Assembly (NCBI GenBank): GCA_021779665.1
Contig: JAJYAG010000008.1
Location: 1 to 64,000, forward strand
DNA from: Bacteroidota bacterium
GTDB taxonomy: Bacteria > Bacteroidota > Bacteroidia > Bacteroidales > JAAUTT01
DNA: 64,000 nt
Direction: 5' to 3'
This document shows positions 1-64,000 of this stretch, in pieces (position 1 is the stretch's first letter; each line of letters opens with the position of its first letter). The translations under genes and the position numbers were made by a program. Below the pieces are notes generated by a model. The model had not been told where the DNA came from, made no database searches, and worked only from the letters and a program-made list of their open reading frames with translations.

Positions 1-1
1 T

Positions 2-94
2 TTAAGGACGATCTACAGCATTGTTAATTCCGGCCAGGAATATACTTTAGGACATATTACTTTAGATCCTCGAGAACTAAAAAATGTTGCTTAA
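2..94 (+). CDS. C-terminal end of an unidentified gene (5' end outside window)
   Basis: Frame 2 is open from the window edge to a TAA at 92-94 and encodes 30 residues ending GHITLDPRELKNVA. The residue composition looks like real protein and includes several charged and aliphatic residues. I do not recognise the family from so short a tail. Its stop codon overlaps the stop codon of the minus-strand MFS gene by two bases, so the two genes converge exactly. It could be a chance open frame. Confidence 0.4.
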   Translation, partial: LRTIYSIVNSGQEYTLGHITLDPRELKNVA

Positions 95-723
95 AAATTT
101 GATTTTGTCAGAGTATACTTTTTGTTTACAAGCCACCAGGGGAGAAGCCACAGCAAACCCAACGATCCCACAATCACAAATGTGGCTTTCCAGCCCCACG
201 CGGTGTAAAGTAATGCAATAATTACAGGGGAAAGAATAGCACCTATTGATGCTCCGGCGCCAAACATACCCTGTGCCAGTGCCCTTTCCTTTACAGGAAA
301 CCACTCGGCGTTCGACTTGGTTGCTCCCGGCCAGGGACCAGCCTCGCCCAAACCCAGCATTGCCCTGAAAATGCTGAGGGATGTGATACCACGTGCAAAT
401 GCATTCAGCGCATCCGCTATGCTCCAGATAAGCACCGAAACCATAAAACCAAGACGTGTTCCTATTCTATCGTATAATTTTCCCGAGAGTAGCTGGCTGA
501 AACCATAGGCTACCATGAAAAACATGTAGATGTACGAATAAATCTGCTTCGACTGCATGGCATATTCGTCCTTGGGAAGGTCGGGATTAAGCAGGTTGAG
601 GTCCTTGACAATCCCCGGCCACATGATGGAAAGCGTATTCCTGTCGAGGTAGTTGATGATGGTGACCATACCAATGAGTGACAGTACCCACCAGCGGAGT
701 CCTTTTATTTTGAAGTTTCCCAT
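91..723 (-). CDS. MFS transporter of the hexuronate (ExuT-like) type, truncated after about six membrane helices
   Basis: The 210-residue product would import a uronate or related sugar acid with protons across the inner membrane. It opens with a short basic stretch and the motif INYLDRNTLS in helix 1, typical of the anion:cation symporter branch of MFS. It then shows the loop 2-3 motif GKLYDRIGTR and the helix 4 region GLGEAGPWPGATK. Full-length members have about 420-450 residues and 12 helices. This one stops after helix 6, just past WWLVNKK, where family members continue into the central loop. No other frame in the remaining 90 bases continues the protein, so it is a true 3' truncation or an assembly join. 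It starts 2 bases after the KdgF-like stop, so the two are co-transcribed. Family assignment is firm. The uronate substrate is inferred from KdgF and the GntR operator. Confidence 0.8.
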   Translation of the reverse strand: MGNFKIKGLRWWVLSLIGMVTIINYLDRNTLSIMWPGIVKDLNLLNPDLPKDEYAMQSKQIYSYIYMFFMVAYGFSQLLSGKLYDRIGTRLGFMVSVLIWSIADALNAFARGITSLSIFRAMLGLGEAGPWPGATKSNAEWFPVKERALAQGMFGAGASIGAILSPVIIALLYTAWGWKATFVIVGSLGLLWLLPWWLVNKKYTLTKSNF

Positions 724-725
724 TT

Positions 726-1070
726 CTATTTTTTTATAAAATCTTCTCTCATCGGACTGAATACATCAATGAGCACGCCCTCCGCGAGGCATATTGCGCC
801 ATGCGGAACGTGAGGCTCAATGTAAAAACCTTCACCTGCTTTGAGGATCTGTTTTTTCTCACCAACGGTTACTTCAAACTCGCCGCTCACCACGTAGGTA
901 GCCTGGCTGTGAAAATGCTCATGGACGTAGCCAACTGATCCTTTTTTGAAAGATACCCGCACCATCATGATGCTGTTGTCGTATCCCATTATCTGGCGTT
1001 CCACGCCTTCGCCAACCTTTTCGGTTTGCATTTCCTGCAGAAGTAGAAAGTTTTTGCTTTGCATATTCAT
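726..1070 (-). CDS. kdgF: KdgF-like cupin (unsaturated uronate ring-opening protein)
   Basis: KdgF converts 4,5-unsaturated galacturonate or related monouronates released from pectin or alginate to the linear ketonized form in the cytoplasm. The 114-residue single-domain cupin has the first metal motif HEHFHSQ at about residues 50-56 and a second motif around PHVPHG. Known KdgF proteins bind metal with histidines plus a Gln rather than the usual Glu, and the Gln is present here. The C-terminal block GVLIDVFSPMREDF is characteristic. I chose ATG 1070 (ATG 1064 is also possible) over the longer start at 1097, because the longer start would lie inside a 16-base operator. It is the first gene of an operon with the MFS transporter and has no signal peptide. 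Confidence 0.82.
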   Translation of the reverse strand: MNMQSKNFLLLQEMQTEKVGEGVERQIMGYDNSIMMVRVSFKKGSVGYVHEHFHSQATYVVSGEFEVTVGEKKQILKAGEGFYIEPHVPHGAICLAEGVLIDVFSPMREDFIKK

Positions 1071-1087
1071 AGTCGTTGTATTTTTAT

Positions 1088-1103
1088 AACTAGTCAACCA
1101 GTT
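1088..1103. promoter_or_regulatory. GntR/FadR-type operator upstream of kdgF (site 1)
   Basis: AACTAGTCAACCAGTT is a 16-base near-perfect palindrome (one mismatch between half-sites) 17 bases before the chosen kdgF start. It fits the FadR-subfamily pattern TNGT-NN-ACNA. It also shares the downstream flank TTTAAATG with the perfect site at 2082-2097. It is the likely repression site for the kdgF-MFS operon. Confidence 0.7.
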
Positions 1104-1217
1104 TAAATGCGAATAAAGGTTGTTGTAATTAGTTAAATAATTAAAAATTAAATAATAAGAACATAAGAATAACTTAGTTTAATTTTCCGAAATATAAAAT
1201 CAATTATTTTATTGTGC

Positions 1218-1233
1218 AACTGGTAGACCAAAT
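1218..1233. promoter_or_regulatory. Second GntR/FadR-type operator upstream of kdgF (site 2)
   Basis: AACTGGTAGACCAAAT carries the same TGGT-NN-ACCA core as the perfect operator at 2082-2097, with a weaker right arm. It sits 130 bases upstream of site 1 in the 255-base gap between the regulator's stop and kdgF. A pair of sites suggests looping or upstream repression by the adjacent GntR regulator. Confidence 0.55.
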
Positions 1234-1325
1234 ATTTTTTAAAAATATTTTTCCTGTGATGGTTTTAGCCATTTAATACAGGGTTGCCCTTGTTGGGAAA
1301 CAAATGCAGGGAAAGGTTATTGAAA

Positions 1326-2033
1326 TTACTTGGTGGTGGAGTGATTGCGGGCGTATTCCAGCACGTTTCGCAGGTGTTCCTGCATGATCACTGAGGCAGA
1401 GTCGGCGTTTCCGCCTTTGATGTGTTCAAAAATCAGCTGATGTTCGGCCATGGTTTTGTTGCTAAGGTTGCGGCAAACATCATATTTTGTATAATCGGCA
1501 AGAATATCGGGGATAAGGATCATAAGCAGCGATTTAAGCACCGGGTTCTTGCTCATTTCGGCTATTTTGAGGTGAAACATAAAGTCTTCCTCAACGGCAC
1601 TTACGCGGTTAATGGCTTTCTCGTTGAAAGCATTCAGCCGTCTTTCAAGTTCGGCAATGTCTTCGTCCGACTTACGCTGAGCTGCCAGTTTCACGGCGTT
1701 GGTTTCAATTATAACCCTGGTTTCGACCAGCGAGAAGAAGGAGGTAGTGTCTAATTTCAGGATTTCGCCCATGAGTCTTTCGAGTCCGTTGGAGCTCAGA
1801 CTGGCTACAACCGTACCACTTTGGGGAACGGTTTTTAAAATGCCGTAAAACTCAAGTTTCTTAATGGCATCGCGCACGTAGGTGCGACCAACCCCAAGCT
1901 TTTCCGACAGTTTGCGTTCACTTGGCAACTTGTCGCCGGCCTTAAGCTGTCCGGTACTTAAAAGCTGATTTATCTGCCGGATGATCACATCCACAGGGCT
2001 TTCAACAACTACTTCCTTGAAATTATCGAGCAT
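1326..2033 (-). CDS. GntR-family transcriptional regulator, FadR subfamily with FCD domain
   Basis: This 235-residue regulator has an N-terminal winged helix (about residues 10-75) with the family signature GDKLPSERKLSEKLGVGRTY. An all-helical FCD ligand domain follows (about residues 90-225). It contains the metal/ligand histidine contexts FHLKIAEMSKNPVL and EHQLIFEHIKGGN. Relatives such as UxuR, ExuR and LldR bind hexuronates or hydroxyacids and repress uptake and catabolism genes. Matching palindromes lie upstream of its own gene (2082-2097) and upstream of kdgF (1088-1103, 1218-1233), so it most likely represses both. A uronate derivative as inducer is an inference from KdgF. Confidence 0.9.
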   Translation of the reverse strand: MLDNFKEVVVESPVDVIIRQINQLLSTGQLKAGDKLPSERKLSEKLGVGRTYVRDAIKKLEFYGILKTVPQSGTVVASLSSNGLERLMGEILKLDTTSFFSLVETRVIIETNAVKLAAQRKSDEDIAELERRLNAFNEKAINRVSAVEEDFMFHLKIAEMSKNPVLKSLLMILIPDILADYTKYDVCRNLSNKTMAEHQLIFEHIKGGNADSASVIMQEHLRNVLEYARNHSTTK

Positions 2034-2052
2034 GATTCGTTTCTTAAATATG

Positions 2053-2060
2053 CAAATATA
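2053..2060 (-). promoter_or_regulatory. -7 promoter box of the GntR regulator gene
   Basis: On the minus strand this reads TATATTTG, an exact match to the Bacteroidota -7 consensus TAnnTTTG, 19 bases before the ATG. Twenty bases further upstream a TTG (2081-2083) can act as the -33 element. That TTG overlaps the operator palindrome at 2082-2097, so regulator binding would block its own promoter. Confidence 0.65.
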
Positions 2061-2081
2061 TTTATATTTTGAAATCTGCGC

Positions 2082-2097
2082 AACTGGTTAACCAGTT
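2082..2097. promoter_or_regulatory. Perfect 16-bp operator of the GntR/FadR regulator (autoregulation)
   Basis: AACTGGTTAACCAGTT is a perfect palindrome in the 75-base gap upstream of the gntR start. It matches the FadR-subfamily TNGT-NN-ACNA pattern. It is the best copy of the motif also found at 1088 and 1218, and it overlaps the probable -33 element of the gntR promoter. Confidence 0.75.
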
Positions 2098-2108
2098 TAA
2101 ATGAAAAA

Positions 2109-3125
2109 TTATTTAACAGATCCTCTTATTTTCAAACTTGTTTCAAGTTCAATTTTCTCGGGAACGTGAGAATGGGATTTGCCTTCGATTAATTTGAGCA
2201 GCAGTTTTGCGGCAGTCTGACCAATTTCAAAAATCGGCTGGGATATTGTGCTCAGCGGCGGGTCGACAAGAGCTGCCACAGGCTCGTCGGTATAACCTAT
2301 AATGGAAATATCGGCGGGGATCCGAATTCCTTCACTTCTTAACTTTTTAATTGCCCCAAAGGCAACGGCATCGCAAACGCAAAACAAGCCATCGGGTAAT
2401 TTTTTTAATTTCAGGAGTTGTTCGGCTGCATGTTCTCCGCTTTCAATCGAAAAATCGCTTTCTAATATCAGGTGTTCATCCTGAACCAGATGATGTTCTT
2501 TGAGGCTATCCACAAAACCTGCTTTTCGGTCGTCGGTGAGTTTGAGTCCCGAGGGACCTCCAATGTGGGCAATTGTTTTGCAGCCCCTGGCTATCAGGTA
2601 TTCTGTAGCCATGCGGGCGCTCTTATAATCGTCGACCGAAACACTGGGTAAAGGCAGACTGGAACAGATGCGGTTGAACATCACTACAGGTATGCCTTTC
2701 TCGCGGAGTTTATCTATATGGTCGTAAGTGTTGGTTTCGCGTGATAATGAAATGAGTATTCCGTCTACACGGTTCCGGAGAAGAGAATTAATATTGCTGA
2801 CCTCGGTTCCGATGGTTTCATTGCTCTGGCAGGTCATAACGTTGTATCCTGCAGCTGAAAAAATGTCCTGAATGCCGCTGATGGCCACCGAATAGAACGG
2901 GATGCGGAAGGAGGGTATCACCACCCCGATTGTAAATGTTTTGTGTTGCCGCAGTCCCATGGCGATGGTACTTGGCTCAAAGTCGAGTTCCTTTGCGAGT
3001 TCCAGTACCTTGCGCCGCGTTTCCGGGTTAACATCGTAAGAGTCGCGGAGCGCCCTCGAAACTGTCGATTTCGACAAATTCAGGCGACGAGCAATATCCA
3101 AAATGGTAATTTGTCTTCCGGGCAT
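2109..3125 (-). CDS. LacI-family transcriptional regulator
   Basis: A 338-residue LacI/GalR regulator. The N-terminal helix-turn-helix ITILDIARRLNLSKSTVSRA (about residues 6-25) and hinge region (to about 60) are followed by a periplasmic-binding-protein-like sugar domain that begins FTIGVVIPSFRIPFYSVAISG. The C-terminal part has DISIIGYTDEPVAALVDPPLST, the usual effector and dimer region. I chose the Met before PGRQITILD (3125) over the one three codons upstream. It lies convergently in order behind gntR on the same strand but has its own gap. Its targets are unknown; the plus-strand GH30 run starting at 3580 is a candidate because it is divergent. Confidence 0.9.
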   Translation of the reverse strand: MPGRQITILDIARRLNLSKSTVSRALRDSYDVNPETRRKVLELAKELDFEPSTIAMGLRQHKTFTIGVVIPSFRIPFYSVAISGIQDIFSAAGYNVMTCQSNETIGTEVSNINSLLRNRVDGILISLSRETNTYDHIDKLREKGIPVVMFNRICSSLPLPSVSVDDYKSARMATEYLIARGCKTIAHIGGPSGLKLTDDRKAGFVDSLKEHHLVQDEHLILESDFSIESGEHAAEQLLKLKKLPDGLFCVCDAVAFGAIKKLRSEGIRIPADISIIGYTDEPVAALVDPPLSTISQPIFEIGQTAAKLLLKLIEGKSHSHVPEKIELETSLKIRGSVK

Positions 3126-3300
3126 GATACTCAACTTTTCTGCTAATTTAATATCTGTAGCCGTTTATTCCAATTTATCTGTTCTTTTCCGGTTTCTCAG
3201 AAGGTATTCTTATTCCAGAAAGGAAAAGGCGTTAAAAAAAAGTTTTGTACTACTAACTTTAAATCAAAGCATGGCGAAGCCTTAACCTCTGATTCCTTGC

Positions 3301-3398
3301 TGACGGCGAGCCGTTCAAGGGAAGCCGAGGCACGAGGCGGACCGCGTTTTCGCCGTCAAAGACTTTTTTGGTGACTTTTTTGGTCACAAAAAAGTTAC
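3301..3398. repeat. Structured GC-rich intergenic element with two inverted repeats
   Basis: The 455 bases between the lacI start (3125) and the lipoprotein start (3580) hold no convincing gene. TGACGGCGA at 3301-3309 pairs perfectly with TCGCCGTCA at 3350-3358 around a GC-rich core. Immediately after, GTGACTTTTTT (3371-3381) pairs with AAAAAAGTTAC (3388-3398), one G-U, around a GGTCAC loop. The block is much richer in GC than its flanks. It lies between divergent genes, where a terminator is not expected, so a dispersed repeat or small mobile element is more likely. The rest of the gap should contain promoters for both genes, but I see no clear boxes. Confidence 0.5.
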
Positions 3399-3579
3399 AA
3401 ATAAAATTTTAAGAACTGGCATTGATTAAGCAGAGGTAACCTCCTAAAAAAATGAATAGTTTCTCTGAAAACCATTTTTCAAAATTTTACCGGAACCGTT
3501 CCCGTTGATTTTTTATTGGTTTTTAGCTTTTTGGCTCCTTTTTTTATCCAAATTGCTCCCTGAAAAATGTGATAACAAT

Positions 3580-4536
3580 ATGAGGTCTTTTGCTTATTCT
3601 GTGCTTGTCGTAATGGGTTTTAGCCTGCTTTTTTCCTGTAAAAGCCATCGGTACCGGGTGCTTTATGTTAACTCGTATCACTGTGGCTATCCTCCAAGCG
3701 ATGAAGTTATGGAAGCTTTAAAAAGTAACCTCCCGGCCGACAGCTTCGATGTTAAAATCAGGCTTCTCAATTCAAAACGGCAGTCGTCCAACGACAGCAT
3801 TATGGCTAACACCGATTCCGTGCTGAAAATGATCCGGGACTTTCAACCCGATCTTCTGGCTATTTCGGACGACAATGCCATGAAGTACCTGGTTGAACCT
3901 TATGCTGACCAATTGAAGATACCCGTTGTTTTTTGCGGCATAAACTGGTCGGCTGGTCAATATCGGTTTTCGAAAAGTCAGGTCACAGGAATGCTGGAAG
4001 TGTTGCCGCTTAAAACTGCTATTGTAACCTTGAAGGAAATTTACCCGCAAAGCAAAACCTTGGCTGTGATCTCCGAAAATTCGTTGTCGGAGAAGAACAA
4101 CACCGCCCTGCTGGATACCTTATACCGGAACGCGGGTCTGTTGCCCGAATATTACCTGGTTGACAGTTTCGCCGGATGGAAGAAGGCCTTTTCGGAAGCT
4201 TCGGCTAAATGCGATCTTATTTACCTGCCGACCAACGGTGCCATAAAAGGCTGGAATGACGAAGAAGCGAAAAAATTTGTCTTGGCCGGCATTGCCAAAC
4301 CCGTGTTCACCTGCGACGAATTTATGATGCCATATGCTGTGGTTGGCTTTACAAAGATAGCTGTCGAACAGGGGCAATGGGTTGCGCAGACTATAAAGCA
4401 GATCGCCGGTGGCAAACAAGTTATTCAGATACCCCAAACGCGAAATGTAAAAAGTAAATTTCTGATAAATCACCGCTTGGCTGAAAAGATCGGTTTCCGG
4501 AGTGATAACAAGTGTTTCGAAATGCAAAAGTATTAA
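3580..4536 (+). CDS. ABC-transporter substrate-binding-like lipoprotein (ABC_sub_bind family)
   Basis: A 318-residue periplasmic binding protein, probably lipid-anchored: the signal peptide ends LLFSC, a lipobox. The mature part begins YRVLYVNSYHCGYPPSDEVM and continues with LLAISDDNAMKYLVEPYADQ, PVVFCGINWS and TCDEFMMPYAVVGFTKIAVEQGQWVA. This is the two-lobed fold of the ABC_sub_bind (TrpX-like) family, often used as the sensing lobe of signalling systems as well as for uptake. No permease or ATPase lies nearby. I chose ATG 3580 over an upstream TTG (3505) because the lipoprotein signal then sits at the N-terminus. It is 23 bases upstream of the GH30-like gene and probably co-transcribed. 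Ligand unknown. Confidence 0.75.
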   Translation: MRSFAYSVLVVMGFSLLFSCKSHRYRVLYVNSYHCGYPPSDEVMEALKSNLPADSFDVKIRLLNSKRQSSNDSIMANTDSVLKMIRDFQPDLLAISDDNAMKYLVEPYADQLKIPVVFCGINWSAGQYRFSKSQVTGMLEVLPLKTAIVTLKEIYPQSKTLAVISENSLSEKNNTALLDTLYRNAGLLPEYYLVDSFAGWKKAFSEASAKCDLIYLPTNGAIKGWNDEEAKKFVLAGIAKPVFTCDEFMMPYAVVGFTKIAVEQGQWVAQTIKQIAGGKQVIQIPQTRNVKSKFLINHRLAEKIGFRSDNKCFEMQKY

Positions 4537-4559
4537 CATCAATAATAACGTTACCCATC

Positions 4560-6029
4560 ATGAGAACTCTAACTCTTTCCTTCGCAGTGCTGTTATTTCT
4601 GACTGTATCTGCAGTGGCGCAGTATCCTGTCTTCAGGGGCTGCCCGGTGACCATCGATTTCTCGAAAAAGCTCCGCACCTGGGATGGCTTTGGTTTTAAT
4701 TATGTTGAAACCGCCCAGACCATCGATTATAGCAAGGATGCCAAGGACTATGGCGGTTTCAGTATCATGACCGAAGACAACCGTAAACAGGTTATTGATT
4801 TGGTTTTTGGAGAAGAAGGCCTGAAAGTTGGATTGATAAAAATGTTTCTCGATCCGTTTCATCAAACCGAAGCAGGCGGAGCCTTTAACCACGAAATGGC
4901 AACAACAAACATGCGTATGTTTGTTCGCATGGGACTGGAAAAAACCCGTGCCCGGGGCAGCAATCTCCAGATTATTACAACCCTTTACGGACCTCCGGCT
5001 TATACAACACTTCAGAAAACCATGCGTGGCCGCGATCTCGATACAAAGTACAAAACCGATCTTGCAAACTATATGATCGACTGGGCTAAGTTTCTGAAGG
5101 AAAAAGAAAAGTTTCCGATCAAATATATTTCGCTTCATAACGAAGGCGAGGATTGGGAACGCTGGCCCCGTGACGGCAAAGAAGGTAACATTGGCAAAGG
5201 TCACGATTATAACATGTACTGGCCGGGTACCCAGATCTGCGATTTCCTGAAAATGATGCGCCCCATGCTCGACAAAGCAGGACTCAAAGATGTGTCGGTT
5301 ACAAACGGTGAGCCTACCAACTGGTACCGGTTCAGCTTCTGGGGCCATGCCGACGCCCTTTACGATGACGATGCAGCACTTAAAAACCTTGGGCTGATCA
5401 CATCGCATGGTTTTTATGTGGGTGGTTACGATAACCGCTGGTATGGCAGTCATACCAATGTTGGCACATCGCTGCTCCGCAGCAAGCGTCCCGAATTGCA
5501 TGCCTGGGTAACTTCAACATCATGGAGCAAAATGGACAGTCGTTTTCTGAAGGAAATCTGGGGTAACATCTATGAAGCCCAGGTAAACGGTATCATTCCC
5601 TGGGCCGGCATACAGCGCCCTCCGTTGTGGGTAAGCGGCGATCCCAACCCGGGTTGCGCTTTCAATGTGAGCGAAGATGGGACATACGAATTGCGCCCCG
5701 GATATTACTACTATAAACAGGTGAGCCGTGCCGGTCAGCCGGGAATGGCTGTCGTTAGGGTGAATTCGATGGACAGCGAAATTCCGGTGATAGCCTTTTC
5801 GGCAAACGGTACCAAAAATGCGGATGCTTTTGTGGTTGTGAATACCAATCTTAAAAATGAAAAGCCTGTGACCATAAACCTCAAAGGAACCCAGGGTCGC
5901 AAATTTAAAGTATACAGAACCGCTGAAGGCGAAAATTACAAAGAGTTGGGCGTTGTTGAAATTCCTGACAGCGGGTACGACTATAATGCACCGGCAAATT
6001 CTGCCACAACGTTTTTTGCTGTTAAATAA
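4560..6029 (+). CDS. Secreted GH30-like (clan GH-A) glycoside hydrolase
   Basis: A 489-residue exported protein with a cleavable signal ending SAVAQ. A TIM-barrel hydrolase domain (about residues 30-380) and a C-terminal beta-sandwich (about 390-489) follow, the usual GH30 layout. The start FSKKLRTWDGFGFNYVETAQ resembles the GH30 opening GFGG/WDGFG. YISLHNEGEDW (Glu195 or Glu197) fits the acid/base at the end of strand 4. At the strand 7 position, where GH30 enzymes have a nucleophile Glu, the sequence is HAWVTSTSWS (around residue 319) with no Glu. It may therefore use another residue, belong to a divergent family, or be inactive. Spacing to the amidohydrolase is 15 bases. GH30 enzymes cut xylans, glucans or related beta-glycans; the substrate here is not determined. 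Confidence 0.7.
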   Translation: MRTLTLSFAVLLFLTVSAVAQYPVFRGCPVTIDFSKKLRTWDGFGFNYVETAQTIDYSKDAKDYGGFSIMTEDNRKQVIDLVFGEEGLKVGLIKMFLDPFHQTEAGGAFNHEMATTNMRMFVRMGLEKTRARGSNLQIITTLYGPPAYTTLQKTMRGRDLDTKYKTDLANYMIDWAKFLKEKEKFPIKYISLHNEGEDWERWPRDGKEGNIGKGHDYNMYWPGTQICDFLKMMRPMLDKAGLKDVSVTNGEPTNWYRFSFWGHADALYDDDAALKNLGLITSHGFYVGGYDNRWYGSHTNVGTSLLRSKRPELHAWVTSTSWSKMDSRFLKEIWGNIYEAQVNGIIPWAGIQRPPLWVSGDPNPGCAFNVSEDGTYELRPGYYYYKQVSRAGQPGMAVVRVNSMDSEIPVIAFSANGTKNADAFVVVNTNLKNEKPVTINLKGTQGRKFKVYRTAEGENYKELGVVEIPDSGYDYNAPANSATTFFAVK

Positions 6030-6044
6030 ATTCCCGGAGAACAG

Positions 6045-7067
6045 ATGATAAAAGATTCAGCGGTTACCCGCATTCAATTTCAGAAGGATTATCTGCTTTC
6101 AAAACAGGAGTGGCTCGTTATTGACGGCGACACACATGCGACCGATACTGCAGCCATGCATCCGGATTTGGCAGCACAGCTGGATGCATGTCCCGACTAT
6201 TATCACGGCCGGCCTGTATCAGCCGAAGATTTGATTGCAGAAATGAATATGGCCGGAGTAGATATGGCCCTGATCTGGCAAAATCCTGCCGCCACCGTTT
6301 ACACCAATAACCCGGAAGCCAACTTTAAGGCGCTGCATAATGTAAATCAATACATTTATGAAACGTCGCTGAAGTACCCCGACAGGTTTATTCCTGCAGG
6401 GTGGATTGATCCAAAGGCACTGGGAACTGCAAATGCAAAGAGGCTCGTTGATATTTGTGTGAACGATTTTGGGTTTGCCGTTGTTAAAATGAACCCTGCC
6501 CAGAATGCTTTTCCCATCGATTCGGAACCTGTAGTGGAGGTGTTCGATCATATTGTTAGTCGGGGTGCCGTTCCTGCTTTTCACTTTGGTGCCGATACTG
6601 GGTTCACTCCTGCTGAAGGTCTGAGGTTTCTGGCAAAGCGTTTTCCCGGTCATCCGCTTATTGGGGTTCACATGGGTGGAGGAGGGGCAGCCTATCCTGC
6701 CGCCGAAGAACTTTATCAAAAAGCACGGTTGCTGGGACTGGAATGCCCGAACATTCATTTTGTGCTGAGCGCCAAACGGGACACGCACATCGAAAGCGAT
6801 TTCATCACCTATACCATCGCCGGCGAGCCTTACTCCCAAAACCTTTTCTGCGGAAGCGACGCCCCCTATGGCCGTATGACCTGGAATTTCGGGGGCTACC
6901 GTGCCATGTTCAGGAGCCTTATCGAGGGTGCAAGTCATACTGATAAGCGGGTAAGAGAAGTTAAAAACCTTTTCAGCGAGCGCATAGCTTCCGGTTATAT
7001 GGGTGGAAACCTGGCTGCTTTTATGGTTAAAGCTTACGACCGGATTTTGGAAACTGCAAATCAATAA
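6045..7067 (+). CDS. Amidohydrolase-related TIM-barrel protein (Amidohydro_2 type)
   Basis: A 340-residue cytoplasmic protein with no signal peptide. WLVIDGDTHATD near residue 25 corresponds to the first metal strand of the Amidohydro_2 family (ACMSD, pyrone-dicarboxylate lactonase and relatives). AFHFGAD, IGVHMGGGG and FCGSDAPYG match the later metal-binding His, His and Asp strands. The first motif has a single His where many members have HxH. Relatives act as hydrolases or decarboxylases on lactones and carboxylates. With a sugar-acid type permease directly downstream (4-base gap), a lactone or aldonate substrate is plausible but not shown. Confidence 0.75.
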   Translation: MIKDSAVTRIQFQKDYLLSKQEWLVIDGDTHATDTAAMHPDLAAQLDACPDYYHGRPVSAEDLIAEMNMAGVDMALIWQNPAATVYTNNPEANFKALHNVNQYIYETSLKYPDRFIPAGWIDPKALGTANAKRLVDICVNDFGFAVVKMNPAQNAFPIDSEPVVEVFDHIVSRGAVPAFHFGADTGFTPAEGLRFLAKRFPGHPLIGVHMGGGGAAYPAAEELYQKARLLGLECPNIHFVLSAKRDTHIESDFITYTIAGEPYSQNLFCGSDAPYGRMTWNFGGYRAMFRSLIEGASHTDKRVREVKNLFSERIASGYMGGNLAAFMVKAYDRILETANQ

Positions 7068-7071
7068 GCCT

Positions 7072-8493
7072 ATGCCTCTTATTATTCTTGCCCTGGGTAT
7101 AATTTTACTTTTAATACTGATTGTTAAGTTTAAGTGGAATGCGTTTTTCTCGCTTTTAGCAGCTTCATTAACAGTGGGGCTGCTCAACGGGATGAACCTT
7201 CAGCAGGTATTGGAGTCCGTTCTTAACGGAATTGGAGGTACCCTCGGGAAAATAATCCTGATCCTCACCTTTGGAGCAATGCTCGGAAAGCTTATCGAAG
7301 AAAGTGGTGCCGCCCACACAATTACTTACAGGCTTATCGACCTGATGGGGCTTAAAAATGTGCAGTATGCCATTCTCATTACCGGTTTTCTTGTGGGGTT
7401 GCCGATGATGTACAATGCCAGCTTCCTGGTTTTGATACCGCTTATATACACATTTGCGACCACGGCCCGGTTACCGCTTCTGTACCTCGGGATTCCGCTT
7501 TCGGCTTCACTTTCGATAGCGCATGCCTATTTGCCCCCACATCCTGCACCAACTTATGTTTCATTGATTTATAATGCCAATATCAACCAGGTATTACTCA
7601 TAGGACTTATTCCCGTTATTCCCGCCTGTTTGCTTGCCGGAATTCTGCTCTCTAAATTCTTTCGGAGGCTCGATGTGAAACCGCCCTTAGAACTTCATCA
7701 GGAGCATACGTTTAAAAAAGAGGAATTACCTGGTTTGGGAAGAAGCATTCTGGCAGCCCTTACTCCTGTAATCCTGATGTTATTTGGCGCAGTTGCCGAT
7801 ATGATTTTTGGGCCGGCACCTTCAAAAGCCGATATGATTGCAAAAGGAATTCCGGATCTCACTGCTTTTTACCAGAACCTTTTGGCAGCTCACGGGTGGC
7901 AGCACGCCACAGCAAGTATAATGGCTCATGTTCTCACCGTTATAAAATTCCTGAGCGACGCAAACATTGCTTTGTTTATGGCTGTGTTAGCCGGCATTGC
8001 AACCCTTGGTTTGCGAAACGGAAGAAATATGGAAAGCGTGATGAAAATGCTCGGAAATGCTGTAGGCTCCATTGCCATGATCATCCTGATTATTGCTGCG
8101 GGAGGCGCTTTTTCGCAAGTGCTGAAAGACAGTCAGATTAACCAGTACATAAGTGGTATTGCTGTTAACTTCCATTTCAATCCCCTTGTGCTTGCTTTTT
8201 GTGTGGCTGCGCTCATCCGTCTGGCTGTGGGCTCCGCAACGGTAGCCACCATGACAGCCGCTCCCATTATGGTGCCCATAGCCATGCAGGCCGGCATCGC
8301 GCCTGAACTTATGGTGTTGGCAACCGGCTCAGGAAGTCTCATGTTTTCGCATTTCAACGACATCGGCTTCTGGATGTTTAAAGAATATTACAATGTAAGT
8401 ATCAAACACACCTTTTTAATCTGGACCGTGATGGAAAGCATTGTGGGTTTGGTGGGACTGGCAGTTTGTATTGTTATTCAATTGATGTTTTAA
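7072..8493 (+). CDS. GntP-family permease (gluconate or sugar-acid:H+ symporter)
   Basis: A 473-residue, very hydrophobic inner-membrane protein with about 12-14 predicted helices. It has the GntP family features GLPMMYNASFLVLIPL and HAYLPPHPAP in the first half. The C-terminal repeat carries GSATVATMTAAPIMVP and SGSLMFSHFNDIGFWMFKEY, both strongly conserved in gluconate permeases. ATG 7072 follows the amidohydrolase stop by four bases and gives a normal N-terminus (MPLIILALGI), so I discarded an upstream in-frame ATG at 7003 inside the previous gene. It probably imports a sugar acid handled by the preceding enzyme. Confidence 0.88.
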   Translation: MPLIILALGIILLLILIVKFKWNAFFSLLAASLTVGLLNGMNLQQVLESVLNGIGGTLGKIILILTFGAMLGKLIEESGAAHTITYRLIDLMGLKNVQYAILITGFLVGLPMMYNASFLVLIPLIYTFATTARLPLLYLGIPLSASLSIAHAYLPPHPAPTYVSLIYNANINQVLLIGLIPVIPACLLAGILLSKFFRRLDVKPPLELHQEHTFKKEELPGLGRSILAALTPVILMLFGAVADMIFGPAPSKADMIAKGIPDLTAFYQNLLAAHGWQHATASIMAHVLTVIKFLSDANIALFMAVLAGIATLGLRNGRNMESVMKMLGNAVGSIAMIILIIAAGGAFSQVLKDSQINQYISGIAVNFHFNPLVLAFCVAALIRLAVGSATVATMTAAPIMVPIAMQAGIAPELMVLATGSGSLMFSHFNDIGFWMFKEYYNVSIKHTFLIWTVMESIVGLVGLAVCIVIQLMF

Positions 8494-8505
8494 TGATGTA
8501 ACCTT

Positions 8506-9021
8506 ATGATAATGAAAAAGCTCTTTATTATTTTCTTAACCCTGGGTTTAAGTTTTACACTTGCCAATGCCCAGTCGAACTTTACCAGCCAGCTAATTGG
8601 AGTTGGTGTTGTTGTAAAAGATCTTGACAAATCGGTTGACTTTTATGTGAATGCCATTGGAATGGTTAAGACAGGAGGCTTTAGCCTTGATGCCGATTTT
8701 GCAAAACGTTCGGGGCTTTCGAATGGTGTTCCGTTTTCGGTGGTTGTGTTAAAGCTCGAGAACAGCGATCAGGCAAACGAATGGAAGCTGATGAGCTTCG
8801 GAAACAATCCGAAACATAAGAAATCAACTCATGTGCAGGACGACCTTGGAATGCAAAATATCACCATCAATGTGAAAGCATTAAATCCCGTTATCGAAAG
8901 ACTGAAGCAAAAAGGAGTAAAATTTCTGGGCGATATACCCACACCACTCTCCGGCGACCGCTTTTTTCTGCTGGTTCAGGACACTGAAGGTAATTTTGTG
9001 GAATTGATCGGTCCAAAGTAG
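8506..9021 (+). CDS. Exported VOC-family (glyoxalase/dioxygenase fold) protein
   Basis: A 171-residue protein (169 if it starts at ATG 8512) with a clear signal peptide ending TLANAQ. One vicinal-oxygen-chelate module pair follows, with the motifs GVGVVVKDLDKSVDFYVNAI and LVQDTEGNFVELIG. The last Glu and an earlier His/Gln region are the usual metal ligands of this fold. VOC proteins include lyases, epimerases and dioxygenases, and secreted versions are uncommon. It is the last gene of the 3580-9021 run, 12 bases after the permease. Function unknown. Confidence 0.75.
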   Translation: MIMKKLFIIFLTLGLSFTLANAQSNFTSQLIGVGVVVKDLDKSVDFYVNAIGMVKTGGFSLDADFAKRSGLSNGVPFSVVVLKLENSDQANEWKLMSFGNNPKHKKSTHVQDDLGMQNITINVKALNPVIERLKQKGVKFLGDIPTPLSGDRFFLLVQDTEGNFVELIGPK

Positions 9022-9076
9022 AAGGATAATTTGACTGATGGTTCTCAGGAATCATTCAGTTATTGGTTTTATGAAT

Positions 9077-9125
9077 AGTAGTAGTTTTGAACAGCCGGAC
9101 GTAGTGATATGTTCGGCTGTTATTG
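9077..9125 (+). other. Structured intergenic element A (hairpin with conserved loop), 3' of the VOC gene
   Basis: AACAGCCGGAC (9090-9100) pairs with GTTCGGCTGTT (9111-9121), 11 pairs including one G-U, around the loop GTAGTGATAT. It is preceded by TAGTAGTAGTTTTG and followed by ATTGTTTT. The flank, the GTAGTGAT loop and the trailing ATTG recur at 29511-29560, while the stem bases differ there in a compensatory way. It can serve as a terminator for the 3580-9021 operon. The conserved loop suggests a specific RNA or repeat element. Confidence 0.65.
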
Positions 9126-9179
9126 TTTTGGATGTTAAGAAAGGATATAATGTTGTGTTCGTTTTTCGGCAGTTTGCAT

Positions 9180-9187
9180 TAGATTTG
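9180..9187 (+). promoter_or_regulatory. -7 promoter box of the ECF sigma gene
   Basis: TAGATTTG matches TAnnTTTG exactly, with a TTG-type -33 candidate at 9153-9155. Transcription would begin a few bases before the ATG at 9199. This places the gene start at 9199-9212. Confidence 0.5.
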
Positions 9188-9211
9188 TAAAAAAACTAAT
9201 GCAAGACTTTT

Positions 9212-9784
9212 TTGGATAACGAACCTGATTTTAACGATGTTGTTTTCGATAATATTTTCCGGGACTATTATAAAAGTCTCAGAGCTTATGCTTTCAGGTA
9301 TGTTGGCGATCTGTTTGCCGCCGAAGATATTGTTCAGGATGTGTTCTTCCAGTTATGGGAAAAGCGCAACGAGCTTCAAAAAATAAATTCTATACGTTCA
9401 TACTTATTCACTTCTGTTTTTAATAAGGCATCTAATTATTCCAAACACAGGAAAATTGTAGAAAAATATAAATCGGGAAGCAAATCGGCTTTTTCAGAAC
9501 TTGAAGATTATTATCACCAGCAAATAAACGATGTAACAGAAAGTATTCTTGCACTTGAACTTGAGCACAGAATTGCTGAGATTATAAATGATTTCCCTGA
9601 GCAATGTAAAAATGTTTTTCTGTTAAGTCGCGAAAAAGGTTTAAAGAACCAGGAAATCGCAGACAAATTAGGCGTTTCCATTAAGGCAGTTGAAAAACAA
9701 ATAACCAAAGCGCTGATGATTATGCGCGAAAACCTAAAGGATTACCTGCTTTTTATCTTAGCCATAATTTCATTCAAAATATAA
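9212..9784 (+). CDS. ECF RNA polymerase sigma factor (Bacteroides family 1, FecI-like)
   Basis: A 190-residue ECF sigma factor that would direct transcription of the adjacent PUL when released by its FecR anti-sigma. Region 2 is seen in YYKSLRAYAFRYVGDLFAAEDIVQDVFFQLW (given here across residues 11-41). Region 4 helix-turn-helix is seen in LKNQEIADKLGVSIKAVEKQ. The only start in this frame is TTG at 9212, because a TAA lies in frame at 9197. An ATG at 9199 would join the frame if the T6 run at 9208-9213 had five Ts, giving MQDFLDNEPDF. So either TTG is used or one base is over-called. The FecR gene follows 100 bases downstream. Confidence 0.88.
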   Translation: MDNEPDFNDVVFDNIFRDYYKSLRAYAFRYVGDLFAAEDIVQDVFFQLWEKRNELQKINSIRSYLFTSVFNKASNYSKHRKIVEKYKSGSKSAFSELEDYYHQQINDVTESILALELEHRIAEIINDFPEQCKNVFLLSREKGLKNQEIADKLGVSIKAVEKQITKALMIMRENLKDYLLFILAIISFKI

Positions 9785-9884
9785 AATCTCCAGAACCTTA
9801 AAAGGTTGCATCACCTTAAAAAAAATTAAAACAGGAGGTGGGGTAAAAATAATTTGAGTTGTCTGGGTTAATACAAGCTAAAAA

Positions 9885-10964
9885 ATGGATCAGGAAAATT
9901 TTTACGATGTTATTGCTCGTTACCTCGATGGTTCTGCTTCGGAGAAGGAAGCAGAAATGCTGCTCGAATGGTTAAAAGCTGATAAACAAAACATGAAATT
10001 GTTTATCGACTTAAAAGACCTATGGCTAAAAACAGGTACGCTTAACAAGGAAGATAAGGAAACTGAAGCTGCCCTGCTAAGGTTTAAAAACAAATTAAAA
10101 AATAATAACAGAATTTCCTTTAACCGGAAAGTACAACTAATGCGTTATGGGAACATTGCAGCCGTGCTTATTATAGCAGTTCTTACCGGAATATTATTGT
10201 TCCGCAATGGTGGCAGCAATAACGCTATTACATCGGAGCAATTCACCGAAACAATCATACCCCTGGGTCAAAAAGGGAAAGTTATACTTCCCGATGGTAC
10301 AAAAATCTCACTGAATTCGGGCTCAAAGCTCCGGTATCCTTCCAATTTCAATGGCACTGCCCGCGAAGTTTACCTGGAAGGCGAAGCTTATTTTAATGTT
10401 GCTCATAACCAGGAAAAACCGTTTCTGGTGCACTCGGGGAAATTAACTGTAAAGGTTCTGGGTACAGTATTCAACATGAAAGCCTATTCGGGCGACAATA
10501 AAATTGAAACCACACTGATTTCGGGTTCGGTAAAAATTCTCGAACAAACCAATGCGAGCCTGGAAGAAGTAGCTATGCTTAAACCCAATGAGCAGGCTGT
10601 TTATATCATGTCCAGCCGAAAAATTTCAGTAAACAGATTTGCCGGAACTGAATCTGCTGATGTTTTAAAGGCGGAGAAATCCAGAGAGACGGTTAATGTG
10701 CAGGTTTCACAAATGGAAACCGTTACCATGTGGAAAGATCAAAAACTTGTATTTGCTGATGAAACTCTGGATGAGATGGCTCAGAAACTTGAACGCTGGT
10801 ATGGCAAACCTGTTCATATCGAGAGTGAGAGCCTAAAGAGCAATAGGTATTCAGGGAAATTTATCTATAACGAAACGATATACCAGGTTCTTGAAGTAAT
10901 AAGGCTTACCACCGATTTAAACTATTATGAAAAGGACCACGAAATTTATATTAACGCTAAGTAA
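9885..10964 (+). CDS. FecR-family anti-sigma factor (transmembrane)
   Basis: A 359-residue single-pass inner-membrane protein. The cytoplasmic N-terminus (about 1-85) holds the sigma factor. The membrane helix IAAVLIIAVLTGILLF lies near residue 95. The periplasmic FecR domain (about 120-215) includes VILPDGTKISLNSGSKLRYP and GEAYFNVAHNQEKPFLV. A C-terminal DUF4974/STN-contacting domain includes FADETLDEMAQKLERWYG. It relays a signal from the STN domain of the SusC at 11124 to the sigma factor at 9212. The 100-base gap before it contains a strong purine run (GGAGGTGGGG near 9835) not placed to serve its ATG. Confidence 0.92.
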   Translation: MDQENFYDVIARYLDGSASEKEAEMLLEWLKADKQNMKLFIDLKDLWLKTGTLNKEDKETEAALLRFKNKLKNNNRISFNRKVQLMRYGNIAAVLIIAVLTGILLFRNGGSNNAITSEQFTETIIPLGQKGKVILPDGTKISLNSGSKLRYPSNFNGTAREVYLEGEAYFNVAHNQEKPFLVHSGKLTVKVLGTVFNMKAYSGDNKIETTLISGSVKILEQTNASLEEVAMLKPNEQAVYIMSSRKISVNRFAGTESADVLKAEKSRETVNVQVSQMETVTMWKDQKLVFADETLDEMAQKLERWYGKPVHIESESLKSNRYSGKFIYNETIYQVLEVIRLTTDLNYYEKDHEIYINAK

Positions 10965-11123
10965 AACCTAATAAAAACAGAATGCCTATGAGATAAAGAA
11001 CTAACTACAAAAAAATACCGGAAAATGCTACCAACATTTACCGGTACAATTAAAACAAATTAACTGCTGAATATGCCCTACCAAGACTCTTCAGCTATTT
11101 ATTTACTTTAAACACTCAAAGTT

Positions 11124-14100
11124 ATGATAAAAACTAAACTATCATTTCGTCTATACCAAAAATTTTTATATAAATATTTGTTGGTTATGAAAATCACTAC
11201 ACTACTGCTAATATTAACCAGCCTTCAGATTTCCGCTTCTGTTTACTCCCAGAATACAAAAGTAAATATCAAAGCCCGGAATAACTCTATTATTGAGATA
11301 TTCAACGAAATCGAAAGGCAAAGCGAATTCCGTATTTTTTATAAAACCGATATGCTCGATTTGAATAAAAAATACGATTTTGATGTTAAGGAAATCAGTG
11401 TTTCGGAGGTACTGAATAACTTGTTAAGTAATTCGAATACCTCTTACAAACTCGTTGATAAAATTATTGTGATAACACCTGTTAAAAATGGGATACAACA
11501 GCAAAAGGTCAGTGGAACGGTTTCTGATGCTGTAACCGGAGAAGCACTTCTAGGTGTAAATATTATTATTGAATCTACAACTATTGGAACAGTCACTGAT
11601 TATTCCGGGAAGTTCTCAATAGATTTACCAGCTCAAAATTCAGTCTTGGTTATATCATCAGTAGGATATAATACGGAGAGGATTGAGGTTGCCGGACGAA
11701 ACAACTTAGATGTAAAACTAGTTCCTGATATCAAGAGTTTGGAGGAGGTTGTAGTTGTTGGTTACGGAACACAGCTTAAAAAAGAAGTAACAGGTGCCGT
11801 AACAAGTATAAAGGAAGAAAGTTTTAATAAAGGTGCTATTACAAATTCACCTCTTCAGCTTGTACAGGGGAAAATAGCAGGTCTTGCTATTTCAAGAAAT
11901 TCAGGTGGCGACCCTACAGCAGGTGTGCAAATGCAGGTTCGAGGCGTTTCCACGGTAAGAGGAAGCGAAGCTCCACTTGTAATTATCGATGGTATTCCTG
12001 GTGGAAACCTGAACACCATTGTTCCAGAAGATGTTGAATCAATTGATGTGTTACGCGATGGTGCTGCCGCTGCTATTTACGGAACCCGTGGGACGAACGG
12101 TGTTGTGCTTGTTACCACAAAACGCGGCAAAGCCGGAAAACCAACCGTTGAATATTCGGCTTATGCTTATACTGAGACTTGGGCTAAAAAACCTGAAGTA
12201 CTCAATGGCGACGATTGGCGAAAAATGAAAACTGATTTCCTGAATTCGGGAAATCAAACGCTGATAAACAAAGCTTCATCGCTTGTAGATTATGGTGGGA
12301 ATACCGACTGGTTCAATGAAATAACTAAAAAATCCATCAGCAGTGTACATAATCTTTCCATTTCAGGAGGTTCTGAAACCACTAAGTATCATGCCTCTTT
12401 AAACTATCGCGACCTGAATGGTTTTATCCGTGAATCGTCAAATGATATCTGGAATGGAAGAATTTCTCTTACTCACAAAGGTCTAAAAGATAAGCTTGAA
12501 GTTCAGATGAATCTGGCAGGCACTTCACGTACAGGTCATCCCATAAATTATCGTGTATATCGTGAAGCTATGCAACGCAATCCAACATTAACCGTTTATA
12601 ATCCCGACGGAACTTTCAATGAAAATTCCAGTTATGGTGGGGAATATGCGAATCCTGTAGCTATGTTGAAGCAAACTCAGGACGACCAGCAAAGGAGTGA
12701 AATGTTGGCGAGCACAATGGCAACATTGGAAATAATTGATGGTCTGAAGTTCTCAACTACCATTGCCCTCCAGAAGTATAATGAAATAAACGGATATTAC
12801 CTCAGCCGCGATAATTTCCAAAGCATACAGAGTGGCTCTATGGGCGAAGCCAACCGGAGCGCAGCACAGAATGTGGACAGAACGCTTGAGTCGATGTTAA
12901 ATTATGTAAAATCAGTTAATGGTATTCATAATATCAACATTATGGGTGGTTATAGTTACCAGGATTTTGTTTATGAGCAATTTAGTGCATCAAACAGGTA
13001 CTTTATCACCGATGCATTCGGGTATAATAACCTGGCTGCCGGTTTGCAGCTTCAGGATAATAAATACAGGAACGGGGATGTTTCCAGTTACAAGAATGCA
13101 AGCAGACTAATTGCTTTATTTGGAAGAGTTAACTACAATTTCAAAGGAAAATATCTGGCAAGTTTAAGCTTGCGCCGTGAAGGGTCTTCAAAGTTTGGTT
13201 CGGAAAAAAAATGGGGAATGTTCCCGGCAGTATCTCTAGGTTGGAATATTTCTGAGGAAAATTTCATGAAAGGCCTTTCCTTTATTAATAATCTTAAATT
13301 AAGAGCTGGTTATGGAATAACCGGAAATCAGGGTATTGGCAATTATATTTCTCTCGAGAGATTAAGTCCTGCCGGAATGATGCTTTATCAGGGAGTTTGG
13401 ATCCCGGGCTATGGTCCCAGCAGCAATCCCAATCCTGACCTGCAATGGGAGAAAAAATCGGAAAAAAACATCGGTTTGGATATGAGTATTCTTAATGAAA
13501 GACTCTCGTTCAATCTCGATCTTTACAACCGAACAACAACTGATCTTCTTTACGAATACTCGGTACCAGTTCCACCAAACCTTTTTAACAGGATATGGAC
13601 CAATGTGGGTAAAATGAGCAATAAAGGTATAGAGTTAACTATCAATGCAACCCCTCTAAAAGTGAACGGATTTACATGGACGACCAATTTCAATATTTCA
13701 TATAATAAAAATAAATTGGAAACCTTGTCAAATAATGTGTATCAGACAAAATTCCAGGATCTTCAGAATATCGGTAATCCGGGACTTAACTCAACTCCGG
13801 CTTTTCGGCTTGAAGAAGGACAACCTGTTGGAAATATGTTTGCATACAAATTTGCAGGTTTGACTGATGATGGCAAATGGCTGTTCTGGGATAAAGCCAA
13901 TACTAAAAAATTAAAGTCAAATGAGGCAAAATATGAAGACAAGCGCGTTGTTGGAAATGGTTTACCTAAAAACTGGATGGGTTTCACCAATACCTTTAAT
14001 TACAAGAACTTCGACTTAACTGTATTTTTCAGAGGCGCGTTTGGTTTTGACATTATAAACACTCAACGTCTTTTCTTTGAAAACAAAAACCTCCTGCCAA

Positions 14101-14405
14101 ACAATCTCCTGAAATCAGCTTTATCAAGTCCGGTTCTTGATGATCCTCAGTATTCCGATTACTATATCGAGAAAGGTGATTACATTAAGCTTGATAATGT
14201 GACTATCGGTTATTCTCTCCCATCTAAAATTTCTTGGATTAAGAATTTAAGGGTTTATGCTGCCGGTCAAAACCTCGTGACATTCACTGGGTATAAAGGT
14301 CAGGACCCCGAAATTTCTATTTCCGGACTTACCCCGGGTTTGGATACCCGCTTCCTGTATCCAAGTGTAAAAACTTTCTCAGTAGGCTTAAGTGCTAAAT
14401 TCTAA
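11124..14405 (+). CDS. SusC/RagA-type TonB-linked outer-membrane transporter with N-terminal STN signalling domain
   Basis: A 1093-residue outer-membrane glycan importer. After a signal peptide ending SVYSQ come a secretin/TonB short N-terminal (STN) domain (about 47-117) and a carboxypeptidase-regulatory-like barrel-top domain (about 130-200). The TonB-box region EEVVVVGYGTQLKKEVTGAV, the plug with GVSTVRGSEAPLVIIDGIPG and VLVTTKRGKAG, and a 22-strand barrel ending with an aromatic-rich strand and terminal Phe follow. The STN domain is the diagnostic partner of FecR anti-sigma factors such as the one directly upstream. An inner Met (residue 22) is an alternative start. SusD follows after 11 bases. 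Confidence 0.95.
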   Translation: MIKTKLSFRLYQKFLYKYLLVMKITTLLLILTSLQISASVYSQNTKVNIKARNNSIIEIFNEIERQSEFRIFYKTDMLDLNKKYDFDVKEISVSEVLNNLLSNSNTSYKLVDKIIVITPVKNGIQQQKVSGTVSDAVTGEALLGVNIIIESTTIGTVTDYSGKFSIDLPAQNSVLVISSVGYNTERIEVAGRNNLDVKLVPDIKSLEEVVVVGYGTQLKKEVTGAVTSIKEESFNKGAITNSPLQLVQGKIAGLAISRNSGGDPTAGVQMQVRGVSTVRGSEAPLVIIDGIPGGNLNTIVPEDVESIDVLRDGAAAAIYGTRGTNGVVLVTTKRGKAGKPTVEYSAYAYTETWAKKPEVLNGDDWRKMKTDFLNSGNQTLINKASSLVDYGGNTDWFNEITKKSISSVHNLSISGGSETTKYHASLNYRDLNGFIRESSNDIWNGRISLTHKGLKDKLEVQMNLAGTSRTGHPINYRVYREAMQRNPTLTVYNPDGTFNENSSYGGEYANPVAMLKQTQDDQQRSEMLASTMATLEIIDGLKFSTTIALQKYNEINGYYLSRDNFQSIQSGSMGEANRSAAQNVDRTLESMLNYVKSVNGIHNINIMGGYSYQDFVYEQFSASNRYFITDAFGYNNLAAGLQLQDNKYRNGDVSSYKNASRLIALFGRVNYNFKGKYLASLSLRREGSSKFGSEKKWGMFPAVSLGWNISEENFMKGLSFINNLKLRAGYGITGNQGIGNYISLERLSPAGMMLYQGVWIPGYGPSSNPNPDLQWEKKSEKNIGLDMSILNERLSFNLDLYNRTTTDLLYEYSVPVPPNLFNRIWTNVGKMSNKGIELTINATPLKVNGFTWTTNFNISYNKNKLETLSNNVYQTKFQDLQNIGNPGLNSTPAFRLEEGQPVGNMFAYKFAGLTDDGKWLFWDKANTKKLKSNEAKYEDKRVVGNGLPKNWMGFTNTFNYKNFDLTVFFRGAFGFDIINTQRLFFENKNLLPNNLLKSALSSPVLDDPQYSDYYIEKGDYIKLDNVTIGYSLPSKISWIKNLRVYAAGQNLVTFTGYKGQDPEISISGLTPGLDTRFLYPSVKTFSVGLSAKF

Positions 14406-14416
14406 AAAGTATAGTT

Positions 14417-15994
14417 ATGAAAAAGACATATTCAAAAATAATAGCATTGGCATTTCTTGCTTTAATTACCTTGAGATGCACCGATTTGGATGAAAAGCTT
14501 TACAGCGATGTTTTAAAAGATAATTTTTATCAGACTGAAAGCGAAATTGTGGCTGCGGTAGCTCCTGCCTATGGAGACTTACGTGGAATTTCGGGAGATA
14601 CCTGGGATTTAAACTCGCATTCCACCGACCAGACAATTATTCCAACCCGCGGACGTCACTGGTACGACGGTGGTCACTGGCAAAGAATTCATGAACACAC
14701 CTGGACCTCAGAAACTCCCCAAATGAATAATGCTTGGAATTATGCTTTTGGACGCATTAATAAAGCTAACCAGTTGCTTTTTCAATTAGGTAGTTTGTCT
14801 AATATCAACCCTCAGTTAAAGGATCAGTTTGTTACCGAATTAAAGATCATCCGGTCGTTTGGATATTACCATGCAATCGACTTTTTTGGTAATGTTCCTA
14901 TTGTTGACAAGTTCGATCTGCCCGCCGGTTTCAAACCATCAAATGAAACAGACTTTGCAACAGGCCGAAAAAAAGCATTCGATTTTGCTGTAAAGGACAT
15001 CACTGATAATATCGGGAATTTGTCAAGAAATGTAAATACAAGTACATATGGCAGGTTTCACAAGTGGGCTGCATATGCCCTTCTTGCCAAGTATTACATT
15101 AATTCACAGGTATGGACAGGGGTTTCAAGGTGGGACGATGTTATAACAGCCTGCGATTCCATTATTAAATCCGGAAAATTTAAACTCGAAACCGACTATT
15201 TTGCAAATTTCATTGCAAAAAATGAGGGGTCTAAAGAGAATATTTTCGTGATCCCCTATGATGAGGTTAAAACCGAATGGGGATTAACATGGTTTTTTAT
15301 GGGCCATCATATGGCAACCCAGCGTAAGTATAATACCACATGGACCCCTTGGAACGGTTTCTGCGCTCTTCCTTCTCATTACAAAACATTTGACCCAAAT
15401 GACAAAAGACGTTTAGGATGGATTACAGGAAAACAATATTCCTCTGCAGGTGAACTTTTAAAATGTACAGAAGAAAGTGCACCAAATCCTCTTGAATATA
15501 CAGTTGATTTTGGAAATATTTACGATCCAAATGACCAGGCTATATACGACCATAGAAATGCCAGAGAGTTTAATGGTGCCCGGTTTGTTAAATATGCTAT
15601 CGGGGCACTCCCAGGCTGGGGAATGGGGAATGATATAGCCGTTTACCGTTATGCAGATATACTCTTGTTGAAAGCCGAGGCCATTATGCGGAAAAACGGA
15701 GGTGTTGCTACTCAGGCTGCCGTCGACCTGGTTAATCAGGTACGGGCCCGTTCAATTAGTGATAATCCTTATACAATTCAAACCCTCACGTTGGATGCAT
15801 TATTAAAGGAAAGAAGCTGGGAATTTTATTATGAAGGCATGCGCCGGAACGACCTTGTACGGTATAACAAATTTGTGCGTGGGAATTGGGAATTCTACAA
15901 TCGTTCAAGCGAGAGTGACAACCGGAATGTATTCCCTATTCCTCAGTCTCAGATTAACTCAAACTCAAACCTTAAACAAAACCCTGGGTACTAA
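14417..15994 (+). CDS. SusD/RagB-type surface glycan-binding lipoprotein
   Basis: A 525-residue lid protein that closes over the SusC barrel and binds the polysaccharide. It is all-helical with TPR-like repeats and typical blocks: the KIIRSFGYYHAIDFFGNVPI region near residue 150, KWAAYALLAKYYINSQVW, and the C-terminal RYADILLLKAEAIMRKNG, LLKERSWEFYYEGMRRNDLV and FPIPQSQINSNSNLKQNPGY. The predicted lipid Cys lies in ITLRCTDLDE. The Arg directly before Cys is unusual for a lipobox, although the acidic residues after Cys fit the Bacteroidota surface-export signal. It pairs with the SusC at 11124. Confidence 0.95.
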   Translation: MKKTYSKIIALAFLALITLRCTDLDEKLYSDVLKDNFYQTESEIVAAVAPAYGDLRGISGDTWDLNSHSTDQTIIPTRGRHWYDGGHWQRIHEHTWTSETPQMNNAWNYAFGRINKANQLLFQLGSLSNINPQLKDQFVTELKIIRSFGYYHAIDFFGNVPIVDKFDLPAGFKPSNETDFATGRKKAFDFAVKDITDNIGNLSRNVNTSTYGRFHKWAAYALLAKYYINSQVWTGVSRWDDVITACDSIIKSGKFKLETDYFANFIAKNEGSKENIFVIPYDEVKTEWGLTWFFMGHHMATQRKYNTTWTPWNGFCALPSHYKTFDPNDKRRLGWITGKQYSSAGELLKCTEESAPNPLEYTVDFGNIYDPNDQAIYDHRNAREFNGARFVKYAIGALPGWGMGNDIAVYRYADILLLKAEAIMRKNGGVATQAAVDLVNQVRARSISDNPYTIQTLTLDALLKERSWEFYYEGMRRNDLVRYNKFVRGNWEFYNRSSESDNRNVFPIPQSQINSNSNLKQNPGY

Positions 15995-16014
15995 ATTTTT
16001 CTTGGTTAATTATT

Positions 16015-16053
16015 ATCAGCCTGTCTGCGCCTTTGCAGCAGGCTGATTTTTTT
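16015..16053 (+). terminator. Rho-independent terminator after SusD
   Basis: ATCAGCCTG (16015-16023) pairs perfectly with CAGGCTGAT (16039-16047) and is followed by a run of seven T. It lies 21 bases after the SusD stop, so the downstream lipoprotein and GH43 genes need readthrough or their own promoter. Confidence 0.85.
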
Positions 16054-16189
16054 AAATTTTCTATTTGCCTGAATTTTGCGTATTGCCGAATGTCCAACGC
16101 TAAGCAAAACTGGAGAGGGCATCAATAAAAATTTACCTAATGAGGCTTTATAATCAATTTTGATAAATTTCACAGTATCTTTTGCATTG

Positions 16190-16198
16190 TAACATTTG
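16190..16198 (+). promoter_or_regulatory. Possible -7 box before the unknown lipoprotein
   Basis: TAACATTTG is a TAnnTTTG-like box with one extra base, 17 bases before ATG 16216 and downstream of the SusD terminator. A matching -33 element is not clear. Confidence 0.35.
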
Positions 16199-16215
16199 AA
16201 TAATAAAATTTAACT

Positions 16216-17337
16216 ATGAGTTACCTAACGTTGAAACGCATTGCTGTTGAAACAGGAAAATACGCGTTATTACTTTCGTTATCGGGCTTATTTAGCTGTA
16301 AACAATGGTCTAATTCCAATGTTGTTACCGAGGCGCAATCGACCAGTTCTGTAAAACAAACCCGCTTCTTTTCTGAATCCAGTTTCTGGAATCAGCCCTT
16401 GCCTTTCAATCCTGAGATTGATGACCAAAGTAGTCACTTTGTTGAATTGATGAAAAAAGAGCCAACAGGCCCTTTCTTTAAAATTAACCTTAAAAACTGG
16501 ACAATTCCAGTTTACGATGTTAACGATTCTACGCCCCGTTATAAGGTGAAACTTCATTATTTATCAAAAGAGGAACAGGTAAAGTGGAATACAACCCGGG
16601 AAACTTACGGGCATGGAAAGGAGTTTGATGCCCATCCTGTGCCAATTCCCAGGGAAGCTCAGGCTGATCCTCAGGAAGATGCACACTGCGCAATGGTCGA
16701 TTGGGAAAGGCGTATTGCCTGGGATATGTGGGGGCTTCGTAAAAATTCAGACGGTAGCTGGACCTCAAAAACTGGTATGGAATATAGCCTCAATGGGAGT
16801 GGCGTTTTCGATCCGGGGGATTTTGGTATGTTAGATGGTGAAAGTGTTCATTATTATGGTCCCAGCAGGGCAGCAGGAGTTCCTGCTATTGCTGGTTTGA
16901 TCATGTACGACGAAGTAATCAAAGGTGAAATTAATCATAAACTTGCATGTGCAACCAGGGTTAATGCGTATAAGGAATTTGTTTTTCCTGCTATATGGAC
17001 CGATGGGTTTATTGAGGGTGGAATTCCTGAAGGTTCCGTTATACAGCTTGATCCCAACCTTGATCTTTCAAAGTTCGATCTTTATCCTGGTGAACTTGTA
17101 ATTGCTCGTGCCATGCAAAAGTATGGATTGGTGGTCGTTGATATTGCCGGAGCTAATACTTTATATGGAGAAGGGTTGTGGGGCCATCCCGGTAAAACAT
17201 GGGATGGACTGGTGAGGGAAATAGACGGGGGGATTAGTTCAATACCGATTGTCCATTATCGTGTGCTGAAAATAATAAATAGGACTCACAAGGGTGACAG
17301 TTATACAAAGTTATTAAACGATGCTGGGAAATGGTAA
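16216..17337 (+). CDS. Unrecognised secreted lipoprotein in PUL 1
   Basis: A 373-residue protein with a lipoprotein signal (SLSGLFSCKQ). The mature domain begins FFSESSFWNQPLPFNPEIDD and contains HPVPIPREAQ, EDAHCAMVDW, RIAWDMWG, SGVFDPGDFGMLDGESVHYY and a Gly-rich C-terminal block ending GLWGHPGKTWDGL. I have seen the FWNQP/AHxxxVD/WG pattern in secreted proteins of unknown function in other soil bacteria, but I cannot assign an activity. The conserved aromatic, Asp and His residues and its position between SusD and GH43 suggest a carbohydrate-active or carbohydrate-binding role. This is inference only. It probably shares a transcript with the GH43 gene, 67 bases downstream. Confidence 0.8.
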   Translation: MSYLTLKRIAVETGKYALLLSLSGLFSCKQWSNSNVVTEAQSTSSVKQTRFFSESSFWNQPLPFNPEIDDQSSHFVELMKKEPTGPFFKINLKNWTIPVYDVNDSTPRYKVKLHYLSKEEQVKWNTTRETYGHGKEFDAHPVPIPREAQADPQEDAHCAMVDWERRIAWDMWGLRKNSDGSWTSKTGMEYSLNGSGVFDPGDFGMLDGESVHYYGPSRAAGVPAIAGLIMYDEVIKGEINHKLACATRVNAYKEFVFPAIWTDGFIEGGIPEGSVIQLDPNLDLSKFDLYPGELVIARAMQKYGLVVVDIAGANTLYGEGLWGHPGKTWDGLVREIDGGISSIPIVHYRVLKIINRTHKGDSYTKLLNDAGKW

Positions 17338-17404
17338 TTGTAGGCATACAATAACGTTCAAAACGTTCCTAAAGATTTTTTCTTAAATATTTATGCTTTA
17401 TAAA

Positions 17405-18763
17405 ATGAAAATTCTGAAATTTTTCTTTTCGTTGAATGCAGCTTTCTTATCTATGGGGATTAACTCCGCCCAGAACCCTTTAATAACGAACATTTACACA
17501 GCTGATCCTGCTGCGCATCAGTTCAGCGATGGCAAGCTGTACCTTTATGCCGATTATGATCCGCGGGGTGAAAACAGCGGCTGGCTAAACATGTTTAAGT
17601 ATCATGTTTATTCGACATCCGACCTGAAAGTGTGGACGGATCATGGTTCGCTCTTCGATTGCAAAGATATTACCTGGAATGATGGAGCAGCCTGGGATGG
17701 CGATTGTGTGGAAGCCAAAGGAAAATATTATTACTACTTCCCGATGGTGGATAAAATAGGTGTTATGGTTGCCGATAGCCCAATAGGCCCGTTCACGGAT
17801 GTTCTTGGAAAACCGCTCATAACCCGCCAAACACCCGGTGTACTCAATAAGGCGAGCGGCTGGCTTACTTCTCCCTGCATTTTGTTCTATAAGGATACAG
17901 CCTACATGTATATGGGACAGAATGAAGAGTTTTATGTCATCAAACTGAAGAAGAACATGCTCGAGACAGATGGCCCGGCAATTACATTAAAGAAACCCAA
18001 ACACTTTCATGAAGCAGCCTGGGTGAACTATGCTCACGGAAAATTTCATGCTACATATGGCGGCAACGATGGAACCGGAAAAGACAAACTAGGATATGCG
18101 GTTGCTGACAATCCGTATGGCCCTTTTGAGTTTCAGTATTTTATCCAGAACGAACAGGCTGCTACAGTACAGAATTGCATCACAGAGTTTAACGGTCAGC
18201 CTATTTTGTTCTACCATCAGAATGGCCCCGATGATTATCACAGGCAAATATGTGCCGAAAAGTTCAGCTATACTGCTGATGGCAAAATACCATACATCTC
18301 CCGCACTGCTGAAGGTCTTGGTAAAACAGAGCTGTGCCTGGAAGCCTGCGGCAAGCACGAAGCCGAAGATTATCAGAAAACCTCATGGGGCATCGAAACC
18401 ATTTTCGAGCCGGCAGGTGAAGGCAACCATGTGGTAAATGTATTGGGCGATAATACATGGATTTTGTTCGGGAAAGTTGGTTTTGGCAAAGGGGTAAAAA
18501 CCTTTGAAACTATGCTATCCTCGCCACGCAAGGTTAACGAGGGGGCTATTGAAATACGCATTGATAACCCCAAAGGCCAGCTGATTGGTACCTGTCCCAT
18601 CCCCAAAACTTCAGGCTGGTTCGAGTGGGGAAAAGCTATCTGTAATATAGACCAGAATATAAGCGGAGTTCACGATGTATATTTTGTATTCCGCGGCTAC
18701 ACAGAGAAAGGATTTCATTACAGGGTGAATTACATGATGGATTATTTCAGGTTTGGCAAATAA
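17405..18763 (+). CDS. Secreted GH43 family glycosidase with C-terminal CBM6-like domain
   Basis: A 452-residue exported protein. The five-bladed propeller (about 25-315) starts ITNIYTADPAAHQFSDGKLY, with Asp34 as the expected catalytic base. HFHEAAWVNYAHGKFHATY contains Glu203 as the expected general acid. The third GH43 carboxylate normally sits in an (I)DP motif before the second blade-3 strand; here the same place reads WLTSPCILF (Ser156), so that residue seems replaced. Residues about 325-452 (KHEAEDYQKTSWG onward, with ending MMDYFRFGK) form a CBM6-type beta-sandwich. GH43 enzymes remove arabinose, xylose or galactose from hemicellulose and pectin. I chose ATG 17405 over 17393 for a cleaner signal peptide. 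Confidence 0.85.
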   Translation: MKILKFFFSLNAAFLSMGINSAQNPLITNIYTADPAAHQFSDGKLYLYADYDPRGENSGWLNMFKYHVYSTSDLKVWTDHGSLFDCKDITWNDGAAWDGDCVEAKGKYYYYFPMVDKIGVMVADSPIGPFTDVLGKPLITRQTPGVLNKASGWLTSPCILFYKDTAYMYMGQNEEFYVIKLKKNMLETDGPAITLKKPKHFHEAAWVNYAHGKFHATYGGNDGTGKDKLGYAVADNPYGPFEFQYFIQNEQAATVQNCITEFNGQPILFYHQNGPDDYHRQICAEKFSYTADGKIPYISRTAEGLGKTELCLEACGKHEAEDYQKTSWGIETIFEPAGEGNHVVNVLGDNTWILFGKVGFGKGVKTFETMLSSPRKVNEGAIEIRIDNPKGQLIGTCPIPKTSGWFEWGKAICNIDQNISGVHDVYFVFRGYTEKGFHYRVNYMMDYFRFGK

Positions 18764-18777
18764 GTAATGTTGCTTTT

Positions 18778-18812
18778 GGAAAAACTGCTGTATATGCTGC
18801 AGCAGTTTTTCC
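18778..18812. terminator. Strong hairpin terminator after GH43
   Basis: GGAAAAACTGCTG (18778-18790) pairs perfectly with CAGCAGTTTTTCC (18800-18812) around a 9-base loop, 15 bases after the GH43 stop. The A-run/T-run in the stem lets it work in both directions between the convergent GH43 and CPBP genes. Confidence 0.8.
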
Positions 18813-18931
18813 TGCGCCCCAAGGAAATGCCGCTTGTTTAAAGCTGAGCGCTTTTCGGCTACCTGCTGAACGGCGTGGTTCATCGGTTATATAAATTTTA
18901 TCAACTCCTTTAAAAATTGACTTGAAACTGA

Positions 18932-19879
18932 TTAATGAATATTCCAGATCTTTACAAATTCACTAAAACCAGGCAATAAGTCTACAAATGCATGTATGGC
19001 CATAACCAACCAAAGATTTCTTGTTCTGCTCCAAACAACGGCCAGGAAAAATCCTGCAACAGACAATACTATAATGCTATACCCAACAGACAAAAAGAGA
19101 GACGGGCTTGCTCCCAAGTTATCTAAAGTTCCACTTCCTCTTAAATAAAATCCGGGTGCATGTGCCAAACCAAAGACTAATCCACTTAAAAAGATGCCTC
19201 CCATCTCTGACTTTGTAACAGCAGCTATCCTGGATTGTAAAACAGCCCTGAAAAAGAACTCTTCCACCAATCCCACCTCAAAAAGCAGCCAGATAAAAAA
19301 GAGAGGTAACCCGATAACAAGCTGCTTACTTGTAAATATCCCTTCACGAATGGGTCTTGCTCCGTTTCCTAAAAAGTATTGGATAAGAAAAATGATTATG
19401 GCCATAGCAAACAGCAGTGCCAGGTTCTTCTTCGTAAAGAATTCCTGCGCTTTAACTCTTAAACCAAAGTCATCCATTTTAAAGCTATAGAAGTATTTAT
19501 ACACTAAAAATGGCACAACGAAAAAGAACAGCAATTTGTAGGTTATTGTAATTACTTCTTGTGTAATATTCTTCTCCAGAAAAAACTGAGAAAATGTTAG
19601 TTTAATCTGGTTAATTCCAAATGATAATACTACTGTAATATATATTATTAAGGATACAAGAACCAGCATTTCATGCTTCTGTACTGGTTTACTACACGAT
19701 AATGGTATCGCTTTTCTGGTAAAAATATGTGCAATAAACGTAAAAAGAACGCCAATGATGAGTGCGGATGCAATTGCCTCACCAAGAGGATAGTGTTCAA
19801 TAAAATGCATTAATAAAAGCACGGTAATATACAGGAGGCAGTACCCAATAAAATAAGGATTTCGGACTAAGGTTTTCAT
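18932..19879 (-). CDS. CPBP-family intramembrane metalloprotease (CAAX protease-like)
   Basis: A 315-residue polytopic inner-membrane protein with about eight hydrophobic segments. It carries the three CPBP/Abi motifs in order: VEEFFFRAVL (the EExxxR motif), FGLAHAPG (FxxxH) and a final HAFVDLLP (HxxxD/N). These residues bind metal in Rce1-like prenyl-protein proteases. Bacterial members serve in bacteriocin immunity, protein maturation or regulation. I chose the Met before KTLVRNPYF (19879). The longer frame reaches 19933. It is divergent from the transaldolase gene and shares the operator-bearing intergenic region. Role here unknown. Confidence 0.85.
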   Translation of the reverse strand: MKTLVRNPYFIGYCLLYITVLLLMHFIEHYPLGEAIASALIIGVLFTFIAHIFTRKAIPLSCSKPVQKHEMLVLVSLIIYITVVLSFGINQIKLTFSQFFLEKNITQEVITITYKLLFFFVVPFLVYKYFYSFKMDDFGLRVKAQEFFTKKNLALLFAMAIIIFLIQYFLGNGARPIREGIFTSKQLVIGLPLFFIWLLFEVGLVEEFFFRAVLQSRIAAVTKSEMGGIFLSGLVFGLAHAPGFYLRGSGTLDNLGASPSLFLSVGYSIIVLSVAGFFLAVVWSRTRNLWLVMAIHAFVDLLPGFSEFVKIWNIH

Positions 19880-19973
19880 GGTTAATACGTAATCTGGAAT
19901 AAAAAAAGCTCGTGATTTTATTAATAAAAACATTACGATACTTTAATTAATTAATACCCTATTTAAAGTATCA

Positions 19974-19983
19974 TTGTATACAA
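19974..19983. promoter_or_regulatory. TTGTATACAA operator, upstream copy
   Basis: TTGTATACAA is a perfect 10-base palindrome that fits the FadR-subfamily pattern TNGT-NN-ACNA. Its centre is 22 bases, about two helical turns, from a second TGTATACA at 19997-20004. The pair sits upstream of the transaldolase operon, which encodes a GntR/FCD regulator at 21123, so autoregulation of the operon is likely. Confidence 0.65.
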
Positions 19984-19996
19984 ATTAACATAAAAA

Positions 19997-20004
19997 TGTA
20001 TACA
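19997..20004. promoter_or_regulatory. TGTATACA operator, promoter-proximal copy
   Basis: This second copy of the palindrome lies 18-25 bases upstream of the -7 box at 20022, where a -33 element would be. Bound regulator would exclude RNA polymerase. Confidence 0.62.
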
Positions 20005-20021
20005 AAAATCAAAATCATTTA

Positions 20022-20029
20022 TATATTTG
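20022..20029 (+). promoter_or_regulatory. -7 promoter box of the transaldolase operon
   Basis: TATATTTG matches TAnnTTTG exactly, 9 bases before ATG 20039. Its position rules out a TTG at 20027 as the translation start and favours ATG 20039 or 20051. Confidence 0.6.
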
Positions 20030-20038
20030 TCTCAGCAA

Positions 20039-21095
20039 ATGAGACGAACAATGCACGAAAATTATTTCAAAAGAGTTTATGAACTCACCGGAACAAAGTT
20101 CTGGATCAACAACGTTACTTGTGAGGAAGCCAAACTTGCCATCGCCGCTGGAGCTATGGGATGTACACAGAACCCTTCCTACACTTATAAAATGCTTACG
20201 CACCCCACTGAGGCGGAGCATGCCGGAAAATTGCTGAAGGAAGCATTAAAGGAATCTAATGATACAAATGAGATAGAATGCATTCTTCAGGCAAAACTTA
20301 TAAAAGAAGTTTCTGAAATTTTTATGCCTTTATGGAAAAGCAGCTATGGTCGGCATGGATATGTAAGTATCCAGGGCGATCCGATACATGAGGAAGATGC
20401 CCGGGTGATAATTAATGAAGGCCGCCGGAACAGGGAATTAAATCCTAATATTATGATTAAAATACCTGCCACCAAAGCAGGTCTTGAAGCTATGTCTGTT
20501 TTGATCGAAGAAGGTACTCCGATCAATGCTACCGAAGTGATGGGGATCAGCCAGGCGCTGGAAATCTGCCGCATGTACCGCCAGATTTCATTGAAAACAG
20601 GTAAGTTTCCCGCAATCTATTATTCGCTTATCACGGGTATTTTCGATGAATATCTCCAAAACTGGGTTCGCGAAAAAAAATATACAAATAAGTAACGATA
20701 TTGTATACACTGCAGGTTTTATTATTGCGCAGAAAGTATACAGAATTACAAAAGCCCTTTATCCTGAAGTTGGATTTATAGGTGGCGGAGTAAGAGGCCT
20801 GCATCACTTTACCGAAATGGTCGGGGCCGATGTTTGCATTACCATGAACTGGCAGGGACAAGCCGAAGAATTGATTAAAAATAATTACCCGGTTGTTCCG
20901 CGCTTCTTTAATAATATTCCTGAGAATTATCTCGACCAGCTGCTTACAAAAGTACCGGAGTTCAAAAGGGCTTATTTTGAGGATGGACTTACCATTGATG
21001 AATACGAGCATTATGGCCCGGTGGATTATTTCCGGCAGATGTTTATATCGGCCTGGGAAAATGCGCTGGCTGTTATCGACAAGGAAAAATCGTAA
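20039..21095 (+). pseudogene. Transaldolase, interrupted by a +1 frameshift in an A8 run
   Basis: Transaldolase moves a three-carbon unit between sugar phosphates through a Schiff-base lysine. The first part (to about residue 212) has TKFWINNVTCEEAKLAIAAG, TQNPSYTYKML and the active-site strand NPNIMIKIPATKAGLEAM with the catalytic Lys. After REKK the frame runs into a stop at 20693-20695. The remaining domain (SNDIVYTAGFIIAQKVYRI to AWENALAVIDKEKS) continues in the next frame to 21095. Removing one A from the run at 20673-20680 restores a single protein of 351 residues, the usual length. So either the run is over-called, the gene is newly broken, or it is rescued by slippage. Alternative start: ATG 20051. 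The regulator gene follows 27 bases downstream. Confidence 0.85.
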
Positions 21096-21122
21096 GTTAG
21101 GTGAAATTTTAAAGAAGTAAAC

Positions 21123-21800
21123 ATGAAAGCTGTAAAGAGTAAAAATTCGGTTCAGGACGCGTACGACCAGATCCTTGGCAACATCATTCATCTTAATCTG
21201 AAACCTGGAGAAGTTGTTACCGAAAATTCGCTGGCCGAGAAGTTTAATCTGGGTCGCACTCCTGTGCGCGAGGCGCTAAAGCGTCTCGAGGTGGAAGGCC
21301 TGATCGTTACCGAAGGACGTACCAAAAAAGTCTATTACCTGTCGGCTAAGGATATTGAAGATATTTTCAATCTGAAGATCATCATGGAGAGCCAGGTAGC
21401 ATCCTGGGCTGCTAAAAAAGCCTCCGACGATCAGCTCAACAAGCTTGCAAACGTGATGCTGGGCATGAAAGCACTTGGCGAAGATAAAATCCAGGAAACC
21501 GACCATGAGGCTTACCTTTCGAAATGGCTTGACCTGGATAACCAGTTCCATGAGTTGCTTTTCGAAATGGCCGACAATCAGAAAATTCTACCTATTATAA
21601 AAAACCTGAACATACAGTGGCATCGCCTGAAAGTCGGGATTTCGGCGATAGAAGGTCGTATTGGAAAGGCCATTCAGGAACATTGCAAAATCGGGAATGC
21701 AATACTGGAAAGGAACGAGGCGGCAGCTTCATCCGAAATGACCACCCACCTGGAAAGTCTGAAGGTGATGATTTTAAGAATAATGCAAATGTTTGGGTGA
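21123..21800 (+). CDS. GntR-family regulator, FCD (FadR-type) subfamily
   Basis: A 225-residue regulator. The winged helix spans about 8-70 with LKPGEVVTENSLAEKFNLGR, TPVREALKRLEVEGLI and the wing. The FCD domain spans about 80-220 with LDNQFHELLFEMADNQKILP and ending in a helix with EMTTHLESLKVM. It is encoded between transaldolase and transketolase, so it probably senses a sugar or sugar phosphate from the second PUL. The TGTATACA palindromes at 19974-20004 upstream of the operon are its likely binding sites. A third TGTATACA lies inside the transaldolase gene at 20702-20709. Confidence 0.9.
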   Translation: MKAVKSKNSVQDAYDQILGNIIHLNLKPGEVVTENSLAEKFNLGRTPVREALKRLEVEGLIVTEGRTKKVYYLSAKDIEDIFNLKIIMESQVASWAAKKASDDQLNKLANVMLGMKALGEDKIQETDHEAYLSKWLDLDNQFHELLFEMADNQKILPIIKNLNIQWHRLKVGISAIEGRIGKAIQEHCKIGNAILERNEAAASSEMTTHLESLKVMILRIMQMFG

Positions 21801-21830
21801 TTGAACTATATGTTTTAAGAACGCAAAATT

Positions 21831-22739
21831 ATGACACTGGAAAAAGAAGAAATTAAAAAACTGGAAGAATACGCTTATCAGATCCGGAGGCTTTCGGTGG
21901 AGATGATAGCATTTAGTCAGTGGGGACACATTGGAGGCGCGTTTTCGATAGCCGAAATAATGGCAGCGCTATACTTCCGCGAGATGAAACTGGATCCCCG
22001 TCAGCCTAAAATGGAATCGCGCGACAGGCTGATCCTGTCCAAAGCTCATGCCTCTCCGGCATTATATGCCTGCCTCGAGCTTGCCGGATTTTTACCCAAA
22101 AATTCCATTTACAAATATTGTGAACTCGGCGGCCTGGAAGGACATACACATGTGGGGAGCGCTCCCGGCATTGAAGCCTCGGGCGGACCGCTCGGCATGG
22201 GATTGTCGGTGGCTGTTGGAATGGCTTTAGGCATGCGGATGAAAGAGAATCCCCGCTCGCGGGTGTATTGCATCATGGGCGATGGTGAAATAAACGAGGG
22301 TAATATCTGGGAGGCAGCTATGTCGGCCGCTCATTACCACCTCGACAATGTAATTGCCATTGTTGACTATAACAAAGCTATGGCAAAAGGCTTTGTGTGG
22401 GACCAGATGAATATCGAACCCGTAGCTGACAAATGGGCGGCTTTTGGATGGAATGTGATCGAAATTGACGGTCACGACATGGAACAGGTTGTAAATGCAC
22501 TTCACGAAGCCCGCTGGATAAAAGCAAACGGAAAACCCACTGCCATCATAGCGCACACAGTGAAAGGCAAAGGGATTGAAACCGCAGAATTTAATTACAA
22601 ATGGCATACCCATGCCCCCGATGCCGAAACGGCCGATAAGTTCCTGCGCGAACTCTCGCGTACCTACGGAAGACCCGAACAGGGATACAGTAAACTCAAC
22701 CTTAAAAATACTAAAGATACATTCTATGGCGGCGAATAG
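21831..22739 (+). CDS. Transketolase, N-terminal subunit (thiamine-diphosphate binding)
   Basis: A 302-residue subunit of a split transketolase, which moves two-carbon units between ketose and aldose phosphates. Visible motifs are QWGHIGGAFSIAEIMAALYF, LSKAHASPALYACLELAGF and the thiamine-diphosphate motif, which runs from MGDGEINEGNIWEAA to VDYNKA (about residues 150-182). The Pyr domain is absent here and supplied by the next gene, which overlaps it by 14 bases. Single-chain transketolases have about 660 residues. Together with transaldolase it forms the non-oxidative pentose phosphate arm, suggesting a pentose-rich substrate. Confidence 0.93.
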   Translation: MTLEKEEIKKLEEYAYQIRRLSVEMIAFSQWGHIGGAFSIAEIMAALYFREMKLDPRQPKMESRDRLILSKAHASPALYACLELAGFLPKNSIYKYCELGGLEGHTHVGSAPGIEASGGPLGMGLSVAVGMALGMRMKENPRSRVYCIMGDGEINEGNIWEAAMSAAHYHLDNVIAIVDYNKAMAKGFVWDQMNIEPVADKWAAFGWNVIEIDGHDMEQVVNALHEARWIKANGKPTAIIAHTVKGKGIETAEFNYKWHTHAPDAETADKFLRELSRTYGRPEQGYSKLNLKNTKDTFYGGE

Positions 22740-23676
22740 TGTTGAAAAAGACATGCGCGATGCCTTCGGCGCAACTCTCGTTGAGCTCGGGCATAAACAC
22801 AAAAACCTGATTTTTCTCGATGCCGATTTACATACATCAACCAAAGCATCGTATTTCAAAAAGGCTTTTCCCGACAGGTTTATACAGGTGGGAATAGCTG
22901 AACAGAACCTTTTTGGGATCTCAGCCGGTCTGGCTTCTGAAGGATTTATACCAATGCCTTCGACCTTTGCGGTATTTGCATCGCGCAGGGCATTAGATCA
23001 GATTGCCATATCCATTTGTTTCCCTAAGCTGAATGTAATCATCCCCGGATCGTACGTTGGTATACCCACAAGCCGGGCTGGCGGATCCCACAATTCCATT
23101 GAAGATATTGCCATTATGCGGGCCATGCCAAATATGAAAGTTGCCGATCCTCTTTGCAACAACGATCTCAGCGCCATTATGCGCACTGCCCTCGAAACCG
23201 GGGGGCCTGTATATTTCCGCATAACACGTTACGATGTACCCGAGTTTTTCAGCGACAGCCACTCTTTTGAGTGGGGCAAAGGCATTACCATGCGCGAAGG
23301 CTCTGATATTACACTTTTTGGTACCGGCGTTATGACCTGGAAAGCCATGCAGACTGCAGAAGCTCTTGAAAAGAAAGGCATCTCCGCCGAAGTAATCCAC
23401 CTCGCATCCATCAAGCCTATTGACAGGGAGCTCATTCTTAAAAGCGTTTCAAAAACCGGATGCGCTGTAACGGTAGAAAATGCGTCCACCTCAGGAGGAT
23501 TTGGCGATGCCGTGCTTGAAGTGATCTCCGAAAACCATCCGGTGCGGGTGAGCAAAATCGGGGTAGTCGACTCGTTTATCGAAAGCGGTGGTATCGAGGA
23601 GTTGTTCTCTCATTACAAAATGCAGCCGGAGCACATCCTTGCAGCTGCAACCAGAATGATTCAGCTTACAACTTAA
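22726..23676 (+). CDS. Transketolase, C-terminal subunit
   Basis: The 316-residue partner subunit carries the pyrimidine-binding domain. LIFLDADLHTSTKASYFKKA and QVGIAEQNLFGISAGLASEG contain the catalytic Glu of GIAEQN. IPTSRAGGSHNSIEDIAIMR and the C-terminal transketolase domain, with TVENASTSGGFGDAV, follow. ATG 22726 (MAANSVEKDM) lies inside the end of the N-subunit gene, giving a 14-base overlap and translational coupling. ATG 22753 is an alternative. It is the last gene before PUL 2. Confidence 0.93.
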   Translation: MAANSVEKDMRDAFGATLVELGHKHKNLIFLDADLHTSTKASYFKKAFPDRFIQVGIAEQNLFGISAGLASEGFIPMPSTFAVFASRRALDQIAISICFPKLNVIIPGSYVGIPTSRAGGSHNSIEDIAIMRAMPNMKVADPLCNNDLSAIMRTALETGGPVYFRITRYDVPEFFSDSHSFEWGKGITMREGSDITLFGTGVMTWKAMQTAEALEKKGISAEVIHLASIKPIDRELILKSVSKTGCAVTVENASTSGGFGDAVLEVISENHPVRVSKIGVVDSFIESGGIEELFSHYKMQPEHILAAATRMIQLTT

Positions 23677-23712
23677 AAATTAAAAGAATGGAAATATACA
23701 GCCCATAAAAAA

Positions 23713-23737
23713 GGGAGCGCCTCGTGTGGCAACTCCC
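23713..23737 (+). terminator. Hairpin between the transketolase operon and PUL 2
   Basis: GGGAG (23713-23717) and CTCCC (23733-23737) close a hairpin with an inner GCC/GGC pairing. It lies 37 bases after the transketolase stop and follows an A-rich run. With no T-run after it, it could be a weak terminator or an attenuator ahead of SusC. Confidence 0.4.
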
Positions 23738-23808
23738 CAAATAGCAAAAACTTTCAATCAGATATTCCTGGACCGAATATCCAATTTACTAACTTAATTT
23801 ACAAATTT

Positions 23809-26800
23809 ATGAAAATTCCTGTATGTAAGGGTTACTCGCCCGGAGTAATCAAAAAAAGGCTCATTCCGTTGCCTTTTGGCTTGCTTCTGCTTATTTTACT
23901 TTCCGGAACCATTCGTTTAAATGCTGAAGATCTTAAACAATCGTTTAAAGTCTCAGGTGTTGTTACCGCATCCGATTCGAAAGAACCACTGCCTGGTGTA
24001 AATGTTACCATGGAAGGAACTACCCTGGGTACTGTTTCCGACCAAAATGGAAAGTATACCATTGATGTACCTGACAAAAATGCCACACTTGTTTTTTCAT
24101 ATCTGGGTTACACAAAACAGATTGTTAAGGTTGAAGGTCGCGCCCAGATCGATATTATGCTTCAGCCCGATGTTCAGCAGCTTTCGGAGCTGGTGGTTGT
24201 AGGTTACGCCACCCAGAAAAAGGTGAACCTTACGGGTGCTGTTTCAAGCATTAATTCCGAAGATATCAAACAAGCTCCGGTATCGAGTGTTGCCCAATCT
24301 ATGATGGGACGTATGCCTGGTATGATCATGAAGAATATTTCAGGTCAGCCTGGTAACTTCGACGCCGTTAAATTCAGCGTCCGCGGTTTTGGAAGTCCGC
24401 TTCTCATTATCGACGGTATGCCTGCCAACAATGAACAGTTTGTCCAACTCGATCCCAATGATGTTGAAAATATCAGTGTACTGAAAGATGCGGCCTCTGC
24501 TGCTGTTTACGGGGCCCGCGCCGGCAACGGGGTTATCCTGGTAACTACAAAGCGTGGAAAGTCCCTGAAACCTCAGATCAGCTATTCTGGTAATTATAGT
24601 CTGCAGGCTTTCACCAACCCGCCTGAATTCGCCTCTTCGTACGAACTGGCCGTAATGGAAAACATTGGTTACCTGAACGAGAATAAGCTTCCCTATAAAT
24701 GGTCCGACGAACAGATCCAAAAGTTCAAGGATGGCTCCGATCCTGCATATCCCAACACCGATTGGTTTAACGAGGTATTCCTGAAGTATGCACCTCAAAG
24801 TCAGCACAACTTAAGTATACAGGGAGGCACCGAAAACGTGAAGTATTTCATTTCCGGTGGTTATCTGTCGCAAGACGGGATGTACAGATCGGGTGATCTT
24901 TATTACAAACGATATAATCTCCGGTCGAATGTGGATGTGAATATCACAAAAAAATTCTCCATAGGCACCGACCTGAGTATTAATGCAAGCGACATAAACA
25001 GTCCGCCATATGATATGGGCCGAGGTTCAAATCCCGGTGTTTACCATTCTATACTGCGTTCGCAACCGTACTGGCCAAAACAGTTTCCCGACCCGACAAA
25101 AGTGCCTTTCTCAGGTTATATGAACCCTGTTTACATGTCGGACAGCGACTACTCCGGGTATAAAAACACCAATCGCGTACTGGGCGATGTTAAACTTAAA
25201 TTTGCATATATACTTCCTTTGGGTTTTGAAGCCAAAGCTGTTCTGAACTATAAGCGCAGTTACTTTATAAACAAGGAACGCCGGAGAGAATTCCAGATTT
25301 ATACTTACGATTATGGCTCGGATGTTTACACACTACGCCAGAACAATACTTTTTCCGACTCCCGGGATGCCAAGTCGCTCTTGCAGTCAACGGATATTGT
25401 AAACGAAATAAACCAGCAGTATTTTCTTACCTGGAAAGGGAACTTTGGCAAGCACAACCTCTCAGCACTGGGTGTGTGGGAAATTAACACTTCCAATTAC
25501 AACAACATGAGTGCCTGGAGGCTGGCATACGACAACAATCTTGAATATCTTTTTGCAGGACCCGACCTGAACAAAGATAACAACGGATCAGCCGGTGAAG
25601 ACGGCCGTATGGGATACATCACACGTTTTAATTACGATTATAGCGGTAAGTATCTGTTCGAATTCAACTCCCGGTACGATGGTTCGTCCCGGTTCTCTCC
25701 CGAAAACCGCTGGGGCTTTTTCCCGTCAGTATCTTTAGGATGGAGAATTTCGGAAGAAGGCTTTTTCAAAAACAAAGTTCCTCTTATCAGCAACCTGAAA
25801 CTTCGTGGTTCGTTGGGTAAGAGCGGTTTCGACAATATTGCTCAATACGAGTACCTCGACCTCTTCCGTTTCTCGAACAAATATATTTTCGATCAGAACC
25901 TCGAGAGAAGTATCCAGTACAACGTTGTTTCAAATGCCTCGAGTACCTGGGAAAAGATGACTACACAGGATATTGGACTCGACCTGGGATTATGGGACAA
26001 CAGCCTCACCTTTGAATTCGACTGGTTCTACCGCGAACGTTCTGATGTGCTCACTCAGCTCTCCGGCTCGGTACCCGATGTTGTAGGTGCTAAAATGCCC
26101 AAGCTGAACTACTCGAAATACGATAACCGAGGTTTCGACCTGATGGTTACGTACAAGAACAGTGCATTTAACGACTTTAACTATGAAGTGAGCGGTAACT
26201 TTACCTGGACCCGCGAAAAAACAATACTTACCGACCAGCCGGTATATGCCAACGAAGAAGAACGCCGCCGCAAAGAGCTGAACGGACAGTGGACCAACCG
26301 CCTGTGGGGTTACCAGTCGGACGGACTATTTAAAACTCAGGAAGAAATTGAAACATGGGCCGATCAGGATGGGAAAAACAATGCAACAATCCTTCCCGGC
26401 GATATCAAGTACAAGGATGTTAACGGAGACGGTAAAATTGATGATGCCGACCAGACCATCATTGGCCGCGGATCAACTCCCGAAATTCTGTTTGGCGTTA
26501 ATGTGAACCTCTCCTACAAAGGTTTCGACCTGAACATGCTCTGGCAGGGCGCCACTAACTTCAACTATAACCTGATGCTTGTTCAGGAAACCTTTCGGCC
26601 GTTCTATGCAGACTCCTGGATGTGGAAGTTCTGGTACAAGGAAGCATGGACTCCCGAGAACCCATGGACCGGTGCCCAGAGAAACGGATACTATCCAAGG
26701 TACCGCTCCGACCAGACAAGCCGCAACCATTCCAACTGGAACAAAGATTCCGATTACTGGATGACCGATGCTACATACGTTCGTCTGAAAACTATCGAGT

Positions 26801-27006
26801 TAGGTTATACCTTCTCGCCAAGGCTGTTGAAAGTTCTGAAAGTTGATAAATTCAGGGTTTATGTTTCGGGCTATAACCTTCTCACATTCTCCAGCTGCGA
26901 CCTGCTCGATCCTGAAATTGAAGTTGACAGGAATGTGGTTCCTTACCCTGGAATGTACTATCCTCAGACCAAGGTTTATAACGTAGGGGTAACACTTACA
27001 TTTTAA
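23809..27006 (+). CDS. SusC/RagA-type TonB-linked outer-membrane transporter (PUL 2)
   Basis: A 1065-residue glycan importer. A long basic signal region ends RLNAEDL. The carboxypeptidase-regulatory-like domain (about 47-120) starts FKVSGVVTASDSKEPLPGVN. The TonB box region has SELVVVGYATQKKVNLTGAV, and the plug has FSVRGFGSPLLIIDGMPANN and VILVTTKRGKS. The barrel ends TKVYNVGVTLTF. Unlike the SusC at 11124 it has no STN domain, consistent with the absence of an adjacent sigma/anti-sigma pair. Control is therefore probably by the nearby GntR protein or a distant regulator. SusD follows after 18 bases. Confidence 0.95.
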   Translation: MKIPVCKGYSPGVIKKRLIPLPFGLLLLILLSGTIRLNAEDLKQSFKVSGVVTASDSKEPLPGVNVTMEGTTLGTVSDQNGKYTIDVPDKNATLVFSYLGYTKQIVKVEGRAQIDIMLQPDVQQLSELVVVGYATQKKVNLTGAVSSINSEDIKQAPVSSVAQSMMGRMPGMIMKNISGQPGNFDAVKFSVRGFGSPLLIIDGMPANNEQFVQLDPNDVENISVLKDAASAAVYGARAGNGVILVTTKRGKSLKPQISYSGNYSLQAFTNPPEFASSYELAVMENIGYLNENKLPYKWSDEQIQKFKDGSDPAYPNTDWFNEVFLKYAPQSQHNLSIQGGTENVKYFISGGYLSQDGMYRSGDLYYKRYNLRSNVDVNITKKFSIGTDLSINASDINSPPYDMGRGSNPGVYHSILRSQPYWPKQFPDPTKVPFSGYMNPVYMSDSDYSGYKNTNRVLGDVKLKFAYILPLGFEAKAVLNYKRSYFINKERRREFQIYTYDYGSDVYTLRQNNTFSDSRDAKSLLQSTDIVNEINQQYFLTWKGNFGKHNLSALGVWEINTSNYNNMSAWRLAYDNNLEYLFAGPDLNKDNNGSAGEDGRMGYITRFNYDYSGKYLFEFNSRYDGSSRFSPENRWGFFPSVSLGWRISEEGFFKNKVPLISNLKLRGSLGKSGFDNIAQYEYLDLFRFSNKYIFDQNLERSIQYNVVSNASSTWEKMTTQDIGLDLGLWDNSLTFEFDWFYRERSDVLTQLSGSVPDVVGAKMPKLNYSKYDNRGFDLMVTYKNSAFNDFNYEVSGNFTWTREKTILTDQPVYANEEERRRKELNGQWTNRLWGYQSDGLFKTQEEIETWADQDGKNNATILPGDIKYKDVNGDGKIDDADQTIIGRGSTPEILFGVNVNLSYKGFDLNMLWQGATNFNYNLMLVQETFRPFYADSWMWKFWYKEAWTPENPWTGAQRNGYYPRYRSDQTSRNHSNWNKDSDYWMTDATYVRLKTIELGYTFSPRLLKVLKVDKFRVYVSGYNLLTFSSCDLLDPEIEVDRNVVPYPGMYYPQTKVYNVGVTLTF

Positions 27007-27024
27007 CCTTTAAAAAAGAAGATT

Positions 27025-28788
27025 ATGAAAAATACATATATCATATTTATTGCTTTTTGCGCACTCCTCATTTCGGGTTGTGCAAAGGATGTTTTCGATA
27101 AAAAGCCTTTGGATAAAATCTCGGAGGCCGACGTATGGAAGGATAAAAACCTTATCCGTGCCTATGTTACTAATCTTTACTCACGGTTCCCGTTTAACGG
27201 GGCTTTCTCCGATAACTACCGTTATTCGGATGAGTCGTCGTATGCCGATGGCCCAAAGACCAATATAACGGAAGGCCGGGTGAGCAAAACCAGCGAAGGT
27301 CTTTCTTACTGGGATTATACCATCATTCGCGACTGTAATATTTTTATCTCCAAAATAGATAAAGTCAGCTCCTCAGTATTAAGTAACCAGGAAAAAAACG
27401 GTTTTCTTGCTGAGGTAAAGGTAATCAGGGCCGTTGTTTACTACGAAATGGCAAAACGTTATGGCGGTGTTCCTCTGATCACTACTGTTCTCGACCCGTT
27501 TGCTGCACCTGAGGAAAACATGCTTCCCCGGAACAAGGAAATTGAAATCTACGATTTTATAGTTAAGGAACTGGATGAAGCCATCCCCATGCTTTCGAAA
27601 TCGTCAACCCCAAGAGGTGTAATCAACAGGTGGACAGCCTTTGCTTATAAATCGAGAGCTTGTAACTGGGCCGCATGTATTGCAAAGTACGGAACTTTGG
27701 ACCCGAACGGTCTCACCGGAGTTCCTTCCGAAAGGGCAAACGCATTTTTTCAGCTTGCTTACAACAGCGCCGACTCTGTGATCTTATCAGGTCAGTATCA
27801 GTTGTACAACAAAATTCCTGATAAGTCGAAAAACTACCAGAATATCTTTAATGAAAAGAACCACTCCGAAATTATTTTCCACAGGGTTTACAATGGTATC
27901 GACATAGGCCACAACTGGGATAAAGGTAATATTCCGCCAAGTTTTACAGGTCCGGGTGCAGGGAAATGCAATCCTGTATGGGAATTCCTGCTCAGCTACG
28001 AAAACATTGACGGCAGCACCGACCAGCCCAATATCGGAACTGCCTATCTTTATAACTCCTTTGCCGAAGCGCTTGTAAAAAAGGATCCCCGTTTGCATGC
28101 AACCGTTATGTACCAGGGAACACTCTGGCAGCGCGATACCGTTATGGTTTACGAAGGTATTGATACCGGAATGGTTGCCTCGGCAAGTTCAGCCAAAATT
28201 CTTGCCGGTAAAACAGCTTTTTATACCTGGAAACGTCAAACCGGTAAGGATTCGAAGTTATCTTCGGCAAGTAACGACAACGTTACCAAAACCGGTTTCT
28301 ACATTAAAAAATACATGGACGAAAGCAATGTGCTGCCACTCTCGGGACAAGCCAAAACCAACTGGATCGAAATACGCCTTGCCGAGATGTATCTCACCAA
28401 AGCCGAGGCAGCTATGGAGCTGGGTCTCACCGATGCCGCCGTGGCTGCTGTGAACGTAACACGGCAACGAGCGGGCATTACACTGCTTAATTCGGGAAAT
28501 ATCACCATGGATAAAATCCGGAACGAACGAAAGATTGAGCTAGCATTCGAAAATCACCGCTACTGGGACCTGCGCCGGTGGAGAACAGCAGAAGCTGTGC
28601 TTACAAACGGCGGTAAGAAGTTCCAGGGAATAAGGCCTTTCTTCCACTGGAAATCGCAGAAATATTACTTTATTAAAATTGATGGCGAAGATTTTACCAG
28701 GTCTTTCCGGAGAGAGCATTATTATAATCCGATTACCACGGCTCGCATAAATAATAATAGGGCGCTTATAGAGAATCCTAATTATTAA
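27025..28788 (+). CDS. SusD/RagB-type surface glycan-binding lipoprotein (PUL 2)
   Basis: A 587-residue lipoprotein with a classical lipobox (LLISGCAKD). SusD blocks are visible: an N-terminal segment FDKKPLDKISEADVWKDKN, VKVIRAVVYYEMAKRYGGVP, RWTAFAYKSRACNWAA, the C-terminal EIRLAEMYLTKAEAAMELG and NERKIELAFENHRYWDLRRW, and the ending YNPITTARINNNRALIENPNY. It works as the lid of the SusC at 23809. The product is longer than the first SusD, suggesting a different ligand loop set. Confidence 0.95.
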   Translation: MKNTYIIFIAFCALLISGCAKDVFDKKPLDKISEADVWKDKNLIRAYVTNLYSRFPFNGAFSDNYRYSDESSYADGPKTNITEGRVSKTSEGLSYWDYTIIRDCNIFISKIDKVSSSVLSNQEKNGFLAEVKVIRAVVYYEMAKRYGGVPLITTVLDPFAAPEENMLPRNKEIEIYDFIVKELDEAIPMLSKSSTPRGVINRWTAFAYKSRACNWAACIAKYGTLDPNGLTGVPSERANAFFQLAYNSADSVILSGQYQLYNKIPDKSKNYQNIFNEKNHSEIIFHRVYNGIDIGHNWDKGNIPPSFTGPGAGKCNPVWEFLLSYENIDGSTDQPNIGTAYLYNSFAEALVKKDPRLHATVMYQGTLWQRDTVMVYEGIDTGMVASASSAKILAGKTAFYTWKRQTGKDSKLSSASNDNVTKTGFYIKKYMDESNVLPLSGQAKTNWIEIRLAEMYLTKAEAAMELGLTDAAVAAVNVTRQRAGITLLNSGNITMDKIRNERKIELAFENHRYWDLRRWRTAEAVLTNGGKKFQGIRPFFHWKSQKYYFIKIDGEDFTRSFRREHYYNPITTARINNNRALIENPNY

Positions 28789-28805
28789 TCTTAACTAAGA
28801 AGACT

Positions 28806-29501
28806 ATGAACACGATAATAAAAACTTTGACTGTTTTACTGGTACTTACAATGGTTTTGTTTACCAGTTGCGAAATTTCGCCCGACCCGGGTTTTGATGG
28901 TGCTATAAAAGGCACTGTGGTGGATACACTTAATAACCCTGTTTATGCTGATGTTACTTCGAATGTTCTGCTTATCAACGCGCTTGGCGAAAGGGATAAG
29001 ACCGAGACGGCCATCAGGGTGAAGGGTGATGGAACATACGCTAATCTGAAACTTTATCCCAAACTGTATAAAATTTGGGTAAAGGGCCCTGTTTTCCTTA
29101 AAGAACCTTCGGATACCGTAAGGTTTGATTTTTCGGGTGGTAAAGTAATGGAGCAGAATTTTACAGTTGTTCCATTCATCAGTTTGAAAATTAATCTGGT
29201 GGAACAACCGGTGGATTCGCTGGTGAAAATAAGCTACGAAATTAAGGGTAACCGCGGAAAAGTTCCGAATACACGCGAGCTTTACTGCAGCACGGCACCG
29301 TATCCGACCAAAAGTACAGGTACGGCAACAACTTATAAAACGGTGAGCATTAAGCTTACAAATAACAACGGACAAACAACTATCACCGGTTTAAGCCGGG
29401 GTAAGAAGTATTTCATCAGGGTTGGAGCCAATACAAGCTCAATAAACAGCGACCCTATGAATTACAGCAACCAGATAATTGTTACAACGGCGCCAAAATA
29501 A
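28806..29501 (+). CDS. DUF3823 lipoprotein of PUL 2
   Basis: A 231-residue surface lipoprotein (signal ending LFTSCEISPD). The N-terminal beta-sandwich (about 30-120) resembles a carboxypeptidase-regulatory fold with GAIKGTVVDTLNNPVYADVT and KIWVKGPVFL. A second sandwich (about 125-228) of the DUF3823 C-terminal type ends with ITGLSRGKKYFIRVGANT. DUF3823 proteins occur almost only beside SusCD pairs and are thought to bind glycan on the cell surface. It is 17 bases after SusD. Confidence 0.88.
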   Translation: MNTIIKTLTVLLVLTMVLFTSCEISPDPGFDGAIKGTVVDTLNNPVYADVTSNVLLINALGERDKTETAIRVKGDGTYANLKLYPKLYKIWVKGPVFLKEPSDTVRFDFSGGKVMEQNFTVVPFISLKINLVEQPVDSLVKISYEIKGNRGKVPNTRELYCSTAPYPTKSTGTATTYKTVSIKLTNNNGQTTITGLSRGKKYFIRVGANTSSINSDPMNYSNQIIVTTAPK

Positions 29502-29510
29502 GTTTGGAAT

Positions 29511-29560
29511 TAGTAGTAGTTTTGGAAGCAGCGGGATGTAGTGATTACCTCCTGCTGCTA
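29511..29560 (+). other. Structured intergenic element B (hairpin with conserved loop) between DUF3823 and GH genes
   Basis: AGCAGCGGGA pairs with TCCTGCTGCT (10 pairs, one G-U) around a loop containing GTAGTGAT. It is preceded by TAGTAGTAGTTTTG and followed by ATTG. These three conserved parts match element A at 9077-9125, while the stem bases differ with pairing kept. It separates SusCD-DUF3823 from the enzyme genes and could lower enzyme expression relative to the transporter or mark RNA processing. Confidence 0.65.
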
Positions 29561-29599
29561 TTGCCGCTGTGTTAATGTATAACTGAAAATAGATGTAAC

Positions 29600-30925
29600 A
29601 TGGTTTTAAGATTTGTATCAGTTTTCTTTCTGCTCTCAGTCGTTTCAGCTTTGAAGGGACAAAAAGCGTTAATGCTTCACGACCCGTATACAAGCGCCTT
29701 TAGAGTTGATCCGCAATATCCGTTTCATTTGAAAAATTCGGATGGGAAGCATCTTTTTATTCTCAACAGGACCGCCTGGGCCTACTTTGCCTGCACATAT
29801 CCTGAGAATGTGATTAAAAAGGCCCGTGAACAAGGAGTGACCACCATAAGAGTTGCTCTGGAGGGCTCGCCATATAAGGATGTGCTGCATTACGATATGT
29901 GGCCATGGATGGGAACAAGAGAGAAGCCTGATTTCGGCCGGATGAACGAAGCTTACTGGAAGGAAGTGGAACGCCGTATCCTCCTTGCCGGTCAAGAGGG
30001 AATTGGCATCAATCTCACAATTTATTTTACATTTAAACCTTCCGAAAAGGATATTCCTTCTCAGCAGCTATACTGGCAAACCATCATTAAGCGGCTTTCG
30101 AAATTTCCAAACATCATCTGCTGGGAGATTATGAATGAGTATGCAAATAACGAGAAGTTTCAGGATGTTGCCGGAGAATATTTTGTTAAGAACGACCCTT
30201 ACAAACGACCAGTTATTTCGTCGGATGGAACTACCGATGATGCGCTGTGGGCCGACAAACCGTGGATGGGAATGGCGATAGTCCACACGTGCACCGGGTC
30301 GGGACCTCCTTACGACCTCGAAACCTGGTACAGTGCGATAGCCCGCAACACACGTTCGCATGGTAAACCAGCCTTTAACAACGAAACCGGACGCGAAATA
30401 CGCCATAAGAACGACGATGGAGTTCACCGCCGCAAACAATCGTGGCTTTCGAATACAGCCGGTTGTTTCTGGACCCACCATACATGGGACGGCTGCGAAG
30501 GAATAAACGATACACTCTATGTTTCGCCGGGACAGGAATTTCTGAAGCCCATGTCCGACTTCTTTCATGCTATTCCGTTCTGGACGCTTAACCCCAACTA
30601 TACAGTTTGCAGGGTTACATCCGATACTTTAATACAGAATACCTTGTGCGATCCAAGGCGCGACTTTGCCATTTCTTACATCTGTACACGCCAAACAGGC
30701 CGCGAAATTGAAGGTGCCGGGGCACTCATGCGTTTCCCCGATGGAGAGTATAAAATAGAGTTTTTTGACCCTTCGGTATATCAAAAGATTTCGGAAACAA
30801 CGGTAACTTCCAAGAGCCTCCGTAATACTTATCCGGTGATAATTCCTAAATTTAAGGACGATGTTCTTTTGAAAATCACTAAAATAAAGGCTGAAGCCAA
30901 AACAATCATCCCGGGAACAGAATAA
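29600..30925 (+). CDS. Secreted clan GH-A glycoside hydrolase (DUF4038/GH5-like)
   Basis: A 441-residue exported TIM-barrel enzyme with a signal peptide ending ALKGQ. The opening PFHLKNSDGKHLFILNRTAW and the strand 1 sequence GVTTIRVALEG resemble DUF4038-type (GH140-like) and GH5-like barrels. WEIMNEY places the acid/base Glu at residue 180. FNNETGRE places the nucleophile Glu at 262, the clan GH-A spacing. A small C-terminal beta domain (about 350-435) follows. It follows element B and is 6 bases upstream of the next hydrolase. The exact family and substrate are not certain; GH140 members cut apiose linkages in pectin, but this link is speculative. Confidence 0.75.
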   Translation: MVLRFVSVFFLLSVVSALKGQKALMLHDPYTSAFRVDPQYPFHLKNSDGKHLFILNRTAWAYFACTYPENVIKKAREQGVTTIRVALEGSPYKDVLHYDMWPWMGTREKPDFGRMNEAYWKEVERRILLAGQEGIGINLTIYFTFKPSEKDIPSQQLYWQTIIKRLSKFPNIICWEIMNEYANNEKFQDVAGEYFVKNDPYKRPVISSDGTTDDALWADKPWMGMAIVHTCTGSGPPYDLETWYSAIARNTRSHGKPAFNNETGREIRHKNDDGVHRRKQSWLSNTAGCFWTHHTWDGCEGINDTLYVSPGQEFLKPMSDFFHAIPFWTLNPNYTVCRVTSDTLIQNTLCDPRRDFAISYICTRQTGREIEGAGALMRFPDGEYKIEFFDPSVYQKISETTVTSKSLRNTYPVIIPKFKDDVLLKITKIKAEAKTIIPGTE

Positions 30926-30931
30926 AACATT

Positions 30932-31951
30932 ATGAAGAACAAAAACCTAATTCTCCTCTTGCTGGCTTGCACTTTCGCAACAAGCATTTTAACCCGGGCA
31001 GGGGCGCAGGGTAAAAGCACCCTTGCCGTTAAAGGAACACATTTTGAGATGAACGGGAAGCCCTTTGAATTTTCAGGAATAAGTTTCTTCAATGCCGTTT
31101 ATAATCCTGCATTCAACAAGAGCAGCGAGGAACGGACCAAGTGGATCAAACAATTCGGCGAATATGGTATCAATGTTCTTCGTGTCTGGTGCCAGTGGGA
31201 CAATGCCCGTGGCTTCATCGATGCCGGAAAGGAGTCTACTCTCTATTTGCCCGATGGTTCTCTCAATCAAAAACACCTGAACACTTTAAAGGAAATTCTG
31301 AAGGATGCCGATGAACAGGGTACTGTTATTTTGCTGGCTCTTTTCTCGCGCGAAAGCTGGAACGAAAACATACGCCTGAGCGATAAAGCCTCCGAAGTTG
31401 CTGTTGCCGAAATTGCGAACGCTCTTAACCCATACCGCAACCTGGTGCTTCAGGTATGGAACGAGTTTAATTACCGTACGGTTGATTACGTGAAAATTAT
31501 AAAACAAATTGATCCTGAGCGCATCGTAACCAATTCGCCGGGATATGCCGGTGAACTGGGCTCGATTGAAGAAAACCGTGCCCTCGATTACCTTTCGCCG
31601 CACACTACCCGCGACGACAACCGACATTGGGAAGTAGCCGATAAAGAAATATACTATCTCATTCAAAAGTACAACAAACCTGTTGTTGATGACGAGCCTG
31701 CCCGCCGCGGAACACCCAAATTTGGCGGACCTAAAAATCCCACTTCTCCCATGGATCATATCCTTCACCTTTACAACGTGTGGAAAGTGGGCGGTTATAT
31801 AGTTTATCACCACGATATGTTCCAGACCGGTTACGGCAGCGATGCCATTCCCGCAAACGGTATTCCTGCGCCGGGCTTCAGCAGCTATCACGACCAGGTA
31901 TTCAACTTCTTAAAAGACAAAAACCGTTATCTTAATCTGATCAGAAAATGA
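30932..31951 (+). CDS. Secreted GH5-like cellulase-superfamily glycoside hydrolase
   Basis: A 339-residue exported TIM barrel with a signal peptide ending RAGAQG. KGTHFEMNGKPFEFSGISFF and INVLRVWCQWDNARGF are typical GH5/mannanase-like openings. LQVWNEFNYR gives acid/base Glu178 and VVDDEPARRG gives nucleophile Glu255. The barrel fills the whole chain, with no binding module. It overlaps the racemase-like gene by four bases (ATGA). It is probably a second endo- or exo-acting enzyme of PUL 2; the polysaccharide is not determined. Confidence 0.8.
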   Translation: MKNKNLILLLLACTFATSILTRAGAQGKSTLAVKGTHFEMNGKPFEFSGISFFNAVYNPAFNKSSEERTKWIKQFGEYGINVLRVWCQWDNARGFIDAGKESTLYLPDGSLNQKHLNTLKEILKDADEQGTVILLALFSRESWNENIRLSDKASEVAVAEIANALNPYRNLVLQVWNEFNYRTVDYVKIIKQIDPERIVTNSPGYAGELGSIEENRALDYLSPHTTRDDNRHWEVADKEIYYLIQKYNKPVVDDEPARRGTPKFGGPKNPTSPMDHILHLYNVWKVGGYIVYHHDMFQTGYGSDAIPANGIPAPGFSSYHDQVFNFLKDKNRYLNLIRK

Positions 31952-32751
31952 TACAGCATATTGACAAATTCCTTCTCTTCGAAGAATATATGAAACTTAC
32001 AGGCACTCCCAGCCTGGATGATGAACCTGGAAATAATCCTGCCCTGAAAGGGAAAAAACTGGGTGTTGTCAACGGTTCATCGTGGGTAAGCTTGTGGAGT
32101 ACATGGTTTGGGAAAAGCATATTACCGGGGGTGAAAATTATTAATGTCGGTAACGAGGCTGTGCAGCTTAATTTTATGCAGGCGCATAAACAGGGTTTGC
32201 CTTGTCCTCCGCAAATCAACATCGACCTCTTTTGCCAGTACGCAGAACAATTGTACAGGCTTTACAATGTGGATGCTGTTTTAATTTCGTGTTCAACCAT
32301 GAACAGGGCTTTTCCGCAGGTGCAGCAGCATATGAAAAAGTTTGGTATTCCTGTTGTGCAGATTGACGAAGCCATGATGGAAGAAGCCGCAATGAGTGAT
32401 GGGAAAATTCTTGTAATTGCCACCCATGGACCTACTGTAAAAAGTACCCAGGATTTGTTAAGCGAAACGGCGGCGCGGCTTAACCGCAAAATATCATTTG
32501 CAGGCGCTACCATCGAAGACGCCTTTCACCTGTTGGGCGAAGGGAAAATAAGTGAGCACAACCAACTGATAGCCGATACCATTTTGGAAGCGCAACAAAA
32601 AGAAAAGATTGACATTGTTGTGCTGGCGCAGCTTTCAATGAGCGTATTCTCGTTTTCGTATCCCGACCCGGAAAAAACCTTTGGAGTGAAAGTGTTGAAC
32701 AGTGGCGAAACTGGTTTCGTACGTGCGGGAAAAATTTTAATGGGAGAATAG
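31948..32751 (+). CDS. Asp/Glu/hydantoin racemase-superfamily protein lacking the second catalytic Cys
   Basis: A 267-residue cytoplasmic protein. LGVVNGSSWVS near residue 32 and LISCSTMNRAFPQVQQ (Cys115) match the first half-site of the Asp/Glu racemase fold. In the second half the family motif GCT/GCA is replaced by VVLAQLSMSV (residues 224-232), with Gln228 where the second Cys should be. Two-base racemization needs both Cys, so it may be a one-base isomerase, a decarboxylase-like enzyme or inactive. It starts within the stop of the GH5-like gene and is the last gene of PUL 2, an unusual partner for hydrolases. Confidence 0.72.
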   Translation: MIQHIDKFLLFEEYMKLTGTPSLDDEPGNNPALKGKKLGVVNGSSWVSLWSTWFGKSILPGVKIINVGNEAVQLNFMQAHKQGLPCPPQINIDLFCQYAEQLYRLYNVDAVLISCSTMNRAFPQVQQHMKKFGIPVVQIDEAMMEEAAMSDGKILVIATHGPTVKSTQDLLSETAARLNRKISFAGATIEDAFHLLGEGKISEHNQLIADTILEAQQKEKIDIVVLAQLSMSVFSFSYPDPEKTFGVKVLNSGETGFVRAGKILMGE

Positions 32752-32759
32752 CTTTAGCA

Positions 32760-33374
32760 CTAATCCTGTTTTAATACCCGAAACGTAATATTCAACCTTG
32801 GCCCTATCCGCTTGTTTGTTTTGGCAATCTGATGTTCCCAGCAGCGCTGACTGGCGCCTTTCATGATGAGCAGACTGCCGGGTGTGAGTTCAACACTCCG
32901 GGTAACCGATTTTTCCTCGTAATTTCTGAACTGAAATGTCCTTGCCGCTCCCATGCTCAAAGAGGCAATTACGGGCTCCGCGCCCCAGTTGCGTTCTTTG
33001 TCGCGGTGCCAGCTTACACTGTCTTTCCCGTCGCGATAGAGGTTGAGCAATGCATGGGTGAATTTTACTCCTGCCACTCCTTCAACTCTTTCGCGCAGGG
33101 TTTGAAGGTTTGGGCTCCAGGGTTGTACATTTAACGTTTCTTCAGAATACTCCAGTCCTTCACCTGGATCGCCGCAAAATGCTGTAAGCCTTGGCTGAAG
33201 CACATCTTTGTCGTAAATATGAATCAAAAGCTGTTTGAATTGATACTCCTGCAGGAGCTTCTTCATAAACACTGCGCTTTCTGCCTCGGTGAGAAAACCC
33301 GGATAAAACAAAGCTTCCCCATCGTATGGCAAAAGGTTAATGCCCTGAGTGATATTAAAAAGCGATTGCTGCAT
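32760..33374 (-). CDS. AlkB-like 2-oxoglutarate/Fe(II) dioxygenase
   Basis: A 204-residue dioxygenase that would oxidatively remove alkyl groups from damaged nucleic acid bases. The Fe site WHRDKERNWG gives HxD, and EHQIAKTNKRIGPRLNITFR supplies the distal His and the two Arg that bind 2-oxoglutarate in RxNxTFR. VIASLSMGAARTFQFRN and the Gly-rich SLLIMKGASQ strand are typical of the AlkB/ALKBH2-3 branch. It converges with the racemase-like gene with only eight bases between stops and is divergent from the DUF488 gene. Confidence 0.92.
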   Translation of the reverse strand: MQQSLFNITQGINLLPYDGEALFYPGFLTEAESAVFMKKLLQEYQFKQLLIHIYDKDVLQPRLTAFCGDPGEGLEYSEETLNVQPWSPNLQTLRERVEGVAGVKFTHALLNLYRDGKDSVSWHRDKERNWGAEPVIASLSMGAARTFQFRNYEEKSVTRSVELTPGSLLIMKGASQRCWEHQIAKTNKRIGPRLNITFRVLKQD

Positions 33375-33479
33375 ACCGGTTTACATAATTTTTAGGGCTG
33401 TTTGCTGTCGTCCGAGGTCTGATGACTGTGGACCGCAATAATTATTAAACAAGTGGCAAAGCTGATGGTTGGTATTGTT

Positions 33480-34001
33480 ATGGATAAATTGAACACCATT
33501 TGGACAATAGGCCATTCCACCCGGTCGGCCGATGAATTTTTGAATCTTCTGAAGATCAACAAAATTGCTCTGCTCGCCGATATCCGCAGCTTGCCTGGTT
33601 CGCGCAAGTTCCCTCATTTTGATAAAGAAGTTCTGGAAAAGAGCTTACCAGAAGCCGGAATTGAATACATCCATTTAAGAAATCTGGGCGGCAGGCGAAA
33701 GGTGAACCGCGATTCGAAGAATACTGCCTGGCGTGTACCTGCTTTTCGTGGTTACGCCGATTATATGGAGTCGGAAGACTTCGAAACAGCTGCAAAAGAG
33801 CTCGAACATCTGGCGCATGAGAGGAGAGTGGTCATCATGTGCTCCGAGGCAGTCTGGTGGCGGTGCCACAGAGGGTTAGTTGCCGACTGGCTCAAGCTTC
33901 GCGGCTGGAAGGTAATGCACATTCTTACACTTAAGAAAAGCGAGGAGCACCCTTATACATCGGTGGCCAGAATAGTAAATGGAAAACTTTGCTATTCTTA
34001 A
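33480..34001 (+). CDS. DUF488 family protein
   Basis: A 173-residue cytoplasmic protein with the DUF488 start TIWTIGHSTRSADEFLNLL, the strand IALLADIRSLPGSRKFPHFD, and VVIMCSEAVWWRCHRGLVAD (residues about 117-137) with the conserved Cys/His cluster. The function of the family is unknown; links to nucleic acid or stress biology have been proposed. I chose ATG 33480, since the longer frame to 33453 has no family-like residues. It is divergent from the AlkB-like gene, so both may belong to a DNA-damage response, as inference. Confidence 0.88.
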   Translation: MDKLNTIWTIGHSTRSADEFLNLLKINKIALLADIRSLPGSRKFPHFDKEVLEKSLPEAGIEYIHLRNLGGRRKVNRDSKNTAWRVPAFRGYADYMESEDFETAAKELEHLAHERRVVIMCSEAVWWRCHRGLVADWLKLRGWKVMHILTLKKSEEHPYTSVARIVNGKLCYS

Positions 34002-34092
34002 CCTTTAAAGATTAGTTTTGGCAGGGAACTTATAAATTCCTTAATTTGCAACAGTCTGTTAGGGCTACGTTGTAAAATGAATTTTAAGTTTT

Positions 34093-34117
34093 GGCTGAAA
34101 GCTTGAATAATTCAGCC
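34093..34117 (+). terminator. Hairpin terminator after DUF488
   Basis: GGCTGAA (34093-34099) pairs with TTCAGCC (34111-34117), followed by a short spacer and an AT-rich stretch with six T. It lies between the DUF488 stop (34001) and the ECF sigma start (34179). Confidence 0.5.
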
Positions 34118-34178
34118 CTCCTAAAATTTTTTACTCCCTTTCCAACCATTTCACCTTTCCCATGCTCTTTAATACGAA

Positions 34179-34718
34179 ATGAAGCTGATCTCTTTCCATA
34201 AGCAAACCGATAAAGAGCTGGTCAAAAGCTGCCTTGAGAACAACCGGATAGCGCAAAAGAAGCTGTTCGACAGTTACAAGGATGCCATGTATACCACCGC
34301 CATTCGCATGCTTGGAAATGAACACGACGCCAGCGATGTGCTTCAGGAAACTTTTATCGATGTTTTTGAGAACCTGTCCGGATTCAGGTTTGAATCTACA
34401 TTGAGCGCCTGGATAAAAGTGATCCTTGTCCGCAAAGCGCTGCGCAAGCTGAAATTTCAAAACGATTCTCAGGATTTGAATCAGGCAGAACACCTGTACC
34501 ATGACAATTGGAACCAGGACTTCACTGCCGGCGATCTCGAAAAGGCCATTCAGTCGCTTCCCGACTCTGCCCGTGCGGTTTTCCTGCTTGTGGAGGTGGA
34601 AGGTTTCAAACATCACGAAGTGGCGGCAATGCTGAATATCAGCACGGGAACGTCCAAGTCGCAGCTTCATTATTCGAAAATGCTGCTGCGGAAAAAATTA
34701 AAAGAGTTGAGGGGATGA
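34179..34718 (+). CDS. ECF RNA polymerase sigma factor (RpoE-like)
   Basis: A 179-residue sigma factor. Region 2 spans about residues 10-75 with RIAQKKLFDSYKDAMYTTAI and GNEHDASDVLQETFIDVFEN. Region 4 spans about 115-175 with LPDSARAVFLLVEVEGFKHH and EVAAMLNISTGTSKSQLHYS. It heads a tightly packed run: its stop overlaps the ATG of the next gene (ATGA), which in turn overlaps the DUF4097 gene. The next membrane protein is therefore the probable anti-sigma. This group differs from the SusC-linked ECF factor at 9212, as no FecR or STN is present. Confidence 0.92.
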   Translation: MKLISFHKQTDKELVKSCLENNRIAQKKLFDSYKDAMYTTAIRMLGNEHDASDVLQETFIDVFENLSGFRFESTLSAWIKVILVRKALRKLKFQNDSQDLNQAEHLYHDNWNQDFTAGDLEKAIQSLPDSARAVFLLVEVEGFKHHEVAAMLNISTGTSKSQLHYSKMLLRKKLKELRG

Positions 34719-35311
34719 AAAAGTTGTTTGACGATAAACTGAAAAAGGCTGCAAGCAGTTTGCCGGGGTATAAAGCCAACCCGGAAAGCTGGGCAGCCAT
34801 AGAACAGTACCTTGATTTCAGAGATAAGCTGAATGAGGTTAAAAACGATTTGCCGGTTCACAAGGCTCCCGATGCTGTATGGCCCAGACTTGAAAATGTT
34901 CAGGTGAAAAAATCAAAGCGGGACATTCAAATTCTATGGAAAGTTGCAGCTGCTGTCCTTTTCCTGGCAGGTTGCTGGTTTGTTTTTCAAACATATTCGG
35001 GCCGGAAGTTAAGCTACACTACTGAAGTGGCGACCGGCTTCAACCCTGAACTTTCTTTTCCTGCCGACAGTTCGCTTGTTCAGGTCACTGAATTTATTGA
35101 GCAGCAATGCCGCAATAACACAAACGTATGCAGTGAACCCGATTTCTCAGTGAAGAAGCAGAAGCTGGAGGAAGTAAACCAGGAAATTGATAAACTCGAC
35201 GAAGTTATCAAAACGCTTGGAAGTTCCGAATCCCTGGTGAAAACCCGCATCAGTCTTGAGAATTACAAAGCTGAATTAATTAAAGATCTGATTAAAAAAC
35301 TTACATCATGA
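34715..35311 (+). CDS. Single-pass membrane protein, probable anti-sigma partner of the ECF factor
   Basis: A 198-residue protein I cannot assign by family. A cytoplasmic N-terminal segment (about 1-68) with two short repeats, YKANPESWAAIEQYL and HKAPDAVWPRLENV, precedes the transmembrane helix ILWKVAAAVLFLAGCWFVF (about 72-90). The outer part has two Cys (about residues 130 and 136) and a coiled coil KLEEVNQEIDKLDEVIKTL near the C-terminus. The position and translational overlap with the sigma gene (ATGA) and the topology fit an anti-sigma factor of non-standard sequence. Confidence 0.75.
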   Translation: MKKLFDDKLKKAASSLPGYKANPESWAAIEQYLDFRDKLNEVKNDLPVHKAPDAVWPRLENVQVKKSKRDIQILWKVAAAVLFLAGCWFVFQTYSGRKLSYTTEVATGFNPELSFPADSSLVQVTEFIEQQCRNNTNVCSEPDFSVKKQKLEEVNQEIDKLDEVIKTLGSSESLVKTRISLENYKAELIKDLIKKLTS

Positions 35312-36189
35312 TACCATTCATTAAAAAGATTTTATTCCTGCTGTTTGTTGCAGGGGCTATCCACAGCCCCGGGGCTGCCCAGGATAAGATACAGGTGGTG
35401 ACGCGCACAGTTACAAAAACCGTAAGCCTGTCGGAAGTCGAAGGGCTAACCATTAAAAGCGAAAAAGCAAATATCGTAATTGGAAAATCCGTCAATAACT
35501 TGGTAAAAATAAGGCTGTCGCTTGTCTCTAAAAACCCGTCGCGCAAAATAGCCGAAGAAGATCTAAAATTTTGCGATTACATTATGGAAAACAGGGGAAA
35601 TGTTCTCTACATTTCAAACAGCTTCCAGGCAAAAAATAATTTCAGGGAGATCTCCAGTAACCTGAGTGCCCGCTACGAAGTTGAAGTCCCTGATGGTTTT
35701 ACGGTTAATATTTCCAACATTTATGGCGATGTTACAATATCAGGAGTGAAAGCGAGTCAGACTGTTTCTTTAAATTTCGGTCAGTTATATCTGAAAAATG
35801 TTGACGGGAGAGTCCAGGTTCGTTCCACTTTTTCTGATATTACCGGAGAAGTGCTTAACGGCCCGGTAAATATCGAATCACAGAATGCCGTAATCCGTCT
35901 CCGGGGGGTAAACGATATGCTCGATATTTCGGGCAAGTTTGGCGAGATCAGCCTTTCGGATGTGAATGCTTCCATTATGGTGAAAGGCGAGATGACCAAA
36001 GTAAATGTCGCGGTTAAAGATATCGGCGATTATACCTTCCGTCTCATGACCCAGAAAGAAAAGATAATTGCACCTCCCGAACTTAGAAAAAATCTGGTTC
36101 AAAAGTCTGGAACCTCTACCCTGAACTTTGGTTCAGGCAAAATAATGATCAATGTTTCAACCAGCTACAATTCAATTAATATTAAATAA
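35308..36189 (+). CDS. Exported DUF4097-type beta-helical adhesin-like protein
   Basis: A 293-residue protein with a signal peptide ending HSPGAAQ. The rest consists of short beta repeats, for example SNIYGDVTISGVKASQTVSL, and NFGQLYLKNVDGRVQVRSTF, the pattern of DUF4097/DUF2807 putative adhesins that form a right-handed beta solenoid. It starts inside the stop of the membrane protein (ATGA). Similar proteins are often encoded with an ECF sigma and anti-sigma and are thought to act in envelope stress or surface sensing. Confidence 0.8.
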   Translation: MIPFIKKILFLLFVAGAIHSPGAAQDKIQVVTRTVTKTVSLSEVEGLTIKSEKANIVIGKSVNNLVKIRLSLVSKNPSRKIAEEDLKFCDYIMENRGNVLYISNSFQAKNNFREISSNLSARYEVEVPDGFTVNISNIYGDVTISGVKASQTVSLNFGQLYLKNVDGRVQVRSTFSDITGEVLNGPVNIESQNAVIRLRGVNDMLDISGKFGEISLSDVNASIMVKGEMTKVNVAVKDIGDYTFRLMTQKEKIIAPPELRKNLVQKSGTSTLNFGSGKIMINVSTSYNSINIK

Positions 36190-36190
36190 A

Positions 36191-36835
36191 ATGACCATCC
36201 GAAAATATAAGCATCCACTACTCACATTGCTTCTCCTGTTTACGTTTGGGTTATCGCAGGCGCAAAAGCAGGACAGCTTGGAGTACCAGTCGAAAAGAAA
36301 ACTTCAGTACCTGGATATTACCATGAACGATGAAAAAAGCATGCTGAAGTTATCGCCCGACTATTACGTGTCCGATCATTTCAACTATTTAAGCCTTTAT
36401 TTAAGTTATGAGACAAAAATCAGAAAACAGTTTTCCTTTTCTGTCAATAATTCTTCTTTATTCGATGTTTATCCAAAAACCTCTTATGTTGTTACAGGAA
36501 GTGAGCAGAAATCCGTCAGCTTCTACAATTCAACGGGTGTAAGCTTTCGTTACTATTTCACACTGGACCGGCGCATGCGCGAAGGAGTTTCGGGGAATAA
36601 TCTCATCGGACTGTATGCCGAGGTTGAGATGCTCAACCTGGTTAATCTTTACGACAAAGGCCTGTACAAGGATTTTATGGATAAGCGTGTGATTGATGTC
36701 CCCGACCCCAAAATTTCAGTTGGGCTGCAAAAGCGTCTTAACCGGTGGTCGTACGTGGATGTTTATGTCTCGTCGATGTATTACCGGGACTTACTGGTAA
36801 GTAGTATTGGATTCCGTATCGGGATTGCCCTCTGA
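36191..36835 (+). CDS. Outer-membrane beta-barrel-like protein, paralogue 1 of 3
   Basis: A 214-residue exported protein (signal ending GLSQAQ) rich in alternating hydrophobic/aromatic strands. Features shared with the next two genes are KLQYLDITMNDEKSMLKLSP near the N-terminus, GVSFRYYFTLDRRMREGVSG then NNLIGLYAE in the middle, and VGLQKRLNRWSYVDVY then SIGFRIGIAL at the end. The terminal aromatic/Gly strand fits an outer-membrane barrel of about eight strands. It is one base after the DUF4097 stop, so it belongs to the ECF operon. Function unknown. Confidence 0.75.
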   Translation: MTIRKYKHPLLTLLLLFTFGLSQAQKQDSLEYQSKRKLQYLDITMNDEKSMLKLSPDYYVSDHFNYLSLYLSYETKIRKQFSFSVNNSSLFDVYPKTSYVVTGSEQKSVSFYNSTGVSFRYYFTLDRRMREGVSGNNLIGLYAEVEMLNLVNLYDKGLYKDFMDKRVIDVPDPKISVGLQKRLNRWSYVDVYVSSMYYRDLLVSSIGFRIGIAL

Positions 36836-36861
36836 AATTCAACAACTAAAACCGTTAAATT

Positions 36862-37536
36862 ATGTCAACCACATACAAAATCATCATAACAATCCTCTTT
36901 ATTTTTCTGAATACAGCTGTTAAATCACAAACCGACTCTTCAAAAGTTTTTTACAGCGAGGAAGATAAAGAGCAGTCGGACTTTAAGCTGCGTAAAAGCT
37001 ATCCATACCTCGACATAAAAATGAAAGACGAGGACTGGCTTGTAAAAGTTGCCCCCAAGTTTCAGTTAGTGAAGCGATATGGAAATTTGTCACTCGACAT
37101 TGGAATTGAAAAGAAAGTGCTGACTGACTTTTCACTGCAGGTTTATAACAGTTCTTCCTTAAGTATTGATCAGAACACAAATACATTTTCAGGCAACCTG
37201 TCTCTTGAAGCCAGATACTATCCGGGATTAAGTGCAAGAGTCTCGAAGGGCACTTCGGGGAATAACCTGAGCGGAGTATATGTTGGTGCAGGATCGGCAT
37301 ATCTGTTTGAATACTCCACTGACAAGCTGAATAATAACGATCATACAGATTACAACATCCGTAGTCCTTTCCCTTATTTTGTTGTTGGAGTTCAGAAACG
37401 TTTGAATAACTGGTCGTTTTTAGAAGTTTATTCTATTACCGGATATTCAAAAGATGCTTATTATTATTCTGGTTTCCAATTTAAGCGCTTATACTCCACA
37501 CTCGGTTTCCGCCTGGGTTTTGCATGGGGGAAATAG
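36862..37536 (+). CDS. Outer-membrane beta-barrel-like protein, paralogue 2 of 3
   Basis: A 224-residue exported protein with a signal ending AVKSQ. It repeats the paralogue pattern: KVFYSEEDKEQSDFKLRKSY, YLDIKMKDEDWLVKVAPKFQ, GTSGNNLSGVYVGAG, VGVQKRLNNWSFLEVY and a final LGFRLGFAWGK. The SKVFYSEE/DSAKVTYSEE segment is shared only with paralogue 3, so these two are the closest pair. It follows 26 bases after paralogue 1. It is probably a co-regulated outer-membrane protein made in response to the ECF signal. Confidence 0.75.
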   Translation: MSTTYKIIITILFIFLNTAVKSQTDSSKVFYSEEDKEQSDFKLRKSYPYLDIKMKDEDWLVKVAPKFQLVKRYGNLSLDIGIEKKVLTDFSLQVYNSSSLSIDQNTNTFSGNLSLEARYYPGLSARVSKGTSGNNLSGVYVGAGSAYLFEYSTDKLNNNDHTDYNIRSPFPYFVVGVQKRLNNWSFLEVYSITGYSKDAYYYSGFQFKRLYSTLGFRLGFAWGK

Positions 37537-37561
37537 AAGTAAAAATCAACCAACCAATTAT

Positions 37562-38279
37562 ATGAGAAACTCTTTTAAGAAAATTGCTTTATCAGCATCA
37601 TTAGCTTTGTTTATGGTGAACAGTTATGCCCAGGTCGATTCGGCAAAAGTTACCTACAGCGAAGAGCGTAAGGACACCTCCGACTTTCGCTATAGAAGGT
37701 TGTACCAATATCTGGATATCAATATGAAGGATGAGAAAATGATGTTTAAAGTCTCACCCGATTTTAGCATATCTAAGTCAAATAAGCAGTTTGGGCTTCA
37801 GCTTAGCTATGAACATAAAATTCATAAACAGTTTTCGTTTTTTAATTTCTACCACCAATACTTTTTTTATACAGCAGATTCCTTATTATAGCTACTGGTC
37901 GGTTGGCTCAAAGTACAGTATTAACAATAATTTTTTTAGTTCGAATATTGGTTCTGGTTTCAGGTGGTACTTTACTTTAAATAAAAGAATAAAAAATGGT
38001 GCTTCAGGAAACAACTTCAATGGATTGTACGCTGAGGCTGGTATAGAAAATATTGCTAATTATATAGACGGAACTATATATTATCGTCAGCAAAGTACAT
38101 TGGTATTTGTCGATAATGGCTTTCATGTTTTTCCATCCTTTGATCCTCGAATCTCACTGGGTTTTCAAAGAAGATTTAATAACTGGTCGTATTTTGATAT
38201 TTTTACTACTACAAACCTGACTTATGGCGCACTTTACTGGGATCTCGGGTTTCGTCTGGGCTTTGCATGGGGAAAATAA
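37562..38279 (+). pseudogene. Outer-membrane beta-barrel-like protein, paralogue 3 of 3, split by a +1 frameshift
   Basis: The first frame (37562-37891) encodes a signal peptide ending NSYAQ, DSAKVTYSEERKDTSDFR and YLDINMKDEKMMFKVSPDF, then stops. The rest of the barrel lies in the next frame (IPYYSYWSVGSKYSINNN, GFRWYFTLNKRIKNGASG, LGFQRRFNNWSYFDIF and final LGFRLGFAWGK) to 38279. Dropping one T from the T7 run at 37862-37868 (or the T6 run at 37838-37843) gives one 238-residue protein that aligns along its whole length with paralogues 1 and 2. A sequencing over-call, a recent mutation or phase variation are all possible. Confidence 0.78.
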
Positions 38280-38295
38280 TGAACCATTAATGCTA

Positions 38296-38329
38296 ATCTG
38301 CTGATTACCCTTTTTGGTAATCAGCAGAT
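38296..38329. terminator. Bidirectional terminator between the ECF operon and the FISUMP gene
   Basis: ATCTGCTGATTACC (38296-38309) pairs perfectly over 14 bases with GGTAATCAGCAGAT (38316-38329) around CTTTTT. It lies between the convergent genes ending at 38279 (+) and 38341 (-). Confidence 0.85.
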
Positions 38330-38340
38330 ATATATATAAA

Positions 38341-40197
38341 TTATTCTTTAACACACCTTACCGACAAGCCATATTTCTTATAAATATATCCCTGCAGTGC
38401 CATGTTGTAATTGTATAGCAGCTGTAGGTAGGTGGCTGTTCGGGTGCTGTAGTTGTCGGAGTTCCAGAAATTTGCTTCCACACCTTTGTAATCGAACGAT
38501 CCATCGTCCAGGCGTGAACCGCCGGGAAGGGCTTTGAAACCATAAGCATCGGTTCCGGGGAATCCTGATAGGGTCCAATGGCTATTACCGGCTTCTTTCA
38601 GAAGTTTTCCTGCTGTTGAGGCATCGCCAACAAAATTGATAAGTTTTTCATAATCTTCTTTGGATGGCACTTTCCAGCCTGTGGGACAGAGTTTTCCTGT
38701 TTCAATCACATACCAGTTATAAAGGGCACCGTATGGTGTGGCGTGGTTCGCCGAGTCTCTATTGTACCAGCAGTAGGCGGGTGTAATTAATTTCGCCCAG
38801 GTTGTATCGGCAACCACTCTTGGGATTGGTGTTCCGTCGTTGTACTTCGTGGTTCGCAGATTGGTGGTTGTCCACTCCTGATATCCAATGCCAAGAGTAT
38901 TGTAAATGTTGCCGTCGCGATCGGTTACAGTTCCGGTTTTTCCGGTAAGCACCGTCCTGAAAGACGTGTCCTTGCCGTATACTGTTCCAAGTTCGTTTTG
39001 GGCTACAACGCGGTAATGGTAAATGGTGTTCGCTGTCAGTCCTGAGAGGCTCATGCGTACGGTGTCGTTATCCAGGGTTACGTGTGTATTGTAGGTAGCG
39101 ACCGATCCATAAGCGGTTGTTTGCCCGTATTCGAAACTAACGTTGGTGCTTAAGCTGTTTGCACTCACCAAACCGTTCACGGTAGCCGTTTCGCGGCTGA
39201 GATTGGTTACTGAAAGGGTTTTTGCTACAGGAACTTTTCCCGGAAGGGTGAACTTCATCTCAATACCGTACGAGGTTCCGATACTGTTCACTGCGTAAAC
39301 GTTATAGTAATAGGTGGCTCCGGGGGTGAGATTTGCCAGCGTTGCGGCAAATGTACCATCGTTCGCGATTACCTGTTTTGTTCCTGTTGTGATGGCACCT
39401 GGGTTTGTACCCCAGTATATGCCGCGTTCTGTTACTTCAGCGCCGCCGTTCGAAGTAATCTCTCCTCCGACCAGGGCAGCGTGAACTGTTATGTCTTTTG
39501 CAGGAATAGTTTTCAGGATGGGGGCCACAGGCTCTGTTCTGAAGTTAATTTCGTCGCCAAACGATGTCCCTTTTATGTTGGTTGCAAATGCCACATAATA
39601 GTATTCCGAAGTACGGGCAAGTTCTGTCAGACTTGTTGTAAAGCTGCCTTTGCCGGTGCCAATCTCTACTTTTTGGCCTGTAACAGCAGGATTGGGGTGG
39701 ATGCCCCAGTAAATGCCCCGCTGCGATATTTCAAAACCGCCGTCGTCGTTTACTGTGCCTCCAACGGTTGCCGAGCTGGAGGTACGTTCTGTTACAGGCG
39801 ACGTGGTTACTGTTGGCAGGTTGATCTGGGTAGTAAAGAATGTTTCTTCGCCATAAGCTGTTCCTACCTTATTTTTTGCAAAGGCTTTAACAAAATATTT
39901 TTTCCCTGATTTCAGTCCTTTCAGCGTGTCGTAGAAAACGCCCATGCCTGTGCCCATCTGTACTTTCAAACCCTTGGTTTCAGGGTTGGTTATTGTATCC
40001 CAGAAATAACCCCGTTCTGTTATTTCGCTGCCTCCATCTTCCGCAACCTTGCCTCCCACGCGGGCTGAAGTATTTAATATATTATCCACCGACGAAGTCT
40101 GGACTTTAGGCGGAAAACTTTTTTCTTCCTTTTTACACGAGAATATTGAATATATCAGCATCAGTGCTAATCCGGAACATATAATGAGTTTCTTCAT
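38341..40197 (-). CDS. Surface lipoprotein with four FN3-like repeats and a FISUMP domain
   Basis: A 618-residue lipoprotein (signal ending SIFSCKKEE). Four repeats of about 90 residues (roughly 30-390) each carry an ERG(Y/I)(F/Y)WG-type strand, for example GSEITERGYFWDT and GAEVTERGIYWGT, and a YFVKAFAKNKVGTAYGEE-like end, typical of fibronectin type III-like modules. Residues about 420-618 form a FISUMP domain (Fibrobacter succinogenes major paralogous domain): TVTDRDGNIYNTLGIGYQEW, GALYNWYVIETGKLCPTGWK and final YGLSVRCVKE. It is 11 bases after the fibre-like gene and last in that operon. It is probably surface exposed; ligand unknown. Confidence 0.88.
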   Translation of the reverse strand: MKKLIICSGLALMLIYSIFSCKKEEKSFPPKVQTSSVDNILNTSARVGGKVAEDGGSEITERGYFWDTITNPETKGLKVQMGTGMGVFYDTLKGLKSGKKYFVKAFAKNKVGTAYGEETFFTTQINLPTVTTSPVTERTSSSATVGGTVNDDGGFEISQRGIYWGIHPNPAVTGQKVEIGTGKGSFTTSLTELARTSEYYYVAFATNIKGTSFGDEINFRTEPVAPILKTIPAKDITVHAALVGGEITSNGGAEVTERGIYWGTNPGAITTGTKQVIANDGTFAATLANLTPGATYYYNVYAVNSIGTSYGIEMKFTLPGKVPVAKTLSVTNLSRETATVNGLVSANSLSTNVSFEYGQTTAYGSVATYNTHVTLDNDTVRMSLSGLTANTIYHYRVVAQNELGTVYGKDTSFRTVLTGKTGTVTDRDGNIYNTLGIGYQEWTTTNLRTTKYNDGTPIPRVVADTTWAKLITPAYCWYNRDSANHATPYGALYNWYVIETGKLCPTGWKVPSKEDYEKLINFVGDASTAGKLLKEAGNSHWTLSGFPGTDAYGFKALPGGSRLDDGSFDYKGVEANFWNSDNYSTRTATYLQLLYNYNMALQGYIYKKYGLSVRCVKE

Positions 40198-40208
40198 ACT
40201 GGTTTGAG

Positions 40209-42140
40209 TTAAAAGTTACGGACTACTTTCTTACCCGCCTTCAGGTCGCGGTTGTAATTTTCTTCCACCTTGTTGTTGATGGTGGTGTACAGCTCGTTTA
40301 CATAGTTTCTACGGAAAGCAGCATCGTTGTCAAGCTTCTGAAAAACAGGATAGTTTTGAATGGTGCCTCTCTTTTCGAGAATTTCTTTCGCTTTCTTCAA
40401 ACCTTCATCAATTTGTTCTTTTGTGATTTTATAATAGAACATGGTAGGCTCATCGCTGTTGATGGCAGGTTGAACCTCTTCAACAACTTTGGCTTTAACG
40501 GCTGCTGCAACAGTTTCTTTGGGTGCTGAGCCTGACTTCATTTGCTCTCCGTATTGCGGAACAAGCTGCGACAGCACGGCATTCATTTTATCCAGTTGTG
40601 CCTTCAGTGTATTAATTTCTTCTTCCTGTTGTTTGATACGTTTTTCCTGCCTGGCGCTTATCCTTGCTATATCGGTGGTGTTAATCCCCACGGCTGTGTT
40701 TACATAGCTGTAATATTCGTTTTGTGCGCTTCCCCATGCGATGCCTGCTATTTTAAAATAATCTTCGGCATTCATATTTTCGGGAGAAACTGCAATTCCG
40801 GCGCCATCGTTTCTGCCACTGGGAATAATGTAATCGCCGGGATTTACCTTACCCAGCACCTTTGTTTCAACCTGACCGATAAATGCAATTTTAACATAGG
40901 CATCCTCTTTTCCTCCTTCTGGAATATTACCGACAACAATGGGTTTCCTCGAAACGATCATAATCTTATCCGCATCTTTAACCGACCGGCTTACGAACCC
41001 GTTTTTGATCCCAACTACGTCTCCCGGGTTGAACTTCTCTGCCGGATTTGCCTTTGGAAGATATTCAGCATAGTCGGCTCCTTTCGACTCGTAAGCCACA
41101 CCCGCATTTCCAAAAACTTCCGCATTATAATAGGCAATATTGGCGGTGGCAATGGCTACCTGCGCCACGCCAAATGCTATTTCCGAGGCCGATGGTGCCG
41201 TAACACAAGCTCCCAGACCCACGCAAGGCGTTGATGATGTTGAGGCTGCCACAAGTTCTGCTCCAGCCATGGCGAGTTCGGTAACAAGCTTTACATTTTC
41301 GTAGTACATATCGAACCCCGAAGTAATGTCGCTGATGGACTGGCCTTCAATTCTTCCCTGAACGCCTTCGTCGTCCCAAAAAGTTACAAAGTTGTTTGAA
41401 CTGTTGCGCGAACCGTTCACCTTAATGGCAATCCCCTGGTTGCTGCCTTTTACATATAAAGGGTAGCTGGCAGTTTGATCGTCGGTACCGCTTATGTTAG
41501 CCGTCACAACCACCATCCCGTTGAGGTTGCTTGCCGAATTAACGGTGAGGGTATCTCCAAGTGTTGTGCTCTGTTTTACCTGAAGCTGTCCCGACAGGTT
41601 GGTGAGGCTGCCGTTGTTAACGTCGAGACTGCCGTTCAGATTGGTGGTGGCATTCACTGATAAATCCTGGAGGGTTGATTTTCCGTCAACTTTTAATGTG
41701 CCTGTTGCCGTAATATTTTTATGATAAGCGTAAGGAATAAAGGTTAGCTCCTGGTAGCTGAAGTCGGTATAAAAAACATCGGTCTGGCTGATACTGATAT
41801 CCACCTTCAGATTTTTGGAAGTGCCGTCCCAGTCTATTTCTTTAAATGTTTTAGGACTTGAAGCTGTAGTTTTCCCCTGTCCGATAGTCAGGTTGATGAT
41901 GCCGAAAGCATCTGTGGTGGTTTCGTGCTCTTCCTGGTAATCAACTGTTCCTGCTGCATCCAGTATTGTAAAGCGAACCTTGATAGTCCTGTTCGGAAGA
42001 ATTACTCCGGATGCATCAATGCCCGGCAGTTCCTGCGCATTCTGGTCAATTACAACGGCCTGGTAACTTAGACCCTGAATCTGGGCAAATATGCTTGTAA
42101 CCAGGAAGCTGAAGAAAGCGATAAATATTAATTTTTTCAT
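40209..42140 (-). CDS. Fibre-like surface protein with peptidase_G2-like domain and C-terminal coiled coil
   Basis: A 643-residue exported protein (signal ending SIFAQ; a start six codons upstream is also possible). The N-terminal module (about 20-145; GLSYQAVVID, FGIINLTIGQGKT, FIPYAYHKN) is shared with the protein at 52792-54396. A central region of Asn/Thr-rich beta repeats (about 150-240) resembles phage tail-fibre shafts. GADYAEYLPKANPAEKFNPG then DVVGI resembles the peptidase_G2/intramolecular chaperone-like domain of tail spikes. The end contains a coiled coil (RISARQEKRIKQQEEEINTL and on) and a charged helical tail. It likely forms a trimer on the cell surface. It follows the T9SS and barrel genes. 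Confidence 0.75.
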   Translation of the reverse strand: MKKLIFIAFFSFLVTSIFAQIQGLSYQAVVIDQNAQELPGIDASGVILPNRTIKVRFTILDAAGTVDYQEEHETTTDAFGIINLTIGQGKTTASSPKTFKEIDWDGTSKNLKVDISISQTDVFYTDFSYQELTFIPYAYHKNITATGTLKVDGKSTLQDLSVNATTNLNGSLDVNNGSLTNLSGQLQVKQSTTLGDTLTVNSASNLNGMVVVTANISGTDDQTASYPLYVKGSNQGIAIKVNGSRNSSNNFVTFWDDEGVQGRIEGQSISDITSGFDMYYENVKLVTELAMAGAELVAASTSSTPCVGLGACVTAPSASEIAFGVAQVAIATANIAYYNAEVFGNAGVAYESKGADYAEYLPKANPAEKFNPGDVVGIKNGFVSRSVKDADKIMIVSRKPIVVGNIPEGGKEDAYVKIAFIGQVETKVLGKVNPGDYIIPSGRNDGAGIAVSPENMNAEDYFKIAGIAWGSAQNEYYSYVNTAVGINTTDIARISARQEKRIKQQEEEINTLKAQLDKMNAVLSQLVPQYGEQMKSGSAPKETVAAAVKAKVVEEVQPAINSDEPTMFYYKITKEQIDEGLKKAKEILEKRGTIQNYPVFQKLDNDAAFRRNYVNELYTTINNKVEENYNRDLKAGKKVVRNF

Positions 42141-42187
42141 TACTGTATATTTTGACATTCTGAGGTTTTGTAATTAAGATACTGCGC

Positions 42188-42841
42188 TTACAACACACTT
42201 TTAAGATTTATAGCCACACCGATGCTCAAAGTGTGTGTGTTGAAATGTAACTGTTCCTTCCCTTTGTAGTCGCCAATTAAAATATTGGTGCCACCCATGT
42301 ACGATCCATAAACAATGAAAGAGCGGGAGATATAATAGCTGAGCACTGCACCTCCGCGAACAAAGTAAAGAGGCTTGTCAAAATCTTCGGCTCCGTTCAG
42401 GTCGTAAATCCTGTCGTTCAGGTTTTGAGAGCCATCCAGGAGAAATTCCGGCGACACGGTGGTTCTGATGCAGAACGATAACCCGCTCTGATTGTTATTG
42501 ATCACTTTCGGTCGGAAAAAATCGTAATCCAAACCGAGGTTGATGCCGGCATATTGTACATCCCATTTGTAATAGTTCCCCAGTACGGGATTACTTCCTT
42601 CGGCGCCATACCTGTTGTATGAAACTCCTGCCAGGTAGCTGAATTTTGATCTTCCTAATGCATGCCTGTATCCCAGGGCAAGGGAGTTTTCGCTTGTTCC
42701 CTTGAGGTTCCCAAGTTTTACACCGTTGGAATCCTTGTAACGTATCGTACTGAAGAGTTTACCGCTTTCGAAAAAGATGATCTGGCTATTTGCCGTTACA
42801 ACCCAAAAGGTGAGTAGAAAGCCGATGGAAAGTTTTTTCAT
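42188..42841 (-). CDS. Putative outer-membrane beta-barrel protein
   Basis: A 217-residue exported protein with a signal ending TANSQ and a beta-rich sequence of alternating hydrophobic residues: LALGYRHALGRSKFSYLAGV, YAGINLGLDYDFFRPKV, LYFVRGGAVLSYYISRSF and a final HTLSIGVAINLKSVL. This fits a small 8-10 strand outer-membrane barrel. It lies between the T9SS protein (24 bases) and the fibre-like gene (about 30-47 bases). It may anchor or present these surface proteins, by context only. No specific family recognised. Confidence 0.72.
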   Translation of the reverse strand: MKKLSIGFLLTFWVVTANSQIIFFESGKLFSTIRYKDSNGVKLGNLKGTSENSLALGYRHALGRSKFSYLAGVSYNRYGAEGSNPVLGNYYKWDVQYAGINLGLDYDFFRPKVINNNQSGLSFCIRTTVSPEFLLDGSQNLNDRIYDLNGAEDFDKPLYFVRGGAVLSYYISRSFIVYGSYMGGTNILIGDYKGKEQLHFNTHTLSIGVAINLKSVL

Positions 42842-42865
42842 TGTTCAGGTATTGTTGTTATGTGC

Positions 42866-43411
42866 TTACTTTTTTAACAGTTTTGTTGTGAAGGTTTTGT
42901 TCGCCGATGTCATTTTCAGAAAGTAGAGTCCGTTTGGGAGCGAACCTAAATCGACGCTTAGTTCCTGTGAAGCATAATGCTGATTTCTATAAACAGGTTT
43001 ACCCAAAAGGTCATAAAGCGTGATATGGATTTTGCCTGTTAACGCCGGATCAGTTCGTATCATTATTACATCCGAAAATGGGTTGGGCGCTATTTTGATA
43101 TTGAGCCTTTCATTTTTTGTTGTTACGTTTTTGTAAATGGGTTGGATAAACCCTTGCCGCAATATGTATCCTTTCGCCTCATAGGTTCCTATTACCCCTG
43201 ATTGGCCAACACTTTGCTGTATGGGAAATTTATTTTTAGCAGAAGATATTTTCTCGGCAGAACCTCCGGCGCTTATTGTTGACCGGAGTTTTACAGGTCC
43301 CTGGGCCTGAAGTGGGAGAAAGGTCAGGTTCACAAGTAATGTTAAAAGTGAAATCAGAATATACCGGTAATGATATTCTGGTTGAGGTTGTTGAATGTTT
43401 GGCGGCTCCAT
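42866..43411 (-). CDS. T9SS type A sorting-domain protein, cassette copy 1
   Basis: A 181-residue exported protein. After a hydrophobic signal ending PLQAQG comes a small domain with FPIQQSVGQSGVIGTYEAKG and YILRQGFIQPIY (about 60-100). A type IX secretion C-terminal domain (about 105-181) follows, with IAPNPFSDVIMIRT, LYDLLGKPVYR, LPNGLYFLKM and the ending TTKLLKK. The sorting domain directs export and cell-surface attachment by the gliding/T9SS machinery. The same small domain plus sorting domain occurs at 54434-54928, where it also precedes a fibre-like gene. I chose ATG 43411; the longer frame reaches 43444. Confidence 0.85.
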   Translation of the reverse strand: MEPPNIQQPQPEYHYRYILISLLTLLVNLTFLPLQAQGPVKLRSTISAGGSAEKISSAKNKFPIQQSVGQSGVIGTYEAKGYILRQGFIQPIYKNVTTKNERLNIKIAPNPFSDVIMIRTDPALTGKIHITLYDLLGKPVYRNQHYASQELSVDLGSLPNGLYFLKMTSANKTFTTKLLKK

Positions 43412-43647
43412 GGTTAAAATCTGAAATATTAACTGATGAACCATGTTAACGAATTCAATTCCTTTGCTTTAAAAAGGCAGGACATTTACTATGAAGCGGC
43501 GGAAAATCGGCCGTTAGCAGTTAGCAATTAAAATCACAAGGTTCAGTTTCTGTAAAAGCAGATAAATATATGAATTAATTGGTAATGTATTGTTTTTATG
43601 GAGATTGTTTTTAATTAGCAGTGAGGTAAGAATAAAGCAAAGAGGAA

Positions 43648-43671
43648 AAAGGGTAACCCGTGTTACCCTTT
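43648..43671 (-). terminator. Hairpin overlapping the rtcB stop codon
   Basis: AAAGGGTAAC (43648-43657) and GTTACCCTTT (43662-43671) pair perfectly around a 4-base loop. On the minus strand the stem is followed by a T-rich tract, as in a terminator. One arm contains the last codons and stop of rtcB. Confidence 0.75.
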
Positions 43672-44832
43672 GATCACTGCTAATGGTTTCAATTCTACAA
43701 GAACATCTACCAGGTCATTCTGATTCTGCATTACCATATCAATGTTTTTGTATGCTCCGGGGGCCTCATCGAGGTCGTTTTTACCACGGATGGCGTGCAG
43801 AATTCCCTGGGCCTCCATTTTGGCAATTTCGCCTTCAAGGTCAAGTACACGCTGGGCTTGTTTCCGTCCCAAAGTGCGACCGGCACCGTGCGAACAGCTC
43901 TTGAAGCTCTCTGAGTTGCCCTTGCCTTGCACAATGTAGCTTTTCGAGCCCTGCGATCCGGGAATAATCCCTACCTCACCATCCCGGGCGCTGGTTGCTC
44001 CTTTGCGGTGTACCAGTACGTCAGTATTATAGTGGTGTTCCCAACGTACATAGTTATGAGCGATATTTACAAAGTTAAGCTCTGCAAAGTTTCCCGTCAT
44101 AACCTCATTAAAAACTTCCTTGATGTTGTCCATCATCAGCTTACGGTTGGCAAAAGCAAAGTTTACACAGTAATTCATCTCGGTGATGTAATCTTTTGCT
44201 TCCTGCGTTTCAATAGGTAGAAAGGCCAGATTTTTCGATTTTTCAACCGATGCATGCCATTGCTCGTTCAGCTTCTGCGCCCTTTTGTTGTAAAACTCGG
44301 CTACTTTTAACCCAATGTTACGACTGCCGGAGTGAATCATTATCCAGATGTGATCATCCGAACCTTTCTGAATTTCGATGAAGTGGTTTCCGCCGCCAAG
44401 TGTTCCCACCTGGGTACGGGCACTTTCGAATTCCCTTTCAACAATGCCGCTTTTTACCATTCCGAGTGTGGAAGGCATGAGGTTGATATCCTGCTTTTGC
44501 TTATGGTGATTGAATCCCAGGGGCACTGCTTTGCGGATGCCACTCATTATATTTTTGAGCTTTTCGACCGGTATTTCGGTTTGATTGGTTTTAAGGGCAC
44601 ACATGCCGCACCCGATATCCACTCCAACAGCATTTGGAATAATCACGCCTTGGGTAGCCAATACGCCTCCAATAGGCATTCCGTAACCTTCGTGCGAGTC
44701 GGGCATCAAAGCTACATGCCTGAAGGCAAAGGGCAGGTTTGCCATATTGCGGGCCTGCTCTAAAGCACCTGGTTCAATATCGTCCAGCCAGAGTTTGATT
44801 GGAATTCTTTCTGTACTTATTACCTGTTTCAT
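43663..44832 (-). CDS. rtcB: RtcB-family RNA ligase
   Basis: A 389-residue GTP- and Mn-dependent ligase that joins 2',3'-cyclic phosphate (or 3'-phosphate) and 5'-OH RNA ends, used in tRNA or rRNA repair. Diagnostic motifs are GVDIGCGMCALKT (metal Cys), TLGGGNHFIEIQ, MIHSGSRNIG, NIAHNYV and SCSHGAGR, where His315 is the expected GMP-bound nucleophile, with the conserved end PLAVIKG. The length is close to short bacterial RtcB (about 380-410). There is no adjacent RtcA, archease or RtcR. It stands alone between the T9SS cassette and a lamin-tail lipoprotein gene, with its own terminator. Confidence 0.95.
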   Translation of the reverse strand: MKQVISTERIPIKLWLDDIEPGALEQARNMANLPFAFRHVALMPDSHEGYGMPIGGVLATQGVIIPNAVGVDIGCGMCALKTNQTEIPVEKLKNIMSGIRKAVPLGFNHHKQKQDINLMPSTLGMVKSGIVEREFESARTQVGTLGGGNHFIEIQKGSDDHIWIMIHSGSRNIGLKVAEFYNKRAQKLNEQWHASVEKSKNLAFLPIETQEAKDYITEMNYCVNFAFANRKLMMDNIKEVFNEVMTGNFAELNFVNIAHNYVRWEHHYNTDVLVHRKGATSARDGEVGIIPGSQGSKSYIVQGKGNSESFKSCSHGAGRTLGRKQAQRVLDLEGEIAKMEAQGILHAIRGKNDLDEAPGAYKNIDMVMQNQNDLVDVLVELKPLAVIKG

Positions 44833-45004
44833 TGTAGTTTTTTAGCTGTGAGATATTTAGACTTCAGGTGATTTGTTTCCGGCTAAACTTCTAAAGGCTG
44901 AAACCGTCATTTAGCAATATAATCCGGTTTTTTATGCAAATCTCCGAATAAACTTTCAATTGATAATTGTGTTACATATTATGACAGAAACTTAAATTTA
45001 CGTT

Positions 45005-45012
45005 TAGATTTG
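45005..45012 (+). promoter_or_regulatory. -7 promoter box of the lamin-tail lipoprotein gene
   Basis: TAGATTTG matches TAnnTTTG exactly and lies 30 bases before ATG 45043, in the same local context as the box at 9180-9187. Confidence 0.5.
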
Positions 45013-45042
45013 TATTTTCGGAATTCAACTTAAATCAGTTTT

Positions 45043-45537
45043 ATGAAGTTTGGTATTTACTCTTTGATGGCTGTTATTTTCATGATTTCCTGTGCCAAGG
45101 ATGAAAACGATGTTTCCACTGTTGTGATTAACGAATTAATGGCTGTAAATACCCACACAGTAAAGGATCAGAATAACCAATACGACGATTGGATTGAACT
45201 TTACAATAACTCTTCGGGTGATGTTGACCTGTCAGGGTTTTTCCTGTCCGATAGCCGCAACAATCTTAAAAAATGGACATTCCCATCAGGAACAAGCATT
45301 GCAGGAAAATCATTTCTAATTGTTTGGGCCGATAAAGATACACTTCAGCCTGGATTACACACGAACTTTAAACTCACCGCGGCTGGCGAAAAAGTTTATC
45401 TGGTAACCCCCGATCTTGAGATCTGGGATAAAGTTGAATATGATGAGCAGACTTCCGAAGTTTCATATTCCCGCAGTCCTAATGGAGTTGGTGAATTCAA
45501 ATGGCAAATGCCAACTTTCAATGAAAAGAATAATTAA
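45043..45537 (+). CDS. Lamin-tail domain (LTD) lipoprotein
   Basis: A 164-residue lipoprotein (signal ending FMISCAKDE). The mature part is one LTD domain: VVINELMAVNTHTVKDQNNQ, YDDWIELYNNSSGDVDLSGF, KKWTFPSGTSIAGKSFLIVW, then KLTAAGEKVYLV and SYSRSPNGVGEF. LTD modules in bacteria bind calcium or other ligands in surface or extracellular proteins, often attached to nucleases or phytases. Here the domain stands alone. Its stop overlaps the convergent toxin gene's stop by four bases. Function unknown. Confidence 0.85.
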   Translation: MKFGIYSLMAVIFMISCAKDENDVSTVVINELMAVNTHTVKDQNNQYDDWIELYNNSSGDVDLSGFFLSDSRNNLKKWTFPSGTSIAGKSFLIVWADKDTLQPGLHTNFKLTAAGEKVYLVTPDLEIWDKVEYDEQTSEVSYSRSPNGVGEFKWQMPTFNEKNN

Positions 45538-46031
45538 GAGTTGAAGGGTTCTTCTCCCTTATGTTTTAATATTATGTTGAGCAAATCAACTGAGTAGTAT
45601 CTTTTATTTGTTAGAAATATCTCGAATAAAGGTTTAAGGCTTGTAATTAAACCTTTGTCTTTTGAAATTGAAAGTAAACCTAATGTTCCAATACAGTTTA
45701 TCCCAAAGTTCTCAGCAAGGCTTCTTGCTTTTTTGTCATCAATTAAAAGATAATCAGCTTTAATTTCTTTGTATAAGATAACAGATTCTGATTCTCCATG
45801 ATCCATAACAAAGGTCAGATCATTAAAACCATGGATCTTTTCTACCTTGTTGTAAAAGAAAGCTGTGATTATATTATAAAATGGGACAGATTCATTTTGT
45901 GTAACTTCTTTCCAAACGGCTTCCGGAATATAAATTTTTTCGAATAAAGAATTTAATAATTCCAGCTTATCGATTACAGCCAGTGAAAATATAGGTCCGG
46001 TATCTGCAACCACAACACCGCTCTTCATCAA
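45534..46031 (-). CDS. DUF3368 PIN-like putative toxin
   Basis: A 165-residue protein (164 if the second Met is used). VVADTGPIFSLAVIDKLELL gives the first PIN acidic residue, DHGESESVILYKE gives the central acidic pair, and ADYLLIDDKKARSLAE gives the later Asp pair. This is the DUF3368 signature, a PIN-superfamily nuclease that is the toxin in UPF0175-DUF3368 pairs. It overlaps the antitoxin gene by four bases. It likely cleaves RNA, with target unknown. Confidence 0.85.
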   Translation of the reverse strand: MMKSGVVVADTGPIFSLAVIDKLELLNSLFEKIYIPEAVWKEVTQNESVPFYNIITAFFYNKVEKIHGFNDLTFVMDHGESESVILYKEIKADYLLIDDKKARSLAENFGINCIGTLGLLSISKDKGLITSLKPLFEIFLTNKRYYSVDLLNIILKHKGEEPFNS

Positions 46032-46288
46032 CCGAGTTTTTGACTATCATTAATTATGTCCTCAATAGTTAAAGTAGAAATTGGAACCTCATTTTCTGAT
46101 AGGACAATTTCAAAGTCATATCTTGATAAACCTGCAATCTGTGCGGCTTTCCCTATAGTAATTTTTTGCATCCGGTATAAACGGATGGCTAAGGATATTT
46201 TTATTTGTTTCCTGAGTTCACTTTCATTCTCATTTAATGTAAGTAATATGTCTTTGGGTAAATCGATGGTTATATTTTGAGTGTCCAT
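46028..46288 (-). CDS. UPF0175 family antitoxin
   Basis: An 86-residue DNA-binding-like protein: ITIDLPKDILLTLNENESEL, KISLAIRLYRMQKITIGKAA and QIAGLSRYDFEIVLSENEVP are the UPF0175 pattern, with a helix-turn-helix near the middle. ATG 46288 is chosen because a TATATTTG promoter box lies just upstream (46311-46318), which would be inside the longer frame. It pairs with the DUF3368 gene directly downstream and should neutralise it and repress the operon. Confidence 0.87.
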   Translation of the reverse strand: MDTQNITIDLPKDILLTLNENESELRKQIKISLAIRLYRMQKITIGKAAQIAGLSRYDFEIVLSENEVPISTLTIEDIINDSQKLG

Positions 46289-46310
46289 AGGTATCGTATT
46301 AAATTGATAA

Positions 46311-46318
46311 CAAATATA
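46311..46318 (-). promoter_or_regulatory. -7 promoter box of the toxin-antitoxin operon
   Basis: On the minus strand this reads TATATTTG, 22 bases before ATG 46288. A TTG at 46340-46342 is 21 bases further upstream as -33. Confidence 0.6.
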
Positions 46319-46348
46319 ATGAATATTATTAAAGCTTTTCAATTTAAG

Positions 46349-47788
46349 CTAAGAGTGCTTATGCGTTTTTACCAGTTCTCCAAGCTTTTGTAATGATTCG
46401 TTTATCTTTTCATTCCAGGGCATACCGTACGAAAGCCGCAGGCAATGATGGTATCTGTCCTGAAGGGTAAACATCCTTCCAGGACTGATGCTTATGTTGT
46501 ATTTTATAGCCTCTTTATAAAGCTGGTAACTGTTTAGGTTCTTATCGAGTTCAAGCCATATTAAAAATCCTCCCTGCGGTCGGCTAATCCGGGTGTCCTC
46601 CGGAAAATATTCACTGATTGCACGGATATATTGAAGTGAGTTCGTGTGCAACGTGTTCCGGAGCTTTCGCAAATGGTGTTCGTATCTGCCGTTTTCAAGA
46701 AAGCGTGCCACAGCCTCCTGCTGAATGGTGGTTGAACCTACCGCATGGTACATTTTCAGCCTTTTTATCTTTTCGAGGTACCGGCCCGGAGCTACCCATC
46801 CTACCCTGTAACCCGGTGCAAGGGTTTTGGATACCGATCCGCACCACAAAACCAGTCCACTGTCGTCGTAAGTTTTACAGCATTTGGGTCTTCGGCCTCC
46901 AAAATAGACGTCGCCATAAATATCATCTTCTATTAAAGGTATATTGTAATGCTGGATAATGCGGACAATTTCCTTTTTATTCCCGTCGGGAATGCAGCTT
47001 GTAAGCGGGTTATTGAAGTTACTTGTAAGCAGAATGGCTTTAATGTTTTGCTTTGCCAGCGCTTTCTTGAGATCATCGGGATCGATTCCCGTAATTGCAT
47101 CCGAGGGCATTTCAACAATATTCAACCCCAGGCTTTTTGCCAGCTGCAGCACTCCAAAGTAGCAGGGACTTTCAACAGCAATGGTATCACCTTTTTCGGC
47201 AACAGCCATAAGTGAAAACGAAAGAGCATTCATGCATCCGGCCGTGGTTACAATATCATCAGCTTTCAGGTTACCTTCCCAGTTGATGCTCCAGCGTGCT
47301 ATCTGACGACGCAGGTTTTCGTTTCCCTGAATGCTTTCGTACATCGTGCCGCTTGCCGGAAGTTTCCGCATGGCTTCCACCATTGCTTTGTTAAGTTTTG
47401 CGATGGGAAGAAACTCCCGTGAAGGAACACTCAACGAGAATTTGATAAGGTTATCATTGGCGATGTTGTTATAAACTTCGGCAATCATATCTTCCGCATC
47501 GTTGAATGAAACTGTTGGTTCCGGAGTAGTCTTCTGCGGAACTGCATTAATCTTCCGCGACGAAAATGTAATAAAATAGCCTGATTGTGGCCTTGTTTCA
47601 ATCAAACCTTTCGATTCAAGATTATAATATGCCTGTAAAATGGTGCTGATGCTAACTCCTTGTTCCTTACTCATAATTCTTACCGAAGGTAAACGGTCGC
47701 CAATTTTCAGCACCCCATTCGCTATCTGAGATTCTATTACCTTAGCCACCTTCAGGTAAAGGTGATCATTTGTTGTTAATGTCTCCAT
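46349..47788 (-). CDS. MocR/PdxR-type regulator (GntR helix-turn-helix fused to PLP aminotransferase domain)
   Basis: A 479-residue fusion regulator. The winged helix (about 5-70) has VLKIGDRLPSVRIMSKEQGV and TILQAYYNLESKGLIETRPQ. The fold-type I aminotransferase domain (about 100-475) has EDDIYGDVYFGG and the PLP lysine in WCGSVSKTLAPGYRVGWVAP. MocR proteins use PLP or an amino acid adduct as effector, commonly for vitamin B6, GABA or taurine metabolism. It is divergent from the DHCW cupin gene (117 bases apart), its likely target together with the downstream aminotransferase. ATG 47788 follows a TAAATTTG box at 47810-47817. Confidence 0.92.
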   Translation of the reverse strand: METLTTNDHLYLKVAKVIESQIANGVLKIGDRLPSVRIMSKEQGVSISTILQAYYNLESKGLIETRPQSGYFITFSSRKINAVPQKTTPEPTVSFNDAEDMIAEVYNNIANDNLIKFSLSVPSREFLPIAKLNKAMVEAMRKLPASGTMYESIQGNENLRRQIARWSINWEGNLKADDIVTTAGCMNALSFSLMAVAEKGDTIAVESPCYFGVLQLAKSLGLNIVEMPSDAITGIDPDDLKKALAKQNIKAILLTSNFNNPLTSCIPDGNKKEIVRIIQHYNIPLIEDDIYGDVYFGGRRPKCCKTYDDSGLVLWCGSVSKTLAPGYRVGWVAPGRYLEKIKRLKMYHAVGSTTIQQEAVARFLENGRYEHHLRKLRNTLHTNSLQYIRAISEYFPEDTRISRPQGGFLIWLELDKNLNSYQLYKEAIKYNISISPGRMFTLQDRYHHCLRLSYGMPWNEKINESLQKLGELVKTHKHS

Positions 47789-47809
47789 AAGGAAGTAAAC
47801 TGTTACGGT

Positions 47810-47817
47810 CAAATTTA
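47810..47817 (-). promoter_or_regulatory. -7 promoter box of the MocR gene
   Basis: TAAATTTG on the minus strand matches TAnnTTTG, 22 bases before ATG 47788, and supports that start over 47812. Confidence 0.55.
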
Positions 47818-47904
47818 CTAAAACTGAATCTGTTTTGGTGTAAATTTATTTATGATTTTTGTGAAATAAATATCACTCACAAGGAATCTTAAAATAGAGA
47901 CTTT

Positions 47905-48249
47905 ATGGAAAACATACTTTTTCAAACCATAGATTGGGAAAATATCACGCCAACCGAACATAAAGGTGATACCGGAACTGCTTATTGGAGAACCAAACAG
48001 TTCGACGGACTCAGGATTCGAATTGTTGAATACTCGGATGGTTACCTGGCCGATCACTGGTGCGCCAAAGGTCACATTGTACATTGCCTGGAAGGTGAAT
48101 TTACAAGTGAACTTAAAAATGGCGAAAATACCGTCCTGAAAGCCGGTGATACCTATGTGGTATCTGACGATCTAAGCCTTCATCGTTCCGGTACCCATAA
48201 AAAAGTAAAGCTGCTGATCATCGACGGCGATTTCCTTAAGAGGGTTTAA
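47905..48249 (+). CDS. DHCW-motif cupin-fold protein
   Basis: A 114-residue cytoplasmic cupin. LADHWCAKGHIVHCLEGEFT carries the DHxC/HWC signature of the DHCW-motif cupin group, followed by LKAGDTYVVSDDLSLHRSGT and KVKLLIIDGDF. Metal-binding His residues are present, and the activity is unknown. It is divergent from the MocR regulator. A MITE has inserted two bases after its TAA (48252). Confidence 0.85.
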   Translation: MENILFQTIDWENITPTEHKGDTGTAYWRTKQFDGLRIRIVEYSDGYLADHWCAKGHIVHCLEGEFTSELKNGENTVLKAGDTYVVSDDLSLHRSGTHKKVKLLIIDGDFLKRV

Positions 48250-48251
48250 TA

Positions 48252-48495
48252 TATATCAAGGCAACTATATACGAGTTGGGACAAACTTTACATACTGTGA
48301 AACCTCTCCGAGGTTTTTCAGAGACATACCTCGATAATTTTACAATTATGAAACATCTACGATGTTTTTTTATATCCTCGTAGAGGATACACAATTGTAG
48401 AATTTGGATATTCTGGTGTTTTCTACCTCGTAGAGGTTGCACAATAAACTAATAGTATTTGTTTGTCCCATCTGATATATAGTTCCCTATATCAA
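48252..48495. mobile_element. 228-bp MITE with 27-bp terminal inverted repeats and 8-bp target duplication
   Basis: The element occupies 48260-48487. Its ends, 48260-48286 and the complement of 48461-48487, match at 23 of 27 positions without gaps: tips GGCAACTATATA versus GGGAACTATATA, inner block GGGACAAAC identical. It is flanked by perfect direct repeats TATATCAA at 48252-48259 and 48488-48495, a target duplication. It encodes no protein. The interior has four short hairpins with 3-base loops (48300-48316, 48351-48367, 48373-48389, 48425-48437), most with the theme CCTC-GTA-GAGG. GG ends plus 8-bp duplication resemble the ISL3 family, so a related transposase elsewhere may move it. It fills most of the 338-base gap before ilvE; the last 90 bases (48496-48587) show nothing distinct. 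Confidence 0.85.
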
Positions 48496-48587
48496 AAATA
48501 AATTCACAATTGTTCAGACTGCTTTCATACTGGCTTGGCTGATTGCCGTGGTCAGTGGACTGAAGTCTGTCGGCTAAACCATAAAAC

Positions 48588-49640
48588 ATGCAAACATCTC
48601 AATTACACCCAACATCGTCCCGGTTGCAGCAAGTCGATTTTGCAAACCTGGGATTTGGCAATTATGTGTCGGATCACATGCTGGTTGCCACTTATAAAAA
48701 TAAGCAATGGACAAACTACGAAATTCTTCCATATTCTCCGCTAAGTATGGCTCCTTCTGCTCTTGCCCTGCATTACGGACAAACTGTGTTCGAGGGGATG
48801 AAAGCTTTCCGGCATCAGCAGGGAGGAGTATCCATTTTCCGAATCGAAAAGCATTATGATCGGTTTTGCCGCTCGCTTCAACGCCTTTGCATGCCAGCAA
48901 TTCCATTTGAAGTGTTTGTAACCGGCCTGAAAGAACTTGTCTCTAAAGATCGTGCCTGGGTTCCTGCTAAAGATGGCGACTCTTTGTATATCCGTCCGTT
49001 TATGATTGCCACCGAAGAACGTTTTGGCGTAAAAGTCTCCGAAGAGTATAAATTTATAATCTTTACCGGGCCGGTGGGCAGTTATTATTCACGACCGCTG
49101 AAGGTTAAAGTTGAAGATGAATATATGCGCGCTGCAAAAGGCGGAACCGGTTATGCAAAATGTGGAGGTAATTACGGCGCATCGTTTTATCCTGCCCAAA
49201 AAGCGCAGGAACAAGGCTTCGATCAGATTCTATGGACCGATGGCTCACCTGAATTGAATATAGAAGAATCGGGTACCATGAATGCCATGTTTGTAATCGA
49301 TGGCAAAGTGGTAACGCCTGCCACTTCCGACACTATCCTGGATGGCGTTACCCGGGATTCTCTGTTAACTCTTGCCGTTGATCTGGGTTATCCGGTTGAA
49401 ACCCGCAGGATAAGTGCATTTGAACTGGCCCAAAAACATCAGGCGAATCTTCTGCAGGAAGCTTTCGGGACAGGCACAGCTGCCGTTACAAGTCCCATCT
49501 GCTGTATTAACATTCAGGGTAAAGATTATTTTCTGCCCGATTACACCGAAAACAGCTTTTGTGTCAAAGCACGTAATTTGCTTCATGCAATTCGTACCGG
49601 TAATACACCCGATAAATATAGCTGGAATACTATTGTTTAA
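48588..49640 (+). CDS. ilvE: Branched-chain amino acid aminotransferase
   Basis: A 350-residue fold-type IV PLP enzyme that transaminates Leu, Ile and Val with 2-oxoglutarate. ALHYGQTVFEGMKAFRHQQG, SLYIRPFMIATEERFGVKVS, the PLP lysine in AAKGGTGYAKCGGNYGASFY and the glutamate of LNIEESGTMNAMFVIDGKVV match the long (BCAT-type, about 350-residue) branch. QEAFGTGTAAVTSPI completes the cofactor site. It has no ilv or leu neighbours. The upstream MITE may have altered its promoter context. A methyltransferase gene follows 21 bases downstream. Confidence 0.95.
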   Translation: MQTSQLHPTSSRLQQVDFANLGFGNYVSDHMLVATYKNKQWTNYEILPYSPLSMAPSALALHYGQTVFEGMKAFRHQQGGVSIFRIEKHYDRFCRSLQRLCMPAIPFEVFVTGLKELVSKDRAWVPAKDGDSLYIRPFMIATEERFGVKVSEEYKFIIFTGPVGSYYSRPLKVKVEDEYMRAAKGGTGYAKCGGNYGASFYPAQKAQEQGFDQILWTDGSPELNIEESGTMNAMFVIDGKVVTPATSDTILDGVTRDSLLTLAVDLGYPVETRRISAFELAQKHQANLLQEAFGTGTAAVTSPICCINIQGKDYFLPDYTENSFCVKARNLLHAIRTGNTPDKYSWNTIV

Positions 49641-49661
49641 TTCATACCTCCTGGACTTATC

Positions 49662-50381
49662 ATGAACTATATCAACTCATGGGATAACGACACCCGTTCG
49701 GCTTCGTATGCAAAGCTCGAATTTCCCAACACCTATCATCTGGCATACCGCGACCTGCCTGAAATAGTTTCGAAACATTCAAAAGGAACCACAGCGCTCG
49801 ACTTTGGATGTGGAACCGGCCGTTCCTCGCGCTTTCTTAAAAAGCTTGGCTTTGAAGTTACCGGAATTGATATTTCTCCTTCCATGATCCGGCAGGCTGT
49901 TGAAAAAGATCCCAACGGAACCTATATGCTGGTTGAAGACGGGAAATATCAGGGTATCCCTGACGATTTCGATCTTATTACTTCCATTTTTACATTTGAC
50001 AATATCCCGGTGCAACAGCGGGTTTTGATTTTAAGGGGTTTGAAACAAAAACTTTCGAAGCATGGTTGTTTGGTTATGCTGGATTCTAATCCCGAGCTTT
50101 ACCATCACGAATGGGCCTCGTTTTCAACTGCGCCTTTTCCGGGAAACAGAATAGCTAAAACTGGCGATCCGGTTTATACAATTATGAACGACGTGGAAGA
50201 CAAAACCCCGGTAGAAGATTATTTCTTTTCCGAACAGGATTATATGAAACTGTTTGAAGAAGCAGGTTTGAAGCTTATAAAACGCTATGCGCCACTGGGC
50301 CGGTTGGATGAACCATTTGTATGGAAATCGGAACTGATGCTTGCTCCATGGATAATTTATGTATTGCAAAAAGGAGTCTGA
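49662..50381 (+). CDS. SAM-dependent class I methyltransferase
   Basis: A 239-residue cytoplasmic methyltransferase. Motif I is TALDFGCGTGRSSRFLKKLG (about 45-64), followed by VTGIDISPSMIRQAVEKDPN, DLITSIFTFDNIP and KHGCLVMLDSNPELY. The fold is complete. The specific substrate cannot be told from sequence. It is probably co-transcribed with ilvE. Confidence 0.85.
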   Translation: MNYINSWDNDTRSASYAKLEFPNTYHLAYRDLPEIVSKHSKGTTALDFGCGTGRSSRFLKKLGFEVTGIDISPSMIRQAVEKDPNGTYMLVEDGKYQGIPDDFDLITSIFTFDNIPVQQRVLILRGLKQKLSKHGCLVMLDSNPELYHHEWASFSTAPFPGNRIAKTGDPVYTIMNDVEDKTPVEDYFFSEQDYMKLFEEAGLKLIKRYAPLGRLDEPFVWKSELMLAPWIIYVLQKGV

Positions 50382-50543
50382 CCGTCAAAATAAGTATTGC
50401 ACCTTTTTGGAATGTGGAAGTAATCAACATGCCTGTTGATAAATATCATAATAAAAAAAGTGTGTTTAGAACAATTCTTAATTTAGGTTAACGTAATTTT
50501 GACGCCGTTCTACTATTTGTTTTAACGAATAACTATTTTGAGA

Positions 50544-50723
50544 ATGGAAAATAAGGATCAGATTTTGACAGAGATTTTATTCACTGAACCCTCCAAGATG
50601 GTTTCCGGTAATGAGTTGAAGCAGGATTACGAAATCTATAACCGGTTAATGCAGGTTAACCTGTTGAAAGAGAATTTCGACATCGACTACGAAACCGGCT
50701 ATTTTAACGATAATACTAACTAA
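50544..50723 (+). CDS. Small hypothetical protein (59 residues)
   Basis: A short acidic protein: MENKDQILTEILFTEPSK at the start and a Tyr/Asn/Asp-rich end. It has no signal peptide, membrane helix or recognised domain. The ATG is preceded by an AT-rich stretch, and the frame has coding-like composition. It converges with the GH16-like gene with 6 bases between stops. It may be a small cytoplasmic accessory protein; function unknown. Confidence 0.55.
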   Translation: MENKDQILTEILFTEPSKMVSGNELKQDYEIYNRLMQVNLLKENFDIDYETGYFNDNTN

Positions 50724-50729
50724 TTATCG

Positions 50730-52607
50730 TTAATTCTTCTGGTAGCATCTCACCCAGTCAATCTCGAGATTGCTTGGTAACGACATACTTCCATCCTCAT
50801 ATTTCCCCGAATTTAATACCAGGTAAAGTTCATCCTCCGGTACGCCGACGGTTTGTTCTTTAACTACCAGGTTATTGATTTTCCATACCAGTTTATCGGG
50901 AGTCCATTCCAGCGAATAAATGAAATATCCTTTCGTAAACGTGGATGCTGATATAGAGGCGGTGTCGTTATTTGATGCACTTTCTCCCGAGTTGTCTTTC
51001 CAAAAAGAGCTGAAATGCAGCTTGTTATTGCTGTATTTAAAAACATCAATCTGAGGTAATATTGTGTTTCCTCCTAACCAGAATGCATGGATGATGCCCT
51101 GAGACGCAGGTATTCTGACTTTGGCTTCTACGCGGCCATATTTTTGCCGGTGGCTCTTTCCTGTCGATATTAGTCCCGACGAATAATCAAATTCTTTAGG
51201 ATAAAATCCAAGCATCGGATTCCATTCTTTCCCGGTCACCTTATTCTGACGGGTAACCAGCTTAACAGTCGATCCATTCATTTCGATGTTTTTGTCGGTA
51301 AAGAAATGTTTCTCACCCGGCAGCGCATACGATTCACCCATCAATACCTCGCCCCAGAAATAGCGTGTGATCCATTTTTCACCATCTAGTTTTCCTTTGT
51401 CGAAATGATCCTCAAACACCAGATTCCATTCTCTCAGATCTTTAAACTTCGGATCGTCTTTAATTTTAAAATACCAAACCAGATGTTGCGATTTTTTCAG
51501 TTGTTCGTATTCGGCTTCTTTTTTAGCTTCATCGGTCTTTTCCCACTTTTTGGGATCGAGCAGGTAATTTTTCTGGGTTTTGAATTCTTCAGAGTTTACA
51601 TATGTTTGCAACTCTTCGTAATGCGTAATTTCTTTGGAGTTCTCTAAGTGCTTGAAATGAGCCAGCTGCTTCGATTGGTGAACTTTAAAATATTTGCTGA
51701 TCTGAGACGATTTTTCAAGCGCTTTATATTTCTGCAACTTTTGATATTCAGGGGTGTTTTCGAACTTTTGAGATTCTATTTCTTTTTTTCGGCTTTTAAA
51801 AGCTTCCGATTCAACTGTCTTCTTCAAATCAAGAAAATAGTTCAGCTCTTCTGAGTTATTTATCTTTTTATAGTCGTTGTAAAGCGACGACGAATGCATT
51901 TTGAAATAAGTCTTGAATCTGGAGCTATTCTTGAGTGAACTAAATTCATTAAGTTTTGCAAAAGCTTCCGATTTTTTGAATTCCTTACCTGCCTTTGCCT
52001 GAGCAAACTCCGGAGAGTGAATATATTTGTCCAGCTCTTTAAATTTTAGCAGATCGGGAGATTGGTGAACTTCAATAAATGTTTGAAACTTTGGAGAGTT
52101 TATAAATTTGAAATAATTTTTGAAGGCCGGGTTTTGGCTTATGGAGTTATATTCGTTAAGTTGCTTGAATTCCGGAGTTTTCTCGAACTTTTTCTTGTCG
52201 TTCATGTAATCGAACACCGTTTTGTAGGCTTCCGACGAAATAAAACTTTTTAACGACTTAAATTCAGCCAGTTCGGGCGAAGAGGCTGTTTTGTTGTATT
52301 CAGCCAGATCGGGTGAGCTTTTGTATTTATAGAAGAATTTAATATCCCCCATTTTTTTCAACCGGAGATATTCCTGTTCTTTCAGATGTTCTTCACTGCC
52401 TTTGTAATTGAGGTTCTGAAGAGTTTTTTTCTTCTCGAGGAACTCAGGCGACTGGACAAGGTAATGCAGAAATTTGAAATGCGCTAATTCATTAGAAGCT
52501 TCAATCTCCTTCACTTTATTGAATTCGGCAATCAGGTTTTGTCTTTTTGCTTCAATTGCGTCGGTTTTGGGGTAAAAACCTAGCATAAAACGAAATGCTC
52601 CGGCCAT
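50730..52607 (-). CDS. Five-repeat helical protein fused to a GH16-like domain lacking both catalytic glutamates
   Basis: A 625-residue protein without a visible signal peptide. Residues about 37-395 hold five tandem units of about 72 residues, each starting near S(P/E)ELxxFxxL, with a middle xTPEFxxLxxY and an end FKxYFKxHxS; the composition is rich in Lys, Phe, Tyr and Ser and looks helical. Residues about 396-625 are a GH16 jellyroll: FEDHFDKGKLDGEKW, YSSGLISTGKSHRQKYGRVE, AFWLGG, YSLEWTPDKLVWKIN and the ending LEIDWVRCYQKN. The GH16 active-site motif ExDxxE reads Q519-I-D521-V-F-K524, so nucleophile and acid/base are both lost (codons CAG and AAA). A glycan-binding or scaffold role is more likely than catalysis. 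The repeats match no family I know. Confidence 0.8.
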   Translation of the reverse strand: MAGAFRFMLGFYPKTDAIEAKRQNLIAEFNKVKEIEASNELAHFKFLHYLVQSPEFLEKKKTLQNLNYKGSEEHLKEQEYLRLKKMGDIKFFYKYKSSPDLAEYNKTASSPELAEFKSLKSFISSEAYKTVFDYMNDKKKFEKTPEFKQLNEYNSISQNPAFKNYFKFINSPKFQTFIEVHQSPDLLKFKELDKYIHSPEFAQAKAGKEFKKSEAFAKLNEFSSLKNSSRFKTYFKMHSSSLYNDYKKINNSEELNYFLDLKKTVESEAFKSRKKEIESQKFENTPEYQKLQKYKALEKSSQISKYFKVHQSKQLAHFKHLENSKEITHYEELQTYVNSEEFKTQKNYLLDPKKWEKTDEAKKEAEYEQLKKSQHLVWYFKIKDDPKFKDLREWNLVFEDHFDKGKLDGEKWITRYFWGEVLMGESYALPGEKHFFTDKNIEMNGSTVKLVTRQNKVTGKEWNPMLGFYPKEFDYSSGLISTGKSHRQKYGRVEAKVRIPASQGIIHAFWLGGNTILPQIDVFKYSNNKLHFSSFWKDNSGESASNNDTASISASTFTKGYFIYSLEWTPDKLVWKINNLVVKEQTVGVPEDELYLVLNSGKYEDGSMSLPSNLEIDWVRCYQKN

Positions 52608-52791
52608 GGCAGTAAATTAAAAATCTAATTAAAGTTAAAAACTTTTGAATAAAACATCCAAGTATACGGCAATAAATAGTTGTGGTTTTAGAATTTGGGG
52701 AAAATGTTTTGGCATAGAGATAATTTGTGAGCTTCAAAAAAAATGGTTTGCGTTCAAAAACACAAACCATTCAAAAAGAGTTCAGTTTATT

Positions 52792-54396
52792 TTATTTTAC
52801 TCGGAATCCTGAAAAATACCCGGTAGCAACATATGCTGTAATTCCTGAAGTATTAGTTGCTTTTATTGTAACCTTTTCGCCAGCTTGTAAATTCAATAAC
52901 ATGCTGTGAGAAATAGATTGGCCAAAGCCTTCAAATGATCTAATTGAAGTATTGGTACCCCCATTGTCCTTATAAACTTTCACTATTAAAGTTCCTTGGA
53001 AAACTAATGTAAAGCTTAGACTAAAAACGCCACTAACCGGCGCAATGAAAGCGTTATTATCTAAAATAGATCCGAAATCAAATTCTTCATTCCAAGTAAT
53101 TAATGTCTCTGCCGATCCTCCTGGAAGAGGCTGACCTGCTAAATTGTTGCTGCTAAATCCTGACCAGGTCATATTGATCATATCTGAAACATCAATATTG
53201 TTACCGCCAGATATTTCTAAATTATTCCCTGTCCTTGATAAAGTTTGCTTGTCAGTATCATCCAGATATTTTGAAAGATCAATGTTAGTGGCTGAAGTAT
53301 TGCCTGTAATTTTTAGCGTATTACCTGTTAATGTTAAATCCTGGAGCTCATTTACATTGCTGGTGTCAATTGGTATAGCCCTCCCGTTTGGTGCATTGCT
53401 CAGTACTAATGCGCCGTTTACCTTGGAAAGCGTTTGTAATTCATTGGTTTCGCTTGCATCAACAGTTACTTCGCCTCCTGATTTACTTAAAGCAATTTTA
53501 TTGCCGTTAAGAGAAAGTGTCTGTATCTCATTTATATTGCTGGTATCAACACTTACTTCTCCACCATTTCGGCTGAGAATGATTTTACTTTCGGAACGGC
53601 TTATCTTTTGGATCTCATTAACATTGCTTGTGTCTACCTGTACCTCATTTCCGCCAGAAATCTGCAGTTTACTTGTGGAACTTATCTGCAGGGTTTGTTT
53701 ATAAGGACTAAGGTCAACCACGGTGGAGTCTTTATTGCCGGTAATCCAAAGTTTGTTGTTCAGGGTTCGCAGATCCTGCGGACTATGGGCAAACTGGCGC
53801 AAATCTACAATGCCGGGTTTCCCACTAATGGAAAGGTGGTAATTGGCAGCATCGTATTCGAGATTTTGGCTAAGGCTGGAAAGATTAGCCAGTATGGTAC
53901 CATCATTTTTTAATGTATTGGAAGTAGCATCAAAAGTAAACTTTGAAAAATCAGGAGTAGCTACTCCTGCTCTGGAGGCATATAGTGCATAGGGAACCGA
54001 TACGATTTGAGTTGTGCCAAAATGAATTTTAGATTCTCTGTCAATTCCAATTTCAACTTTTAAATAATAAGGGCCATTTCCCCAATTTATGTGATGCAAA
54101 CTATCAATATTATTAGTTACAAGGTTCTTGGATGTGCCAATTCTAAAGGTAACCAAGCCTAAATTCGATGAAGTCGTGTTTTGTTCTTCTTTCCAGACTG
54201 GCGATCCTGTTTCATTTTTATGTAGGATGCTGAAAGTTGCCTGTATTGGTTTTTGATTTACCGGGTTACCATCATTGTCCCTAATGATAGCTTGATAATT
54301 GATAAAATTCTGAGCAGATGTAGATAGATTGAATGTTAAACAAATGAAGATAACGGTAAATACCCAAATCGTTTGTTTTTTTTTCGGAATCATCAT
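52792..54396 (-). CDS. Fibre-like surface protein with short beta repeats and C1q/TNF-like end, cassette copy 2
   Basis: A 534-residue exported protein (signal ending STSAQ; starts at 54393 and 54417 are also possible). The N-terminal module (about 20-150; FINYQAIIRDNDGNP, LGLVTFRIGTSKN, VSVPYALYAS) is homologous to that of the 40209-42140 protein. Next come about seven short repeats of roughly 28-31 residues with GGEVSVDTSNINEIQTLS-like units, then a compact C-terminal beta domain (about 400-534) resembling C1q/TNF-like trimeric heads (FIAPVSGVFSLSFTLVFQGT). Such architecture usually forms trimeric fibres. It is about 17-41 bases downstream of the T9SS protein gene. Confidence 0.75.
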   Translation of the reverse strand: MMIPKKKQTIWVFTVIFICLTFNLSTSAQNFINYQAIIRDNDGNPVNQKPIQATFSILHKNETGSPVWKEEQNTTSSNLGLVTFRIGTSKNLVTNNIDSLHHINWGNGPYYLKVEIGIDRESKIHFGTTQIVSVPYALYASRAGVATPDFSKFTFDATSNTLKNDGTILANLSSLSQNLEYDAANYHLSISGKPGIVDLRQFAHSPQDLRTLNNKLWITGNKDSTVVDLSPYKQTLQISSTSKLQISGGNEVQVDTSNVNEIQKISRSESKIILSRNGGEVSVDTSNINEIQTLSLNGNKIALSKSGGEVTVDASETNELQTLSKVNGALVLSNAPNGRAIPIDTSNVNELQDLTLTGNTLKITGNTSATNIDLSKYLDDTDKQTLSRTGNNLEISGGNNIDVSDMINMTWSGFSSNNLAGQPLPGGSAETLITWNEEFDFGSILDNNAFIAPVSGVFSLSFTLVFQGTLIVKVYKDNGGTNTSIRSFEGFGQSISHSMLLNLQAGEKVTIKATNTSGITAYVATGYFSGFRVK

Positions 54397-54433
54397 TGTA
54401 GATAGTTTATATATCATCTATTAAAAGATATCG

Positions 54434-54928
54434 TTACATTTTAATAATTTTAAATTTACTATAAAGCTTTGCATCATCGGAATAGATGTTGATAAAGTAA
54501 AGTCCTTTTGGAAATCTTTCCATGTCAAATTCTACTTTTTGACCTGAAGTTATTCCTAAAAGTCTTTTTTGATAAACTTTGCTTCCTTTTAAGTTATAAA
54601 TATCTATAGTAAAATCGTTAATGCCTATATCAATAAAATACAGTTTCAAAATATCCTGCACCGGATTGGGGAATGCTTTAATATCTGGAATGCAACCTTC
54701 GCAAAATCCCGAATCTTCTCCGTAATATTGCTGAAAGCCTTGGGTTAGCTTATAACCTCCGTTAGCTTCATAATTTACCATTAACTCGCCAACAGAATAA
54801 GAAATGGAATATCCGGATTTTGTTTCAAAAAAACCTGTAGTACCCAAAAGAGTCGGGTCCTTTGTTTGAGTCAATGCCCATGGGCAAAGTAACAAGAGTA
54901 GTAAGTAAGTCAGGCCTACGGTTTTCAC
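54434..54928 (-). CDS. T9SS type A sorting-domain protein, cassette copy 2
   Basis: A 164-residue exported protein (signal ending PWALTQ). The small domain has KSGYSISYSVGELMVNYEAN and YKLTQGFQQYYG (about 35-70), matching SVGQ..YEAKGYILRQGF of cassette copy 1. The type IX sorting domain (about 82-164) has IKAFPNPVQDILKLYFID, IYNLKGSKVYQKRLL, FPKGLYFINIYS and a basic end FKIIKM. Two Cys in FCEGCIPD link the two parts. It is encoded directly before the fibre-like gene, as in copy 1. Confidence 0.85.
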   Translation of the reverse strand: MKTVGLTYLLLLLLCPWALTQTKDPTLLGTTGFFETKSGYSISYSVGELMVNYEANGGYKLTQGFQQYYGEDSGFCEGCIPDIKAFPNPVQDILKLYFIDIGINDFTIDIYNLKGSKVYQKRLLGITSGQKVEFDMERFPKGLYFINIYSDDAKLYSKFKIIKM

Positions 54929-54958
54929 TTAATTGATTATTAAGCAATAGTTTGCGGT

Positions 54959-54966
54959 CAAATATA
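54959..54966 (-). promoter_or_regulatory. -7 promoter box of T9SS/fibre cassette copy 2
   Basis: TATATTTG on the minus strand lies 31 bases before ATG 54928. The remaining gap to 55240 (312 bases in total between genes) should hold the divergent atpD promoter, for which TTTG at 55167-55170 and TAACTTTA at 55188-55195 are imperfect candidates. I see nothing else in it. Confidence 0.5.
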
Positions 54967-55207
54967 GCAAAAATTTAATTGCACAGTAATTTATCCTTTG
55001 TAATTATGACAAAAATTCCTAAATTTTAACGTTAACTATTTGGGGTTTCCGGGGTTTATTTAGCCAGTATGCTTTTTTATCTGATTTTGTGTTTTGTATT
55101 ACTCAAAAAATCAAGGCTATAAAAAATATTGACGTCCGCTTAAAAAATATTTTTCGTGGATGGGTGTTTGTAAAACGATTAATTCATTAACTTTAAGTTT
55201 ATTTTAA

Positions 55208-56749
<1,542 letters not shown>

Positions 56750-56756
56750 TATTTTT

Positions 56757-56844
56757 AGAAGAGGTTGTCCGGAGAGAGAGGGATTGTGAAAAAACCAGTC
56801 CTTGTAAAATGTCAGATATTTTACGCTTTTTGGACAACTTCTTT
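56757..56844 (+). repeat. Hairpin element between atpD and atpC
   Basis: The 121-base gap between atpD and atpC holds a long inverted repeat. GAAGAGGTTGTCC (56758-56770) matches the complement of GGACAACTTCTTT (56832-56844) at 11 of 13 positions. Inside is a smaller GTAAAAT/ATTTTAC hairpin (56802-56823). The outer arms look like ends of a small repeat or MITE, although I see no clear target duplication. If transcribed it would lower or separate atpC expression from atpD. Confidence 0.6.
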
Positions 56845-56870
56845 GTTTTAATAAAGAAATATCAATACGC

Positions 56871-57119
56871 ATGTTTTTAGAAATTTTAACACCAGAAAAA
56901 AAGCTGTTCTCGGGTGAAACCAAACTCATAAAAGTTCCTGGTTCCGAAGGTTCTTTCGAATTAATGAATAAACATGCTCCTATAATTTCGAGTCTTGCGG
57001 AAGGTCCCATTAAAATTGTTACGCCTGATGATCAGTCGCAGCATTTTAATGTAAGTGGTGGGGTTTTGGAAATGAAGGATAATAAGGTTATTATTTTAGT
57101 GGAAAAGTTGCTCAGCTAA
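56871..57119 (+). CDS. atpC: F1F0 ATP synthase subunit epsilon (short form)
   Basis: An 82-residue epsilon subunit: MFLEILTPEKKLFSGETKLI, VPGSEGSFELMNKHAPIISS and HFNVSGGVLEMKDNKVIILV form the N-terminal beta-sandwich. The C-terminal two-helix domain that inhibits ATPase in E. coli (139 residues in all) is absent. The short form is usual in this phylum. It lies 121 bases after atpD, with a hairpin element between, and 10 bases before the alpha/beta hydrolase gene. Confidence 0.95.
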   Translation: MFLEILTPEKKLFSGETKLIKVPGSEGSFELMNKHAPIISSLAEGPIKIVTPDDQSQHFNVSGGVLEMKDNKVIILVEKLLS

Positions 57120-57129
57120 ATATTTGGTT

Positions 57130-57858
57130 ATGCGTGTGCTACTTTTTCTGATTTGTTTTTTAATAAGCGTGAAAGTTACAGCACAACATAGTATTACTTT
57201 TCCTTCGGCCGATAATATATTGATCACCGCCGATCAATATCTCAATGATAAGGATTTACCATATATCATCTTATTTCATCAGGCTAATTCCAGCCGCGGA
57301 GAATTCCATGAAATAGCACCCAAACTTACCCGGCTCGGATATAATTGTTTAGCCGTAGACCTTCGCTCAGGGAAAGAAATCAATTACATTCAGAACGAAA
57401 CAGCCACAAGAGCAGCAGAGCAAAGACTTCCCACCGGATATCTCGATGCAGAGAAGGATATTATTGCGTCAATCGAATACATAAAGGAAATTTCACCCAA
57501 AAAAATAATTCTTCTCGGAAGTTCATATTCAGCTTCACTGGTTATGAAAGTTGGTAATCACAACCCCGATGTTGAAGCTGTGGTTGCTTTTAGTCCCGGT
57601 GAATATTTTCAGCCTAAGTTGATTCTGAAGAGTTTTCTTAATGAGTATGATAAACCTCTGTTTATTGCCTCCACCGTTAATGAAAAGCCCTTTGTGTATG
57701 ACCTTATTGCTGAAATTCCAGAAGAATTGGTGAATTTTTTCGTACCCGAAACCGGCGAGGGAACGCACGGCGCCAAGGCTCTCTGGGAGAAACAGCCACA
57801 AAATGAAGAAGTTTGGCTGTCGTTAATGTTGTTTTTTAAGAAAATTGCACAGGAATAG
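57130..57858 (+). CDS. Exported alpha/beta-hydrolase
   Basis: A 242-residue protein with a signal peptide ending KVTAQ and an alpha/beta-hydrolase fold. PYIILFHQANSSRGEFHEIA gives the oxyanion loop, ILLGSSYSASLVMKV the nucleophile Ser in GSSYSA, and a Gly-Thr-His in TGEGTHGAKAL the catalytic His. It resembles periplasmic dienelactone-hydrolase or esterase-like proteins. ATG 57130 is used rather than a TTG at 57124. It shares one base with the heptosyltransferase start, so both belong to the atpDC transcript or to a nested one. Confidence 0.8.
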   Translation: MRVLLFLICFLISVKVTAQHSITFPSADNILITADQYLNDKDLPYIILFHQANSSRGEFHEIAPKLTRLGYNCLAVDLRSGKEINYIQNETATRAAEQRLPTGYLDAEKDIIASIEYIKEISPKKIILLGSSYSASLVMKVGNHNPDVEAVVAFSPGEYFQPKLILKSFLNEYDKPLFIASTVNEKPFVYDLIAEIPEELVNFFVPETGEGTHGAKALWEKQPQNEEVWLSLMLFFKKIAQE

Positions 57859-58841
57859 TGGTTAAATTTCTTATCATACGATTCAGTTCTATAGGAGATA
57901 TTGTCCTTACAACGCCGGTTATCCGTAATTTAAAGACTCAGATTGAAGGAGCAGAAATTCACTACCTTACTAAAAAGGCGTTTGCCCCTGTTCTTCAGGA
58001 AAATCCCTATATTCATAAAATCCATCTGTACGACAATAATCTGAAGGAAATTATTAGCGACCTCAAGAAGGTTGATTTTGATTTTATTATCGATTTGCAT
58101 AATAATCTCAGGAGTTCCCGCGTAAAGCTTTCCTTGAACAAAGTTTCCTATTCATTTCCGAAGCTTAACCTGGAAAAGTGGCTGATGGTTAATCTGAAGA
58201 TAAATAAACTGCCTGATGTTCATATTGTCGAGAGATACATGAGTACTCTCAATCTGTTCAATATAAAGAATGACAAACGCGGGCTGGATTTCTTTATAAG
58301 CGCCGATAACGAAATGAACACGCGCCTTTTGCCTGAAACTTTTCATCGGGGCTACATTTCGGTTGTTATTGGGGCAAAACATAATACAAAACAGTTACCA
58401 CTAACCAGACTTATTGAACTGATAAGAAACCTGAATTTCCCAGTTATTTTGTTAGGTGGAAAAGATGATGCTGAACGGGGTGAAAGTATATCGAACGCCA
58501 TTGGAGAAACCTGTCTGAATTTTTGTGGAAAGCTTTCCATACAGCAGTCTGCATCGTATCTGAAACAATCCAAATTAGTGATTACACACGATACAGGTCT
58601 GATGCATATTGCTTCGGCGTTTGGAAAAACGATTTTGTCAGTTTGGGGAAATACAATTCCGGAATTTGGTATGTATCCTTATTTGCCTGGCGAAAATTCA
58701 GAGATTTTCCAGGTCAAAAATCTTAAATGCCGACCGTGTTCCAAGATTGGTTATGAAAAATGCCCGCTCAAACATTTTAATTGCATGAATCAAATAGAGC
58801 TGGATGCGTTGGCAACCAAAGCGAAACAAATTTTAAATTAA
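57858..58841 (+). CDS. Glycosyltransferase family 9 (heptosyltransferase-like)
   Basis: A 327-residue cytoplasmic GT-B enzyme that would add heptose or a related sugar to the lipopolysaccharide core from an ADP-sugar. ILIRFSSIGDIVLTTPVIRN (given as the N-terminal start region), the mid DFIIDLHNNLRSSRVKLSLN, VILLGGKDDAERGESI, LVITHDTGLMHIASAFGKTI and the Cys-rich LKCRPCSKIGYEKCPLK are the GT9 signature. It starts with GTG at 57858, overlapping the preceding TAG by one base. Confidence 0.92.
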   Translation: MVKFLIIRFSSIGDIVLTTPVIRNLKTQIEGAEIHYLTKKAFAPVLQENPYIHKIHLYDNNLKEIISDLKKVDFDFIIDLHNNLRSSRVKLSLNKVSYSFPKLNLEKWLMVNLKINKLPDVHIVERYMSTLNLFNIKNDKRGLDFFISADNEMNTRLLPETFHRGYISVVIGAKHNTKQLPLTRLIELIRNLNFPVILLGGKDDAERGESISNAIGETCLNFCGKLSIQQSASYLKQSKLVITHDTGLMHIASAFGKTILSVWGNTIPEFGMYPYLPGENSEIFQVKNLKCRPCSKIGYEKCPLKHFNCMNQIELDALATKAKQILN

Positions 58842-58867
58842 TCTTTTCTCCTGATTTTCAGAAGTAA

Positions 58868-60283
58868 TCACCAGAATTTTATCTTTCCGGCAGCATAAAA
58901 CCACATTCTCAACAGAATAAATCCATGGCGGAATCGTGAGATATTTGTATCGCCATAAGTTCTTTCCTGGTAGCGGATGGGCAGGTCGATGATCTTCAAA
59001 TTAAGTTTGAAAGCTCCAAATAACAGGTCAAAATCGCCAAACGGGTCGAAATCGCCAAAGAATTTGCGGTTCGAAACCAGACGATCGTAATCGTCGCGGA
59101 ATAGAACCTTGGTACCACATAATGTATCCTTAATGGGCTGCTCAAGAACCCAGGTAAAAGCGTGACTGAAGAATTTGTTACCCAGCATATTCAGGAAACG
59201 CATCGAATTCTCACCCAGGGGATAGACCAAACGTGAACCGTTTATAAATTCCCCCTTGCCCGAAGCAATGGCTTCATAGAACATTGGAATTTTTTCGGGT
59301 GGAACAGTTAAATCGGCATCGAGTATCATTAAAATGTCGCCTGTTGCAATTGAAAAACCTTTGCGAACGGCATCTGCCTTACCTTTTCCATCCTGGCGTG
59401 CAATTTTAATGTTTCGTTTATCCTTGTACTTAGCCTGAATTTCCTGGATTTTTTGCCAGGTATCATCTGTTGAGTTCCCTTCAACAAATATGATTTCGAC
59501 TCCTGCACCAAACTCTGGCAATCTTAATACAGCATTTTCGATGTTCCCGCTTTCATTTCGCGCCGGGATTACTACTGAGGTGGTATATTTTTTTTCTTCG
59601 CCAAGTTTTATAGGGCGGGCAAAAATATGCTGGTTAAGGGTGAGAAGATTAAAGAAAGGTAAATGAGCAATGTATCTGTTAAAGAACCAGGAAATAATTG
59701 GGATGTTAACGGGAATCAACATGTTTCTCTGGCATCTGTAAACCTCCATGTTGGTGTGATAAAGAAGGTTTAAAATATCTTTTTGGGAAAGCCAGTTTTG
59801 CTCAGGCGATTTCTTCTTAATCCCAATGAACTCCGAAAATTTGATAAGCGGTTCCCACAGGAAGTTGTAATACGTAATGATGATGCGCGTGCGGGAATGA
59901 CAATGTTTGCGAATCTGCTGAAGACAGATCTGGACATCATCGAGCCAGCCTACGAGATTCGACAAAATAATTACGTCGTAAGTCTCGTGTAATTCAAGGC
60001 TGTGGGCATCCATGCAGTGGAAGGTGATGTCAGGATATTGATCACGGGCCTTCTGAATCATGGACTCACTAAAGTCAACGCCTGTTTTCCTTATTCCTTT
60101 TATCTGGGCAATTAATTCGCCTGTTCCGCATCCAACTTCCAGGACAGAATTACTTTCATGAATGAAATAATCGCAATAGCGAGTAAGGTAATTCCAATAA
60201 TATTTATGGCGGTTCCGGTACGAAATTCTGTCTGCAGCAATCCTGTTAAAATAACCAAGCTTATCACTTCTTTTATTAACCAT
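58868..60283 (-). CDS. Fusion of a class I methyltransferase with a GT2 glycosyltransferase
   Basis: A 471-residue two-domain protein. Residues about 30-160 form a SAM methyltransferase with SVLEVGCGTGELIAQIKGIR and TYDVIILSNLVGWLDDVQIC. Residues about 235-460 form a GT2 domain: TTSVVIPARNESGNIENAVL, IIFVEGNSTDDTWQKI, the Asp-rich DILMILDADLTVPPEKIPMF and NGSRLVYP, followed by a C-terminal membrane-associated helix. It resembles dolichol-phosphate-sugar synthases, which make lipid-linked sugars used by GT39-type enzymes like the next gene (12 bases upstream). The methyltransferase fusion is unusual. Confidence 0.85.
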   Translation of the reverse strand: MVNKRSDKLGYFNRIAADRISYRNRHKYYWNYLTRYCDYFIHESNSVLEVGCGTGELIAQIKGIRKTGVDFSESMIQKARDQYPDITFHCMDAHSLELHETYDVIILSNLVGWLDDVQICLQQIRKHCHSRTRIIITYYNFLWEPLIKFSEFIGIKKKSPEQNWLSQKDILNLLYHTNMEVYRCQRNMLIPVNIPIISWFFNRYIAHLPFFNLLTLNQHIFARPIKLGEEKKYTTSVVIPARNESGNIENAVLRLPEFGAGVEIIFVEGNSTDDTWQKIQEIQAKYKDKRNIKIARQDGKGKADAVRKGFSIATGDILMILDADLTVPPEKIPMFYEAIASGKGEFINGSRLVYPLGENSMRFLNMLGNKFFSHAFTWVLEQPIKDTLCGTKVLFRDDYDRLVSNRKFFGDFDPFGDFDLLFGAFKLNLKIIDLPIRYQERTYGDTNISRFRHGFILLRMWFYAAGKIKFW

Positions 60284-60295
60284 TCTCTCTAATAA

Positions 60296-62302
60296 TTACT
60301 CTAATTTAATTTCTATTAAACTACTGGGTTCTTCTTCTCCAATTTTCTGAACTTCCTTAAACGCATCAGGATACTTTAGCTGCACGAAAAACAGGTAACG
60401 GTGAAGGGTAGTAATAATATTTCCGGTATTCTCGTTAGGGTTTAGGCGCAGACTTGCCAGGATGGCATATTTTACTTTCGATTTTTTCAAAAGGTCGTAT
60501 AAGTGGTCTGGCTGCACAATGCTGATATCAGCACCAGCTTTAAGTTTGTTGCGGATCCAGGCCTCTGCATCCGGTTCTTCTTTTACTAGCCCTTTTATAC
60601 CCGGGTCATTTCGCATCTCATTGAGCTTTGCAGCAGGTAATTTATAAATGCCAATAAAATTGCTGTCATCAACAATAGTATCTGTAAATGCAAATTCACC
60701 CGAAACTATTCCCTGGAGGTACTGACGGTATTTTAAATCGGGGCGTTGTTCCGACTGAGCCATAGTTTTTATATGAAATAGCGAATATACGGCTGTATCT
60801 TTAGGCGTCTTTTTGAAAATTGAATCGATATCTGTAACCGGAACTTTCGGGATACCATAGAATTTTCGTTCGCCGTAAATGAAAGAAATCTCCGGTTTAC
60901 GGCAAGCAATCATAAAATCTGGAGGTACATTCTTAGCAGACCACTGACTCATTAATATGTAGTTCTGCCAATCGGGGGTAAAGCCATAAAGGAGGTTTCC
61001 ATCGAGGTTCCGCGAAAGCACCTGTCGTTGAACTTTAACATAATCGGATGTTGTTTTGAACGATGATATAAAAATGATTATGGCAAAGAGGGGAACCAAT
61101 AACTGTAAGCTTTTAAACTGCTCGGATTTAAAGAAATAGTAAAGCGCCGTAAAAAACAGTAAAAGCATGAAAGGAAAACAGATAATGATCATACGCCATT
61201 GATCCCAGTGTTTCTGAAGGGAAACAAAGGTTATAAAGAGAAGGCTGGCCGTGTAAATAGCAGTAAAAAGTAAGACTTTATTTCGTTTGAAAACTAAGTA
61301 AAGAGCCAGTAAGAATACTGCAATTGTAATAACAGTAAGAAAAGGCAGAATGTCGGTGGCAGCATCGCTTCGAAGTCCAATAAATTTATAAAAGTGTTTG
61401 GAAAGGTATAAATTGCTGTTGTCCAGAATTCTTTGCAACATACCCCAGAAATCTTCCTTGCCCATACTGGGATTGTAAAAATCCTTGTACATGAGCATGC
61501 TCCCTTGTTTGCTAAACTGAATTTCGTTGGCATCCCAAATAACTCTTTTTAATATTTCCCAGGGAATCATAAAAATGAGGAAGGATACGATACTGTATAA
61601 TATGTTCTTCCACCGGGCTGTTATTATGAGATAACCTATTAGTGCTCCCAGCGAGGCGTAGGCAACGTTTTTTGTAAGACACATCAGAAAGAGTAAACCT
61701 CCTGTTATAATATAATCTTTGTTAGACGGGTTATAACCTTCGGTGGCAAAGACCCTGAAAGCATAATACAGAAATATAGCCTGCAGCATCAGGAAAAACG
61801 CTTCGCTATAAGTTTGACTGCCAAAATAAAGTAAGTAATAATTGTAAGAAATAATTACGAAAGTAAGCACAAGTAAAGTTGCAGGAATGCGGTTCCTGAA
61901 AGCTTTATAAAAGTATATTGCAGCTATAATAATTGAAATGGTCGAAATAAATTTAAGCAGTGGCAGGTTGATTCCGAACAATCCAATAAAGGGGCTTAGC
62001 AGAATTGGATAAAGAGGACCCTGGTAGGATGGATATTCAAATGATTTTATGAAATCGAAAGAGCGTAATATATAAGCGGAATCATCACCTCCTGTACCTA
62101 CTTTTACTTCGAAAAGCAATAAAGTGAATAAAACGGTAAAACTTACGCCAAGCCAGAAAAAGAATCTCATCCTTTTTGAAAAGAAGCTATCCAGATGGTC
62201 TAACAAATCCTTTTTGGCGAATGCAGGCTTTGGTGCTGACTTATCCTTAGCCGAGGGAGGTCGGTTTGGCGCAGGATTATTCGGGACCTTTTTTGAGTTC
62301 AT
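60296..62302 (-). CDS. GT39/ArnT-like polytopic membrane glycosyltransferase
   Basis: A 668-residue membrane protein. A Pro/Lys-rich cytoplasmic tail (about 1-40) and helix 1 are followed by VKVGTGGDDSAYILRSF, with the acidic periplasmic loop that binds lipid-linked sugar, then about 11-12 helices and a periplasmic C-terminal domain (about 430-668). It fits PMT/ArnT-like (GT39/GT83) enzymes that transfer a sugar from an undecaprenyl carrier to lipid A or to protein. The GT2-methyltransferase downstream could make that carrier-linked donor. Substrate unknown. Confidence 0.8.
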   Translation of the reverse strand: MNSKKVPNNPAPNRPPSAKDKSAPKPAFAKKDLLDHLDSFFSKRMRFFFWLGVSFTVLFTLLLFEVKVGTGGDDSAYILRSFDFIKSFEYPSYQGPLYPILLSPFIGLFGINLPLLKFISTISIIIAAIYFYKAFRNRIPATLLVLTFVIISYNYYLLYFGSQTYSEAFFLMLQAIFLYYAFRVFATEGYNPSNKDYIITGGLLFLMCLTKNVAYASLGALIGYLIITARWKNILYSIVSFLIFMIPWEILKRVIWDANEIQFSKQGSMLMYKDFYNPSMGKEDFWGMLQRILDNSNLYLSKHFYKFIGLRSDAATDILPFLTVITIAVFLLALYLVFKRNKVLLFTAIYTASLLFITFVSLQKHWDQWRMIIICFPFMLLLFFTALYYFFKSEQFKSLQLLVPLFAIIIFISSFKTTSDYVKVQRQVLSRNLDGNLLYGFTPDWQNYILMSQWSAKNVPPDFMIACRKPEISFIYGERKFYGIPKVPVTDIDSIFKKTPKDTAVYSLFHIKTMAQSEQRPDLKYRQYLQGIVSGEFAFTDTIVDDSNFIGIYKLPAAKLNEMRNDPGIKGLVKEEPDAEAWIRNKLKAGADISIVQPDHLYDLLKKSKVKYAILASLRLNPNENTGNIITTLHRYLFFVQLKYPDAFKEVQKIGEEEPSSLIEIKLE

Positions 62303-62324
62303 GGCTGATTTTATGTATAAAGGG

Positions 62325-62332
62325 CAAATATA
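62325..62332 (-). promoter_or_regulatory. -7 promoter box of the membrane glycosyltransferase gene
   Basis: TATATTTG on the minus strand, 22 bases before ATG 62302. The -33 element is unclear. Confidence 0.5.
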
Positions 62333-62386
62333 TAGAATATTTATTCCGCTTCATAAATAAGAATGTTGAACAGTTGGTGAAATAAA

Positions 62387-62415
62387 AAAGCCAGACCTGA
62401 AAAAGATCTGGCTTT
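62387..62415 (-). terminator. Rho-independent terminator after the LVIVD/DUF4114 gene
   Basis: On the minus strand AAAGCCAGATC pairs with GGTCTGGCTTT (11 pairs, one G-U) and is followed by a T-run. It lies 20 bases after the stop of the gene at 62435. Confidence 0.8.
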
Positions 62416-62434
62416 AGTGGTTGAATTTATGTTT

Positions 62435-64000
62435 TTATTTTACGGGAATATTCGTTACATCAAACGCTGTGTTCGCAGTGGCATGATTCGGATCCTTGTT
62501 GTCGGAAATTACAAAAATAATATCTTCAAAATCTTTATCGTTATACGATACCGGATCATCATAATCAATGTCTTCAAAGGTCATAACAAGGTCGTTACAG
62601 GTTTTTTCAATAAATAATGTATGCTGCTGGTGTTTACTTAAATTGAACTGAAAGTCGGTGTAATGGGTGTAATAACCGTCTGTAACTTTTCCGTTATTCC
62701 AACCCTGGGCTATCAGGTAAAATCCAATAACCGTATTTGTTGGAAATTTTCCTGTACCAATCTGAATCATATCTCCGGTTTTTAAACCACCACCTTCATT
62801 CACCTGTGAAACGTTGGGGAACAAGATATGCTTTTGCAAATCGGCAACACTTTTTGGAGGGTTTGCCAAGTCGTAGGTATAATAGCCTAATGAGTTTTTC
62901 CATCCTGCGCCTTCATCAACAAATGTAATATAAACTTCGGATTCTTTTTTCAGTATTACATTTTTTGAAAGATCAGGTTTAAATAACTCCGGATATTTAA
63001 GATAATTGTTTACGCCTGCTTCAAAAATAGTCTGAATTTTACTGTATAAAGTTGCACATGGCTTTGTAGGGATAATATCATCGGGAACTCCTTCATCGAT
63101 ACTTATGGAGAGAATTTTCAACCCTCCAAGTCCTGTTGCTACAAAGATGACGCTGTCCTTGGATTCAACAAAGTTGGCCGACTCAAAGTCGCCGAAGCGT
63201 ATCGTCCCAAGTAAAAATATACTATCGTTGTGATTGTTAACAATTCCACCAATATACAACCCTGCTTCACCATTGGCTAAAAGAACCAAGTCTCCGTTAA
63301 GTGAAACGCTGTTTGTGACAAAGTCTTCATCTTTCATGCCTTCGGGTGTTGCCGGACGAAGTATATGCTGCTTCAGTGTTCCGTCTGTATTGAATACTTT
63401 CAGTCCGCCATCGTTTAAAGCCGAAAAGATATACTTATCGTTGGCTGCAATCTCTGATTTAGATTCGGGAATGGTTGCTCCACCAGGAGCGTAACTGGTT
63501 ACCAACGATGGGGTATTTCTGTTGAATACAGATACTTTTCCCGGTTGTCCGCTTAAAACAAAGGCCTTGGTAGAATTTACATCTACCGAGCGGGCGTCAT
63601 AAATCTTAGCAGAAAATAAAGAGTCGAATTTGTGATTGTAAATTTTAAGATATCCATCAGAACCGCTTGTTGTATAAATTCCTTCAGGAAGAACTCTGAC
63701 GTCAGTACCTGCATAAGAATCAAGATTAAGGATGGTATCGACCTTGCTGATTTGTTTTTTGTTATTGAGTGATAGTACCTGTAACATGGCAGGTCTGCGC
63801 AGTTTGGCCTCTGGCATACTTTCAATGTCCTGAGCGCCTACTATGTAGAGCTTATTATTGTAATAGTCGATTGAGCTTACATCGGCCTTGGCGAAAATAG
63901 CCTGCCAAACAATCTTGGGATTGCTGATGTCAGTAACATCAAAAACTTCCAGGCCGCCAAGATACATGTCACCTTTTGTGTTGTAGGTTACAAATGCATA
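62435..64000 (-). CDS. LVIVD-repeat protein with C-terminal DUF4114 domain (5' end beyond window)
   Basis: The reading frame stays open to the window edge (before MYLGGLEVF it reads YAFVTYNTKGD), so the N-terminus is missing. At least 521 residues remain. The first part is a propeller-like series of LVIVD-type repeats: GGLEVFDVTDISNPKIVW, KLYIVGAQD, IYTTSGSDGYLKIYN, YIFSALNDGGLKVFNTDG and LVLLANGEAGLYIGG. After a linker with PTKPCATLYSKIQTIFEAG comes a DUF4114 domain: EVYITFVDEGAGWKNSLGYY, TVIGFYLIAQGWNNG and the ending MTFEDIDYDDPVSYNDKDFE. The protein is probably exported and surface attached. Function unknown. Confidence 0.85.
   Translation of the reverse strand, partial: YAFVTYNTKGDMYLGGLEVFDVTDISNPKIVWQAIFAKADVSSIDYYNNKLYIVGAQDIESMPEAKLRRPAMLQVLSLNNKKQISKVDTILNLDSYAGTDVRVLPEGIYTTSGSDGYLKIYNHKFDSLFSAKIYDARSVDVNSTKAFVLSGQPGKVSVFNRNTPSLVTSYAPGGATIPESKSEIAANDKYIFSALNDGGLKVFNTDGTLKQHILRPATPEGMKDEDFVTNSVSLNGDLVLLANGEAGLYIGGIVNNHNDSIFLLGTIRFGDFESANFVESKDSVIFVATGLGGLKILSISIDEGVPDDIIPTKPCATLYSKIQTIFEAGVNNYLKYPELFKPDLSKNVILKKESEVYITFVDEGAGWKNSLGYYTYDLANPPKSVADLQKHILFPNVSQVNEGGGLKTGDMIQIGTGKFPTNTVIGFYLIAQGWNNGKVTDGYYTHYTDFQFNLSKHQQHTLFIEKTCNDLVMTFEDIDYDDPVSYNDKDFEDIIFVISDNKDPNHATANTAFDVTNIPVK

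Follow-up and report, generated by a model that had tools for sequence, protein, structure and literature searches.

The window analysed here, a stretch of 64,000 nucleotides, contains on its minus strand a gene for a 625-residue protein at 50730 to 52607, with its ATG start at 52607 and its stop codon at 50730 to 50732. Upstream of the ATG, the reading frame stays open for only three more codons, and no signal peptide has therefore been overlooked. A terminator-like hairpin with 14 pairs followed by a T run (52741 to 52772, minus strand) lies between this gene and a co-directional upstream gene. Based on family alignments, an HMM for the repeat unit, and structure models, we divided the protein into four parts, all encoded on the minus strand: an N-terminal peptide (residues 1 to 14; 52566 to 52607), distinguished by its conservation in the alignment, its charge, and a low pLDDT; a helical cap with the near-invariant residues E19 and S38 (residues 15 to 39; 52491 to 52565), supported by alignment and models; five helical repeat units, which we refer to as the stalk; and a GH16 jelly-roll domain (residues 394 to 624; 50736 to 51428), the head, supported by Pfam, Foldseek, and VIA.

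A helical stalk of variable length

Using the unit HMM together with the helices in the models, we placed unit 1 at residues 40 to 110 (52278 to 52490), unit 2 at 111 to 183 (52059 to 52277), unit 3 at 184 to 252 (51852 to 52058), unit 4 at 253 to 324 (51636 to 51851), and unit 5, which runs into the GH16 domain, at 325 to 396 (51420 to 51635), all on the minus strand. The HMM itself matches residues 40 to 106, 112 to 179, 186 to 249, 254 to 320, and 326 to 394 with E-values of 6e-19 to 3e-24; because it was trained on the GH16-stalk family, these five units included, the E-values show fit and are not independent proof. Autocorrelation of the protein sequence peaks at 12, 24, and 72 to 73 residues, and the repeat unit is modelled as 72 residues forming five short helices. 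The earlier note had described five units of about 72 residues in the N-terminal 360 residues; the number and length of the units hold, but not their placement, as they start after a 39-residue segment. Across the family, the unit HMM detects zero to nine repeats per protein, with modes at three and five, and members are approximately 320 to 900 residues long.

AlphaFold2 modelling of the full chain with 45 family sequences gave a mean pLDDT of 91.6 and a pTM of 0.58, which leaves it unsure how the head is oriented relative to the rod, while the stalk by itself gave a pLDDT of 94.3 and a pTM of 0.70. The full-chain model comprises a low-confidence N-terminal peptide, short helices at residues 15 to 393, and the jelly roll at 394 to 624. 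Profile searches and structure prediction, both proposed in the earlier note, returned no Pfam family and no close PDB fold for the repeats. Specifically, the first 390 residues have no Pfam match, no Pfam repeat model (TPR, HEAT, Sel1, spectrin, and others) matches the repeat at E ≤ 0.01, a threshold that leaves room for distant kinship, and the stalk has no PDB sequence match and, as a model searched against the PDB, zero Foldseek matches at E ≤ 0.001. The best VIA match of the stalk has a Z-score of 8.1 and an rmsd of 10 Å. Weak matches to long coiled-coil structures, including the cytoplasmic domain of a chemoreceptor (2ch7) and the MukB elbow (6h2x), at Z-scores of 7 to 8 and an rmsd of approximately 10 Å, suggest that the helical array forms an elongated rod. 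The likeness is one of elongated shape only; the coiled-coil rods have long arms, whereas the family unit has five short helices. In the sample of genomes from the order, the stalk is always paired with a GH16 head except in ORFs cut by contig ends; a search for the stalk joined to some other head found none there, the stalk-only ORFs being those cut by contig ends.

A GH16 head with a lost catalytic pair and a remodelled cleft

The assignment of the head to GH16, already made in the earlier note, is borne out by sequence and by fold. Pfam Glyco_hydro_16 matches residues 446 to 585 with 43.7 bits against a cut-off of 22, and 45/45 family members match the same model at E ≤ 0.01. The head model superimposes on ZgLamC (4crq) with a VIA Z-score of 26.2 and an rmsd of 1.7 Å over 204 residues, and its Foldseek matches to GH16 laminarinases have E-values of 1e-16 to 2e-17. 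More generally, the head has the same jelly roll as the laminarinases ZgLamC, ZgLamA (4bow), and the Thermotoga enzyme (3azx and 4dfs), with Z-scores of about 25 to 26. The NCBIfam model NF052454 (EglC, endo-1,3-1,4-beta-glycanase) scores 60 bits over residues 395 to 623 against a cut-off of 700, and the protein is thus not a member of that family.

The catalytic ExDxxE motif reads QIDVFK at residues 519 to 524 (51036 to 51053, minus strand), with codon 519 at 51053 to 51051 and codon 524 at 51038 to 51036. When aligned to solved laminarinases, both pairwise and by profile, Q519 falls at the position of the nucleophile and K524 at that of the acid/base, confirming the claim that both catalytic glutamates are replaced; we also looked for the true motif elsewhere in the domain and did not find it. 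Among 74 family members, the nucleophile position is His in 32, Gln in 20, and Glu in 15, and the acid/base position is Lys in 42, Arg in 13, Ser in 5, and Glu in 3. The two glutamates occur together in none of the members examined, and the lack of a complete Glu pair is fixed family-wide. Fifteen of the 74 members, early branches among them, still have Glu as the nucleophile along with the Asp (EDK or EDR); none of the three members with Glu at 524 has Glu at 519, and in two divergent members the motif is gone entirely. Because the EDK/EDR groups branch off early within the family in a midpoint-rooted tree, the acid/base may have been lost before the nucleophile. It is well supported that family members are not beta-glucanases of the usual mechanism.

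The changes extend to the substrate subsites, whose roles we took from residues assigned in ZgLamA and Rv0315 (PMC4606783) and paired with the family by sequence alignment. The first Trp of subsite −1 (Trp-238 equivalent, position 506) is lost, with Y, T, S, V, H, Q, and N as the commonest letters; the −2 Arg (Arg-213 equivalent, position 479) is replaced by L, I, M, V, T, or N, with a hydrophobic residue in nearly all members; and 73/73 members have a deletion of the loop that holds the −2 Trp (Trp-264). The spacer between W510 and the motif has 8 residues in 73/73 members, while in other GH16 domains it has 9 to 27, usually 15 to 16. Among the glucan-subsite residues compared, only the equivalents of Trp-242 and Asn-171 remain: the second Trp of the −1 platform (W510) is kept in 60/73 members, and N440 aligns with the region of the laminarinase −2 Asn. 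The family therefore has the strands, W510, and the N440 region in common with laminarinases but lacks the Glu pair, the first −1 Trp, the −2 Arg, the Trp loop, and a signal peptide, has the shortened spacer, and adds the helical array in front and an insert. This insert, W462 to F473 (WNPMLGFYPKEF; 51189 to 51224, minus strand), is missing from the solved laminarinases in profile alignments. In the family alignment, W412, N440, W462, G467, W575, and N578 never vary where present, and W462 and G467 are invariant in 73/73 members. Without the −1 Trp, the −2 Arg, and the loop of the −2 Trp, the old cleft is, judging from these alignments, unlikely to bind ordinary beta-1,3-glucan. Lost subsites together with newly fixed invariants argue that the head is conserved for a role other than ordinary laminarin handling.

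Distribution, genomic context, and probable location of the family

The family was found in 76/295 sampled Bacteroidales genomes (approximately a quarter), the union of a whole-protein search (74 genomes at E ≤ 1e-30) and a search with the stalk profile (74 genomes). The gene is single-copy and present across dozens of families of the order. Outside the order, no match was found in a phylum-wide sample of 395 genomes or a class-wide sample of 247, which included a few genomes of the same order. Within the genus, full-length relatives with 47 to 64% amino acid identity occur in three of four other genomes. A scan of named contigs gave 80 loci, whose labels are almost always Bacteroidales, Marinilabiliales, or similar; cultured carriers among them include Marinifilum, Labilibaculum, Carboxylicivirga, Marinilabilia, Thermophagus, Alkalitalea, and Perlabentimonas. 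One contig (CAMDBI010000001.1), from a metagenome bin labelled Bacteroides fragilis, encodes a member with seven repeats; sampled genomes of two families of the same order, f60 and f105, lack the gene, and the label may be wrong.

In a midpoint-rooted tree built from 71 heads of the family and 32 further GH16 domains, some of the latter from the same genomes, the family heads form one clade with a support of 100/100 and a stem of 1.23 changes per column. The motif E[IFLM]D[VIM]xE is intact in all but two of the other GH16 domains (one incomplete and one divergent), and most of these proteins have a signal-peptide-like N-terminus. In a comparison with the nearest relative, the stalk has a pN of 0.27 and the GH16 domain one of 0.19, with pS saturated at 0.80 to 0.88. 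Across three genus members, identity is 65 to 80% in the N-terminal 20 residues, 52 to 72% in the GH16 domain, and 42 to 58% in the stalk. Both ends thus evolve more slowly than the stalk, as would suit a spacer linking two functional ends. We also considered an origin in phages or defence systems and rejected it: viral contigs gave only ordinary GH16 relatives, and neither phage records nor PADLOC contained a match to the family.

No neighbour is conserved across the 80 loci, with flanks of up to 8 kb, which argues against a dedicated sugar-use locus. A two-component kinase cluster, ATP synthase genes, a GT9-like glycosyltransferase, and fmt recur, each in a minority of loci and mostly in related lineages. 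A link to an operon or a sugar-use locus was rejected on the same grounds, and in the window the terminator-like hairpin isolates the gene. The Bacteroidota promoter motif TAnnTTTG is found upstream of the gene in 17/79 loci, compared to 9.8 expected from mononucleotide shuffles. In the window, genes for the ATP synthase beta and epsilon subunits, a hydrolase, and a GT9-like glycosyltransferase lie at 55241 to 58841 (plus strand); relatives of these genes are also near the family gene in approximately ten other loci, which suggests that an old stretch of chromosome is shared, not that the genes form an operon. Past the hairpin, the adjoining gene (52792 to 54417, minus strand) encodes a secreted protein in which a degenerate repeat of the form NEIQ.LS..GN.I.LS..GG.V.VDTS occurs several times. 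At 54434 to 54928 (minus strand) lies a gene for a short signal-peptide protein that by eye resembles cargo of the type IX secretion system (T9SS), with the C-terminus FPNPVQD...NIYSDDAKLYSKFKIIKM. A probable lipoprotein encoded at 45043 to 45537 (plus strand) has a putative lamin-tail-like domain (INELMA...WIELYN). Co-occurrence with the T9SS was not informative, as its component GldM, present in 269/295 genomes of the order, is too common to discriminate.

The N-terminal consensus of the family consists of hydrophobic and basic residues followed by [LF]G..P.T and then ..iE, and among 109 members 91% have a positive net charge there and none a negative one. The conserved segment is too short for a classical signal peptide. 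No family N-terminus contains a signal peptide, and no TM-like window was found in 74 members; this extends to the whole family the earlier observation that the protein lacks a signal peptide. The protein is probably cytoplasmic. An amphipathic N-terminal helix was considered and rejected, since the hydrophobic moment is no higher than that of shuffles, and binding to a membrane is thus just one option for the peptide.

As noticed before, the heptapeptide MLGFYPK occurs twice in the protein, at residues 8 to 14 (52566 to 52586, minus strand) and, within the insert, at residues 465 to 471 (51195 to 51215, minus strand). The exact duplication is found only in the species of the window, one relative in the genus having a common hexamer, and a weaker likeness, G..PK, is present in the family consensus at both the N-terminal peptide and the GH16 insert. 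Within-protein likeness of the heptapeptides is 2.17/7 compared to 2.00 for shuffled pairings (83/5,000; relatedness not controlled). Because this barely exceeds the shuffled pairings, we did not adopt the heptapeptide as a maintained echo, although a link between the two segments may exist.

A proposed tether or adaptor and its alternatives

We favour, with a probability of about 0.55, the reading that the protein is a non-catalytic GH16 pseudoenzyme of Bacteroidales, probably cytoplasmic, that works as a tether or adaptor. The N-terminal peptide would dock to a membrane surface or a protein, the helical array would serve as a spacer rod tolerant of changes in length, and the jelly-roll head would bind a partner, either a protein or a non-glucan sugar, via its remodelled site. 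We entertain only tentatively that the family is an undescribed class of intracellular scaffold in which the fold of a secreted glucanase was recruited to the cytoplasm as the head on a length-variable rod of a previously unseen repeat, possibly arranged head-to-tail via the N-terminal G..PK peptide with its likeness to the GH16 insert.

Another possibility, to which we give little weight, is that the protein is a cytoplasmic lectin whose remodelled cleft still binds a carbohydrate, for example a storage glucan or a precursor of the cell envelope, and whose rod links it to other parts of the cell. In insects, the beta-glucan recognition proteins (GNBPs) typically act as secreted immune receptors and carry a distinct glucan-binding domain at the N-terminus. 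They are GH16 homologues and sugar receptors that have lost the catalytic glutamates and are not enzymes (PMC6403176), and together with the purifying selection on the GH16 fold, the invariant aromatic residues, and the position of N440 near the laminarinase −2 Asn, they speak for this reading. The insect proteins and the family have the absence of the catalytic pair in common, but the family is bacterial, lacks a signal peptide, and has a helical array and no second Pfam domain; as Pfam detects GH16 only and the N-terminal part is all helical in the models, a CBM39-type N-terminal glucan-binding domain appears to be absent. Rv0315 of Mycobacterium tuberculosis (4wzf) is likewise an inactive bacterial GH16 protein that has lost −2 and −3 subsite residues, and it fails to bind laminarin (PMC4606783). 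Unlike the family, it keeps its Glu pair (Glu 171 and Glu 176) in an open groove, is secreted with a signal peptide (PMC4606783), and has no stalk. The replaced −1 Trp and −2 Arg, the deletion of the −2 Trp loop in every member aligned, and the lack of linked glycan genes in the 80 loci also weigh against a lectin.

Less probable still is a surface adhesin or glycan-binding protein exported without a standard signal peptide, with the LG..P.T peptide as the export signal. T9SS substrates enter the periplasm by means of a signal peptide and carry, in addition, a C-terminal sorting domain. The conservation of the N-terminal peptide, the extracellular action of ordinary GH16 proteins, and the usual presence of GldM in host genomes are compatible with export. 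However, neither T9SS cargo feature was seen in the protein, the chain stopping at the last GH16 strand (residues 612 to 624); most genomes of the order have GldM with or without the gene; and no export genes adjoin it in the 80 loci.

That the protein is still an enzyme, either with a changed catalytic pair or as a transglycosylase, is very improbable: the EDK/EDR members do keep the nucleophile, but most members have Lys or Arg as the acid/base and His or Gln as the nucleophile, the Glu-524 members and the two members without a motif do not restore the pair, and the substrate subsites are also lost. Finally, a decaying beta-glucanase remnant without function, as the lost catalytic residues alone might suggest, is contradicted by intact frames in >140 homologues, by purifying selection and invariant positions, and by the presence of the gene across dozens of families.

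GH16 pseudoenzymes are a known kind of protein, and what is new is the architecture and the probable location; in the literature searched on GH16 pseudoenzymes in Bacteroidetes, we found no paper describing the family. As a probable non-catalytic tether or adaptor, the family offers a clean and widely conserved bacterial case in which a sugar-cutting enzyme became a non-enzyme and apparently moved inside the cell. The steps are still visible: early branches have a changed acid/base but retain the nucleophile, and elsewhere both positions have drifted. The helical repeat lies outside Pfam coverage, and pipelines that score Pfam Glyco_hydro_16 would call family members beta-glucanases and over-count GH16 enzymes in Bacteroidales. 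With cultured carriers such as Marinifilum, Labilibaculum, Carboxylicivirga, Marinilabilia, and Thermophagus, the function of the family is testable.
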